Shown here in pieces: positions 1 to 64,000 of a stretch of DNA of 64,000 nucleotides; position 1 is the first letter of the stretch; each line of letters begins with the position of its first letter. A program made the position numbers and the translations under genes. Source of the DNA: Owenia fusiformis. Taxonomy: Eukaryota > Annelida > Polychaeta > Sabellida > Oweniidae. The DNA lies in the NCBI GenBank assembly GCA_903813345.2, contig CAIIXF020000006.1:21833936-21897935 (forward strand), in the 5' to 3' direction. The notes under the pieces are model-generated. The model was not told the DNA's origin. It saw only the letters and a list, made by a program, of their open reading frames with translations, and made no database searches.

Positions 1-766
1 AACAGTTAGAGGTGTTGACACAACGACCTCGAGCCTGTGAACCCTTGAGTATTATTCCGGGATCGGGCCTTTTATACTAAACGGTGAGCAACACCAGAAA
101 CGAGCGTTCGATTTGCTAAACGATATGCGTCACCCTTTAAGACCTGAAGCATACACTAACATGTGAGAGCAGCTATATCTGTGTGATGATAAATGAATAC
201 CATTATATTCAAGCTATGTGATAAGCAAAAACACATGTTTCCTCATGTGGTATTCTATAACAATGAGAAATTACATGGCTGTTATATTAGTGTGACAAAT
301 CGATGTGAGGGTTTAGCTTGTGACGTCTGACAGTAGTGTGTAAACTTGTTTATTTAACATTTTTGTAATGATTAGATTTAAAACTGGTGCTGCGAACACA
401 TATTATTAATTCAGATTTCAAAATACTTCAGATTCATTCATACGACTTTTTAGGAATTTCAAATCTGCAATGCTAATTCAGATCGAAATTCTTTCTATCA
501 AATCCTTTTTGCGTCCTAAAATATGTGAAATAAAATGTGTTGTACTGCACCTAAATGTCAGAGGTCAAATTTCAGTTTTTGAGAATATTTAGTTGAATTT
601 TAGATTTTTATCAAGAGCTCCTTTAACACAGGCTGGAGAAATATGTTAAATTATTGTAGGCAGCAGTGTGTTAAAAAAGCTAAAGGAGGAGATTTCGGAC
701 TGTCATATGTTGGATTTTGGCTATTTTCCTAGGATTTAAACAGGTGCATAAAATGTTAGGTCAATG
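1..766. other. No gene recognised, AT-rich
   Basis: A 25-codon open stretch on the + strand (positions 3-80) ends in TAA and could be the tail of an exon lying mostly outside the window, but it shows no recognisable domain. The rest is AT-rich with stops in all frames. An AATAAA lies at 529-534 and might be a polyadenylation signal if the first stretch is real. Confidence 0.4.
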
Positions 767-833
767 TATTAGAGAGATTTCGCACCTAGTGAAAGTACAA
801 CTTATAACGTATACTTATACTTATAGGTAAACG
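767..833 (+). repeat. Fragment of the R1 repeat end
   Basis: The motif ATTAGAGAGATTTCGCA also occurs at about 10134 and, inverted, at about 8090 and 10830, always at the edge of the R1 repeat family. Only the first 25 bases or so match well; the rest is diverged. It abuts the MITE at 836, which may have inserted into it. Confidence 0.5.
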
Positions 834-835
834 TA

Positions 836-1056
836 CAAGGTGTTTCATAATGTGAGCTTTTCGTCAGGAAAGATCTTCTCGGACTGTAATAAATACAGGT
901 CAAAGGGATGCCATTTGTAGTTTCTTGAATTGTAGCATGTTTAGTTGATCCAAATGTGTTTGTCTAGAATAAAATAGGCTCATATATAGTACATATGTTA
1001 TAGACCCATCTCTTCTCAAATTGACTTTTTGGAGATGCTCGTTATGAAACACCCTG
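836..1056. mobile_element. Mariner-type MITE, 221 bp, TA-flanked
   Basis: The ends are inverted repeats: CAAGGTGTTTCATAA on the left and the complement of CAGGGTGTTTCATAA on the right, continuing into a shared GAGC. TA dinucleotides flank both ends (834-835 and 1057-1058), the target duplication of the Tc1/mariner superfamily. There is no coding capacity, so it depends on a transposase supplied elsewhere. Confidence 0.8.
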
Positions 1057-1088
1057 TATGTCTGAATGTGAATGTACGTTTATGGAGC

Positions 1089-1481
1089 TGCTCCGCACCC
1101 AATATTTAGAGGGGCTCATATCTGAAGAACATTTCCGAATTTTTATAAAATCACACAGATACTGCCTGGCTTCCAAGATGCAAAAATAATTTGTATAGAT
1201 AGTGCACCTTGAACACCATTTTTTATGAATGCTGGGGACTCAGTATTAAAAGGATAATTTCAAAATATATAGGTCTGGGAAAGGTTTAAGGCACACTGCG
1301 TCGCTATAGAATGAATTGCGCTACTATTTTCACAATTGTATTGATATTTGGTGTCAAATACACATATCTTGGTATATTTGAAGTCCCAAAACGGCTTAGT
1401 TTCAGAAATATCCAAAATTTAAATTAAAAAATAACCGTTAGCTCCGCACCCTCCGCTCATTTGCTCCGCACCCAATATTTC
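1089..1481 (+). repeat. Exact 19-bp direct repeat, 373 bp apart
   Basis: TGCTCCGCACCCAATATTT occurs at 1089-1107 and again at 1462-1480. A third, partial GCTCCGCACC lies at 1441-1450. No inverted repeat was seen inside the bracketed segment, so this may be a remnant tandem array rather than a target duplication. Confidence 0.6.
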
Positions 1482-3010
1482 CCACAGGCTCTGTCTGTAT
1501 AGGGTGATTATTTTCGAATTACTAGACTTTATCTAAATTTTGAAGAATCAAAAATCATTTCCAAAGAACAATCAAGGCCTGTTTTCAATGACATCGGAGT
1601 CTTGTCTGTCTTTTTGCAGGTGTATATAGAGTTTTATTTGAATGAAAAATTGGTTCATACCTTCAAGAACTACACATTTCCAGGAGCCTTTGGTCATATT
1701 AATTGTATTAAATGTACACTTTAAGTCTGGAATTTGTAAATGTCATAACTTTGGGATCTTATGTATCAATCAAAAGTATTAATTTGAGATTTTAATATTC
1801 CAAATGTCCTGAGTGCAAAAGTAGAATGGTTGTTTAATGGATATGTAAAGTATTTTTATAACAGTATGTGAATATTTTGAATTATGAAATGGGTACACAG
1901 GTGATATTAATGTAAATGCCATGTGTAACCATTATGTAAACATCATGTAAATTTTTAGTTACCAGTAACATGGTCATTTATTTGTAAATATATTTTTTCA
2001 TGGTTTGTATATTGTATAATAGTGTAACTTTTGCTGGTAAGTCACGTGCAAATATTTCTGTAAGATGTTGATCTCATATTTTTCCAAATGCCAGCTAGAT
2101 CATTTCAATTCTACTAAGAGGTATGTATTTCAGTCATACACATAAGCATTATTTATTTGACTTTGCCTAGTTAAATCTAGGAATTAAGTCTTAAGTCTCC
2201 AACTCTGAACCAAATATATCCTTAATTACCCATGAGACTGCACTCGGTACTATCAATGGGTTGATCTAAATCTTTTCAAAGTGTAATATTTACAAAGAGG
2301 TTTGTTCCAAAGTGTTGGTGAAAGTTATATGTTGTTCAAGTTATAGGTTTATATGTTTGTAAAGTCATAGTGAAAGAATGACCACTTGTTCACATCTGAT
2401 AGTGTGATTCTAAAGCAGAGAAGGAGAAATTCACATTATACTCTGCCTACCTTAATATTTTGAGCGCACGAGAATGGGGTAACTTAAGTATGTGATATGT
2501 TAAATGTGTATTGGTGGCTATACTCATATTTCAATATTCCGATATGAATGACAATGAACTTTTGTAGACAATATATAAATGTCAATAATGATTTATGTAA
2601 GAATAACTAAAAATAAGTTTTGGGTTAAAATATCCAATAAACAAAAACAAACGGTTAAGATATGTCAACAGGGTGTGACAGTAACTTAGGCCCAGAATTG
2701 GACCAGCTTATTATTTCAGCATAAAGGCCTATTGCAGCATTAGTTGCCCATGGCTTGATTAAGAGATCAAAATACCTTGTGATACACCCTTATGACAGAC
2801 TTAACATTTATAGAATTTAGTAGGGTATTTATCCAAAGGTTTATTTCAAAAACTGGGGCTATTTTGGCATCATTATGTCAAATATTACTGTTTAGATCCT
2901 GTATCTTGTAGTTTTACTGTACTACTATAAATAAATACCTTTTTTACAACAGAAAATATTGTTAGAGTTATGCTGATTTTGAAAATGCAAAATAAAATAT
3001 ATTTATTTTT
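1482..3010. other. No gene recognised
   Basis: AT-rich sequence with frequent stops on both strands and no convincing splice-flanked open frame or repeat. I see nothing supportable here. Confidence 0.6.
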
Positions 3011-3088
3011 GGCTCACACAGTGAGCCTATGGGATCGACCAGGCATTCGTCCGTCCGTCCATCCATCCGTCCGTCAACATTGGCCGCA
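3011..3088. repeat. Short palindrome and CGTC/CATC microsatellite
   Basis: GGCTCACACAGTGAGCC at 3011-3027 is a perfect 7-bp stem. It is followed by a CGTC/CATC tetranucleotide run at about 3047-3076. The microsatellite continues to the assembly gap, which probably reflects the repeat. A similar CGTC/GTTC-rich stretch occurs at 44462-44497. Confidence 0.7.
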
Positions 3089-3588
3089 NNNNNNNNNNNN
3101 NNNNNNNNNNNNNNNNNNNNNNNNNNNNNNNNNNNNNNNNNNNNNNNNNNNNNNNNNNNNNNNNNNNNNNNNNNNNNNNNNNNNNNNNNNNNNNNNNNNN
3201 NNNNNNNNNNNNNNNNNNNNNNNNNNNNNNNNNNNNNNNNNNNNNNNNNNNNNNNNNNNNNNNNNNNNNNNNNNNNNNNNNNNNNNNNNNNNNNNNNNNN
3301 NNNNNNNNNNNNNNNNNNNNNNNNNNNNNNNNNNNNNNNNNNNNNNNNNNNNNNNNNNNNNNNNNNNNNNNNNNNNNNNNNNNNNNNNNNNNNNNNNNNN
3401 NNNNNNNNNNNNNNNNNNNNNNNNNNNNNNNNNNNNNNNNNNNNNNNNNNNNNNNNNNNNNNNNNNNNNNNNNNNNNNNNNNNNNNNNNNNNNNNNNNNN
3501 NNNNNNNNNNNNNNNNNNNNNNNNNNNNNNNNNNNNNNNNNNNNNNNNNNNNNNNNNNNNNNNNNNNNNNNNNNNNNNNNNNNNNNNN
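3089..3588. other. Assembly gap, 500 N
   Basis: Exactly 500 undetermined bases, a typical placeholder size rather than a measured length. It sits between the microsatellite and a tandem repeat, both likely to break assembly. Open frames running through it are artefacts. Confidence 0.98.
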
Positions 3589-4235
3589 TTTCCTTTGGCC
3601 TGGCTCAAATACTGTTTATCAGACTGACCGGTTCAATTTTTTTCAAAATCACTGGTTTGCAAGTTTTTATATTAGAAGTTCAAATCTGACTTTTATATTT
3701 AAGATTTGACCTTCAATAACATTTTCAAGGTCAAAAAGGTTTAAAAGGTATTTTTCAACTTGCTTCAAATTGACAATTTCTTTTCAAAATCATCTACGTG
3801 TTCTCAAAAGTTAAATCTGGTTATAGATTTGACCTTCAATGAAATTCTCAAGGTCAAAAAAGATTTGATCTTCATTGACTTTCTTGTGCTCAAAAAGGTC
3901 TTTTTATCTTGCTTCAAATTGACCTATTATTTCAAAACCTTCTACAAGTTCTCAAGAGTTCAAATCTGGCTATAGATCTGACTTTCATTGACATTTTCAA
4001 GGTAAAAAAAAAGATTTTTTCATATTGCTTCATATTGACCATTTTTTCAAAACCATCTAAAAGTTCTTAGTAGTTCAAATCTGACTTTAGATTTGAGATT
4101 TCACCTGCAATGACCTTCTCAGAGTCGAAAAAGGTATTTTCAACTTGCTTCAAATTGACCTATTTATTTTTTCAAAATCATCCACAACTTCTCAGAAATT
4201 TAAATCTGATTTAAGATTGAACTCAAAATATTGTT
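3589..4235 (+). repeat. Diverged tandem repeat, units of about 115-150 bp
   Basis: About five diverged units repeat in order: TTCAAATCTGACTT, a GACCTTCAATGA block, CAAGGTCAAAAAGG, CTTGCTTCAAATTGACC, then TTCAAAATCATCTAC. The same unit occurs in inverted orientation at 18262-18760. Each unit carries AAGGTCA-type hexamers. Confidence 0.85.
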
Positions 4236-4709
4236 AATGTCATGTATTCATCTATTGTTTTTTATTATGGCAGCCTATTGTTACGGTAATTCTTGTTTCT
4301 AGCAGGGAATGTTATATTTTTTTAAAAGTGCAACCTTTGAGACTTTGAGGAAGGGCGTCTCCTTCATCCCTCCCAAAACACTTAGATAGTACACTTAATT
4401 TATTTCTGAATTCCTACTCGTCTATTATGAAATATACACTGTTGCTCATAAATATGGAATATTAGATTTGTCAGATCAGAATTCAAGCTTTTGATGAAGA
4501 CAACATTTATATGGAGTTTTCTAGGCAAATCATAAACACGTATTTATCTACAAATCAACATTTTTTAGGGAAAAATATTTACGTTTAAGTTTAGAAAGGA
4601 GTGGTATCGATATGGAGAACTGAATTCGGCAATGTTTTTCTCTTAAACCAATCGATGGAAAATTTCTGTAAAAAACACTATTTTATATCTCATGAAATGT
4701 TGTCTGATT
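4236..4709. other. No gene recognised
   Basis: AT-rich spacer between the tandem repeat and the long-inverted-repeat element. No supportable feature. Confidence 0.6.
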
Positions 4710-5577
4710 GACAACAATTTAATGCGAAAATCATTTAGAAACACTTTATATAACTGCTTTTGTTAACATTTCTTGTTTTTTAGTGCAATTGTTTTTGCTC
4801 CTTTCTACCAATTCTTGAGAATGAGATAAAATGTCTTTCCGAACCTTGTTGGAACAAAATAGCATATACAACAGGTTTTTTGACCTTTCAATATTATAGT
4901 TATATAAAGGAATTTTAGGTTGATATTAAAAAAGTATTCAAAAATTAAAACAAAATCCCCCCAAAATAGATAAAAATCAAGATAAACCTTTTATTTCATT
5001 AACAAGATACTTTTTTAAAATCAACCAACATTTCCTTTGTACAAATGCAAATATTAAGAGACTTAAACATGTTGTGTTTATGTCGTTTTGTTCTAGTGGG
5101 GTTCGGAAAGATATTTTATTTCACTCTGGAAACATGATACCAGGAACAAAACAAGACTTAGTGTTTGATGTGTTTTCTAAAACAATATACGGTAGATGGA
5201 AGTATATTATATATATTTCAAATTATATTGTTACCATTCAAAATATGACGAATTGACGATGTGTTAAATTTTTAGATTTTTTTAATAACTGGTTTAAGAG
5301 AAACGTGTGTTCAAAAGTTCTATTTTGGGGATTTTGTTTTAATTTTTTGAATACTTTTTTAAAATCAACCAAAAATTCCTTTGTGTAACTATAATATTGA
5401 GAGGTCTAAAAACATGTTGTATATGCTATTTTGTTCCAACAAGGTTCGGAAAGACATTTTATTTCATTCTTAAAGAATTGGTGAAAGGAGCAAAAACAAC
5501 TGCACTAAAAACAAAAAATGTTAACAAATACTGTAATATAAAATATTTCTAAATAATTTTCGCATTAAATTGTTGTC
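4710..5577. mobile_element. Long-inverted-repeat element, about 870 bp
   Basis: The left arm (about 4710-4969) and right arm (about 5320-5577) are inverted copies of roughly 260 bp. The outer edge is GACAACAATTTAATGCGAAAA's complement-paired sequence; the inner edges carry the complementary CAAAATCCCC/GGGGATTTTG. A third partial copy in right-arm orientation lies at about 5000-5125, so the arm has also been duplicated internally. No protein domain is visible. It is probably a non-autonomous foldback element; no target duplication was resolved. Confidence 0.75.
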
Positions 5578-5873
5578 ACAGCCAGTGATTGGTAATTGTG
5601 ATTGTAAAGCAATGTCGAGTCGTGATAGGGGCAGTTTCCAAAGCTATGCTATCACACTGAGAAAGCATTTTCTTAATTTGATTGAAATTGTCATTTGTAG
5701 TAATTATAAATAGAGGAGTGTTTGATTACATCGTCATTTATTGCGCAACACTATATACAGTACGTCCATAAGTATGATATTCTTCATTGATAAGCCCTTG
5801 ATTCGTCGTCTATATATGTAAGAATATCACACTGATGGACTGAAGAGGGGGGTAAACCCCAGTGTTCAAAGAT

Positions 5874-6232
5874 GACGTAAGGGAACATTGGGCAAAACGG
5901 CCCGCAAAATTGAATTTTAAGTTGTTCCATACGGGGTGGAAGCGGTCCACGGAAGGGGAAAAACGGCCCCACCAAAACAGTGATGAATAAATGTGTAAAA
6001 TGTTAATTCAAAACGATATTCTATTGTTGTCAGATTTTTTGCAAAAAGAGAGTGAGAAGTAGAATTACTTAAGGCGAAACGCTGCTAGGATAAAAAGGGC
6101 TGTCGAGAAGGTGGCGGAAATTCCAAAATTCGATTAAGTGACTTTTGAAGAACCATCTTTTTACAGTTCAAAAGATATCTCGGTGAGCTATTTTGCCATA
6201 CAAGGCCATTTTGCCCCATGTTCCCTTACGTC
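5874..6232. mobile_element. Inverted-repeat element inside R1, 359 bp
   Basis: GACGTAAGGGAACATTGGGC at the left edge is matched by its complement at the right edge (about 6203-6232), with one or two mismatches over about 28 bp. The ends are GACGTAAGGG and CCCTTACGTC. The interior is non-coding. The inverted R1 copy near 62340 reads through the corresponding position without this insert. Confidence 0.65.
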
Positions 6233-6987
6233 TATAATGTTAATCTGTATTGAGATGAAGCCATGATTGGTCCAAATCGACAAACGAAAATGATGAATTA
6301 AAAATGTTATAATAAAAGGCTTCGAATAATTTCATGCTCTTGCGTGTATACCAATATCATAGCTCGCTTGTTATTTCACAACAAGATACATGTAAAGAAA
6401 GATGTAAGGAATATGTTACATCGATTAAGACGTCGACATCACAATGACTTGTTATCATATTCAAAAAATAACTGGTCGAATTTGCGCAAAACGAAGGTGG
6501 TACGCAAGAGACGTAATATTTGTGCTCTGGGTGTTTCCCTCTTCTTGTCCAGTGTGATGTTCTTATAAATAAGCCCTTGAATCGTCGTCTATAGTATGAG
6601 AGGGGGAGGGGGGAAGACGGAACGAAAATCCACACCTATCTTAATAGCCTACTGTACATTAAACATGGGTTTCTTTGACACTTTTTATACTATTTTACAA
6701 AGCAGAAGTACTGAAAATGATTTTAAAATTAATTTATATATACAGATTATTTCATACCAAAACCGTCTACCGTGTCAACAAGGTCAACTTTACCAGGAGT
6801 GGGGTAAGACGGAACAGGTGGGGTGAGACAGAATGGTTGGTATTATCTGAAGGAAATCTAAATAAAATGCTCCGATTTGATGTTTTTCCATATACTTTTA
6901 TTCAATAGCATACGAGTTTTCGTACCATAACCAATATGGAACGATCTTCCAGGAAGCACTAATTGCTACCCATGGAAAAATGGTACA

Positions 6988-7326
6988 ATCACTGGTGATC
7001 CACTCGATTACGTCCGTTTCGGTAACAAAATATCGGAACATCGAGGGTACGAAAAACAGTTAAGATCTGCACTTCTAACCCACACCGTTCATGTAACTTA
7101 AATGAGGAATTAAATCGACGATTCTGTTGTCTTCTGAGCTATTTTTTCGCGCAAACATGTACATTTTCTAAAACATATGTTACGAAAAAACGTCGTGGGG
7201 ATTCTGCCTACAACGCGTGAAATAAGAAAAAAAAAGAAAAATCGTACATGTACCTTCGACGTTTTGACATTTTGTTACCGAAACGAACCGTTTTGGTAAC
7301 CAGCGTAATCGAGGGTCACAGCAGCC
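6988..7326. mobile_element. MITE V, copy 1, about 340 bp
   Basis: The left terminal repeat ATCACTGGTGATCCACTCGA continues into TTACGTCCGTTTCGGTAAC. The right end holds a diverged inverted copy. The interior from about 7048 matches a second copy at 56120-56411 closely (shared GAGGAATTAAATCGAC and CTGTTGTCTTCTGAGC). Non-coding. It is nested within the 6599-7783 element. Confidence 0.8.
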
Positions 7327-7365
7327 TCCTAGGTATTAAAAAGTAGAATACTTAGATACTGATGT

Positions 7366-7500
7366 TTGACCTTGGAATGACCATGACCTCAGTTCACTTA
7401 ATCATGAGTCACCGAGGTTCACACCAACCCAAATGACCTTAATTAAATCACCAAATACCTAGATATTGACCTTTGACCTTGGAATGATCTTGACCTTGAG
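7366..7500 (+). promoter_or_regulatory. Cluster of TGACCT half-sites, including a DR1
   Basis: TGACCTTTGACCT at 7467-7479 is, on the complementary strand, a perfect direct repeat of AGGTCA spaced by one base (DR1), the class bound by RXR/HNF4-type nuclear receptors. Further TGACCTTGGAATGA blocks lie at about 7367 and 7475. The cluster is within a repeat element, about 1.6 kb upstream of the GPCR promoter. Function is inferred from the motif only. Confidence 0.25.
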
Positions 7501-8105
7501 AATGAAAATGGTGTAAGACGGAACGATCGTTCACGTTACACGTAAGATTTTGATTCTACAGGCGACTAAAAACCTGAGGAAATGTTATAAGAATGAATAA
7601 AAAATGATACCAACCCTTATAAAAATATTAGTTGCAGCCGACGAGAAATTGGCGGTTGAATAGGAAGATTACGTGATATATTTTCAAAAAGTTAACTTCA
7701 GCGACCATTTTTAAACAGTTTAAACATCTTTAAAAGCCATTGTTCCGTCTTAGCCCTCGTTCAGTCTTACCCCGCTCTCCCCTACGTAAGGATATCACAC
7801 CGATGGGGGCGCAATAAATGATGACGTAATCAAATGCTCCGTAAGTTATACGGTTTATACGCAAGGAGGATTGGCTCCCAGAATGCAACACCGATATTCT
7901 GCAAAATAATCACCTAGCGATAGCTTTGTTGGAGAGTATCGGGTCATTCTCCATGCAGTCGTACAAATTATACAGACACGAATAGCAAATGACGCATGCG
8001 TGGAGATTAAAGAATATCGAGTTGGAACCCTGGCTTCCAATCCTCCTTGGTTTATACGGGAATAATTATAAACATGCTATGAGTGAGTTGCGAAATCTCT
8101 CTAAT

Positions 8106-9020
8106 ATTGCCAGAAAATGTTTAAGCTGTGATTATAAAGTTGTAAATGTTTCTTATTTTAGGGTTTCAAAAGAAAGTGTTCGTAGAAACAATGAATCGAA
8201 TTTGGAAGACATAATTGTGATTTCAGAATCTGAATACTGAGAAAATTCCCAATTGATTTGATTCTAATATCAAGCATTTCGAAGAACTTTGATTTCGACC
8301 TATTTGACAATAATTAATTACCTCGACAAGTTTGACCTTTTGACCTAGTAAAATATGTAGTAATCGAGCCGGATGTCTGAAAGAAAATGTTCTATCATTT
8401 TCATAGATACTTTTGGCTACCCGTATACCATAACTGTAAAAAAATACAGAAGTAACTAATTTCATATCCCATCTACTGGATCACACAGAACCTAAGAACC
8501 CAAAAGTTTTACTCTAAGGCTCTAGTTACTAAGGAAAGTCGGCAAGGTGTTAACATGTAAAATGTCACCACCTGCCATTTGTTACAGACGCCGACCGCCG
8601 AGCTCAACACCGAACACCGAACACCAACCGCTGGACAACGTCCACTGTAACACAAGTTGGTGACGTTATAACATTTTACGACTTATAGTGGTTGCATAAA
8701 GAACCGAAGGGCCGTCTGATGAATAAAATATAATTTTTACATCCATTCCTGGGCATCCATTCCATTTAGAAAATAAATTGTTGACTTGGATTGTTGCTAT
8801 AGTCATTCCTAGTGTTCTTTTTTGAAATCTCTGAAAATATAATTTGATGGTATCTGCATATTATTCATTTATTATGCCAATAGATCAATATTATATTGTG
8901 AAATAGTATACAAAATATATGTAGTATATTTATAGTGAGTGTTGCCGTTAATATATATCACAATAAATCTGGTGATGTGGGAGGAAATATATGATGATTA
9001 TCTCATGGCTGTATCATCTG
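8106..9020. other. Intergenic, with a CCG/CACC-rich patch
   Basis: No gene is recognised. At 8540-8660 a GC-rich patch of GCCGACCGCC and CACCGAACACC units follows TGTCACCACCT and TTTGTTACAGA. A similar arrangement occurs at 18807-18895, so this is a dispersed repeat end. The rest is AT-rich. Confidence 0.55.
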
Positions 9021-9027
9021 ATTAGAG

Positions 9028-9102
9028 CCAATCAGGCGTGGTCCTGTTATTATACGCCTCATAAAAAGGCAAAACTGTGAATGCAATATTATTTTTCAGC
9101 TA
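9028..9102 (+). promoter_or_regulatory. Likely core promoter of the GPCR gene
   Basis: Three elements appear at ordinary spacing: CCAAT at 9028-9032, a TATA-like CATAAAAAGG at 9060-9069, and an initiator-like TTTCAGCTA around 9095-9102 with a candidate start at A9098. The transcript would have a 224-base leader before the ATG at 9322. An alternative reading is that TATTTTTCAG is a splice acceptor for a 5' untranslated exon. Confidence 0.45.
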
Positions 9103-9116
9103 CAGAACAACGATAT

Positions 9117-9341
9117 ATGAGAATACCTGTCAAAGACTACTGATCTATTTCAACGCTACATGAAACCATAGAAGTTGACTTATCGAACGTGGAGATTTCC
9201 GTCGAATAGCTAGTTACTTTCTCACATAAACTCAGACTTTAGCTTTATTTATTGCTTCATATTAGGCAAGATTATAAATACTTAGCTAATTACTGGATCT
9301 TAAAGCTCAGCAGAATGAAAAATGTTTTTTGTTCACATTAA
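9117..9341 (+). promoter_or_regulatory. Three upstream open reading frames in the GPCR leader
   Basis: Short upstream frames begin at 9117 (ends 9143), 9160 (ends 9171) and 9315 (ends 9341). The third is out of frame with the receptor and overlaps its first codons, so it would compete with initiation at 9322. This is read directly from the sequence; any effect on translation is inferred and depends on the transcript start. Confidence 0.45.
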
Positions 9342-9848
9342 TGAAACGAATACTACAATACCAGTTGATATGGAGCGGACAAACTCAACTTTCAATCCTT
9401 TAGTTTCTACTAACGAAACAACAACAAACAAGACAGAACATGTATATGTCCCAGCGCAACTTGGAGTCGATCAAATTATATTGGCTGTTTTTTTATCATT
9501 GGTGACGCTTGTCACAATAATTGGAAACATTTGCGTGCTAATTGCAGTGGCAATTGACAAGAAACTTCGGACACCGTTTAACTGTTTTATCGTAAACCTT
9601 GCTATAACCGATGTCACAATCGCCGTGACAGCAATGAGCTTCTACATCATTGACACAGTCCTGGGTTGGTGGCCCTTTGGAGAGGTGGTATGTGGCCTGT
9701 GGATATTATTCGATTTCGCCATGACGTTTGCCTCTGTGTTTACTCTAGTTGCTATATCCGTGGATCGCTATTGGTCGGTATCATGGACGCTTCATTACAA
9801 AAGAAACCACACAAGGAAGAAAGTTGTAACCGTTCTCAGTCTTATATG
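9322..9848 (+). CDS. Aminergic-type GPCR, exon 1 (N-terminus to TM4)
   Basis: Codes for residues 1-175 of a rhodopsin-family receptor of 429 residues. The N-terminus has five N-glycosylation sequons (N7, N10, N21, N31, N36). TM1 holds N69 in the IIGN motif, TM2 holds D97 in NLAITD, and TM3 has the disulphide cysteine C124, D131 and DRY at 148-150. D131 is the position (3.32) that binds the amine in biogenic amine and acetylcholine receptors. The exon stops inside TM4 at the donor G/GTATGA, a phase 2 boundary. The ATG at 9322 is the first in frame; an alternative at 9370 (Met17) has G at +4 but would lose two sequons. The closest type by eye is muscarinic/histamine-H3-like; the ligand cannot be assigned. 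Confidence 0.92.
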
Positions 9849-9976
9849 GTATGAAATTTTGTAAATATTAATTTGTTGTTTTGTAGGCCAAGGTGTATTG
9901 ATGGCTGTTTACCCTCTCGCACAGTGCGAACGTAGTTAAACTTTACTTAGGTTGTTTTACGAACTTCACGGACGTG

Positions 9977-10991
9977 CAATCATTATTCCCATGGCGTTTA
10001 TTTTTGAATACTGCTTATTTTTCTAAGATGGATTGGGAGGTTTTGACAGAAACACTCGATTTGATTTTATAACAGCGAACTTCACAACTAACAATCAACC
10101 AATCATGTTGAAATCTTACAACTTGTTGATATATTAGAGAGATTTCGCAACTCACTTATAGCGCATGTTTATTATTCCCGTATAACGAGCATAACGTATA
10201 ACTTAAGAAGCGTTTGATTATGTTATCAATTATTGCGCAGCTCTGGCATAAGTGTGATAGTCTTACATATAGAGGTGTCACTACGGTAATTCATTGAAAA
10301 ATATTGAAAAAATTCACAAAATTCAAGTTCTGGAGTATATATCGCCATTTTCGAACGAATTGGCCCATACAATGACTATATTTATGCGTTCCCCTATACA
10401 TAAACTTCATCTTGACACTATATTTATCATAGGGTTTGCATCTCGATTTTTAAATATCGCTACGCCACCGTAGGGACTCATTTTTAGGTAAAATCCCTGC
10501 TTCACCGATAAAAATCAAATGAATATTGTAGTTCCAGTTTGGACTTTATTCTTGCGATTTTTTTTCTAAGAATGGTATATTTAGAAAGTACTTACGCTCA
10601 GCTTTGCATACATACCTCAAATGGCCACTTAATGGGCACTTAAGCCTACTATACACACCATTGAAGTTGGCATGGCTTCGTTTTTCAAGTATTAAAAAAC
10701 ACGGAAGTAATACCGTAGTAACACCTAGGCGGCGATGAAGAATATCACACTTATGGAAGTATAGTTAACGCCTAAGTTATACGTTATGCTCGTTATTCGG
10801 GAATAATTAACATGCGCTAAAGTGAGTGCGAAATCTCTCTAATATATTAACAAGTTGTAAGATTTCAACATGATTGGTTGATTGTTTGTTGTGAAGTTGC
10901 CTTTTATAAAATCAAAAAATTAGTGTTTTTGTTAAATCTTCCACATAAGAAAAAAGTAGTTTTCAAAAATAAACCTTATGGGAAATGATTT
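9977..10991. mobile_element. Long-inverted-repeat element in the GPCR intron, about 1 kb
   Basis: The left arm (about 9977-10294) and right arm (about 10700-10991) are imperfect inverted copies of roughly 300 bp. Paired blocks include GTTTATTTTTGAA, TTTGATTTTATAA, CTTCACAAC, ATTAGAGAGATTTCGCA, and CACTACGGTA near the inner edge. The arms contain the R1 end module also seen at 5705-8105, which makes this a family member or recombinant. Non-coding; no target duplication was resolved. Confidence 0.75.
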
Positions 10992-12137
10992 AACTATGAA
11001 CTTTGATGACATTTCCAATGGGGTATTGAAACATTGTAACAGAGTGCTCACTGTTACATCAAAGGGAAATCTTAAGTTCAATGTAACCCAGGTAGTTTTC
11101 CCCTTTGAAATAAAACATACCTTATATTAATGACTGACGAGGCTTTGTCATTCTAACATCGTATTTTTCATGGCGAAGTATTTTCGTCCTTGAAACGTTT
11201 CTTCAATTTCAAAAAGAATTGATGTACTGGGGGAAATATACAACTTCTACACTGTAATTATTATTGCTTTAGGAGCTAATCAAGGCTTTGGATATGATAT
11301 AATAAAGTGTAAAATATGAAATCGATTGATCCTTCAGCAGTATTTGATCCTTCAATTGATCTAGCATGATAAATCAAAACTATGCATGGAACTAAATCGT
11401 TGTTAAGATTGAGTAAACATAGGATTACAGAAAACACACTTTCCTTTCTAATGGTATATTGAAACTCAAAAGGAGAAAGCGCCATTCTTAACTTTTCGGC
11501 CATTGTCTCAGTGAATGATTTCTTAGCTCAATGCCATCGATCAAGGGAGGCCTCCCCCCAGGGATCAACACTTACGGTAGTCATAAAAGGAATTTGATAA
11601 GATTGCGAGTTTTAAGTGATGGATGCATCTTTTTAAAAAGCCAAATAATGTTCACCTTACAATCCTAATCTTATTTTCCGAAAAAGATTGAGATATCTGA
11701 TTAAATATAGAAATTGTTAAAAGTTTAAGATGCAGAAATATCCTTTATTGGTTGAATCAGATGACGTCCACTGTTTCTTTTTTTCCAGCTACGTCGTACA
11801 CTTGTATATAACCTTGAAATTCAAGGAAATTCCTGAAATATTTTAAGATCTATCAATGTTTTGAAATCATACATGACATGGAATGGTGAGAGCAACAAAC
11901 ATTAAAAATGAAACCAAACAAATACGAATATATGAGTTGTCTTGGGATGTATATTTAGACGGCTATTTTGTTTGGATGTTCATGATATCGTTTGATACGG
12001 CTAAGGTTGTTGATTCACTCAGAAATATGTTTTTATGACATGAAAATTTTACTTTTCTGCTTTTGACAATCAGATACGTACAATTGTAAGAACTAAGAGG
12101 AAACTTGAATATTGTTTTGGACATACTAGAACTTTAA

Positions 12138-12367
12138 GGTACCGTGGTACTTAACAGGAAATGACAAAAAAAGGAAGTGACAAAAATGCTTCTTTTTCAG
12201 ACATTTTTTGAATACATCCTGTAAATGATATGTGGAACTAGTTGAATAAACTTGAATTGACTGGAGGTCAAAACAGAACTCTGTTATCTTTGTTCAAAAA
12301 ACATCTTAAAATGCAGCATGTTTTGTCACTTCCTGTTTTGTCATTTCCTGTTAAGTACCACGGCACC
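12138..12367. mobile_element. piggyBac-type MITE, 230 bp, TTAA-flanked
   Basis: Terminal inverted repeats of about 50 bp begin GGTRCCGTGGTACTTAACAG and include GGAAATGACAAAA and AGGAAGTGACAAAA. TTAA lies at both flanks (12134-12137 and 12368-12371). Removing the element and one TTAA leaves TAGAACTTTAAATCTATTGA, which matches the satellite unit that follows (TAGCACTTTAAATCTATTGA). The insertion therefore went into the first satellite unit and duplicated TTAA, as piggyBac-superfamily transposases do. Confidence 0.85.
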
Positions 12368-12915
12368 TTAAATCTATTGACCCAAATGAAACTAGCACTC
12401 TAAATATATTGACCCAAATCCTATAGCACTTTAAATCTATTGATCTAAATCCTGCAGAGCCGTAGTCACCTAAATCAAACAAGCACTTTAAATCTATTGA
12501 TCTAAATCCTATAGCACTTTAAATATATTGATCTAAATCCTATAGCACTTTAAATCTATTGATCTAAATCCTGCAGAGCCGTAGTCACCTAAATCAAACA
12601 AGCACTTTAAATCTATTGATCTAAATCCTATAGCACTTTAAATCTATTGATCTAAATCCTGCAGAGCCGTAGTCACCTAAATCAAACAAGCACTTTAAAT
12701 CTATTGATCTAAATCCTATAGCACTTTAAATCTATTGATCTAAATCCTATAGCACTTTAAATCTATTGATCTAAATCCTGCAAAGCCGTAGTCACCTAAT
12801 TCAAAGAAGCACTTTAAATATATTGACCCAAATCCTATAGCACTTTAAATCTATTGATCTAAATCCTGCAGAGCCGTAGTCACCTAATTCAAATTTGCAC
12901 TTCAAATCTATCTAA
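12368..12915 (+). repeat. 31-bp satellite with a higher-order variant
   Basis: The basic unit is 31 bp (CACTTTAAATCTATTGATCT followed by AAATCCTATAG). Every second or third unit is extended to 57 bp by CTGCAGAGCCGTAGTCACC and AAATCAAACAAG, giving a higher-order pattern repeated about five times. Early and late units are diverged (ACCCAAAT for ATCTAAAT), while the middle ones are nearly identical, as expected of unequal exchange. The first unit is split by the MITE at 12138. Confidence 0.92.
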
Positions 12916-13374
12916 ATCGAATACCTCCTCGATGATATACTTAAGTTTTATGAAGGAGATGATAATAATCACCAGTCATAAAAAAGTAATATTCTCGAGT
13001 TTACTTAATGGAATATTCATTAAGATCTCAAGGTTTCCCAATTTATTTCTCATGACTATCTAATTTGTTTATTATTATCACTTACTTATAATGACGCCCT
13101 TAATCAAGTATACCAGGCTGGAATCAAATACAATCCTTTCAAAGCACGCCCATCCATTTGTTTTCTCCGATATCTCCTACAATAGATATGACCCCTCTCC
13201 CCTTTCATTTCAGTCGACTCCACTTACAAACCCCTGATTCCCAAATCCTCGTCATACATATCTTTTTGTTTTAGCCGTTCACCTCTTTCTTTCAAATTTC
13301 ATTCTCACTTCAATTTCACCTTTCATCAGAGTTGGAGTCAGAACAAGTAATAAATACATTTCTTTGTTTTTCAG

Positions 13375-14137
13375 GGTATCGGTCGTCGTTGTATGGGTTC
13401 CGCCCTTTATTTCCGACCGTATACACTTCAGCCAGCCTAACATCTGTATTTGGGAGCCCTCCCAGCATAAGGAATATGTCATATTTGTTGACATCGTTGG
13501 GCACTACTTTCCCTGTTTGTTGATGCTTTTCTGCTACTGCAAGGTGTTTGTTTTCATGCGAAAGCACAGAAAGATTGCGGGGAAGACTTTTGCAAATGCT
13601 GCGACCAGTCAAATAATGTCTACTCAAGCCAGTGGCGAAGGCACCAGCAGAACTGTACACTCGACATCATCGAAGGACCTCAAAGTACCAAATGTTGACC
13701 TGAAAGTCTCAGCTGAACGGGTCGACAAGCTCATGCCACCAGTTGGGGAACTTGCTCGAGGCCCTAATGACATTGCTACTAACCCAATTGACTCGGCTGG
13801 TGACATAACCGCTAATCCTGTTGGTCAAGCTAATTACGTTGGTAACGTACCAAGATCGGGAACTTCAGTTGGGCTCAGTAGAAAAGAAGAGAGACGAATA
13901 TTTGTAACATTGACTTATATTATATTTTCTTATTTGGTTTGTTGGCTGCCATTTTACATAGTTTTTGATATCTCATTTGCTAAACCAGAGTTAATTCCCG
14001 GATGGCTGTACACGTTCATGTTTTGGATGACCTATTTCAACAGTACCCTCAATCCATTCTTGTACGCCTACAGCAGCAAGCAGTTCAAATCTACCTTCAA
14101 GAAAATTCTTGCGTGTAAATTGAAGAAGATTAATTAA
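13375..14137 (+). CDS. Aminergic-type GPCR, exon 2 (TM4 to C-terminus)
   Basis: Codes for residues 176-429, with stop TAA at 14135-14137. It contains the end of TM4, an extracellular loop 2 cysteine (NICIW) to pair with C124, TM5 ending in CYCKVFVFMRKH, and a third intracellular loop of about 95 residues rich in Ser, Thr and Asn. TM6 begins after RKEERR and carries CWLPFY; TM7 has NSTLNPFLYAY (the NPxxY motif). The tail after TM7 is very short and lysine-rich and ends FKKILACKLKKIN, with a cysteine that could be palmitoylated. All family hallmarks are intact, so the receptor is probably functional. The Gi/Gq preference cannot be read from the sequence. Confidence 0.93.
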
Positions 14138-14420
14138 ATTGTTTTTCACGAATCTAATCTTAATCGTTGTTTGAGTCTCACTCAATCAGAAGTTGAATAT
14201 CCTATTAGTGTTTTTCTTGCCTGTATCATTATTTAATCTCTTGTTGTTGCCTTGGATATTACATTTGGTTTAGCAAGATAGCAATGGCCACACGTTTACT
14301 TCTTATTATGAATATATGGATATCTCAATAGCAAAAAAACAAGAATACGCCAAGGAATCACAATTAGACTATCAAACATGAAGGCAAACATGAAGGCAAA
14401 TAAAAATGACATTCTCTCTT
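14138..14420 (+). other. Likely GPCR 3' untranslated region
   Basis: Follows the receptor stop. AATAAA at 14399-14404 is the first canonical polyadenylation signal downstream. A 12-bp direct repeat (CATGAAGGCAAA) lies just before it at about 14378-14400. Confidence 0.45.
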
Positions 14421-16738
14421 ACCCATCGTCAAACGAAGTCTTTTACAGTACATGCACTTGTACATCTGTGACTAATAATTCTATTAAGGCTAATAATTCT
14501 CTTCCTGCATGACCAAAAAAGAGATATTCTAGCAACCATAACTTTTGACCAGAGAACATTAACTCATTATTTATTCTTTGACTTTGAAAAATAGAAAGTG
14601 TTTTGCATGAACGTATTAAACGTCCTAAATTTTATTCTCTCCGCAATTTTTTTTCCTATCGTCTTCACAGAGTGGGCCGAAAATCACCACTTTTTATACA
14701 TTTTTATTGTCCATTTTGATTCATATATCACAAATTCAAAAATCACTAGAATTTGCTTATTTAGTTTTCTCCCAACATATTTCCTCAAAATCAGGACTGA
14801 ATCAAATCAATCGCCATCCTTTCCCAAGAACTGTATATCTTGCGTCAATTGACGATTTGATTGCTGCTGTTTAGGGACAGGATTGAAATATCAAAATAAG
14901 AAAATGTGAGGATGGTTTTTGTATACCCTGGTCAGTGCGTCGAATAACTCAAATGCGAGTGACTTAAAGGGGTCAACGAAGAATCAGACATACTACAGGA
15001 ACAGGTATCTGAGAGTAGGATTCCTCATAATTGTCACAATTTCCTAATATGTTTTTGCTCTTCATGCTATGTCTCTATGACATGCCTATTTCTAATTAAA
15101 AAAAGCTGTCCTGTCTTAGTTTCCGGCTTTATTTTAAGGGCTATGTGGCAAATATTGACTTATATTTTTACATTTCTTGATCTTAAATCTTCAATAAGTT
15201 TTAATCTTCATAAAATGCAGTCTGGTTGAATTAAATCTAATAAATGATTTTCTTCACTCAAAAAGTGATATTGGAGTCATATTTAAAAAAGTGTTTACGA
15301 ATCTTGTATTTTACCCTTATACTGTATACCAACCATTATATGGTGATCAACAATCGTTATAAAAGTCAGATGAGTGACGAAGAATATTATTTCCATGTAT
15401 TGTCAGATCATGGGCTTTCAACAAAAAGCCAATGGTTAAATTAATGCCTTTGAAAAGCTCATTGACCTTGATATTTCACAAATCACTCGTCATACTGTAT
15501 ATAAGAGTATTTTTTGATATGTCACGGGCCTGCGCGTTTGATCTATAGTACTATTACAAACCAAAGGTTTTATTTCAAATGACTCTTGTAAAGTGTATTA
15601 GTATAGGGATTATGTCTCTTTTTTTATTTCACAAATTGTGTCAAACAATTTTAGTAACTATAAATACTAATGTTCTTAGATGTAATGCTTGTATTTGTAT
15701 GTCTAGTATTGTGTATGTTATGTTTATAATATAATTTCTCGGATTTCCTCATTGTGCCACTGTTGTGTTTAGCAAAGAAATAAAAAAGATAAAAATGTAT
15801 GTGAACCATTAGTAAATTAGTATAGTATTAAAAGCATTGTGCAGCGTAAATAGATGTGTCGGTGGGTTTTCTGATAATGGTTGTGTTTTTAATCAGATCA
15901 CATTCCTTATCAAAAGCCCATCAAAGGCTTTATTGTTCGTTTAATTCCCTTTATCTGAGGGCTATGTCCTGGTCTAGGATTCTGTTATTAGCCTTCTAGT
16001 TTTGTGATTGGGCTCGATTGGTGTGAGTCTGGGAAAACTTTTAGTATGAAGGATGACTACAACGATATCACAACCAAGACACATTATACGACGCACTCAA
16101 CACTCAAAAATATACACTTCATCAGTTGTTGCTTGACGAACCGCCTCTTTGCCAGAATTAGAGTGGATCGATCTGTCAAGCCTGTCAATTCTTCCTGTCA
16201 TGACTATATTTTTGGGGCTTTGTTGCTCAAGCCCTGGACTCAGTCTAATGTGGAATGACTATTCCTTTAAGGTGTTGGTTTCCAAAATTTGCACAAGATG
16301 CGGAGCATTGAGTGATAATTTTTGGAAACAACGCCTGAAAGAAATGGACTTAAGCCATTCATTGCACTGAGTCTTGGGCTAAAATTCTTTTAACACATTG
16401 CAAAGCATTTTCTTCAAATTTTCAAAATATCATCTAAAAGATACGAAATCACCAAATGAACATATTTTCAATGAAACTTTTTGCAATGGTCAAGCTGGCA
16501 AAGTATCAGTTTCAATCTGTAGAGTTCGTTATTGGTTATATAACGGAATGCAGTTAAATGAAATAGCATGCTCTGGTTGGCTGGAATTGGACACACATTG
16601 CCTAACTATGTGTGAATTGTCGTATTCGTTGTTCCCTCTTCAAAAGAGGAGACGCGAAAGATTTTCCTTATAAGATCAAAATATTTCCCATGATGCAGTT
16701 CGCGGAGGAACAAATGTACACCCATGCTTTCTTGATCT
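14421..16738. other. Intergenic, no gene recognised
   Basis: AT-rich sequence between the GPCR and the first downstream transposon fossil. Open frames here lack recognisable domains or coding character. An AAATAAAAAAG at about 15778 could be an alternative polyadenylation signal. Nothing else can be supported. Confidence 0.6.
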
Positions 16739-17095
16739 ACAGGGTATCCCAAAAGTATGCCCCCGAGGCAGACATACACCAATGTCTCCATAGTATGTGT
16801 CATATATCATTTTAAAGCTTATCCAAAGCTACATTGATAAATATTGTGGTTTAACTCACACATGGTAAAAAGTTACAGGCATTTCAAAACTTAGTGTTTG
16901 GCCAAAAACATAGTTCATTTTAGTATCCTGGAAACAGCCCTGACCTGAATGTGACCGAAAATATGGGTGATATATATTGTCGAAGATACGATGGATAGGA
17001 TAGATATTGAGTTCTAAAAGAGGACGTTGAGGATAGTTACTCTTAGGAAACTCTTCTAAAATGCCTTAAAAAGGTTTAATGAGGATTAAAAAATG
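16739..17095 (+). pseudogene. Tc1/mariner transposase fossil
   Basis: CAGGGTATCCCAAAAGTATG at about 16740 resembles a mariner-type terminal repeat. At 16924-16970 the frame reads YPGNSPDLNVTENMGDIY, matching the conserved WPxxSPDLNPIEN block around the third catalytic acidic residue of Tc1-like DDE transposases. Stops follow at once and the rest of the catalytic domain is missing or unreadable. It is an old, dead copy. Confidence 0.6.
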
Positions 17096-17797
17096 CCACA
17101 TCCCTAATTCATTATTTGAAGCACGTTTAACATATCTAAGGTCATATATGGAAAGTATTGCTGCTGTTATCATGGTCCAACAGAAATGTTTTTTATTTAA
17201 TGCAATGTCTTTGACAGGTTTCCATCCGAGGGCACTGTCCTGAATCCTTATCCAGGATCTTGTTATTACTTATATATGTTACAAACTAATTACTTCATAT
17301 TTCAACAACAGTACTTGCTGAACTAATTTAGCCAGGTAATTCATCAGGGGATAATCGCTGAGTAAAATGAGATATTTTGCGACAGTTTCTTCTATCAATA
17401 TTCTTTCCGCCTACAAGTATGCCTAATTATGAGCTGTCAATGACCGGATACAGTACCTAAACGTCGATGTCAAATTAGACTCGATTGTATATCATCGGAA
17501 AGTGTAACAGAAATAAGGCAATGAGACTGAGCATGCTTAGTATCAGCATGAAAAACGTGTTTCATATATTTAATATCCCACTAAATAAAGTTTGGGTAGA
17601 GCCATATAGAATACGCCCCTTCGTCCTTCAGTTATGTAATATACGGGTGACAACTTAAATATCGGTTGTCCGATTTGGTTCAGATATTTAGTATTGCCGG
17701 TAAATTCAAAATAGCTGCCATTTTTGTAGAAATACATGTAAACAATTTGCAGTGGGATATGCCTGTTCAAAATAACACCAATACAAGGCATTTACCC
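17096..17797. other. No gene recognised
   Basis: AT-rich spacer between the Tc1-like fossil and the CpG-rich element. I see no supportable gene or repeat. Confidence 0.55.
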
Positions 17798-18225
17798 CCC
17801 TACCACACCAAACTAGTTCTTACCCGTTCTTGCCATTCATAGGAAAACGTCGTAAAACGGGCTCAATCTGGCTGCGGTCGGGAAATATGTCTCAAATAAT
17901 TAGCTACTTCGTTCATAAACAGTCTTCAATACGCCCATCTCATTCGCAGTGCGTTCAGGTCGCACCACGTCGGTGTGCAACGTCGTATAACGCGTTCCTT
18001 AGTCTAGAAGGTCATCATGACCTGATTACAGAACGGTATGGTCGCCATCGAATTTTGCTCTAAGTTCTGGAGGACCTACTCGTTCTAGTAGTTTCTTGAA
18101 GTTTGTAAAAAGATCCCAAACGGTTCTTAGTGGGTTCTTACTTCTTAGTACGTCAAATCCGTTCGTGCACAGTTTAAGCCCGTTTTCGAGAACGTAGTGA
18201 GAACTAGTTTGGTGTGATAGTAGGG
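17798..18225 (-). mobile_element. CpG-rich inverted-repeat element, short copy (428 bp)
   Basis: The left end CCCTACCACACCAAACTAGT pairs with the complement of CCCTACTATCACACCAAACT at the right end. The interior is rich in CG-containing words (ACGT, AACG, ACGACG), unlike its AT-rich surroundings. It is an inverted, internally deleted relative of the copy at 42871-43692, sharing blocks such as AAGGTCATCATGACCT. Parts are open on the minus strand, but the frame is not conserved with the other copy, so it is not treated as coding. Confidence 0.75.
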
Positions 18226-18261
18226 TTACATGACAAAATGTCACCACCTAGTTGCTCACAA

Positions 18262-18895
18262 TGTTAGTTCAATCTTAAGTCAGATTTGAATTTCTGAGAA
18301 CTTAATTGTAGATAATTTTGAAAAAAGAATTGGTCAATTTGAAGCAAGTTGAAAAATACCCATTTGACCCAGAGAAGGTTATTGAATGTCAAATCTAAAG
18401 TCAGATTTGAACTTCTAAAAACTTGAAGATGATTTTGAAAAAAATTGGTCAATTTGAAGCAAGTTAAAAAATACCTTTTTGACCTTGAGAACGTCATTGA
18501 AGGTCAAATCTTTTAAAATATAGCTTTTTGATCCTTTTTTCCTTGAGAAGGTCATTGTAGGTCAAATCTAAAGTCAGATTTGTATTTTTGATAACTTGTT
18601 GATGATTTTGAAAAAAATTGGGCCAATTTTAAGCAAGTTGATAAAATACTTTTTAGACCTTTTCTTGACCTTGAAAAGGTCATTGAAGGTCAAATCTTAA
18701 AAATAAATCAGATTTCAACTTTTGAAAACTGGTAGATGATTTAAGAAAAGTGTGGTCAGTCCAAACGGTATTTGTTAAGTTATTGGAAGTTGGAAGAATT
18801 TGTTACAGATGCCAACCACCAACCACCACCCACCGATCACCAACCACCAACTGCCGATCGCCAACCACTAACCGCCGCCACAAAAAACGGAGACC
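18262..18895 (-). repeat. Inverted copy of the 3589-4235 tandem repeat, plus CCACC-rich tail
   Basis: About four units of 120-150 bp are the reverse complement of the units at 3589-4235 (GGTCAATTTGAAGCAAGTTG, GACCTTGAGAA, AAGTCAGATTTGAA). It ends in CCAACCACCAACCACCACCC and related simple sequence (18807-18895), like the patch at 8577-8660. The pieces at 3011-4235 and here probably come from one repeat family whose end is the GTCC/CCACC microsatellite. Confidence 0.8.
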
Positions 18896-18937
18896 GTAAC
18901 AATTGCTATATATTATGATCTATACATTGTATATATA

Positions 18938-19494
18938 TAGGGTGGGGCAAAAAACAATACCCAAGTTTAAAGATGAATGATTCATATGATATTTGTTAAA
19001 TCATGCCATGTATTATATATTATTTTAAAGATAAATAATGTCCTAACAGAATAACTCTATTCAATTGAAAAAACTTTCTCGTGTAGTTAGAGACTAAAAA
19101 TGAGACCAGGGTTGCCGTGAGCGACCAAAAATCAAAAAATAAAGATTCCCAAATTTCCCTCCATATTGATAATTAATAAGAAATATATAAGTATTATTAC
19201 TGAATTTCGCACTGGTATTTTTATAAATGTACCTCTTTTGAAAGTGCCAAAGTTCAACTTTCCCTCCATTTTCCACAATTTGGAAATCTGCAGTGAATAA
19301 TTTTTTGGTCGCTCATGACACCCCTGGTCTCAATGTTAGCCTATGACTCTACAAGAAAGCAACGGTTTTTTCAGATGGTGTACTATTGTTAGGAAATGAT
19401 TTATCTTTAAAATGATATACTACATTGCATGGTTTAACGTTACATCATTTGATATTCATCCTTAAACTTGGGTATTGTTTTTTGGCCCACCCTG
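18938..19494. mobile_element. Mariner-type MITE, about 557 bp
   Basis: Terminal inverted repeats of about 40 bp: AGGGTGGGGCAAAAAACAAT on the left, and the complement of CAGGGTGGGCCAAAAAACAA on the right, continuing into ACCCAAGTTTAA. TA-rich flanks fit a TA target. Inner inverted segments (GGTCGCTCATGACACCCC against its partner near 19108) suggest a palindromic structure throughout. Non-coding. Confidence 0.78.
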
Positions 19495-19823
19495 TTTATA
19501 TAATTTAAGTCATACTCAAGATAGTATGCTGGCTTGCAATCTTTTTTGAGGAGCAAGAGGTGTACCAAGGCCGATCTTCATATTACACAAGATGAACTCC
19601 AATTTCATTAGTCTATGAGTGACATACGCCATGTGTCATATCATCGTCGCTGATTGGTCAAATCACATTTATTGGGTATCAACATTTTGTAAACATGCGT
19701 CAAACAAGAGGAGAATATTTTCCAAAGCAAGTTGAGAGGTGCCATTGTCACCTTCGATGACCAATTTGATAAATCATTTTTCATTTTTTATCTGACTTTA
19801 CCTTTGTCAGGGTGTCCCGCTGT

Positions 19824-19935
19824 GAATAGACAAACAATATTTTAACAAATGGACAAACTATTTTTTACAAATAGACAAACAGTTTTTTACAAGTAGACAA
19901 ACTATTTTTTACAAATAGATAAAATATTTTCTACC
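19824..19935 (+). repeat. Tandem repeat, about 27 bp, four units
   Basis: Units read approximately ACAAATAGACAAACTATTTT. The array is preceded at 19808 by CAGGGTGTCCCGC, a mariner-type terminal sequence, so it may lie just inside an element whose other end was not found. Confidence 0.8.
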
Positions 19936-20646
19936 TAGCACATTTCTTATTGGCAATATGTAACATACGTACACATTAGCAAGCGGAAACTTTGCTGATT
20001 ATTGTTTTCTTGTTCTCAATTTCTTTGTCGTTATATAATACCTACATTTTCTACAATCCTATACTTAGTAGTGTTATAGGTGCAATAACATGCGGGAATA
20101 TTATTGATGTGAGGTGAGCGGGAACGATACATACAACCACTGTAAACAATTGGCAGACGTTCAAAAACAAAATCAAGAAATAAATGAATTTTATTAAATT
20201 GAGATAAAATATTCATGTTTTGTTATAATCAGTACACTGAGGCCACGGTTCCATAAACATTCAAAGCATAATTAATCCTCATAATCTACTAAGTATAGGA
20301 CAAATCAGTTATTTACTCATATTTAGTGGGAGGTTTTGGATACGGTCCTTCGGGTAGATATGTTGTATTTCCCTCAGGATACACCTTGTCACCAAAACCT
20401 CCAATTAAATAACAACCTTCATTTATTTAGCTTCTTCTGTAGATCAAGTGAAGCCACACGTTCCAATTATTTTTGAATGATAAATTATGATTATTTTATT
20501 ATGATTATGGTAAATATGTACCTCTCCTTACGTCTATCATTACTTTTCCCAGGACCCCTAATAGGCAAAGGTATTAAATGTACCCCCGAACTCCAATTTA
20601 AATGCATATACAAATAACTTTATAATGTTTTGAGACCATACATTTA
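19936..20646. other. Intergenic, with a small hairpin repeat at 20329-20404
   Basis: TGGGAGGTTTTGGATACGG at about 20329 and CCAAAACCTCCAA at about 20394 form an inverted pair around GGGTAGATATG/CTCAGGATACA. Related hairpins lie at 21805-21930 and 54430-54610. No gene is recognised. Confidence 0.6.
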
Positions 20647-21704
20647 CAGGGCGTTCAGTAAGTAAAGCTAATTTTGCTCTCAAACTTTTATTTTTTGTCA
20701 TTTATCTTTCAAATTTTCAGTGAAGAAGCATTTGACATTTTTCTAACTACCCTGAAAAATTAAATAAGATATGATGAATAATAGCAAAACAATGGTTGTC
20801 ATAGTAACGTGAATACGGGTTCTGCGGAGCAATTTCTTACTTTAATAAAAATGTTATGATGCAATGAAATTGATTAAGATTAATGCTGCATATGTCTTTG
20901 TTTGCTATGGCTGAAAGTCACCACAAACATAACAACAACATACACAAATATAATACCATGGCAACAGTAGTCTATGACATCACAGACAGATGATACAACA
21001 GATGGAATGATCCAGAATGATCCATCAGACACTGCTCCATGACATCATCAAAATCATGGCTGCCAGGATTGCCAATGGAAGCAAAATGAACAATGAAATG
21101 AAACAACAATTGAGAAGTAGCATCAGATACAATGTGTTGCTCGGGAAATCCAAGCAGGATACCATTAGGGATATCCCAAAAGCATATGGGGACAGTGTGC
21201 CTAAGTATACAATTTTTTGGGGTATTTTCATGTTTGAAAAAATGATCTGATTGGTAAGATCCACGCAAATATCCATGAGCTTCAGAATGCCGTTCAACAT
21301 TCGCTGACAAAGAACTTTCCAGATGGCTTCCACAGGATATATCAGAAGTGGATAGAACAACATCAGCTGTGTGTGAAAGCTAAGGGGGACTACTTTGAAC
21401 ATAAAATAGAATGCTAACTTGAAAGTAAAAATGTGGAGTAGCCACAGAACTATGGTTGAAATATAGACAGGACAGAAACTAACGTTAACAAAATCTACTA
21501 TGCTGTGAACTTTAAAAATTGCTCCGCAGAACCCGTATTCGCGTTACTATGACAACCACCATTTTGCTGTTATTCATTACATCTTGATTATTTTTTCAGG
21601 ATAGTTAGAAAAGTGTCTGATGCTTCTCCACTGAAAATTTGAACGATGATAGACAAGAAATAAAAGTTTGAGAGCAAAATTAGCTTTACTTACTGAACGC
21701 CCTG
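20647..21704 (+). mobile_element. Mariner deletion derivative, 1058 bp, with very long terminal repeats
   Basis: The ends start CAGGGCGTTCAGTAAGTAAA and are flanked by TA (20645-20646 and 21705-21706). The inverted repeats extend about 190 bp inward on each side, up to GGTTCTGCGGAGC. Between them lies a shortened transposase remnant. The long inverted repeats and TA duplication place it in the Tc1/mariner superfamily. Confidence 0.88.
21017..21417 (+). pseudogene. Internally deleted, frameshifted mariner transposase
   Basis: The first part (21017-21250) carries a helix-turn-helix-like N-terminal segment ending AYGDSVPKYTIF, matching the mariner pattern in which a YGDSAPS-like motif closes the DNA-binding region. 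After a frame change near 21245, the second part (to the TAA at 21415-21417) reads NFPDGFHRIYQKWIEQHQLC and ends KAKGDYFEHKIEC, the typical C-terminus (GDYFE). The DD(D/E) catalytic core between them is absent. It therefore cannot act as a transposase, though the two ends survive recognisably. Confidence 0.75.
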
Positions 21705-21804
21705 TACAACGAGAAACACATTAAATTTCAGTTTCAACTGTCACCATAATGCATGGCCTGTTTTTATTACTTATGGCAATATGATCCGTTGATAAATAAG
21801 GGTT

Positions 21805-22204
21805 ATGTACTGGGAGGTTTTGGATATGGGGTTTATCCAGAGGGAGATATGCATATCTACCCGAGGGACCGTAGGGACCGAAGGTAGATGTGCATATCTC
21901 ACGAGGGATGAACCCAATATCCAAACCGACCATACATAACTGCTTTATCCTATACCAAGTAGAGTTTTCAGGGGCATGTGGCCAACAACAAAAAACAAAT
22001 TATTCATATGCAGTCATTTTATTGCATTTCCACTACTTACCGGAAGTGGGAAGATATGCACCGAAGCGGGAAGATATGCACCGAAGCGGGAGATATGGCG
22101 GGAGATATGGAGGTTCTGGATATGGAAACCTCAAAATCAGGATACGGGATATATCTCACTAACTTATCTCCCTAAAACTCTACTTGGCATACCGTAGGAT
22201 AAAG
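21805..22204. repeat. Two adjoining hairpin repeats with AGATATGCA minisatellite
   Basis: The first hairpin (about 21805-21940) pairs GGGAGGTTTTGGATATGGG with CCCAATATCCAAACC. The second (21943-22204) pairs CTTTATCCTATACCAAGTAG with its complement CTACTTGGCATACCGTAGG and following bases. Inside the second, GGGAAGATATGCACCGAAGC is tandemly repeated (about 22048-22105). Same family as 20329-20404 and 54430-54610. Confidence 0.75.
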
Positions 22205-22407
22205 ACTGTTATCATATCTATAAGTTCAGGTGCTATATTGCATTATTTATTGTGCTGTGGATATCTTATTATTTGCTCTTTGCACGCACTATCAACATCA
22301 CTATTCCACTGGATGATCAATGCGTTATAACATGTTTCTTTGTGATTAGGAAACGCCAAATTTCCTTTATATCTCCCTTTATTTATTAGGAGGTATTCGG
22401 GATATCA

Positions 22408-22853
22408 TTAGCGATTGAGCAGTTGGGAAAATATAGGGAAGAATACAAGTACACTTATGACAACGTATGACCAAAACAATACATTATCGACGCATTTTGC
22501 AAGGATTTGCCAGTCTGAGTCGTATCTCCTTCTAGTTTTCTTGAAGCAGCTGAAGTGACCCTGACAAGCCATATAATCATAGTCGGTAAGATCGTCACTG
22601 TCTATAGACATATCATCTGCATTAAACTTGTTGGTATCAACATCACCATTACAATCTGATTGTAATTCTTTTAGCTCTAACTTTGTTAATTTGTTCATAT
22701 TTCTTAAGCTCCTTGTACCAAGTGTTTTCAGTAAACGCCTCAGGAAGGCTGGAAGTTTCTGATGAGTGTCCCGTCTCAGATAGAGGTTTGTCACTATTAC
22801 AGCCATGAGGAGAGCAATGGATACCATCATCATTGTGGCGCCATAGAACATCC
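22408..22853 (-). CDS. nAChR-like subunit, exon 6 (TM3, cytoplasmic loop, TM4)
   Basis: The last coding exon, entered from the acceptor TATTTCAG at phase 1, with stop TAA at 22408-22410. It starts GMFYGATMMMVSIALLMAVI (TM3). A cytoplasmic loop of about 85 residues follows, with basic, then acidic (DDMSIDSDDLTDYDYM) segments, then the pre-TM4 helix DSDWQILAKCVDNVLFW and TM4 ending FFPIFSQLLNR. The order and lengths are those of a cys-loop receptor subunit. The loop is of modest length, as in many invertebrate subunits. Confidence 0.92.
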
Positions 22854-24929
22854 CTGAAATAGACACCTACATTTTATTGTACTTTGAAGCGAAATAAACA
22901 AGACGATACATTGCATCGTAAAACTGCAAAGTGCAAATCCTATAAAGAGGCTAATTACTAATGCGCTTTTCCATATTTTAGAGGAGCTCAATCGTTTGTA
23001 ATATTTGATGTTTGTTTGTTACAACAATTTTATATTACCATTGTGACGAGAAAATGTACAATTTTCATTAATGTTTCAAGGAAAGCCTAGACACGGTTAT
23101 AAATGGCAGATAAACAGAAAACTATAACGGACCTACTAGCAAAGTGACTAAATGAGAAATAAAAATGCAATTAGTGGAGAGCACGTTGCCTCCCTTAAAC
23201 GATGGGCTGTACATTGCAGTTTCAGATATAATTAACTAGATGAGCTAGAAGATCAACTAGCACTATCGGAGCCACCAATTAAATACACATAAACATAAAA
23301 ATATATCCTCCCAATAGTAGACAGGGCCGGTGTGAAAGAAATAATGGTCCCCCAGGGATTATGGTCCCCCTTTTTAAAGGCCCTTACTGGCCCTGATTGT
23401 GTATAAGATAATAAGGGAAAGAGTTGTATTTAGGTCACCATATAAATCAATGGAGAGTAGGCCATAATTTGACAGGACTTCCTACCCTTTTACACCGGAA
23501 TCTCGTGACCTCGATTCCATTAATTTTTCTCCCATGTGATCAATTGATTGAGTCATTCAATCGATTCAGCAGTTCTAGATGACCCAATTTGAAACAATTG
23601 GGGGAAAACATTTTGAAAGTAATACGACTTCGTATACTGTAATTTCTAATAACACTAATTATATCCCTTTGGCAAAAGAAAATGAGATAGTATCTCATCA
23701 AATGAAAGTGAAGAAGTTGCGGCAAAACACAACTTGCATTGATCATGTCGTAATTAAAGGCGACGTGAAATCTGGCATGAAAGAGCATATTTTAGCAATA
23801 AGTTCATATTTAGCGTGATCATAAGCTAATAGGCCAAAGAGAACCTAATGAACCTAATGTGTGTAATTTGAGTAAAATAGTATTTAGTTGTGATCATAAC
23901 GTTCTCGTATCATCTTTCTACTTTTTTGTTCTTCAATATGTTTAGTAAAACTTTTCACAGAATGTTCAATAGAAATACTTTCAAATCAAGCAACTAAAAT
24001 GATTGCCATAGTAACACACTGTTTTGACCAAAACATGACACCGGTATTTGGTATTCACGTTATCGCGAAAAACATTCCCCTGGAAAATGGCAGCAATTTT
24101 GAATTTAGCAGCCATCTTGAAAAATCAAATAAAAACGCCTGTAAGGCATCCGCTTAGAAAATCTAAATCAAGTCTGACAACTGGTATTTGAGTTTATTAA
24201 AAATCATGTTTTTCCTGAAAATGCAGGCCAATTTGCAGCTATCTTGAAAATTCCTTTTTGAGCAGTCCTATGTCCCCAATTCTTTAGCCTACATACATTT
24301 TGAAAGAGATCTGTAAACTTGTACATGCGTCATAAAATATAGCATGTTTTTTTCTAAAATAAAAACCATATTGAATTCAGCAACCAATTTGAGAATCTCT
24401 TCTTGAGGATAGTTATATGTCCTTAAGGCATCGGCATATTAAATTTGAACTGGTAAGCGAGTTATCAGAAGATAACATTGTTTTACAAAACAGGCGGCCA
24501 TTTATTTCTGATGTACGTTTTTGAAATGACCAGCAAATGGATCATATGTTAGTGAATGTATGAAGTTTCTAAAACAAATATTAGAAACTTGAAATAAGAT
24601 CACCTTACTTTATGAACCACCCTCGTGAACATGCTACAGTGTCTACAGTGGTGAAACTTCGTCAACATAAATAACATCGAACCCCAAAAATATGCAATGC
24701 AAGGTGCGTTGCTTTTTTGGTACACCCTGTACACATACCCAGTAACATAATTTGATTTCTTTTTTGTTTACTTTTCTATCATCAAATAAGTGAATAGTGG
24801 TAACTAATTATTAGCTTAAGTGGTGCACTGCATGTGACAGTCAATCCTCTTGTGTCACATTGCTACATTGGCATGATACTACTGTTATTGTTACCACATT
24901 TCAATGGCCTTGATAGAAGATTGTCTCAC
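22854..24929 (-). other. Channel gene intron 5, with arm-unit repeats
   Basis: The donor GTGAGA at 24929 and the acceptor at 22854 bound this intron. At 23990-24560 there are about four degenerate units of roughly 140 bp carrying GCAGCCATCTTG, CTGGTATTTGAG and TCCTTAAGGCATC, relatives of the 44455-48545 arms. An orphan mariner-type end, GGTACACCCTGTA, lies at 24719-24731. A plus-strand open stretch at 23579-23818 (79 codons) shows no domain. Confidence 0.7.
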
Positions 24930-25468
24930 CTAGAACTGGTATTGCATCGGGAGTTGGAGGCATTGTCTCGGCCACCATGAGTAGGAACACCACCAAGGCC
25001 AGGAGGATTGTAATCTCCAGATTCACCTTCTCTCCAGATTCCACAGGCAAGAAGAACCCCAAGTATGAGATCAGGTAGATCAACACACAGGGATAGATCA
25101 TGTTGAACACATAGAACTGACTCCTACGTTTCATGTTAATCGTGAACGTGACGTCGGGATACGGTTCCTCACAACAGGCGTATTTTTTCACATTGCGATG
25201 AGACGTGATGTTTTCAACGAACCACTCCTGATTGTCTGGGTTGTAATAGACAGTATTTGCCATGGATTCATTGTATATGATGTTTAGTTCAAATCCACTA
25301 TATGTCCACGAGATGAAAATGATCTCACAGGATTGTAGATCAAAGGGGAAGTATTGTACGTTGAGGGTACAGTATGTTTTTACGAGAGCCGGGACCATCC
25401 AGAGGACATTCCCTTTATTGTCTACTATAACGTTTGTGATCATTCTGTCATTGAAATTCTCATCTGCA
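24930..25468 (-). CDS. nAChR-like subunit, exon 5 (ligand-binding domain end, TM1, TM2)
   Basis: Acceptor CTAATTTTAG at phase 2, donor at phase 1. It contains loop A/E sequence, the cys-loop CTLNVQYFPFDLQSC with exactly 13 residues between the cysteines and the FPFD motif, and the loop B tryptophan in SWTYSGFE. The loop C segment YACCEEPYPD has the adjacent cysteines that define alpha-type nicotinic subunits. TM1 follows RRSQFYVFNMIYP. TM2 is GEKVNLEITILLALVVFLLM; its GEK start is the cation-selective signature. These features support an acetylcholine-gated cation channel alpha subunit, with subtype unresolved. Confidence 0.95.
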
Positions 25469-27242
25469 CTAAAATTAGAGACATTCATACATGTATGTTA
25501 TCTTATTTACAATAAGCTATTATAATGCGATGTCAGTTATGTTTGGTCAAAATCAAACAATGCAAGACAAAAGACTGACAATATCCATTGGTTATAATTA
25601 GAAAACGGCAACTCCATGGAGTAGCAAATTCCACCGAACAAGACATATTGTGATAAATAGCGGCCATCTTCTTTCTTGACATTTCTCTTGAGCAGAGCTC
25701 CTTTGTCCCGCGGTATCAGCATATAAAAGAACCAAATCTGTCCACTGGTATTTAATTATCAAAGATTATATTTTTACGTAAATTTTCAATTCAGCTGTCA
25801 TCTCGAAAATTTATTTTCAACCAAAACTTCTTTGTTCTTAAGCATTATCGCATGAAATTTCAATCAACCCATCCACTTGTATTTGAGTTTTCAGAACTTA
25901 CATTTTACGAAAAATGGAGGACACTAGCTGTCGTCTTTTTTAATTGTAAAAAATCTTTCTTGAGTAGAGCCCCCGTTTTCAAAGGCATCAACATATAGAA
26001 TTCAAACCAAATCCGTCCACTGGTATTTGGGTTATCAACAATTTTGTTTGAAAATCAGTGGCCATCTTAGAAATCTCTTCTTAAAAAATCTCTTTTTGTC
26101 CTAAGGCACCAAGACAGGCACCAGGGCGAAACTGCAACCCCCTTTTGAGCCCAGAACATCTTTGTCTTTTTGGTTATTTTCCCTGGGATTTTTCGTTGAT
26201 AGTACTTAGAATTCCTTGCAAAGATGATATAAATAATAGATTATCACGAAAATCAGATTTAGAAAGTCTTATCAACGTCATCACAGGTTTTACATAAAGT
26301 GTAATTACATGTAAAACTGATCTCACTTAATCATGGACGACAAAGATAAATTTTCCTATGATTGCTATGAGCGATTACCTGTCAACAAGTCAGTGGCAAA
26401 GTACGCTAAATTAACACTGATTAACTTCATCCAATCAGAATATACGTGCAATCCTTGTCCTCAAAGATGACCGAGGGCTTAATTCTGTTACATGAAACAA
26501 ATGTGGAGGTGATAACGTTCAATCTACGGCTCTGATCTAGATGACGTTGGGCTTTCAGATTTCAGATTCACTCTTGTTATGAAGCGAGAGCGACGACAAT
26601 CGATAGAAATGAGATCTAAATTCGTTTTAACAAATTGATATATCAATTGGATTAAAAGCATTCATATTTGAATTTATACACTACAGGGTGTGCCGACACA
26701 CCCTCCCCAGTTTGAAGAATAAATTTTAATATTGGTACTTCCTTTTTTGATTTTAGACTGAACTATGCTTTTGATGAAAAGTGCAATAATTGATACACAA
26801 CTCCTTTAAATTGTGACTTTTGGCTCGGGATCAGCAGAAGGATTTTATTATAATTGTAAATGTATCATTGTGCAAATTAATCCACAGGAACATAAATGGG
26901 CTATAAGAGCCGAAAAATATTGTATGCGCTTTCAATAACAAAATAGTTAAAATATTCTTATAAAACACAATATTGGAATGAAAAGTCAGTTTTCAGTTTA
27001 CACGATCTTGCAAGATGCATACCTTGGAAAGCCTGCATACGGTATACTTTACACATACATATCATGAAGTATGTTTACGTTAATCTATACCTTTTGGATA
27101 TATTTTTTCTCCCATCTACTTTTACACAGTAGTATTTGGGTACAGTTTCTATTTCCTTCGTCCTTTTTTCATACTCATTCTTTTATCATATAAGACTCAT
27201 CGAAATCAATATTAAATATTATATGCACATAGAAATACTTAC
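25469..27242 (-). other. Channel gene intron 4, with arm-unit repeats
   Basis: At about 25550-26110 lie four degenerate units carrying CGGCCATCTT, CTTGAGCAGAGCTCC and CACTGGTATTTGA, the same family as 23990-24560 and 39560-39850. At 26685 ACAGGGTGTGCCGACACACC may be a mariner-type end or a small hairpin. Nothing coding is recognised. Confidence 0.65.
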
Positions 27243-27352
27243 TAATTACTTATGACCAAATCTGGTGTCCATATCTTATTAGCAGGGAGCCTAATGGATT
27301 GGACACTTCCAAACTCCGAGGCGTTCCAAGTCAGATACTCATCTCGCCACCT
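27243..27352 (-). CDS. nAChR-like subunit, exon 4 (110 bp)
   Basis: Acceptor TTTTATAG at phase 0 and donor GTAAGT at phase 2. The 36 codons read RWRDEYLTWNASEFGSV and end IWTPDLVISN, the loop A region (xWxPDxxLYN) of nicotinic subunits. Joining to exon 5 gives VISNYADENF, an exact fit to the family. The exon is 110 bp, the length of exon 4 in vertebrate nicotinic receptor genes, showing deep conservation of gene structure. Confidence 0.93.
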
Positions 27353-30300
27353 CTATAAAATAAAAAAAGTCATCCTTTATGATGATAAATTGCAAATATG
27401 ACAAAGACGACCTATGGGCACCTTTTAAACTCATAATCTTAAATTATATTTTCTTCACAGAATTCGTTGTCGCACCCATATCCTGTACGGCCGAGATTTT
27501 GAATAATTTCGTAGTAATCACAGGGTGAGCAAAAACAGAAGATTCAAGCAAATGTTAATAACTTGGTCATTCAGTATGGGTTGCAAGTCATATTTGGCAC
27601 AATAATTAGACCTTGTTCAATGTTCTTTCGAATTCATTCTACCATGTTTCATTGGTCTATCAATATGGTCATTTTACAAAACGTGTTCCAGATGAATAGG
27701 CCTCACAGTCACGTGGCATGAACTGCAAGAATTTTATCTTTGGGGCTATCTCAAATATATTGTCTTTACTAACAGATGATGATTTGAAGAAAGTAGACGT
27801 AGCCCTCTTTTCCGATTCAAATTGGAATTTGAAAGATTTGAAGCTTCTATCTTCCATTACAATGCTATTTGATCAGATATTCCAAATCTTTGGATTGCTC
27901 ATGGAATATTTATATAATCTGGCCATGGCCATGGGAAAACCGGTCTTATCACAAAAATTAAAATTGTGCTACAGAGCCAAAAATGTGCCCAAGATTAAGA
28001 AGAAAATGTGCTAAATTAAAATCCGACTTTTTGGTCTATATATGCAAGGAAAAATCGTTAAGTCATAAGTCATGGCTCATTTGAAAGCTCTGTTTGTGCT
28101 TTTTAAGATAAAAAAAAACAAATCATTGAAAAATCTGTGATGAGACCCCTTTTCCCGTTGCCTGGCTCAATAATGTATGGGGAAACGCAAAAATGCCTAT
28201 GTGTGCCTATCTCTTTTATCTGTTTATTGGCACTTAAGATTGAAAAGTTAAACAATATGAGTAATAAAAACGGGCTAATTTTCCGAGGCCTACATGTATA
28301 GGTACGTCCCTTTGGTTTCTAACATTTATGTACTGTAGTCATACTCTTTTTGGTTGAAACAGTGGATTTGAAGTTTGTATAGTTTGAGATATGTAAAATA
28401 GGGATAAATTAATTTGAGGAAGTTGTATACATTTATCTATACCCCGAAGCTTCCCATTTCTTTGCTATATTTGATTTGATAACAAACATATAAGTTGATG
28501 GATTATTCTGTAATAAGGCCCCAAGCTTTTGGTCATCCTACATTAGTGAAGACATAACAAGATCTTGTTTACATATACTGCTCTGACTAAGTAACTGCTG
28601 ATTAATTTTTTTTATGAGGAACCTGAAGACGAATAAATGTAGTTGCAGCTATTTATCTTGATGAGCTTCACCCCATAATGATGGACGATCTCCTTTGATT
28701 ACATGTACGCCAGTTAAAGGACAATGCCCTTTAATCAACTGCCCTTATTTGTGTTTTTCGACTCCATTACAGTGTTAATATAAAATGAAAATACTCCCAT
28801 GACAAGCATAGAATATTATTATAACCACCTCGCCGGGCCTGTTCTAGGGGTATTAGTGCTAGTTTAGAAGGCATTCATTTAAGAAATATAGACCGAATAG
28901 CATGAGTTATATTGTCGAATACACCCCACAGGGCTAGGCACAAATGTTTTCTGTACCCCGAACGACCGAAGGTTGTGATCGAGGGGTTCGAAAGCGTTTG
29001 TGCCTAGCCCTAGGGGGTGTACTTGACGATATTACACCTATTCAGAGATCTATATTACGATTCGAACATGAAAAATCACAAAAATGTTTTGAATATTCAT
29101 TTTAGTCCGCCATTACTACGACCCGCCGTTACACATATTACACGTATTACAAGGGGTATTGTTTGTGAATATATCCCGGGTGAAATGCATGTTGACTTTG
29201 TTTATAGTTTATAGAATGCGTGAATACAGTCATGTTCGAATAGGCATTCTGCCATATCCAGTTCCTGATCATCGAGTATTTGTATAATATTGCCCTTTGA
29301 AATGACTTTATTAATGTACTATTCCCACATAGCTAGGCATTGTACATGTATATCAAATTCCAGCCAATCAGAAAACAGTATTTAAAATAATCATCCTGCC
29401 AGAGATATATGTCACGATTTAAGGGTAGTGAAAAATAAGATGTAATGAAATAAACAGTAAAAACCTTTTTGACTTTAAAATGTAAGTACTCTTCTATAAT
29501 CATCCATGCCTTGTGTGAATCAAAAACGCGTGTACGGTTTATTTCATTACAGTAAAAATCCAAATGTTGCAAATTGGCTACTCTAAATCGGGACACTATT
29601 GTAGTTATCATGAATTCCAAAAAAAACTCAAAGAATATTACCTGCCGTATTGAGAGAAGACATGAAAATGTCTGGTGCTTCTCATTCTGAAATTAAACAA
29701 AATAAATTGACGATAAAAACTGCTAGAGTTATGAATTCGCTCTTTGTTATAGTACAGGCAAATGTAAGCGTCCCTGATGGGAAACTAAGAATATTTGGTG
29801 CAGCTGACAATGTCACTTTTGAATTAATTTCATTATTATATTATGTCAAGGCCTGTAATTGTATGGTTAGTCAAAAACTGTGTTTCATGATGTAAAATAT
29901 CAGAGAATATGCACTTTAAAGCGCTTATCAAGTTTGACAGATAAACTTATTTCATTCAGTGCAGATGAAGATTATCATCATCTCACGTAAACATAGGTTT
30001 GATCCAAAAAAATGTTTCTATCAATGTTATTCCTATACTTACTTACCCTTTTTATCAATTTCTCAACAAAGGAACTCATGTCTGTTGAAAGCCCATGGAT
30101 ATACCGATAGTGGTAAGCTTGACAATCGTGTACTATTAGAGAAAGAAATATTTCATTCTATTTCAGACTAATTGATGAATCACTTGAAAAATATGCATGG
30201 GTATTCACTTCATAGAATGACATTTTGTACACGTACCTCGATAGATGGAGATGATGTGTTTTATAATATATAAGTGTGTAAGGTGTTAGCATAGCTATCA

Positions 30301-31135
30301 CTATGCATAGATAGATGTCACTTGTGAATCGGTTAGCATCGTGGAGATAACTGCCATCTATATTTACACCGATGTACGATTAGGAGCAAATGTGTTTCCT
30401 ATTTTGCATATTTTTCCTGGTGTCATCATTGTGTTTTCTGACGGTATTACTTCATGTCAATAACACACTTTAAACACAGCATGAAATATTAACTATACCC
30501 CATTTTAGAACAAACAATAATCTCATGTAAAAAGATGCAATGTTAAACAATTTCTCAACACATTTTTGCCAAACCCTTAAAGGATGGCTAAATTCATCTC
30601 TGCGCTCCGGGTAGACAACCAAAAGACCATGGGCATTTCATATAGTCATTACAATATGTTGCTGAACAAATTAGCGTTATATAAAAAAAATCCGAATACC
30701 GTTGACATCGGATTACTAGTTGTAGATACGATCGACTATTGACAATATGGATCATTCAGTCTCAACTTGTGGGTTTGGAAGCACCGTGTTGAAAGAACAG
30801 TTTTAGTCCATAAGGGTGCGAAGGGATTTCGGGAAGGGATCAACATATATTGTGCAATCCACTCCATTCCCAAAATGAAGTATGGCTAATTTGAATCCTT
30901 TCCACCTCGAAATTTCTCTATCAAATGGGAAAATACCAAAAAGGTCAAGAGGCATTAAAGAAAATTTCATGAAATTATTAAAACACCCACAAGTATCAAA
31001 ATAACCCAAAGGGATATTGCAGCATCATGTGTATATTCTCATGAAGTATATATAACCAAAGTAAGACTATGTATGATAATCGAATAAGATCTTCACTGAA
31101 TTCGTATAATTAATTAGACTCGATATCGTACTTAC
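27353..31135 (-). other. Channel gene introns 2-3; exon 3 expected but not seen
   Basis: Nicotinic receptor genes normally have a 45-bp exon here coding for a segment like DEKNQxxTTNxWxxQ. I searched the minus strand for an N-x-W segment with flanking splice sites and found none. Because such an exon has phase 0 on both sides, exons 2 and 4 can still be joined in frame. A hairpin repeat occupies 28880-29065. A 98-codon plus-strand frame at 27718-28014 shows no domain. Confidence 0.6.
28880..29065. repeat. Perfect-core hairpin repeat (MITE-like)
   Basis: TAGGCACAAA with flanking ACACCCC... at 28911-28946 pairs with TTTGTGCCTAGCCC and GGGGGTGTAC at 28994-29033. A weaker outer pairing extends to about 28880 and 29065, and a small inner stem (ACCCCGAAC with GGGGTTCG) sits at the loop. 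Non-coding; probably a MITE. Confidence 0.75.
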
Positions 31136-31317
31136 AGTATCTAAGATATGATATAGTGATATGGCAATGGAAACAGTGATTGGCGTGTCGTCTTCCATCA
31201 CCGGCCTGGTCGTTACATCATAATTGTTCATTATTGAAGATTTAATCTTGTGTTCCATCGATGCCCCCTTGCCTGACCACACTCCCTTTCGCCTGTTCAG
31301 TTTACCGCTCTCTGATG
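31136..31317 (-). CDS. nAChR-like subunit, exon 2 (start of ligand-binding domain)
   Basis: Acceptor TTTTGTTGCAG at phase 1, donor GTAAGT at phase 0. After a basic stretch (SGKLNRRKGVWSGKG) it reads EHKIKSSIMNNYDVTTRPVM then TITVSIAISLYHILDT-like sequence, matching the first helix and beta-1 strand of cys-loop receptors (the NYNxxxRPVxN and VxxxLxLxQLI patterns). The first base completes the codon split with exon 1. Confidence 0.9.
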
Positions 31318-33949
31318 CTGCAACAAAATTTACAGTGCGTCGGTTACGAAATGATGTTTTCACATAGGTGATGCAATTTTCTTATTTTTATTATTCTGTC
31401 CACTTTTCTTCATATTTTACTGTTATTTTACATTCTGAAACTCATCACATATCCTTTTTAAAAAAGAAATTGGGGGCGAGGCAATTCATGCAGAGGCTAA
31501 ACAAAAGGCTTCAAATGCAAATGGGGTATATCAACGACAATAATTCCACATTTTTAGTGATTCAAAAACACCCAAAATAAATATACTATACGGACGGTAT
31601 ATTTATTTCCACATTTTTAATGATTCAAAATACATGCATGCATGGTTGATTAAGCAAATGTAGAAGCGCTTTGATTCTGCTTATGATTGATTATTGTGTG
31701 TGAATGAGCTTGGCTGAGGTTGCATTGGTCTCATAAAATATTCAAATTACTCATTTCAAACCCCGTTTTATCTATAAATCCCAAATGCAGATTTGTAAAT
31801 GGGCATCGTTAACTTAAAAAGAGTGATTTATTTACATCAAATCTATATCAGCAGAACCACAAAGAAATCCTTTCAATAAAATGAAAAACTGATTACTATT
31901 GATGCTCCAATGATTATTGAATAAGCTTTAAAGAAAGGACCAAGTGGTCATATTTATAATCCAGTAGGGCAAATGTATGGACACCGGGTGTTCGAAAGGA
32001 AGAGTTTATTGTTCTTCAAAAGTACACGGCTAACTTTTCTCTAATCGCAAAATGAACATGCTATCATTTGATGAACTGTATATAATAATATATTCATAAG
32101 GACTATATTCAACCCTGATAACATTACACTTTAATAGTGACATATATCGTTATGTTACCAATTCTAAATGATTCAATTAGGGTTATTTTGTGGATAATCC
32201 AGATTGTTAAGGCAATACGCCCCAGGTTGTTGGTATTAACTTTATTACCGACGCTGAAAGAGACGCTAGTCTCGAGACTGATGATGCAATATATATCTAT
32301 AGTGTGAAGCTATTAATTGTCATGATTGAAACCGACATTTTAAGAATAAATGGTACTCGAGTTACCATGAGTTGTCAAAACGATGATCCTTGCCTTAAAG
32401 GCCCTGTATAAACAAAGCTCAACATTGGTTATTAAATGTCATATCGGAATCGATTCCTAAATTACAAATATATCTAGAATTTTCTAGATTTGCCCTCCAT
32501 ACACATAGAGTTAGGTAAAAACAACGCCCAAAGTAGAATCATTTTTAGATTTAAGCAGATCAATCAATGTATTGGCCTTTAGCAATATATCAATTCCTTG
32601 TATGAACATTATAAAAATGAGGTTAATATGAGTATAACCCAAAATGCCAATGAAATAGTCTCAAACAGTTTCAATTCAAATGCTTTATCACTGTCTTGAT
32701 AAACGTTTGATTGTTGTCAGACTCAGTGCTCAGGGCTTAAAGTGTAAAGTCAAACTCTTTTTTATTAACTGTGCATCGATCATTTTCAAGATCATGATTT
32801 AATTTGATTGATTTGATTGACTGACTTATAAGGATTCGAATTATTTCTATTTTATTATTTTAACTGTCATAAATTAAGAAAAATGGAATCAACAGCCGAA
32901 CCGCATTCGAGTAACGTTTCATGACGATTAGCAGAACTGGCCTATTCGTCCATTCATCACATCGTAAGCGGTCTCCAGAGCCTAGACCCATAGCAATTTT
33001 AATCTAACTGGTCAGTATTAATTAGAGAATGCCTTCTGAAGAATGGATACACGCAATTACTGTTCGATCGAAATTGATCGAAAACAAGAGCATTTTAGAC
33101 TGTTGACCTCGTTTAGTAGTCGTCCGCCCATCCCTGATTTGTTTAATGACCATTTCACTTAATAATGGTGTAAAACATTCGGAAATGAAACTGAGAAAGA
33201 GGGTGCAATAGACAAGGTTTGGGGAAATCCTTAAACCACTGTGACAGTAATCGATACGACCAGCATTTTAAACGTGCTCTTTGTACCACAAAAAAATAAA
33301 AAATAAAACAAGACAATGTATTTCGCATATATACGATCTTGACTTGATTTTATAATCTGAATCTATAAATGTTTAATTGTTCATAATTGGGCTTTTCCGG
33401 TAATGAAATAAAATATTGTCCTGCCTTTGACAAATGCATTCCGTTGATAGACAATGCTTCCGTTTTCAACAATCAATTAATGTCACTATTATTCACCATA
33501 ATCTGATAAAAATGGTTTAATTCAGTTTTAAACGAATATTCCTTTACTCCCTAAGCCGACCAATATGATAGTCGTTAGTATAGATTTACTACTGATGATC
33601 AATGTTAATGAGTAATGCGAGCTAAAAAAGCTCTTTGGCTAGTGCGTTGGGATTTGAAATTGTTTTGCGCTATTTATTGATTCTCTGACTGAGCATCGTC
33701 TTCAGCTTCAGTTGGTCATTTCGCACCTTGGATCAGATTGAACGAGACATTTAGAATTGACCTTCGAGCATGGAGAACTTTTATATGTAATACGTTTTGT
33801 ACTTCTTAAGTTCAATTTTGTCTAACTCCATTTTGATCTTCCATTTTCTCTTTTACCTCAATGTGTTTTATGTTTGTACGAGTAGTTCTTCTCCTATGGA
33901 CAACCCGATCAAACCCGATTGATTGCAGCACAACCCCTGCACTTGATCT
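31318..33949. other. Channel gene intron 1, first part: nothing recognised
   Basis: AT-rich intronic sequence with no convincing exon or repeat. A GGACGGTATATTTATTTCC stretch near 31592 follows a near-repeat of TCCACATTTTTAGTGATTCA (31545 and 31607), a small local duplication. Confidence 0.55.
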
Positions 33950-34010
33950 AGCCCTAATGTGTGTATAACGTATTTTTCATAACACTTATGACCAGGGGGG
34001 GGGGGGGCAG
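33950..34010 (+). repeat. Solo left end of the piggyBac-like family, with poly-G
   Basis: CCCTAATGTGTG followed by TATTTTTCATAACACTTATG and a run of 13 G (33995-34007) matches the left end of the element at 39970 (TTTTTTCATAACACTAAG, then GAGGGGG). The preceding base context is CTAG rather than TTAA, so this is a diverged or broken end. Confidence 0.5.
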
Positions 34011-36706
34011 TTGAAGAGGTACAGTAAAAAATAAGGTACCATATTATAGGTCATTCAACTCTCGAACTCTCGAAATTTTGAAAAATAGGTCAAAATTAGG
34101 TCAAAGTAACATTGGAGACAAAATACAGTCTAGGACTATATAGAATTCTGATAAAAGTTATAATTTTACAAATGAGCATCCTAGAAAATACCCATGGCGA
34201 ATACTGTGAAAAACTTTGGACAGTGATTGGCTGAGAAAAAAACGTATTTAATTTATTGCATCTCAGCCAGGGAACTCCCGACTGGCCGCGAGTCGAAGAT
34301 AAACCATATCTGAGCCAGAACACATATTCACTATTTAGTAAATTACATGCATATTTAGGTGTGGGGATCAATGGCTTCGGGTAGGGGAGACAGAACAATA
34401 GTTCTATGAAACGAATAAAGATATGCTTATATTGTTTTGCAGACAACTAACAGGCATTTTCATGGATACATGATTACCAGTCTTGAAAAAAAATTACTCA
34501 AATTATTTGGATCAAAACGCGAGTCTCGGTATGATATTGAAAACGTTTCATCTCAGTCAATAACAGTTAGAATACTTTGTGTTGCATGTTTGAAAATGTT
34601 GGCTTTTTGGACCAATTATACAATTGCAAGCTAGACAGTGATATGACAATATACGTTATTCAATGATCCGACAGTACACACAAATGTATTATTGTGTGAC
34701 AGAGAAAGTCTGTAATTCAGCATTTACTCTAAATTTTATAGTATGGAATGAAAATATTATTAAACGTATACGCTCCGCTTAATGCTTAAAGTCCCCATAT
34801 AAAGTTTAAACCACTTTGGCTTATATTGTAGTCTTACCCAATGTTATCAAAGTGTGATATGTGAAACATTTTTTTAAATTTCAAAAAGTGGTTTTTGATA
34901 GACTTTTTGTTCCAAAATTTGTCAATTTATTTAAAACTAACTTTTAGAGGTCACACATATCTTGTAATTAGCCACAATTTATTTCAATGCATAATATTCA
35001 TCCTCGCATGTTTTTTGCCAAAGAAATTAAGAAAATCGGTTCATAAATAAGCGAGAAATGATCTTATCAGTGCATGAAAATGGTTCAATGATATCTATAG
35101 CATAATATATTCTTCTTTTTAACCTGGTTAGACAATCAACATTCGTTTATTATTGAAGTCTAGCATATTTAGAAAAGATTGACATCGAAAATAAAATTTC
35201 AATTTTTTCAAAAAGTTTTTGCTACCTTAGTGACATCACTAATGTTTCAAAATATTTTTGATATGCTAAAACATTGAAGTGGCCCATTAAATATGGCATT
35301 TTATTATTGAAATAGTGTGTCCTTTGTTCAATCTTTGCATTGGTGTTAAAAAGATAATCTTTTTGAAATGCATTAAGAAATATTTGATGATTTTTTTTTG
35401 AAAAATGGCGGGAAATTTGAATATTTGAGAAATGAAATGCTCACAACTTTTTTTCCCAATTTTTTTTTTCAAAAATCTCTCAAATAACTTTTTAACTCAT
35501 GACAAAAAGTAAATGAATGATAAAAAATATTTTCAAACTTTAGACGGGGACTTTAATCGGAGAAAGCCATCGACGAAATTATTTGTTGTTATTTGAGGCT
35601 TGCCAAGCCATGCGTGGAAATCCCATTATCTAGCTGACCGATTGTTTGGCATATGTCAGTAATGCAATGTCCAACTAAATGAAAGGATCAGTGAAATGTT
35701 GGTATCTATGGCAACCAGAACCTCTCTGGTCTATTTATCGATACACATAGGGAGTAGAACTAAATATCCCCGTGTATGGAGTTAAGGTAAGTAGGGTTGA
35801 ATGGATTAACGTATCTATTGGAGCATTGAAAGAGATTATATCCTTTTACCAGCCCCTTTCTAGAAGGTGTATAGCTAGTTTGAAAGCAGAACATTTGTTG
35901 GTTATTGAATGTTGGTGGATACTACCCATTCATAAGTGTTGGTCAAGTAGATAGCTTGGTTTTCATTACATTTTAATCTTTCAATATGTAGCCTAAATGT
36001 AGGCATGTACGAGTATAACGTCTTCATACTCATTATCTACCTAAAGAAATGCTTAGGTAGGTAACAATACCCAGCGGCACTTTTAACACCACATCGTTAC
36101 ATTACAAGGTAACCGGAAAGATTTTGGACAACTTCTTGATGATAGTATTTCAAAAGTATTGATATGTGAAAAGGTCAGTTCCGCAGGCAATTCAGATGTC
36201 GTAATTATCCAGAAAAACGTGTCATGTAAGGTCAGAATTACAATGATATTTGGACACACAAGAGCCCGGATCACGTGAAAAATATTTGAAGAGAAAAGAC
36301 AGAAAATCAAACGTACCGTATAATCACGGACCTGAAGAAAGTCCGTGGTATAATACAATAAAATATATCGTGAAATACAGAAAATCTACCCTTGAAAGTC
36401 CGTATTTCACTGTACTAGTGTACTAGCGCATCGTGAAATACAGACCTTCTCGGGCAGAATATTTTTGTATTCCACTCGAATCATTGAATGACTTAAAACA
36501 CCATCGATTTCAATTTGATAATTTTCAAAGAATTGAGCTAATCTATAGAACTCTTTTCTGATTTGTACATCTTATACTAGCCTATTGATCATTTTCTCAA
36601 AAGTAGCTCAATCCGACTTACTTCCTTTTGGTGTGTTAACTTTAAATGTGTAAGCCTAGAGTTGATTACCAAGGTGTTTCGGAAGACATTACTTGACACT
36701 TATTGT
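34011..36706. other. Intron 1 sequence, nothing coding; hairpin near 36314
   Basis: No gene is recognised. At 36314-36355 GTATAATCACGGAC pairs with GTCCGTGGTATAATAC. Just downstream, TCGTGAAATACAGA occurs twice (about 36368 and 36429) around an inverted GTCCGTATTTCAC. Together these look like a small palindromic repeat at 36310-36450. Confidence 0.55.
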
Positions 36707-36775
36707 TTAACCCTAATGTCTGCAACCTTTTTACGACACCAAATCTCAAGAGAGACCCCCTCTGTGATGTTTTAT
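36707..36775 (+). repeat. Second solo left end of the piggyBac-like family
   Basis: TTAACCCTAATGTCTGCAAC at 36707 matches the left terminus at 39970, including TTAA, and continues into a GACCCCCTCTGTG block also present there. No matching right end was found nearby, so this is a truncated copy. Confidence 0.65.
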
Positions 36776-36879
36776 TTCTTATCTGATTTATATAATATTC
36801 GATTTTTGTAAACGTTATTCGATTACCTTTTCAAAATAATGTTGGCTTTTCAAAAGTAGGTCAACAAAGGTCAAATCGA

Positions 36880-38110
36880 GATCAACGTGATCTAAGAGAT
36901 GTAATTTTTTACATTTTGTGACAAATTGACTGGCCTAGAATTAGTAACCAGTAGTCCTCTATCTCCTTTTTTGAAAATTGGGACAATTGTACCTTCCTTC
37001 CAAATATCAGGAAAAGTGAGGAAAGTAGTTCTGCTATAGAATGTGCACATAGTTTGAGCATTCATTTTGCTTGATATTTAATCAGGGCCATGTGCTTTTG
37101 TGATATCAATTTTATTAGATTTAGAACTTCTTCAGATGAGTTCATGGTCTAAAATAAGGAATATAGTTGTCACTAATGTTCATAATGTTCTTATTGAAAA
37201 AGTATTTCATGAGGACGATTGCTTCATCAAAACTATTGACTGCAGTTGAATTAGATGTTGGGTCAAAAAGAACAGGTATGGACGAGACTCACCAAGAAGC
37301 TCTTTATTTTATATTTTCTTTTTTTTGATTTTGCCTCATCGAACCTTGATGGAATTGTTCTATTAGGAATAACTTCCCTGACTATTGAGAGGCAAATTAG
37401 CAGCATCGTTAAATTGCATTTCAAAGACAAAATTCCAATCAACTTCAGCAATTTTGTGATTTAGCAGACTGGTATCTGCATCATCATAATATCACACGGT
37501 TTTCTTAAGTGATTGTTCTCTTGGAATGCTGACTCTTATTTTAGTAATAATTGCACAGTGATTGGAGAGCTTGATAGAAGATGTTCAGAATCAGTAATCA
37601 GTAGGTCAAAACACGATTTAGAATTCATAGTAATCCTAGTTGGTTCAAAGAATAGGTTGAAGACCAAGATCAGTCAGAACATTGTTTAATTCAATACCAG
37701 CCATATTGTTAATGTCATCATCATACCAGGCATTTTTTCTGGCATTGAAATCTCCGCTGATAATGACCCCATCATTTGGTTGCATTGACAAATTTTATTT
37801 CCATTAAATTTCTCATTCGCAGTTAAGGATGGTGACCGATAAAAATCCGTACTTCAAAGTCTTATGTTCAGCCTTAATTGTTATCAGGCAATTCGCTAAA
37901 TCTTTAGACATGTTTAACTCACATATGCCAGTCTGAACAGTATCACGGGCCCATAAAATGAGGCCTCTTCCATCGTTTGTTGAATACTTTGGTTTGCCAA
38001 AACCTCTTATATAAACATATTAGATCATTCAAGATCTTCAGTGGTAACATTCCTGTTTTAGAAAGTGTTAATATGTGAAAATTATCTCTTGTTGCATATA
38101 CTAAGGGGAT
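36880..38110 (-). pseudogene. Decayed non-LTR retrotransposon (endonuclease and reverse transcriptase start)
   Basis: Read on the minus strand, about 38090-37500 gives endonuclease-like segments: RGFGKPKYSTNDGRGLILWA, later VIISGDFNARKNAWYDDDIN with the GDFNA motif of the apurinic-type endonuclease domain, and FDLLITDS near its end. About 37140-36900 gives the start of a reverse transcriptase domain (KLCAHSIAELLSSLF and FSKKE, against the usual CxxxIxxPLxxLFNxS and FKKGD). Frames shift repeatedly and stops intervene. The 3' part of the reverse transcriptase is missing. It lies in the channel intron in the same orientation as the gene. Confidence 0.7.
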
Positions 38111-38210
38111 ATGTTTCTACATAACTTGACGTGACTTATTTATTTTATTTGGGAATGGGGTTAAGGTCAAGTTCATTCAGAAATAGAGCAGTCAATATCA
38201 CCATTTGTAT

Positions 38211-38283
38211 GACATGCTATTTACATCTTGTGAGTTTCAATGACGCGCGTTTGATTTTATAAAAAATGCCAAACTTTGTGACA
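38211..38283 (+). repeat. Fragment of the 53845-54422 element
   Basis: GACATGCTATTTACATCTTG through ACGCGCGTTTGATTTTAT to AAACTTTGTGACAA is nearly identical to 54161-54236. The match stops sharply on both sides, so this is a captured internal piece or a relic of a deleted copy. Confidence 0.85.
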
Positions 38284-39559
38284 AGTTCGATCGATTCCCT
38301 CAGAAACTAATATAATAGTGATATGTCGCTTAGCTTATTCATTGATACGCTGATCCTTTAGTGGCAGGGGTATTACAGTCTCAACTTCAAACTTGGCAAA
38401 TTGGTAGCAATTGATATAAATCAACATTGTTATAAACGGCCGAGAAACAAAGGGGAGAAATGACTTTTTGACTATCCATGCACATCTTACTTCCATCTTT
38501 GAACCATTCGATTCCCAGCTTTAGGGAAACACGTCAATCGTTCTTCTGATGAAGTATTCACAGAATTATGTTGATATACTGCATCATGAGAGAAGGCAAT
38601 TGCTTTTTCAATGCTAATACAAACGCTAACACAAAGGTATCATTTCCTAAATTCGTAAGAGTATTTTGACAACAAATAGTCGATGTTTATTGACATACTT
38701 AATTGGTAGTTCAGCTTGTAGGATAGGTACGATGTACACTCCCCTTTAAAAGGTTGGTAACCAGAAGTCTCTTTTCGGATCATATGTAAAAGCCCGTTTA
38801 CCCTTTGCATTCATTCGACTTCGCTTCTTAAAAGAGAGCTTCATCTTCTACCTAGACCCTGCGCACAGGGTAAGCTTTGGTTGTTTTAATTGACATACGT
38901 TTTCGACACGATCAAGACATACTGTAATTGATTAATATTCTAACATAAACAAGCTTCATCATGCTTACAATGGGACTCGAGGCTGGCAAACTTTAGAATG
39001 GGATGCTCCAAGGTGTCTATTGTAAAACTCTTATATTGCATTTCAGGTTTAAGATGGTAAAATGGAATTTATAAGCAAGATGCTGTGTCAATACTCGTGA
39101 AAATTCTGTGAAAAGAAGGAGAAAATAGAATAATGGAGTGGCAAGGAATCAAATACACTAACGGTAGCATCGTCTCAAATTATTACGCAACATAACTTAG
39201 GTATCCAACATTGATTTGTCCTGGGGCTATTTCTTTAACTCAATTTATCGTGTTAAATTATTATCCCATCCACGGGGATTCTCACATTCGATAACTATAC
39301 GATTTTACATTCTTTTCTCTTTTTGTATGGCCTTGAAATGATCTACAATACTTTCACTAGGCAAGGAATCTTGACCAAAACTATTTCCTTCCAAGGGCCA
39401 GTGGGATTTACAATGCTTTAGCACCTGAATAAGCCATACGAGCTACAGAAATCTTACAAAATTAGTTGAACGTAAACACAGATTTTTGTTCTATATTTTT
39501 GAGCAAAGGTTCTTACGTATTCATCTGAAACAACTAACGGCCTCTGGATTCTGGAAGTT
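38284..39559. other. Intron 1 sequence, nothing recognised
   Basis: AT-rich intronic sequence with no supportable exon, repeat or mobile element. Confidence 0.55.
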
Positions 39560-39850
39560 GGACGTGATCAGATAACTGGTATTCTAGTTATTCGATAGCT
39601 GGTACTGGAATCCTAGTTTTCATTTTTTCCTGAAAAATGGCGGCCATTTTGAAATCAATTTATCCATGAATATATGCATTTTGAAGCCATTAGCATATTT
39701 TATCAGAATTAAATCAAACCAGGGGCATTTGAGTTATCAAAAATGACATGTTACGATAAATGGCGGCCATTTTGAAAAAAAATCATTCTTTGTTTTATTT
39801 GCCACGATCATCAGAATCAACTGGTATTGGAGTTATCGTCAGGACAGACA
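39560..39850. repeat. Two arm-type units with GGCGGCCATTTTGAAA
   Basis: GGCGGCCATTTTGAAA occurs at about 39640 and 39763, each followed or preceded by CTGGTATT... and GAGTTATCAAAAAT blocks. The unit is the one found in the outer arms of the 44455-48545 element, and in introns 4 and 5. No core sequence is associated here. Confidence 0.75.
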
Positions 39851-39969
39851 TACGACTGGATAATAATTATTGTACAAGTATCATTGAATAATGGTTTAGT
39901 TTTTCCATATCGTCTACACGATATTGTAGACTTTTCACCAAGTTTTTGGATGACACACGGACACAGGTT

Positions 39970-41040
39970 TTAACCCTAATGTTTGCAACCTTTTTTCATA
40001 ACACTAAGTCGCAATGAGGGGGTCATTTGGACCCCCTCTGCGATTTTTTATTACTTGTCTGATTTCATTATTGTTGGTATTGTTGTAAACCTTATGCATC
40101 AAAGCGTAATAATGCTTAACAAAGCTTATCAAAGCGTGATTTCAAGCGTAACAAAGCCTGGTCGAAGTGGGATCAAAGCGTGAGAAACCGTAACAAGTCG
40201 GGAAATCAGAGCGTATCAGAGCTTACCAGAACGTAACATTACTTAGGAGATCGTGATATTTTTGGAAAAGTAAACAAAAATGACGGCGCTTTGCTCGCCG
40301 ATTTAAAGAGTGGCATTCGCAGTTGGTGTGAACATAGCTTTAATGCATGTTAACACCAACGGCGAATGTCACGCTTTAAATCGGCGAGCAAAGCGCCGTC
40401 ATTTTTGTTTACTTTTCCAAAAATATCACGATCTCTTAAGTAATGTTACGCTCTGGTACGCTCTGATTTCCCGACTTGTTACGGTTCTTCACGCTTTGAT
40501 CCCGCTTCAATCAGGCTTTGTTACGCTTGAAATCACGCTTTGATAAGCATTATTACGCTTTGATGCGATTATGACGCTTTAAATCAGGCTCTGATACGAT
40601 TGCCAAGCTCTGTTGTGCATTGTTACGCTCTGTTAAGCTCTGTCACGCATTGAAAAATGTCGAGATCGCCATGCCGCTTTTGATCCTGCTTTTCTTCGAG
40701 CTTTTCTACGACCTATTACGACCCCGACGCTTTAATCAAGCTTTGTTACGCTTTGGTGCCGCTTTGCAAGCCGCTTTTAAGCGCCATCAAAGCGCCGTTG
40801 GTGTGAACGTAGCTTTATAGAGCACTAAAAACAAAGTTATTATCGATATTTTTTTAGTTCCAGTTTTATTCTAACTATCCAACTATCATAACTTTGCCAC
40901 TCTACCTCCAATCACCTTGGTTTTTACGCCTAAAAGCGTGTTATATCTGTGGCTCAATTTAAAAGAAGAACTGAGACGCAAAAAGTTTGCAAAAGTACTC
41001 TTGAAAAATCGCCCCCCCCCCCTGCAGACATTAGGGTTAA
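39970..41040. mobile_element. piggyBac-like non-autonomous element, TTAA-flanked, 1.07 kb
   Basis: The left end TTAACCCTAATGTTTGCA and right end complement of TTAACCCTAATGTCTGCA are terminal inverted repeats with TTAA at both edges (39970-39973 and 41037-41040). CCCTA-type termini on a TTAA target are the hallmark of the piggyBac superfamily. The interior is dominated by a palindrome (40097-40566) and a degenerate CGCTTTGWTA repeat. A run of 12 C lies near the right end. No transposase is present. Confidence 0.85.
40097..40566. repeat. Nearly 0.5-kb palindrome built of TTACGCTTTGAT-type units
   Basis: CATCAAAGCGTAATAATGCT at 40097 pairs with its complement ending at 40566. Pairing continues inward through AACAAAGC, CGGGAAATCAGAGCGT, GATCGTGATATTTTTGGAAA and GACGGCGCTTTGCTCGCCGA to a short loop near 40330-40350. 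Arms are about 230 bp with few mismatches. Short open frames across it are consequences of the repeat. The unit continues without pairing to about 40820. Confidence 0.92.
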
Positions 41041-42870
41041 CATGATTCGGAAAAGTATGTTTTCATACGATCATCAGCTTATCTATTTTTCTTTAGTTGT
41101 GAAATCAAAATAGGAAAAATGAAAATTGAGACTAATTTGATTATGAATCAGATTGAATATCGACAAATTATCGACATATGCCCCTAAGAGATTTTGATAT
41201 CTGAGGTCATCGTACTCATAGTTCAGCGTGCTCTCTTCCTGGGTTACATTATCATCACCTTCTCTGTGTGATACCATAGAGCTCCCAAAAAATGAATTTG
41301 AAGGTTGAATGTTTTCCCAAATGTTAGTGTTAACTAATGGTGCTGTCCATCAAATGAACGGTACACGTTCAACCTAATCTCGGCAATGTTTTTCGCTACC
41401 CGAGGCTTCAAAAACTAGGTGAAATCGAGATTTAAAAAAGTGACCCCCTATCAAGATCCTAATAATCCTATCGATAAACAAGGAAACCCTTAACTTCCTT
41501 GTTACGAACCAATAATAAACAAGAAGGAAGTAAAAAGAACCATGATGGTCAGGGGAATTTCAATTATAAATGAGTCATTTTAATAATATAGGGATAATGC
41601 CTGTTTCGTCAGTGCATTGCCACATACGAGTCAACAGAATCCAAAATCAACAAATTAAGTTCGATATCGTATTAAATTTCTCAATTATTATCAATAAATA
41701 AAATATCAATATCACCTGGCTTGATCTTTAAATGCAAACGTCTTCTATAAGCCGACATTTAGCTTTTTGGATTGTATTAATTTTTAAAAACGATTTTTAT
41801 ATAAATAATTTGACCATTATTTTATAACATTTAATTTAAACAGATAAATTAAAGTTATATTGAAATAAAAATATGGACGATAGTTTTGCCGACCCTATGC
41901 GTGAACTAATGAATTGTTGATAATCCGTTGAACTGTCACCGGACGTGTCAGTCCATGATTTATCAACTGGCATAAAAAAATACATGATGCATTTAAAATC
42001 CTGACCATGTTCTTTCAAACCATGGATGAACGAAGACAATAAGCATTAATTTATTAGATTTTTTTATAAATAAATCCAGATTTTATAAAAAAGATAAGTT
42101 ATTTGATTTATGAATCTACTTTGAATGCACAATGTCGCAACACTTAGATCATTCATGCGTTTCCGAGTTTTTTCGTGTCCGTGTGATACTTGTAAATAGT
42201 AATTAACAGCAGCTGTAAGTGGTCTGATTTCTAGCGAAGTCGTGTCTATGTTCCTTTTTAGATATATATTGATGTTTATTTGGGAGACGTACCTGCTGTA
42301 AAAGTTGGCAAAAAAGAAGTTGGCAAAAAGAAGTTGGTTGACTGGCATGGGAATAGTCTGAGGGAAGGGTGAAGGACTGTTGTTGTTTTATGTTAGATTT
42401 AATCATTCAGCCGCAGTGGTAATGTTATGACTTCATTTTATTCCCAGCACATTACGATAATATTGTTTTATCCACATCAACTATGCACTGACTACCATGA
42501 TAACATGAGTATCGATAGATTAAGATCGGAACCTGAAATGTTCATGAAATTCTTTATATTATTCGGCCTAGAATAAATTTTCTTGCCGCTGCTTACAAGC
42601 ATAAGATAGACACATAAATAGTTTTGCATATGCAAGATACGCATTGCCCAAATTAATAGGAAGTTTGAAGATGAAAAGCATGGAAGAGAAAATTACCAGA
42701 AAATATCTGAATCATGACAGTTTTACATTTGTAAATAGTATAAAGACTGCACGTCATTGCAGGAAATAATAGGGAGTTTAAACTAGCATATAAAACGACA
42801 CGCCAACCGTATGACGTATGACCAATCGCCCATACAAATGCATCGCTTGAATATTTTCCGTTCACGTTTA
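41041..42870. other. Intron 1 sequence, nothing recognised
   Basis: AT-rich sequence without a supportable exon or mobile element. An AAAAAGAAGTTGGCAAAAAG duplication lies at about 42308-42336. Confidence 0.5.
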
Positions 42871-43692
42871 CCCTACTATCACACCAAACTAGTTCTCACT
42901 ACGTTCTCGAAAACGGGCTTAAACTGTGCACGAACGGATTTGACGTACTAAGAAACCACTAAGAACCGTTTGGGATCTGTTTACAAACTTCATGAAACTA
43001 CTCGAACGAGTAGGTCCTCCAGAACTTAGAGCATGCTCAAAATTTTCTGGTGATCGTCACGTTCTGCAATTAGAACGAGTGACAACGTACTTAAGACGAC
43101 CTGGACGCACTGGGGACACACTACGAACGGAAGTGTCGTACTTCAATCCTACTAGGGACGTATTACGACGTTGTGTAGTCAGGCGTAAATTGCAGCCGTG
43201 AGTACCCAAATCTAGTCCGTTTGTAGCTCGCTCATTCTGTTCTTAGACAGACCCAACTCGACCGAATAACGTCCTTCCCGTTTATAAAGGTTCACAGTAG
43301 GTTCTCATAAAGTTCTAAGAACGTCCGTGTAGTTCTCACGTCAGTAATACGTCCTCTCCGTTAGCAGGACGTAATTGAACTGCTTGGATGCGTTTTGTAG
43401 ACGAGACTGAGACGTGATTTAGAATTTTGAATCGATTCAAAATTCAATGGCGACAAAACCGTTCTGTAATCAGGTCATGATGACCTTCTAGACTAAGGGA
43501 CGCGTTATACGACGTTGCACATCGACGTGGTGCGACCTGAATGAGATGGACGTATTGAAGACTGTTTATGAACAAAGTAGCTAATTATTTTAGACATATT
43601 TCCCGACCACAGCCAGATTGAGCCCATTTTACGACGTTTTCGACTTAAACTCTCTAGCTAGTGCACAAGTAGTACGTTCTTTTGGTGTGAAT
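42871..43692 (+). mobile_element. CpG-rich inverted-repeat element, long copy (about 820 bp)
   Basis: The left end CCCTACTATCACACCAAACT matches the right end of 17798-18225 in inverted orientation; its own right end (GTACGTTCTTTTGGTGTGAA) is more diverged. The interior is full of ACGT and AACG words (GTACTTAAGACGACC, GACGTATTACGACGTTG) in an otherwise AT-rich, CpG-poor intron. It shares both flanks with the short copy but has about 390 bp more in the middle. No conserved frame was found. Confidence 0.75.
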
Positions 43693-44454
43693 GCGTCACC
43701 TAAATACATCTCTTACTGGAGCTGAATTACGATCTATTGTGATTGACCTCATTTCAGTAGTAATCACTCTATTGTCCCACGAGGAAGTGCTGCGTGTGAT
43801 AATGATCCATCATCCCAATTGATAGAACAATACTTAAAAACCTACTACAAAGCTCGTCAACGATGAAAAAGCTTATTTGCTCACAGTATATGTAGCAAAT
43901 ATCGACTCTTCTCATTCAGCAATCTAAGAACGACATACGCAACCCCATGCCATTACTTGCTGAACCATTTTTAAAATAAAACAATGTTTACGTCTGATAT
44001 GGGGAGTTGTTCGATCTTCTAAAACTTTTATTTTACGTACGTGGTGTGTATCATGTCTTCTTATAATATCATTTCTTCTTTTCATGCAATTATAATTAAT
44101 AATATACACACAAACTATATATAACTAAAACTATGCATTCATTATCAACATTTTAATTGATCTAGTCTATTCTACCTAAAAATACAATATCTTTAAAGTT
44201 TGGGTAATTACCAAAAAAAATTTTTTCGTATTTACGAATGTAAGTGGTCTAAACGTTCAGATGATACGATTATAGATAGTCTTGGAACGGAGTTTTACCG
44301 GTGATGAATACGAGTTTCAATGGTGCTTAATTAAAGGATTCGAAATAAAAAATTTGAAATCCGATTACAATGGTTCTTGAGAAGCAAAAATAACTTCCTC
44401 TATACACAAACGATTTATTTCATTATCTCACCGAAAAAGAGTTGACAATGAGAA
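43693..44454. other. Intron 1 sequence, nothing recognised
   Basis: AT-rich spacer between the CpG-rich element and the 4.1-kb element. No supportable feature. Confidence 0.5.
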
Positions 44455-44805
44455 GCAGTTTGTTCGTCCATTCGTCTGTTCATATGTTCGTTCGTTACTC
44501 AAATACCGATTGACGGATTTGGTACATATTTTATAGACATATGTCTTAAGGGTGCAGGACCTCTGTTGTAGAATAAATAACTAATATGGCCACTCTTTGA
44601 TATCTAAATTACCAGTTGACCGATTAGTCCCTGATCTGGACCCTCTGAAAAAAAGTTTTGTTGTCCGATACTTTCCCACATAAAATGATTGTACCGTTTG
44701 AAAGAACAGACTTCCCTCTTAAAGAAAACACCTCTTCTATTGATGTAAACAGGGGCAAAAGGCACCAAAACGGGGTTAGACAAGGTGGCATTCTGAAGTC
44801 TCACT

Positions 44806-45665
44806 TTCTTGTCATCACGATTCCAGGTAAACCATCAGACTGATTTACTTCAAGTTTTCACACATGTTACATGGTAAGAAGTTCTAGAGCTGATTAACTT
44901 TGCGGCGGCCATCTTGCATTCTGGCGGCCATCTTGGAATTTTTTTCAGATAAATATTGTCATCGCGATTCCACAAAAACCACATAACAGATGTACTTCAA
45001 ATGTTCACACATGTTACATGGTAAAAAGTCCTAGATATCATTATTTTTTCGGTGGCCATCTTGCATTCTGGCAGCCATCTTGGAAGTTTTAAGATAAATC
45101 TTGTCATCACAATTTCAGGAAATCCAAACGGATTTACTTCAAATTTCCACTCATGTTACATGGTAAGAAAATATAGAGGTGAATAATTTTTCGGCAGCCA
45201 TCTTGCATTCTGGCGGCCATCTTGGAAATTTTGGGATAAATCTTGTCATCGTGATTCCAGGAAAACAACCTAACAGATAAACTTCAAATTTTCACACATG
45301 TTACATGATATGAAGTTCTAGAGCTGATTAATGATTGCATTCTGGCGGCCATTTTGGAAGGTTTATAGATAAATCTTGTCATCAAGATTACAGAAAAACC
45401 ACTTCACAGTTTTACTTCGAATTTTCACACATGTTACATGGTATGAAGTTCTAGAGCTGACTAACTTTTCGGTGGCCATGTTGCATTCCGTCGGCCATCT
45501 TGGAAGTTTTTAGATAAATCTTGTCATCACGATTCCATGAAAACCACGTAACAGTTTTACTTCAAATTTTCACACATGTTACATGGTAAGAAGTTATAGA
45601 GCTGATTAACTTTTCGATAGCCATCTTGCATTCTGGCGGCCATCTTGGAAGTTTGTAGATAAATA
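44806..45665 (+). repeat. Left inner array, about six units of 145 bp
   Basis: Each unit reads in order: CTTGTCATCACGATTCCAGG, ACTTCAAATTTTCACACATG, TTACATGGTAAGAAGTTCTA, then paired GGCCATCTTGCATTCTGGCG and GCCATCTTGGAA motifs. The CCATCTTG core resembles the YY1-type motif (CCAT on a GC-rich flank), with two copies per unit. The array runs to within a few bases of the CXC coding sequence. Confidence 0.9.
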
Positions 45666-45675
45666 TAAAATACAG

Positions 45676-46152
45676 TCAAAGCATTTACCACCAACAAAGG
45701 ATGCTCTCATTCTCCATATAAATAGAGCCAACTATCAGGCCTATATTTGGCGAAACGCAGGCAAATCAATGATTGATTATCAATCCCCCACATTACATGG
45801 TTGGACATTCAAAGGGAATAAACTACAAATTAAGTGGATGGAAAACAGTCCTGCCCCACAAGAAATAATGGAGCTTGTTGCTTGTAGTTGTAAAGGAGTG
45901 TGTGACTCAATGAGATGTAGTTGTAAGAAACAGGATCTCATTTGTGGAAGTTCATGTAAGTGCCGCAAAGGTGTGTGTGAGAACTGTCCAACCCATCAGC
46001 ACGATGATGTTGATGAGAGCGACAATGAATTTGAACCAGTTGATGACACCATTACACCATACGTTGAAGATCAGGAAGAAAATGAATTACCTGAAAATCT
46101 CCTACCTGACAACTGGATGAACCAACTTGTCAAAGTTGATGCCATAATATGA
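45676..46152 (+). pseudogene. CXC/tesmin-like cysteine-rich C-terminal fragment
   Basis: An open frame of 158 residues without an obvious native start; it begins after an acceptor-like ATACAG and the first Met is at 45769. Early residues read LPPTKDALILHINRANYQAY then IWRNAG, followed by HGWTFKGNKLQIKWM, a PAPQEIMELV segment and ten cysteines in ACSCKGVC, MRCSCKK and SCKCRKGVCENC. A very acidic tail follows (DDVDESDNEFE). The same order (RANYQAxxWR, GW, KWMxxxPAPQ, CxCK repeats) occurs at the C-terminus of long uncharacterised proteins common in marine invertebrate genomes. The CXC part resembles zinc-binding tesmin/TSO1 domains. It is probably the last exon of a truncated element-borne gene. 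Confidence 0.6.
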
Positions 46153-47329
46153 ATTATCTCACCCTGTATATACACTGGTGATCCGCTTCTTCTATCACAA
46201 AGTTTATTTTGGTTCAGTAGATTTTTCTATACATTATTTTTATGTCACCACCACTAGTGATTGGGTGACATATTGTAATAGCTTTGAACGTTTATCTTGA
46301 CACTGTTCAGTAGTTAATGTGTACTGTATACTTAACAAGGTGTGGTGACATTTTTGCATGTTTCCTCATCGTCACTACTAATGAAAGCTTATGTTGATAT
46401 TGTAGCAGTGTTTTTAAGTTCTTTTTGTTGGTACAATTAGTTTCCAAACCCTATACTTATATCGATCTGACACACAGTTTTAGTGCAGGTTTAAGTGATT
46501 TTTGTTGATTATTAAACGCAAAGAGCACATGTGTCTTGAACTCGCAACATTGTGGATACAGAGCCCATTCACATAGTTTGACATGCTGGTGCTCTGAACC
46601 AGCTCGTTAGTTAATATCTGACTAAGAGACAGCTTGCTTTCCCGATGAAGAAACGTTATCTGCAGCTTTTATGAGTACTATAGTATCTACAACTATTTTT
46701 GATCTTATGAGTATTGGATATCATTATTTTCAATTTTTCTTCAACATGTATTTTAATGACTTCAGTATGAATGGAATGTCCCTCGGAGTTGTGGTCTTTG
46801 ATGAGGAATTGGTCATTGAACAGTGTGGATGCTGTTTATTCCCATATTAGATTGTCTTGGGATATTCAGGTTTGATTTTTGTTTGCCAGTTTTACACTTT
46901 ACAGTTTGCTTTTCCCACTAGGTTGCTTTACACTTTTTTCCTTTCTCATTTGTCATTTTTGTTTATATTTAGTAAGGATATGATACGCAGGTCTCTCCTT
47001 CTGTGTGATCACCTGTCCAGAAGATAATTCAACTGCATGAAGAACATTTCGTTGACATGATGCACAGTGAAAGGTTTTCCACACATTTACAATTTCGTTT
47101 AAAAGAGCTTTAATTCCGTTATATACTCAGATCAAGGCCAATTTAGCATACATTTCGCTCTCAAAAATCACTGTGCAATATTGGATTTCAAAGAAATGTT
47201 TGACATTTCAATAATCTTTTTTCTTTTTGATGAAATGTAGTTATTTATTCTAAAAATCAATTGATGTCATACACAAAATGCATTTAAGTGGTATAAAGTA
47301 CAGAAGCAGAGTAAAAATATGTATTTTAG
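46153..47329 (+). other. Non-coding core of the 4.1-kb element
   Basis: Follows the CXC frame and may be its 3' untranslated sequence. ATGTCACC at about 46243 pairs with GGGTGACAT at about 46264 as a small hairpin, and GTGGTGACATTTTT recurs at about 46345. Nothing else coding is seen. Confidence 0.5.
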
Positions 47330-48060
47330 AATATCACCATGTGTTACCCCATTGTAGCGCCTCTTGCCCATGTTTCTATCAATATAAAACATGATATCAC
47401 ACACCAAATATGCATTTATGTCAAATTATGTGGTTTAAAATTCAGAAAAATAGATAACATTCTCCTTAGAATACCACCTTGTGTAACCCCACTTTACTGC
47501 CCTTTGCCCCTGTTTATATCAATATAAAAGGTAGCATGTAACCTTCCTTGTAACATGTGTAAAAGTTTCAAGAAAATCAGTAAAGTGGTTTTCCTGGAAT
47601 CACAATGACAAGATTTATCCAAAAAACTTCCAAGATGGCCGCCAGAATGCAAGATGGCCACCGAAAGGTTAATTAGCTCTAGAACTTCTTACCATGTAAT
47701 ATGTGTGAAAATTTGAAGTAAATCCGTTTGGTTTTCCTGAAATCGTGATGACAAGATTTATTTTTAAACTTCCAAGATGGCTGCCAGAATGCAAGATGGC
47801 CACCGAAAAAATAATGAGGTCTAGGACTTTTTACCATGTTACATGTGTGAACATTTGAAGTACATCTGTTATGTGGTTTTTGTGGAATCGCGATGACAAT
47901 ATTTATCTGAAAAAAATTCCAAGATGGCCGCCAGAATGCAAGATGGCCGCCGCAAAGTTAATCAGCTCTAGAACTTCTTACCATGTAACATGTGTGAAAA
48001 TTTGAAGTAAATCTGTCTGATGGTTTACCTGGAATCGTGATGACAAGAAAGTGAGACTTC
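47330..48060 (-). repeat. Right inner array, four 145-bp units plus duplicated middle block
   Basis: Four inverted copies of the left-array unit lie at about 47530-48050, with CCAAGATGGCCGCC and CAAGATGGCC(A/G)CCG motifs. Inside of them, 47330-47525 holds two diverged extra copies of the middle block (GTGTAACCCCACTTTACTGC, CCCCTGTTTATATCAATA), which also occurs once in each arm. The right array is shorter than the left by about two units. Confidence 0.85.
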
Positions 48061-48607
48061 AGAATGCCACCTTGTCTAACCCCGTTTTGGTGCCTTTTGC
48101 CCCTGTTTACACCAATAGAAGAGGTGTTTTCTTTAAGAGGGAAGTCTGTTCTTTCAAACGGTACAATCATTTTATGTGGGAAAGTACCGGACAACAAAAC
48201 CCCTTTTCTAGAGCCCTTTTGGAAATCAGATCGGGGACTAGATGGGGTTCATTGCGTTACATATGAAGATATTTCAAGATGGCCGCTGAATTTCAAAATG
48301 TAGCCATTTCTTGTAAAAATGTAACACTTTATAACTCAAATACCAGTTAACGGACTACATTTAGGTTCAAACTGTATAGACAGATGCCTCGGGACATAAA
48401 TCCCTGCAAGTAAGATGGCCGCCGAATTTCAAAATGGCCGCCATTTTTCATAAAAAGGTAATGTTTGATAACGTAAATACCATTTGACGGATTTGATTCA
48501 AATTTTATATGCTGATGCTTATGTAGTAAGGAGGTCTGCGCTTAGAACTAGTCTGATTTAGCTAATTAAACGCTGTAAAGTAACGTGTAAAACATAACCC
48601 TTTAATT

Positions 48608-48740
48608 AAGGTAGCATTCGCGAATTCAACTGCTAGCTGATATAAATAGTAACTGCCATTGTTCTATTCGTATTTGAATGAGTTTGTCATAAAAAGTTGG
48701 TTAAACCGTCAACCGTCAGTTGAATTCGCAAACACTACTT
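48608..48740. mobile_element. Small MITE, 133 bp (GGTAGCATTCGCGAATTCAA ends)
   Basis: AAGGTAGCATTCGCGAATTC at the left pairs with the complement at GAATTCGCAAACACTACTT on the right. Interior is AT-rich and non-coding. It lies seven bases from a related element at 48748. Confidence 0.7.
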
Positions 48741-48747
48741 AAGCTTG

Positions 48748-49130
48748 GCTAGCATTCGTGAATTCAAGTGTTGGCTGACGGCTTGACTTCCGACTAATAG
48801 GTATATTGCATAAATCAAACTCGTCATTTTGAAGTTGAAATAATGACTAAACCGTCAGTCAACTAACGGTGAAAAGTGATCATTTTTTGCGACACTGTAA
48901 CATGATCAATTATAATAAAGCCACTCTGTTAATAGCGAACAGATCGTTAGTCAGTGATACTTGCTGCTTAAATAGGCAGATTAAACCGTTATTTAGGTCA
49001 TCAATCGGTCTAAGTCGATAGCTAGCAGCTTTCGAGAAGCACGGCAGGTACCATTCATATTTAAAGGAGTTATCCATAGAATTACAATCAATTAGCCGAC
49101 ATATTGTTGTCGAATTCGTGAATGCTACCT
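48748..49130. mobile_element. Related MITE, 383 bp
   Basis: GCTAGCATTCGTGAATTCAA at the left pairs with the complement of AGGTAGCATTCACGAATTCG at the right. It shares termini with the 133-bp element beside it, so the two may be tandem insertions or one composite element 48608-49130 with an internal end pair. Confidence 0.7.
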
Positions 49131-52100
49131 AATTCATCATTTAATTGTGTATAAATCTTTCATATTTACAGCCATGTTCTAAATTTCTCGAGTACCTTTT
49201 CAAAAGGAGGGGGAGTTGTTTGTCGAATGAATTGGAGGAGTTTTTTATGCATTTCGCTTAATATGTTTATCGTCCAAAAAACATCAATATATACACTTTA
49301 AAACATTTTATTGACTATAATATTGCATCCAAAAAATATTTCTCATTTTCAAGGATTATCTGTGGATTAACACCCAGGTATTTTAATTTTTCAAACTTCA
49401 GAGGGCTAGGAATCATTGATAATCAACGCTTTTGAATAATATAAATGCTGTTTTAAATAGGCTTAATGTATGCCTAGAATTTTCTCTTTGAGAAATTTCC
49501 CATAGAAATCCAATGGTTCCAAGCAGATTTTGAGATAACAGGAAAGTAAATCTTTGATACACAACTTTTTGGCTTGCGATATAAACCAAAACAAAATAAT
49601 GTATAAAATCAAGATTCTAACCTATTATTACATTCTGATCAATTATTGTTCATGACATTTTATGTTTTTACAATGCTAGAAACGAATAAATTTCCGGTTA
49701 TATAATCTAAAAGGACCCGTTAAATGTGAGATTTACATGCGTTATGGGTCTGAATTTAATACAAAATGAATTTTTGACAAATAAATTGAATTTTTGCATA
49801 ACCAAAGTATTCACCAGTTTGTCTACATTTTGTAACTATTTACCGAATGTACCTTATTTACTGAAAGGTTATGGATGGAGTAATGGGAGTAATGCATGTT
49901 TTAATTTAAAAAGTATTATTTTTAATTAGCAATTGTCCGTTTTTGCTACCATCGAACGGATTTAAAACTTAATTGTTGGACATCTTGAACTGGTTTCCAA
50001 TATCCGCTGGCCCATTTCAGAAGACTTTTATTACAAAAGGAAATCAACCTCCGACAAGATAAAGTAGCGGTGTAGGAGATACCTTCTGTGAATCACAAAA
50101 TAAAGCATCAGCTGGACTTAACATTTGCATTTTACCAAGACACAACCGGTTAATGCCTCGGCTCATTGATATTTCGTCCAGAAATACCTCGTATCCAAAA
50201 CACAAGAGTTCTAACACAATTCGAGGTAATATATGACAGTACCCGGCTAATCTACGACTGATTTCATCTCGTAATTGAATTCTAAGAGGATCAGAGTTTG
50301 GTTAATAGAATTTAAATCTTGTTTCGCATTTATCGAGGTTTTTAGGAGATAAACGGAAGCTAACTATTGTGTTCTTGTTGAAGAAATAATTTAACTTGTT
50401 CTCATGATGATTTGATTCATTGGTCGTCATCTCTGTGATCTTTGTTGCTGTTGATGTTACGTTACGTTGTGTCGCTTTGTCGCTTTGTTGTCGAACATAT
50501 TCGTGTCTCGCCTATCCAAATAAAACATTTCCTTTGCAATAATCATTATTCTCATGTTGTATTGACAAAAATATGGTTTCCATAGTTCATCATGTGAAAC
50601 GGGAAATTGGCATGTATCGAACTATGAAACGTGGAATTCAATTACTTGCGTTGATGGAATGACTGATATGGTTCTCCCTTTATTTGAGATATATTTCGAA
50701 AAGGCAGCGTCAACGTGCTTTGAGATTGACCTCGAACCTCAAATTGATCAACCATAATTGATTTGTTTGTGTATCTAAGGAATTTATACAAATATCTGAT
50801 TATCTGGAAATTCGTTTAATATCATGTTTGATATAATAATGTTTTATGTATCAATTTCTAATTTAGACTCGAGCAACATATTAAGCTAAACATTGGTTAT
50901 CTTACACTAGAGAAATTTCAGGAAGTAAAATATGAATCATCAGCAAAGGACAGGGTGATACATTTAATATTTCACCGTCATAGGTCCAGAATATTTACGT
51001 ATCCATATTTTTAGTTTCGTTTGATTTGAATTTATTTTCTTCCCCATGCCCGTCCTCTTGTGCCAGTTGAAAGTGAAAAGGTTGATAAAGACAAACCCAC
51101 AGATTGCTATGCACGTAATGGCGAACATGAAATATAGGTCAAGGTCACTCATTTTCCAATGTCGCCATAATAAATATGAAAGGTCGCAAAATTGGCAATC
51201 ATCTCATCGTTGCACAATAAAATATCGAAACACTTATTCTACTGAATAAAAATATGATATTCAAATTAATGTCCCGCATTGTCACTCAAATAGTCTATTT
51301 GTGATTTGTGTTTTAATTTCCATCCACGGTTTAATCACTTCTTTTATAGAAACCTTCTATTAGGAGAATCGTGTCATCAACGAAGCCATCTAATTAAACC
51401 AAATATGGACAGAAAGAGCAAAGTAAAGATATATCAGACGTTAGATCGAATTATTATGTAACATAAGGCACTTTCTAAACCAGGGTTTGTATTTTCAATA
51501 TTCACATTTATTTATGCTTATGGTTTTACATAACCTTCGTCAAGGCAATGTATTAAGCCCTTATATTTGAGTGAAATATTGATTAATCCCCATACACGAA
51601 AAAATAATATCATAGATTACCGATGTCATTTTTGAAATGTTGATATCTGTCTTCAAATAAGTGGCTCTTTTTATTAAGTTTGTTGTATATTTGCTATATG
51701 GTATTTTTGCACAGTCGTATACGCTCATGTCTGATAATAGTAGTATTACGGGTAACCTGCCAACCATAGTAACTAATGATCTATTTGCGACGTTACATGT
51801 ACTGAATACGAAAATGGTCACACATTACTGTTTCTTTCAAATACACTTTCTAAAGAGGCAAATCACCAATGCGTCATTACAATTTTTCTTTTCAATCAGC
51901 TTGACATGCTATTTTTAAATTGCCAAATCATCAAATGACTGAAAAGTTTTATAATTTTTACATAAAGCACTTGAATATAATTTGTGTAGTCAACATTTCT
52001 AGCATCATTCACAGGAGATCCTCAGCTTGACCACGTGAGTGACCATCGAATCGAGAGATTATATTATGACAAGACGGGTCGAACAAGGCGAAATGCATGG

Positions 52101-53844
52101 TTTTGTCATAGTCATTTGCTCGTTGAATAGACCAATTCAGTAAATCATGCCATCTATTGGTTATGATGTCATTCTTACAATTTCAGTGCAATATATTGCA
52201 AAAATATTGCTAATTTTCAAAAACTCTTTCAATTTTGTTTATAAACATTGTTGGCTGAAGAGTATGACATCATAAATCTAGCCAATGCCCTAGTTTCCTT
52301 GGTTCACAAATAGGGGTCAGGATTTACTGGAAAGGATATTATTTAGTGACACACAATCTTGTTTAGCCATAAAGTAGAATTGGAATATTTCAAATACTTA
52401 AACGGAGTTGCCGTTTTATAGATGTCCTTAAAAAAGTTTGCAACCGCGCCGTTCTGGTACTATATCTTGTACAACTCATTTTATAGCTTTTGAAAAACTC
52501 GTCGTATCAAGGGTATTCGTTGGCCTTAAGACATGCATTAATTGCAAATTAAATTTTCAAATAAAATGATTGAATCAATCAATCTGTCTATTTAGTAATG
52601 CTATTCTGTAATGCTGTAACATCAGTCAGAGTGACATAATAATGACAATTACAATTATGATTTGCAGTTCCAAACTTTTTAAGCAAATGGTTCAATCAAA
52701 ACAGGGCATGATGGAGTCATGATGTATTCGTTTCAGCATGGGCGAACTTTCAATAGAAGAATTTGCTAAGAATTTTGTCACCTTTGGTTTTGTTACCTTT
52801 ATCCATCAAATTTCAACTTAATATTTGGTCAGTTTGTCGTGCGTAGGTTCTGGTTTTGAACTATGCTTAAACATCTCAGAAAAATGAAGTAATTATTTCG
52901 ATACAAATTAGTTCCCTCGTTTAGGAAACGAAGACAGTTTTACGTTTTGTCTAGCAATGCTACGGAGACATTCGTTTTTAATACTTATCAACGCCATAAT
53001 ACCCCTATAGAGGATCACATTTTCACTTGAAAGCATATCGTAGATGTTTTGGCCATGGAGGGAAATGACTCTTTTTGACACATCTCCTTTATAGTCCTTC
53101 AGATGCCATTGAAATGGACTGTCTTCGTTTCATGCTTCAGAAACCTTTGTAATGTCTTCGCTTCTCTGAGAAACTGTCTTCGTTGCCTAAGCATACCGGA
53201 ACACCCTGACAACGGTGAAGTCAGATACCGTTGTCACAAATGGCGGACGTAACCGTCGCTTCAACTCTTTAATCTCTTGGTTCTCATTTCATGGGACTTT
53301 ATTGTCGCTGATTTTATGCATGTATTGAGCTCTTGTGATGGTGAATCATATGGAATCCCAAGTTCGATCAAATGTGGTCGTGAATCGCCAGAATATTCTG
53401 TCTGCCATATCGCCAATGACAACGGAATCTGATAATAAGCAGAGAGAGGATAGATCTGAGTATGTCATACCCGATGAGGTTTCAGGGACGTATTAACTGG
53501 AAATATATTCCATGTCCAGGTGCATAAACTTCATATGTCCCTCTCCAACGACGATTCGGATATATAAATCATATATCCCACTCAAGCCATTCTCCGGGGC
53601 ATAGTAATGGCTCGAATTCCCGCCCAATAGCTATTTTTAACCAAACAGAAAAAAGACAAAGATGGCAGGCGAACTGAGCGAACAAAATCTAACACTTTAA
53701 GCAAATAATGTGGATGGATTCTTAGTAAACACAAGAAACGAACACACTGCAAAAAACTCGTTTGGAAGTTCAATTACTGAATGAATACTTTTCTATTAAG
53801 CAGTTAAGGGAGAACTCCGGCTTGGCGACGGCCTGCTTATTCAT
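49131..53844. other. Intron 1 sequence, little recognised
   Basis: A minus-strand frame at 51152-50964 (62 residues) starts with ATG, has a membrane-like stretch (MFAITCIAICGFVFINLF) and then basic residues. It could be a membrane-protein exon, but no splice partner was found. A GAATTGGAGGAGTTTTTT block near 49230 recurs at about 54815. The rest is AT-rich with nothing supportable. Confidence 0.4.
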
Positions 53845-54422
53845 CCTTGGTATACGCAGCTAACGAAAATTGACCGGTACGGGTCAAAAGCTGGACCGGT
53901 ACGGGTTAACGGTTTTATTTGAATTTAAAATAGCCATAACTTGCTCAATATTGACTTCCTCGTGTCTAATTTGAAATATATGATGCCTCCCGATGCTTTT
54001 AAGTACCCCAATTTTTTACAGATTTTTAAACGGACCAAAACTCTCTAAATGCGCATTTATGCTCTTTTCTCTCGAGAACGACTGTCTCATTTTCACGATA
54101 ACTTTTATTTAGTACTTCTAACATATACGATCTATTTTCCCCATCAAGGTATGATGTAAATGACATGCTATTTACATCTTGTGAGTTTCAATGACGCGCG
54201 TTTGATTTTATAAAAAATTCCAAACTTTGTGACAAAGAATTTCATCCTGCTTGCAGCGAGAAGACGGACCGGTTCGGGGCAATCTGCTTGCAGCGAGAAG
54301 ACGGACCGGTTCGGGGCAATAGCTGATGAAATTCTTTTCACAAAGTTTGGCATTTTTTATAAAATCAAACGCGCGTCATTGACCCGTACCGGTCAATTTT
54401 CGTTAGCTGCGTATACCAAGGG
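53845..54422. mobile_element. Palindromic element, 578 bp, CCTTGG ends
   Basis: CCTTGGTATACGCAGCTAAC at the left pairs exactly with the right terminus, and the match continues through GAAAATTGACCGGTACGGGT. Inside, a second inverted pair (GACGCGCGTTTGATTTTAT with its complement) flanks a direct duplication of 37 bp (54247-54283 and 54284-54320, each with AGACGGACCGGTTCGGGGC). Non-coding. A 73-bp internal piece recurs at 38211. Confidence 0.85.
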
Positions 54423-54429
54423 TGTTATT

Positions 54430-54620
54430 GTTTCAAACCTCATCAGCTATGGAATACAACAGTTATGCACAGTCAGTTTTGATGACGGAAATATCCCTTG
54501 GGATATACAATATATCTTCCCTTGGTCCCTTCGGCTCCTCGGTAAGATATATTGTATGTCCTTCGATCGGGATGTTTCCCGTATCCAAAACCTCCCAGTG
54601 CATAACACCTATGTATTTCT
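54430..54620. repeat. Hairpin repeat of the GGGAGGTTTTGGATA family
   Basis: GATATACAATATATCTTCCC pairs with GTAAGATATATTGTATGTCC across CGGCTCC. The right edge CCGTATCCAAAACCTCCCAG matches the termini at 20329 and 21805. The short open frames across it are by-products of the palindrome. Confidence 0.75.
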
Positions 54621-54849
54621 TAGGTATAACCATATTTCGAAACTGGAACATATGTACTCCAACCAGGCCAAATATTTAATTGAAATTTGAAGGAGGAAAA
54701 TTATCATCAACATGAAGTTAGGCCGTACTGAAACGTTTCCAGTTGATCCCAAGTGATTAAATTCTGTCTGTTTTGGTCTTCTTCGACAAAGGAACGTGAG
54801 TTATTTGTAGAATGAATCGGGGGAGTTTTTTCATGCATTTCGCTTGTGT

Positions 54850-55035
54850 TTTTCACGCCCCTCCCCTTGGGTGGGCCCAAAATTTGTTGGGCCCAAAAAC
54901 GTTGTAGGGTCTCAAAATTGGCCCTTTTGGGCAAAACTGGGCTGTTTAGACCTTTTTAGGCCAACGTTTGGAAAATTTGGGCCCAGTTTTTGGTTTTAGG
55001 GGCCCAACAATTTTTCCTGACTTCAAATGTGCCCC
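54850..55035 (+). repeat. GGGCCCAAAA-rich imperfect repeat
   Basis: GGGCCCAAAATTTG, GGGCCCAAAAACG, TTTGGGCCCAG and GGGGCCCAACAA recur within 160 bp, with a TTGGCCCTTTTGGGC hairpin between. It is a local self-complementary repeat, GC-richer than its surroundings; no known family is recognised. Confidence 0.65.
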
Positions 55036-55906
55036 CTTGCTAGCTTCTGGATCCGCCATTTAGTCTACTCAAAATGATTTCATAAAACAGTAGTATGGCG
55101 TACCCGAGAGCGTACCCTGGATAATGGAATCTGATTTGATGCAACTATATTATTCCCACTGTACACAATTAATAAAACTAAATAGATTTCATCTTAACTT
55201 CTGTATTGTATCAAATATTGTTGTCTGGATTGTTAAAGTAGTCACATGAGCTCACTTACGCTAAATGTAATCAATTCTCATTTTGGCAAATCTATATCGC
55301 CAATTTTTCTGTAGTTAATCAGTTCTATAAATCCTGCTTGATATACTTTCAGTGGCATAAACATTAATTGATTCTCGTAAAATGGTATTTATTTTCTTTT
55401 TACGCCATTCTTATCCTGCATACCCAGATGTAAAATGGGTTTTGTTTGAATTAAATGACTTGTATATCCTTATTCAGACCATCGTGACAGATATAACCAG
55501 TCCTTTCGATAAGGCCATGGGCTTATTTACGACTTTAAAAACTATGTATCATTTTTGTGAATTCTTGAAGTATATTGGGAAAATAGGTGTGTATATAAGA
55601 AACAATCCTTTCTTTTATTGTCTCTTAAATCTCAAGCTTTGACAAGCCCTGGACTACCCCATCGTACCTGCGTGGAAGTGAGTAATAAGGTATAGAGGTC
55701 AATCTGGTTTCATTATATGATGTTATAGACAACGTACATTACAGTTCGTAAAATATGCTGAAAATGCAAAGTATGTTCAGTGTTTTCTTAGATTTGGTCT
55801 CTATCATAAACTGATATGGTCTACCTTGAAGTTATCTCATAAATGCTGCACGAATATCAAAATGTTTAGTTTAAGTTAAGTGGTTCTCAATCTGATCTCC
55901 TTTCCC
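55036..55906. other. Intron 1 sequence, one weak open frame
   Basis: A plus-strand frame at 55382-55642 (86 codons from ATG) is open but shows no domain and has an unusually hydrophobic, AT-driven composition. Nothing else is seen. Confidence 0.45.
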
Positions 55907-56036
55907 GCGGCCTCTGTATAGTGTATAATACCATGCCTACTGTAAGTATTAGATAAGTTCACCCGGGCGGCCTCTGTATAGTGTATAATACCATGCCTAC
56001 TGTAAGTATTAGATAAGTTCACCCGGGCGGCTTTAC
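55907..56036 (+). repeat. Exact 60-bp tandem duplication
   Basis: The unit from GCGGCCTCTGTATAGTGTAT to AAGTTCACCCGG is repeated twice without a mismatch, and a third copy begins (GCGG) at about 56027. The lack of divergence indicates a very recent duplication or assembly duplication. Confidence 0.9.
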
Positions 56037-56119
56037 TTCTTATGACTATGCTGAAGATTCTGCACAATTCTATGTGCTCTTTATTAGATTTTATATTCTT
56101 CCTATCTGTGAAGAGTATC

Positions 56120-56411
56120 GGTTTTCGAAAAACAGTTAAGATCTGCACTTCTAACCAAAACCGTTTATGTAACTTAAGTGAGGAATTAAATCGACAATTC
56201 TGTTGTCTTCTGAGCTATTTTTTCGCAAACATGAACATTTTCTTAAACATATGATACTGATATACGTTTATGAGAAAAAACGTCGTGAGGATTCTACCTA
56301 CACCGCGTGAAATAAGGAAAAAAGAAAAATCGTACCTTCGATGTTCCGACATTTTGTTACCAAAACGAACCGTTTTGGTAACCAGCCTAATCGAGTGGAT
56401 CACCAGTGATT
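56120..56411. mobile_element. MITE V, copy 2, left-truncated
   Basis: Matches 7044-7326 (TACGAAAAACAGTTAAGATC onward) and ends in a better-preserved terminal repeat, the complement of AATCACTGGTGATCCACTCG. It adjoins the membrane-type frame at 56412-56572 directly, supplying that frame's last codons and stop. Confidence 0.85.
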
Positions 56412-56572
56412 AAAAGTCTATAATCAACCCTCTGATATCTCAAAATAAATTCCATTAGCAAATATACGCCCAGTACAATAGAGAAAAGAGAAACAATGAT
56501 GAGGATGATTTCTTCAGTAAACTGTTTTGTAATTGTGTTTTCCAGAACGGACATACCGCACGTAGCACCCCT
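56389..56572 (-). pseudogene. Possible last exon of a membrane protein, ended by a MITE
   Basis: After an acceptor-like CTCAGCTAATGCAG the minus strand reads GGISRGATCGMSVLENTITK, then a strongly hydrophobic segment IILIIVSLFSIVLGVYLLM and EFILRYQRVDYRLL. The pattern (Gly-Cys, helix, membrane segment, short basic tail) resembles the end of tetraspanin-like proteins, but this is weak. The final ITGDPLD and stop come from the MITE V terminal repeat. Upstream at about 56895-56800, another frame reads KSDCADFNNFVLDQNWVPTE, which could be a related exon. It lies inside channel intron 1. Confidence 0.25.
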
Positions 56573-56929
56573 CGAAATCCCACCCTGCATTAGCTGAGAG
56601 TTATTTTGAAATCGAAAATAAGAATCACAAATGATCATATCGTATACACGGGGTACCATCGAATAATTTTGGCAACGTACCGGAGAACGACATTTTACTA
56701 AGATATGGCAATAATTTAGCACAATATATTTTTTAACTAGAGTTCTACTTTGATTTTGACAAAAGTAAGTATTCCATGCAATGGCTATTTCATTCATAAG
56801 TTTGTAGAAATTCTGTTGGAACCCAGTTCTGATCAAGTACGAAGTTATTGAAATCGGCGCAGTCGGACTTTACTCCGAAAGATGGTTTTTCGATTATAAC
56901 TTTTTACAACATTTAAGTATAGACTTTTG

Positions 56930-57245
56930 AAAATATTTAATTCTGTTGAGGTGAATACCTGTGCATCCTTCGCAAGATGATATTCCACTAGTCCTTCGGG
57001 TTGCAAAGTGCAACTTGCAAGTGTCGAAAATAGAATTAAATATTTGTCACGTGACTTCTTTTGAATATTCTATAAATGTATAATTCTATTGAGGTACCTC
57101 ATCGTGGTAAGCCACACGCCCTCTCCATCTCTATCCTGCGATGCAACAGAGAGATGCTATGAGTATCAGAATGTGAATACATGTGCATTTTTCACAAGTG
57201 ATATTCCACAAAGCCCAAGGGGCGTGTGGGATATCTTGTGAAAGT
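56930..57245. repeat. Paired hairpin repeats (GTGCATCTTTCACAAGTGAT family)
   Basis: GTGAATACCTGTGCATCCTT with CGCAAGATGATATTCCAC (about 56950) and GTGAATACATGTGCATTTTT with CACAAGTGATATTCCAC (about 57172) are two related units; the second closes with GTGGGATATCTTGTGAAAGT as a stem. A third copy is at 63660-63720. Non-coding; MITE-like. Confidence 0.7.
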
Positions 57246-57796
57246 GAAAGCTCTGATTCATTCAAAGATCAAGATCATCAGTAATAAACATGATAAAATA
57301 GTATCATCAAGCCCTTTATCTTTTGATTTGTTAACAATCTGGGAACAATCATTGTGATATTAGAATCCCTGATTGAACTTGATAATAAAATACTGGCTGC
57401 TGTGAAGAGCAAAAGTTTGAAAATATATATCATGGTAAATAATATGAAAATGATAGGTTCCATAATTCCGGGGTTAGCGAGTGAGTATATTACATATTAC
57501 TAGAGTGCTGCTAACTCGATAAAAGGCTGGCGCTGGCTAGAATTGTCTATGGTTCTAGCCAGGATAAAGATACCAGTTCTTCAACTCGGCAATGGGAAGA
57601 ACTGCTCTACCTAAGTGACTAATATGTCATGATATGACATCTAAAGAGTCGATAAAAGATATGTAATACAAACTTAACGAGTCATTAGCTTGTCTAGAAA
57701 TGAATTGAAACTACATGCGTGTAGGAATGGGTCAGCAACATTGATCGTATACCAACTACAAAGATTTATAGACCATCCCAGGCATTCAGTTCTAGC

Positions 57797-57868
57797 CACC
57801 GGACTATACCAAATAGGAAAAATATAGTCCATTGACTACACTAAATAGGAAAATATAGTCCATTCAGG
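57797..57868 (+). repeat. Short tandem duplication of AAATAGGAAAAATATAGTCC
   Basis: ACCAAATAGGAAAAATATAG followed by TCCATTGACTACAC is followed by a near-copy, AAATAGGAAAATATAGTCCA. A local duplication of about 35 bp. Confidence 0.75.
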
Positions 57869-57926
57869 CCCGTAGACGGTTTTTGCCAAGGCGATTCACT
57901 TTTCAAAAAAGTCCAGGGATTCACAT

Positions 57927-58187
57927 TTGACTACGTTTGCCCATAACTACTTGAAAAATGTTCAGAATGGTAAAAAACTGCACGATTTTGGAAGAATTCA
58001 CCCGAACCCCCCAGACTTTGACCTGTCATTGGATATTGTTCTCGGAAATATAGTCTTCAATGGATTATATTTTCCAGGAGTTACATCGGCCTATATTTAC
58101 GTTGACACTGGTAACGATATTGAAATTCTTAAATTGTATGCCAGCAAACCCCAAAGGACGTATTTGAACCTTGTTAAACTTGGTTAA
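57927..58187 (+). CDS. Unrecognised open frame, 86 codons
   Basis: Composition looks more coding-like than most frames here: HDFGRIHPNPPDFDLSLDIV, then GNIVFNGLYFPGVTSAYIYV and a stop after LVKLG. An acceptor-like AAAATGTTCAG precedes codon 14 (about 57966), so it may be a terminal exon rather than starting at its ATG. I do not recognise the family. It is on the strand opposite to the surrounding channel gene. Confidence 0.25.
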   Translation: MTTFAHNYLKNVQNGKKLHDFGRIHPNPPDFDLSLDIVLGNIVFNGLYFPGVTSAYIYVDTGNDIEILKLYASKPQRTYLNLVKLG

Positions 58188-58648
58188 TGGCTTGGAATGG
58201 TGATTGGTTTCTAAATTGATTTTGTGTATTTGTCACTTACTTTGTTTATAGCAGTACAATCGAACAAAGATGTACTGCTGTGAAACATTAAATCTGTGTT
58301 TCCAGATTTAGTCATGACCTACATGCTGTAAACCTCTATCTAAAAGCTTTAGCAACCCCTGTATCGAATAGAGTTTTTGCTGTTGCAGTTTGACGAATCT
58401 TTTTTGTCCAATGGGAGAATTATGGTTGCAAAACATTTTAAACAGAGTACGTAATAATTGACATAGATGAACCTGATGTGCTTTGATGAAGAGTACCCTA
58501 GAAACTAATTAAGATAACTCCGTGATGAAGAGTGCGGGCTTCGTACGTCGTCGATATAAAGATTTTCCATATTCTGTCTAATATAAGACACAATAGGAAC
58601 GATCAAACAAGCTAAACTGTAATGGAGTATGGCGTCTGAAATTGATAC

Positions 58649-59047
58649 ATGTATTTTCCGTGTGTCGTTCAATATTCCAAAATCAAACTCATAAATGGCG
58701 GGTCATCACTTATCGGAAATTCAGATCCAATTTCCGCACACAACGATTTTCTTTGTGAATTTGCTTTGAAACGCCTCAACCTGATCGATCAACTTATGCA
58801 ACACACGTGCTTTTATTTGTCTGCAGTTGAAGGTGGCGTACATATGAACCTTCTGCGCCATCTGGTTCCGACTGTACTATCGAACATTACCATTTATGAA
58901 TCAGAAATAAACGATTCAGTAGTGTTTGTATTTCGAAAATATGATACTAAATTAAATCAGATATTTTGTCTGCATTTTTGTTTGGAATTGCCATCGCAAG
59001 ATGATATTTTTATTGGGATGAGTACTACGGACTCAACAAGTGGCTAA
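58649..59047 (+). CDS. Unrecognised open frame, 132 codons
   Basis: The longest unassigned frame in the window. It reads HNDFLCEFALKRLNLIDQLM, later VHMNLLRHLVPTVLSNITIY and ends PSQDDIFIGMSTTDSTSG. A different frame upstream at 58630 (MASEIDTCIFRVSFNIPKSN) runs to a stop at once, so a frameshifted upstream part is possible. No domain is recognised. Amino-acid use is balanced rather than AT-driven, which argues for past or present coding. Confidence 0.3.
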   Translation: MYFPCVVQYSKIKLINGGSSLIGNSDPISAHNDFLCEFALKRLNLIDQLMQHTCFYLSAVEGGVHMNLLRHLVPTVLSNITIYESEINDSVVFVFRKYDTKLNQIFCLHFCLELPSQDDIFIGMSTTDSTSG

Positions 59048-60387
59048 TTTGCCCATGGGTAAGACATTGATTTTCAACAGAATCGCTGTGTAAACATTCT
59101 AGTTATGCTCCTCCTAAATGGCCTCTGCCTAAGTTCATCAGTTTAACTGGCACTGCTAGATAATATATCGTATATCTTGCTATTCCCATCTTACATGTGG
59201 TAAACTGATCAAAGAATTCGGAAAACCTGTAATAACTGAAAATCCATCACTCCATAGTCACAAACAAATGTGGATTCTTAAATACATGAATTGAAAGTTA
59301 TGCCCGTGTGTTTGTGTTAGTTTACATTTTTATTGCAAACACGCACCGGATTTTAAATGCACCGGATTTTAGGAGTTGTAAATGCATGTACTGATTGTCT
59401 TTTCATCGAATGCATGTTATTTTCCAAAAATGACGAAAAGATCTAACCTTTATAAGTTTCCATTCCAATGTAAATCAATGAGAAAGATGAGATTTCACAA
59501 TGGAATAACAGGATATACATAAAGTTTAGTTCATCTTAAGTCATCGAATTGCCATTTTTCTTAAGGGAAAATAACTAAAAGTTACAATTACGATTTAAAA
59601 ACAATTATGATATAGATATCTTTTCAGAGTAAAACATGGATTTCTTCCAAGAAAAGCTCCCCTCATTTGGTTGAAATGTAATCTAATATTTAAACTAATG
59701 ATATTGGCCGACCATGCTTATCGAACAAGACAAAAATAAATGAAAAACGTATTTATTTTCACACATTTTTGAAAAACACCGACATCAAATTGCTGAACAT
59801 TAAATGACAATTTCAATTTCTTGGAAACACTGATTTGGGATTCTCAAACTAACATCATAAGTTTAAATGAAACTAAGCAAATATATTTAAGCAAACATTA
59901 AGAATGACTTCTTACTAATACGTAACAAAAAGTGGTTTGCTTTCAAATAAAGGTCCGATGGGAAAAATACTATTTACAAAATAATCAATTCATTTTAGGG
60001 ATGCCATCTAACTCAACTAATGAGCATCGTATGTAATTCTTATGTAACAACGAAGACAAATAGAAAGTTAAAATGAAATATATAGCTTTTAAATCATTGA
60101 ATGTTAATTTTAGGTTTTTGTGACTGCTAAAAGTGAAATTAAAAGAAAGACTAACAGCGAGGTTGATAATTTTCGACATATCACATCAAAGACAATTCAA
60201 TAAGAATGAATTGCAATGAAACAACTTAAATAATTTGATGTCTTAACTTAAAATACGTTGATGACTTTTAACTTCAACTAAACACCTTTTCAACTTTCAA
60301 CTTTAAGGAACAACTTTAAAATCGAAGCATCAACCGAATGATTGTTTAAACATCAGAGTAATTAAGTGAATAAAACAGAAACCTTAC
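59048..60387. other. End of intron 1, nothing recognised
   Basis: AT-rich sequence up to the donor of channel exon 1. CACCGGATTTTA is directly repeated at about 59345 and 59360. Nothing else is supported. Confidence 0.55.
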
Positions 60388-60460
60388 CTGGGAATAAAAT
60401 ACCGAAAATCATCAGCAGCTTTGTTGATATTATCAATTTTTGTTTCATATTAAATTCCAT
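60388..60460 (-). CDS. nAChR-like subunit, exon 1 (signal peptide)
   Basis: Starts at ATG 60460-60458 and codes 24 residues, MEFNMKQKLIISTKLL then MIFGILFP, a basic start and hydrophobic core typical of a signal peptide. The donor CCCAG/GTAAGG leaves phase 1, which exactly matches the phase 1 acceptor of exon 2 at 31317, giving FPASES at the junction, a plausible cleavage site. The link over 29 kb is inferred from phase and content, not from a transcript. Together with exons 2, 4, 5 and 6 the protein is 449 residues, or 464 with a normal 45-bp exon 3. Confidence 0.75.
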
Positions 60461-60500
60461 ATTTTTCTCATTTGTCAACCATGCGCAATGCTGTTAAACT

Positions 60501-60513
60501 GCTTTATATAATT
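60501..60513 (-). promoter_or_regulatory. TATA-like box of the channel gene
   Basis: On the minus strand TTATATAAAGCAG lies about 40 bases upstream of the ATG at 60460. A start about 30 bases downstream of it would give a leader of only 10-20 bases. Alternatively the true promoter is further upstream and this is chance in AT-rich DNA. Confidence 0.35.
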
Positions 60514-61118
60514 TCATTTGTATTTTAGATACGTTATCGTCGTTTTATGATTCTTGTCATCTTATGTCTTGAAATTAATTTGATAAATCAGTCTATGTAT
60601 TAGGATGTTTGTTTGGTGAGAGATTGCCCCCAACACGACGCCGTTGTCTGGCTAATCTTGAGTTATACGTGTTGCCTGATCAGTTAATGATCATGGTCCT
60701 CACTATACGCTGCTTGGATTCATGAAATGAAACCGAATTCCGATTTCAAGTCCATCAAATGATCAGCTTTCTCTCTATTGGACGAATTTCTTCCACTTCT
60801 AGTCTGCGTATTTATCACAGGACGATTGGAGGCAGTTCGTCTTCTGGGGATTTAACAACACATTGTCGGTATATGTGAAATAGATGTTCGCCAGTTTCGA
60901 GTTTCTCGCGATCGTTCAGAGTACATTCGATCAAAATCGCAATATTAATTCGACCGACAGGGTATCTTTTATCAATATCAGATAATTAAATCTGATCACT
61001 TATGCCGTATAATGGGCCAACAATTTTGACCTCTCCTTCCTGTGTAACAAGAAAATGATTTTCTGATATATCTGTATTCCTAGAATTACTTTCTATCCCC
61101 GGATTCTAGCTGGTCTGA
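60514..61118. other. Upstream of the channel gene, nothing recognised
   Basis: No open frame or repeat is supported between the TATA-like box and the retrotransposon tail. Confidence 0.5.
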
Positions 61119-61820
61119 TGTGATTATGATAAACTCTGTCCGAATAAATCTACCCTATCAACGTCAAAACTAAAAAATGCCATGCCTCGCTACCTAGAAA
61201 TTCCTTTAAACCGACTCAGGTCCGGACTTCTCTTGCAAGCTCACCTCCATGCACACAACTTTGAACGGGTTGCTAATCCTAAATGTTTATGTGACAATAC
61301 AAACCAGACAACTTTACATTTCCTGTTGAAATGCCCACTGCTGACAGAACAGAGAACAACACTACTTGCAGGATTGGAGACGATAGGGATCCGTACCCAC
61401 TATGATGGACTTAATATGCATGATCAATCCCAGTTCTTACTTTTTGGAGATAATAAATTTCCAATAGATGTCAATGAGAAACTAATGAACATAGTAGCAT
61501 ATTATATCCACCAGGGTCTAGATCTTTTGGACATGTAATCGATTACAACATGTTACAACTGAAATCCCTCTGGCCAAGGGAAAAAACCTTACACATTTTT
61601 GTGATATACGAGTGTAGTGTGATGATGTTTTATTGACTTTTTTTTATCTATTTTAACAATAACATGACATAAAAATAACTTATTATGTAAAAATCTAATA
61701 ACATTCCTTTGGATTTCACTCAAAATTGCCGTCAATGTCATTAGACTTTGGCAATTGTTTAAGTATGTATATCTGTATTATATGGAATATAATAAAGATG
61801 ATTAATAAAAAATAAAAAAA
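61119..61820 (+). mobile_element. 5'-truncated non-LTR retrotransposon, C-terminal end and tail
   Basis: An open frame (61119-61538, first Met at 61182) reads MPRYLEIPLNRLRSGLLLQA, then a zinc-knuckle-like CLCDNTNQTTLHFLLKCPLL (C-x-C, His, Cys), the C-terminal signature that follows the reverse transcriptase in many LINE-type elements. About 260 bases of 3' untranslated sequence end in AATAAAGATG and an A-rich tail (about 61793-61820). The 5' truncation is normal for target-primed reverse transcription. No target duplication was resolved. It is on the strand opposite to the decayed element at 36880-38110. Confidence 0.75.
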
Positions 61821-62009
61821 ATCCATATTTAATCCTGGCCAGTAAATAAGCTTTTTATCCCATTATATTCATGACTCTGTTCATAAAATAATAAGTTCAA
61901 AATATGACTTAACTTTATGACGTTTAGAAATATAATTATTTTTATTGTACAACATAAAGAAATAAATATTTCAATCAAAAAGTTGCTCGCATATTGCTCA
62001 GGGGTCATT

Positions 62010-62345
62010 AACAGGGTAAGACGACTGTCCATGCCAGAGCATGATAAGAGGAGGGAAACCCCAGAGCTTTGGCGATGACAGACATATTACGTATCTTGCG
62101 TACCACCTTCGTTTGCGCAAATTCTCACCAGTTAGTTTTTGAATATAACACGTGACGTTTAATCGATGTAAGCATATTCTTACATCTTTCTTTATCTTGA
62201 CGTGAAATATCAAGCTAGGATATTGGTGAACACGCCAGAAATTAACATCGAAGCGTTATTAGAAAAATTTGAATCTGCCATTTTTGTTTGTCGATTTAGA
62301 CTAATCAGGAGGTGGGTGATCTCAATACAGATTTATATAATAGAC
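62010..62345 (-). repeat. Inverted copy of part of R1
   Basis: Reverse complement of about 6225-6560: shared blocks include AAAGAAAGATGTAAG, TTACATCGATTAA, AATTTGCGCAAA and CGAAGGTGGTACGCAAGA, then CTCAATACAGATT further out. The identity is high enough to date both copies as fairly recent. It ends where R1 contains the 5874-6232 insert, which is absent here. Confidence 0.85.
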
Positions 62346-62915
62346 GTACACTACACGTACCTGAAGAAACATATCAATTTTTTGTTGAATAAAGTTAGCA
62401 AATTCAATTGCCCGCCTAACTCGTATTTATTGCGAGGACTCGGATGGATGGACATTCTGTCATATGACTTGTGGCAAATGTACCATTTCCCATTGGTTAA
62501 CATGGGAATGTCGATTTTAAAAATATCATCAAATTTATCATCAATTTCGACTTATTGTAATTGAGGAAAAAATTGAGAAAATTTGGAGGTATTGGAAATA
62601 AAGTCAAATTACGTTTCCATCAATAGTAAAAGTATTTTCTTAAAAATTCAAAGGTAAAGATGCTTTAACACGTAATTCAATGGGGAGCTAAGGTTGCCAA
62701 ACTTATGGAGGGGAGTGTTCGTCATCTTTGAACCCTGTTTTTTTCCCCCTCTTGCATGATGATGAAATTACAATTCGCCTGTATTTAATAGGCTTACAAT
62801 CTTCATACTTCTTACATTTCAAAATCTTCATTTTCAATTTTGTTTGGAAAATATCATTTCTCATCATAATAGCACAACTGAACGTAATGGGAAGCTTTTT
62901 GGCAAATCATCGTGA
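62346..62915. other. No gene recognised
   Basis: Open frames here (for example up to 62564) continue from the R1 copy and have no domain. AT-rich, otherwise featureless. Confidence 0.5.
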
Positions 62916-63110
62916 GGTGAATACCATTTTCGTGAGCGGGATTGGGAGGTGAATACGATTTTCGTGCGAGGGACTTGGCGGGACAATACGATATGTTTTT
63001 CAATATCAAAAATATTCCTAGCTGTTATTCACCGGGAAGTATCATGGGACAATATACGAGGTGATGAATAACAGTGTGCATTCACCGGATCCCGCTCTCT
63101 ATCAGAGAGT
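62916..63110. repeat. GTGAATAC...CGTGCGAGGG-type repeat patch
   Basis: GTGAGGTGAATACCATTTTC and GGAGGTGAATACGATTTTCG are direct near-copies (about 62922 and 62945). Inverted ends include GGGACAATACGA/GGGACAATATACGAG and GGTGATGAATAACAG with CTGTTATTCACC. It is a self-complementary, non-coding repeat. Confidence 0.6.
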
Positions 63111-64000
63111 GAGGATTACGACAGTAATATAAGAAACGTATTTATTTTTTATCGTTCAGTCCATTAAAGCATTAGATTGTTAAAACTGTTAAAACGAGTT
63201 TTATTCGTGACTTCCCAAATCGTCACATACGACATTTTATACATTTTATAATGAAATCGATTCTCTTCTTAATTGATCCCGGGTCAATAGTATTTAAGGC
63301 ACTCTGTCTTTGTGCAGAACTTGCAAAATGTACGAACATCGTCACTTAATTAGAACCATTCAACTGATAACTAAAGATCTGACAATTTGTATTTGGTGAT
63401 CTATAGAGAATTTTATTATTTACAACAGTTCATAGTACTCAAGCAGATATTGACCTTAATTTTCGTCCATGTATTCTGTGAAAGATGTGGATATGTTGAT
63501 AATGAGGATGCAAGGTATGTAGCATACTCGCTAACAAGTTTGATTTTCAAGGTTATAAAACTTCAATCCAAGATATGGGTTTGTAACTTACAATACAATA
63601 CTTTAGTATTTGTCGGTGAATATTTGGCGAAATGATATACAAATATTAATAATTCTTTTGAGGTGAATACGTGTGCATCTTTCACAGGTGATCGGATATC
63701 TTGTGAAAGTGTCACAGGCATTCATTGAAAATATAATTAGATATTTGTTATAATTAGATATTTATTATACACTGTTGTATTCTTTACTCACATTAATGGA
63801 ATAACAAACTATTGATGTCTTATTAATCATCACAATGTACTCCCGTGTATACGTAAAATTAAAATCGTGCTGGACTAAGTTGGACCGATGAATATCATTT
63901 AATATTCAGTGAAAGTCACATGACTTCCGTTGAATATCGCTTGTTATTTGTCACGTGTAGGACATGGACCAATCAAAGAGTGAATATGAGATTTATATAA
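63111..64000. other. Window end; one hairpin-family copy
   Basis: 63660-63720 carries GGTGAATACGTGTGCATCTT, CACAGGTGAT and GGATATCTTGTGAAAGTG, the third copy of the 56930-57245 family. TTGAATATC and GTCACATGACTTCC/GTCACGTG near 63915-63955 resemble the CACGTGACTTC at 57050. No gene is recognised. Confidence 0.55.

Follow-up and report, generated by a model that had tools for sequence, protein, structure and literature searches.

A Non-Autonomous DNA Transposon of the Annelid Owenia fusiformis, Most Probably of the AcademX Lineage, and Its CXC-Ending Relatives

The feature described here is very probably a non-autonomous DNA transposon with an internal deletion, from a lineage that encodes an XPG nuclease, most probably the AcademX lineage of the Academ superfamily, a reading that is drawn from comparisons of sequence. 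It lies in the window, that is, the whole stretch of 64,000 nucleotides of Owenia fusiformis DNA that was analysed (assembly GCA_903813345.2, contig CAIIXF020000006.1, positions 21,833,936 to 21,897,935 of the forward strand). The same comparisons suggest that the long, unnamed proteins of this genome that end in a CXC region are transposases, which also carry a flap-type nuclease.

The Element in the Window

The window copy fits a non-autonomous DNA transposon in its terminal inverted repeats, its target duplication, and its dispersed copies. The parts of the element are given below, with their positions in the window.

44625..48240 (unstranded): whole non-autonomous element, 3,616 bp, whose limits follow from the other copies and from the 3-bp duplication
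44622..44624 (unstranded): left copy of the target site duplication GAT, from flank comparison and from L033, the paralogous empty site, which has one GAT
48241..48243 (unstranded): right copy of the target site duplication GAT, from flank comparison
44625..44638 (plus strand): left terminal inverted repeat, TAGTCCCTGATCTG, from copy comparison and from the 27-nt left-end matches in the genome
48227..48240 (minus strand): right terminal inverted repeat, which reads TAGTCCCCGATCTG on the minus strand, from copy comparison and the 28-nt right-end matches
44647..45232 (plus strand): left inverted arm of 586 nt, with 95% complementarity between the two arms
47623..48208 (minus strand): right inverted arm, 586 nt
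44807..45667 (plus strand): six tandem units of ~145 bp with CAAGATGGC motifs, inside and beyond the left arm
47549..48048 (minus strand): right-arm tandem repeat, 3.4 units of 147 bp
45673..46152 (plus strand): relic of a transposase C-terminus, with an LPPT..DA linker and a ten-cysteine CXC-like region, including the stop codon
46187..46187 (unstranded): point at which longer copies hold ~0.86-0.94 kb of extra sequence, absent in the window copy

The copies in which both ends could be read run from TAGTCCC to GGGACTA, which sets the window copy at 44625-48240, and the right end, at 48240, reads CAGATCGGGGACTA, the near-inverse of the left end. The end sequence of the window family is, in its short form, TAGTCCCYGATCTG, and the element contains 15 CAAGATGGC sites. 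An earlier note on this DNA had placed the element at 44455-48545, with a size of 4.1 kb, limits that are too wide because the 39 scored places that match the arm elsewhere in the genome start at query position 153-172. The sequence outside 44625-48240 is a different, common repeat that received the element, and which resembles the arms because of the AAGATGGCCGCC-like units that it carries.

The inverted pair of arms reported in the earlier note is present, with a length of 586 nt, but the identity of about 97% over roughly 500 bp that had been estimated by eye gives way to a measured complementarity of 95%. The ten-cysteine frame that had been placed between the arms is also there, at 45610-46149, with 180 aa from stop to stop and 159 codons from 45673, and it begins, at 45610, within the arm repeats.

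Copies of the Element in the Host Genome

The genome searched was the window's own, with 498 Mb in 525 contigs. The arm query (44455-45232) recovered 39 scored places besides the window's own, which are 97-98% identical over the arm, with 40 of the 1,786 first-look candidates being scored, the window itself among them. The recurrence of near-copies across the genome at this level of identity indicates that the arm is not a product of chance. The ends are also abundant, with at least 146 genome matches to the 27-nt left-end query and at least 132 to the 28-nt right-end query, at up to two mismatches, and no matches to the reversed control in either case. When 100 listed left ends and 100 listed right ends were used for pairing, 79 of these left ends could be paired with a listed right end no more than 25 kb away, and the spacing fell between 3.2 and 5.5 kb in 64 of the 79 pairs.

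An exact left end lies upstream in 42 of the 47 loci that bear the window-family CXC frame. Seen from the exact left ends, a window-family CXC segment of like orientation lies no more than 6 kb away in 43 of 92 cases, and none was detected in the other 49, with a list of CXC loci that is based on 150 scored candidates of 494. The earlier note had taken arms that mostly occur without any CXC gene as evidence against its reading, and arms of this kind do predominate here, if only marginally, but non-autonomous deletion derivatives would produce the same excess of CXC-less arms.

The copies form size classes, and six of the 13 fetched copies (L008-L011, L018, and L019) hold an extra ~0.86-0.94 kb at window position 46187. 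The CXC segment is entirely absent from L015, L016, and L017, each of which is flanked by perfect duplications; these copies moved without the CXC segment, which is thus dispensable in cis.

Between the ends of the window family, no full-length gene came to light. Two of the long left-right pairs, L040 and L041, were fetched and yielded no transposase beyond the CXC relic, and four full-length relatives, when compared with the window by tblastn at E up to 1e-3, matched it in their C-terminal piece only, with no complete transposase and no nuclease block. Candidates for an autonomous copy were rejected as follows: in L026, most of the 516-aa frame is an insertion bearing a reverse transcriptase inside the CXC region, L040 (8.2 kb) contains an insert bearing a reverse transcriptase together with extra sequence unmatched to the relatives, and L041 belongs to a sister subfamily without CXC.

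Target Duplications and the Empty Site

Identical 3-bp flanks were found in all eight elements that the fetched stretches contain with both ends, seven of which belong to the window family and one (L041) to the sister subfamily, the ends being located by fixed motifs. The flanks are GAT in the window, TAT in L007, GTT in L012, TAA in L015, TTG in L016, TAC in L017, TTG in L040, and AAA in L041. The copies L008-L011, L013, L014, L018, L019, and L026 lie outside this comparison, as at least one of their ends is beyond the stretch or missing.

An unoccupied paralogous site is present in the same genome at L033, a copy of the surrounding repeat with a single GAT across the junction, in an alignment that is 70% identical and heavily gapped directly to the right of the junction. 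A search of the genome with the joined flanks recovered no close empty site.

The Full-Length Relatives and Their Ends

Long frames were found through a CXC search and a nuclease-block search, which provided ten loci (L020-L023 and L034-L039) that were picked for their long frames rather than at random, L020 and L022 being fetched with additional flanks. The frames of these ten relatives extend over 1,425-2,087 aa without stops. Inverted TAG...CTA ends surround seven of the ten, with exact 3-bp duplications in six and an imperfect duplication in one, as listed below.

L020: ATA/ATA, with an inverted match of only 13 bp; a weaker alternative pair was also found
L021: TGA/TGA, with 708-bp arms, 95%
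L022: TAA/TAT, an imperfect duplication
L023: TAA/TAA, with arms of 76%
L034: TAT/TAT, with 708-bp arms, 98%
L035: TTG/TTG, with 674-bp arms, 98%
L037: TCA/TCA, with 523-bp arms, 96%

The end scan required TAG and an exact duplication, and returned 0-0.05 hits per shuffle in shuffled flanks. For L034, L035, and L037, the arm limits obtained by BLAST agree independently with the ends, to within 1 bp, and no inverted TAG...CTA ends were found in the fetched flanks of L036, L038, and L039. The scan also gave the weaker alternative pair for L020 and a weak pair for L022, neither of which was adopted.

A CXC-like region ends eight of the ten frames. It is absent from L035 and L037, which are bracketed frames without the cysteines, and is thus not obligatory. 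The suggestion of the earlier note that CXC-ending proteins may be encoded by a mobile family is supported for those of this genome, given that inverted TAG...CTA ends bracket five of the eight CXC-ending frames examined, and that the 3-bp duplication is exact in four of these. The proposal that such a family would be recognised by the arms of the window copy is not supported: the full-length families each have different arm sequences, with only the terminal TAG in common with the window family. The idea that the window copy had kept only the last exon is likewise not supported, since in the full-length relatives a single uninterrupted frame runs through to the CXC region at its end, which makes the window copy look like a truncation by internal deletion, and not like a retained exon.

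The link between the window and these relatives is provided by the frame itself, which matches, at 45652-46035, the C-terminus of four relatives (P0001-P0004, of 1,505-1,622 aa) in tblastn, with 31-41% identity and a best E of 5e-18. Inverted ends enclose the genes of all four proteins, and in three the 3-bp duplication is exact. Arms that are built of tandem units of ~145 bp would also suit an element of foldback-like or satellite type, with no transposase in its ancestry, in which the open frame would have arisen by chance, but the match to the four relatives, and the inverted ends and duplications around these, make an origin of this type extremely unlikely.

Protein Content of the Relatives

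The middle part of the ten proteins has D512, D515, D681, D934, and E938 in common (P0001 numbering), and D512, D681, and E938, which are identical in all ten, are the candidate catalytic triad. In the C-terminal part, D1234, D1333, D1357, D1359, and D1414 are present in all ten proteins, and D1189 and E1331 in nine, and the acidic set from D1189 to D1414 matches, in its order, the seven metal-binding residues in the FEN1/XPG nucleases. When a profile of the nuclease block was compared with the PDB, EXO1 accounted for five of the six matches at E up to 10, with a best E of 0.002, which is summed over separate stretches (E 18 and 2.1) at the motifs VFD...K..ER.RR and GCD..S. The block is thus like the FEN1/EXO1/XPG nucleases in the order of its seven acidic residues and in these two motifs, and unlike them in that the similarity is weak, with the best E being reached by the two motifs together, and in its fusion to a transposase-like block.

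The whole relatives returned no transposase, XPG, or nuclease match in Pfam, NCBIfam, or the PDB. The Pfam family DUF6589 overlaps the middle block in two of the ten, with an E of 4e-10 in L039, above the cut-off, and of 1e-4 in L036, below the cut-off, and no mention of DUF6589 was found in the open-licence PMC papers searched. An alignment of four proteins shows N-terminal CxxC and HxxC motifs, of which several of the ten lack the first pair.

This content also bears on the other superfamilies with 3-bp duplications, that is, PIF/Harbinger, CACTA/EnSpm, and Zator, which share the length of the duplication with the elements described here. The PIF/Harbinger elements have a DDE_Tnp_4-type transposase and a TWA duplication, and the CACTA/EnSpm elements have CAC ends. 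In the present case, however, the targets vary rather than following TWA, no DDE_Tnp_4-type match was found in the relatives, and the ends are TAG, while the lack of a match between the relatives and any Pfam transposase model, and the presence of an XPG-like block, argue against all three. The assignment of the elements to one of these superfamilies is scarcely credible.

The CXC Frame: Identity, Age, and Selection

The name CXC is taken from the pattern of the cysteines. The clustering of these residues and the C.C...C pattern are like those of the CXC domain of Tesmin/TSO1/LIN54, whereas the presence of a single cysteine-rich unit is not, and the Pfam model TCR (CXC) matched only one relative, P0001, at E 1 and 10.1 bits, below the cut-off of 23.5. 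For the window frame, the model did not appear among the matches at E up to 1. AlphaFold, run without an alignment on the 159-aa frame, gave a mean pLDDT of 44, and its model was set aside.

With stop codons disregarded, the CXC copies each show 2-7 changes from the majority over 480 bases, which suggests that the window family spread recently. In 13 copies, the pN/pS of the CXC frame is 0.49 in pairwise comparisons and 0.50 against the majority (bootstrap 0.36-0.77), values which are based on 16 synonymous and 34 non-synonymous changes and do not separate weak constraint from none, in copies that were taken from the best arm and CXC matches, a choice that favours intact frames. With 150 of the 494 candidates scored, 30 rows cover at least 150 of the 159 residues, and 19 of these have no internal stop, while stops occur in 11.

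The CXC frame kept in the window family is probably a passenger, because copies without the segment also transposed. By analogy with the truncated KP protein, which represses or titrates the P element transposase, the remnant might instead be a kept gene, encoding a short DNA-binding protein that would repress or titrate the full transposase, a possibility that is compatible with the main reading of the element. The pN/pS values and the rows without an internal stop would agree with a gene of this kind, but the counts of 16 and 34 changes are close to those of unselected change with a transition bias (an estimate, rather than a computed value), and the choice of the 13 copies, the stops in the remaining rows, and the transposition of copies without the segment all count against it. 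A kept gene is therefore improbable, and the passenger reading is retained here.

Comparison with Known Transposable Elements

The AcademX lineage of the Academ superfamily was reportedly described by Kapitonov and Jurka in 2010 and by Kojima in 2020. According to PMC10045372, the two Academ lineages differ in that one encodes a helicase and the other a nuclease, and AcademX makes target duplications of 3 or 4 bp. PMC5199201 gives a target duplication of 3 bp for Academ, and PMC10294476 describes an abundance of Academ in bivalves and a small number of frames in two annelids.

The relatives are like AcademX in their 3-bp duplications, and in a putative nuclease, rather than a helicase, and a putative DDE-type transposase, and the membership of this lineage rests on the domain order and the length of the duplication, because the comparison was made with the description and not with Academ sequences. 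The CXC-like tail and the common TAG end of the relatives were not found in the descriptions of AcademX that were consulted, and the window copy is unlike AcademX in having no transposase. The same elements could belong to an unnamed superfamily of DDE, XPG, and CXC composition, distinct from Academ. In the accessible portions of the open-licence PMC literature, no description was found of the common TAG ends or of a CXC tail on such transposases, a result that does not establish that they are unpublished, and Pfam covers nothing in the ten relatives except for DUF6589 in two. The domain content and the 3-bp duplication match the AcademX description in PMC10045372, however, which makes a distinct superfamily rather unlikely, and AcademX remains the preferred assignment.

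The window copy itself is like the non-autonomous DNA transposons and the large MITEs with subterminal repeats, with which it shares the inverted ends, the duplication, the dispersed copies, and the internal deletion. Typical MITEs are smaller than 3.6 kb. The window element differs from them in its larger size (3.6 kb), and in keeping an open piece of a transposase.

Proposed Mechanism and Significance

In the full-length protein, the zinc motifs, that is, the N-terminal Cys/His motifs, together with the CXC tail, would bind the DNA at the ends of the element. The DDE block would excise the element and join it to the target with a 3-bp stagger, a length taken from the duplications. The nuclease block may cut or trim a strand during the excision. 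The window family would have been moved by a transposase supplied in trans, for which the ~145-bp tandem units of the arms, with their CAAGATGGC sites, are candidate binding sites.

A more far-reaching account, which is considered doubtful, would make the CXC-ending proteins an unrecognised type of transposase, distinct from the described Academ, which would be composed of N-terminal zinc motifs, a DDE block, a FEN1/XPG nuclease, and a CXC tail, and would act on TAG...CTA ends with a 3-bp stagger. The tail of such a protein would read the subterminal arm units, and would have been lost in L035 and L037, while an OTU protease would have been gained inside the DDE block in L039.

According to the earlier note, CXC-ending proteins are abundant, and uncharacterised, in the genomes of marine invertebrates. 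If the long proteins of this type in the genome searched here are transposases that include a flap-type nuclease, as suggested above, this would explain their copy number, and would supply catalytic residues that can be tested. The TAG ends and the 3-bp duplication would, in turn, provide a terminal rule for elements that are mostly invisible to Pfam. In a further family, represented by L024 and L025, copies of the CXC region are found in both inverted arms, with TAGTC ends and the duplications CAA and ATA.

Full-Length Relatives

The relative at locus L039 (L039:1413-7673) encodes a protein of 2,087 aa that ends in a CXC-like region. In the Pfam search, residues 740-892 of this protein matched the OTU-like cysteine protease family (PF02338) at E 2.8e-7, and the alignment of the ten relatives places this insert between conserved aspartates 1 and 2 of the DDE-like block. 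The loci L035 and L037 contain full-length genes of the same type, also bracketed by inverted ends, which retain the LPPC..S..HGW linker despite the absence of the CXC cysteines.

Non-Autonomous Copies

Two loci represent a second non-autonomous family, in which each inverted arm includes a CXC-coding segment:

L024:867-4186, second family
L025:715-4000, second family

In the genomic CXC search, at least 13 inverted pairs of this segment, with starts approximately 0.85-1.8 kb apart, were found among the matches listed (150 of 494 candidates scored). Two copies of the window family are interrupted by insertions bearing a reverse transcriptase (PF00078 match):

L026:3570-5117, insertion
L040:960-3452, insertion

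Repeated Motif and Other Frames in the Window

The motif CAAGATGGCCG, which resembles YY1-type sites like the one in the human L1 promoter, has 22 matches with at most one mismatch in the whole window, versus 0.38 expected, and is abundant in both arms of the element and in the surrounding outer repeat:

44906-45647, motif-rich, arm
47631-47949, motif-rich, arm
48275-48440, motif-rich, outer repeat

Other frames were also recorded:

9319-9861, partial match to rhodopsin-type 7TM receptor (PF00001)
13238-14134, partial match to rhodopsin-type 7TM receptor (PF00001)
24904-25497, minus strand, match to Cys-loop ligand-gated ion channel (PF02931, PF02932)
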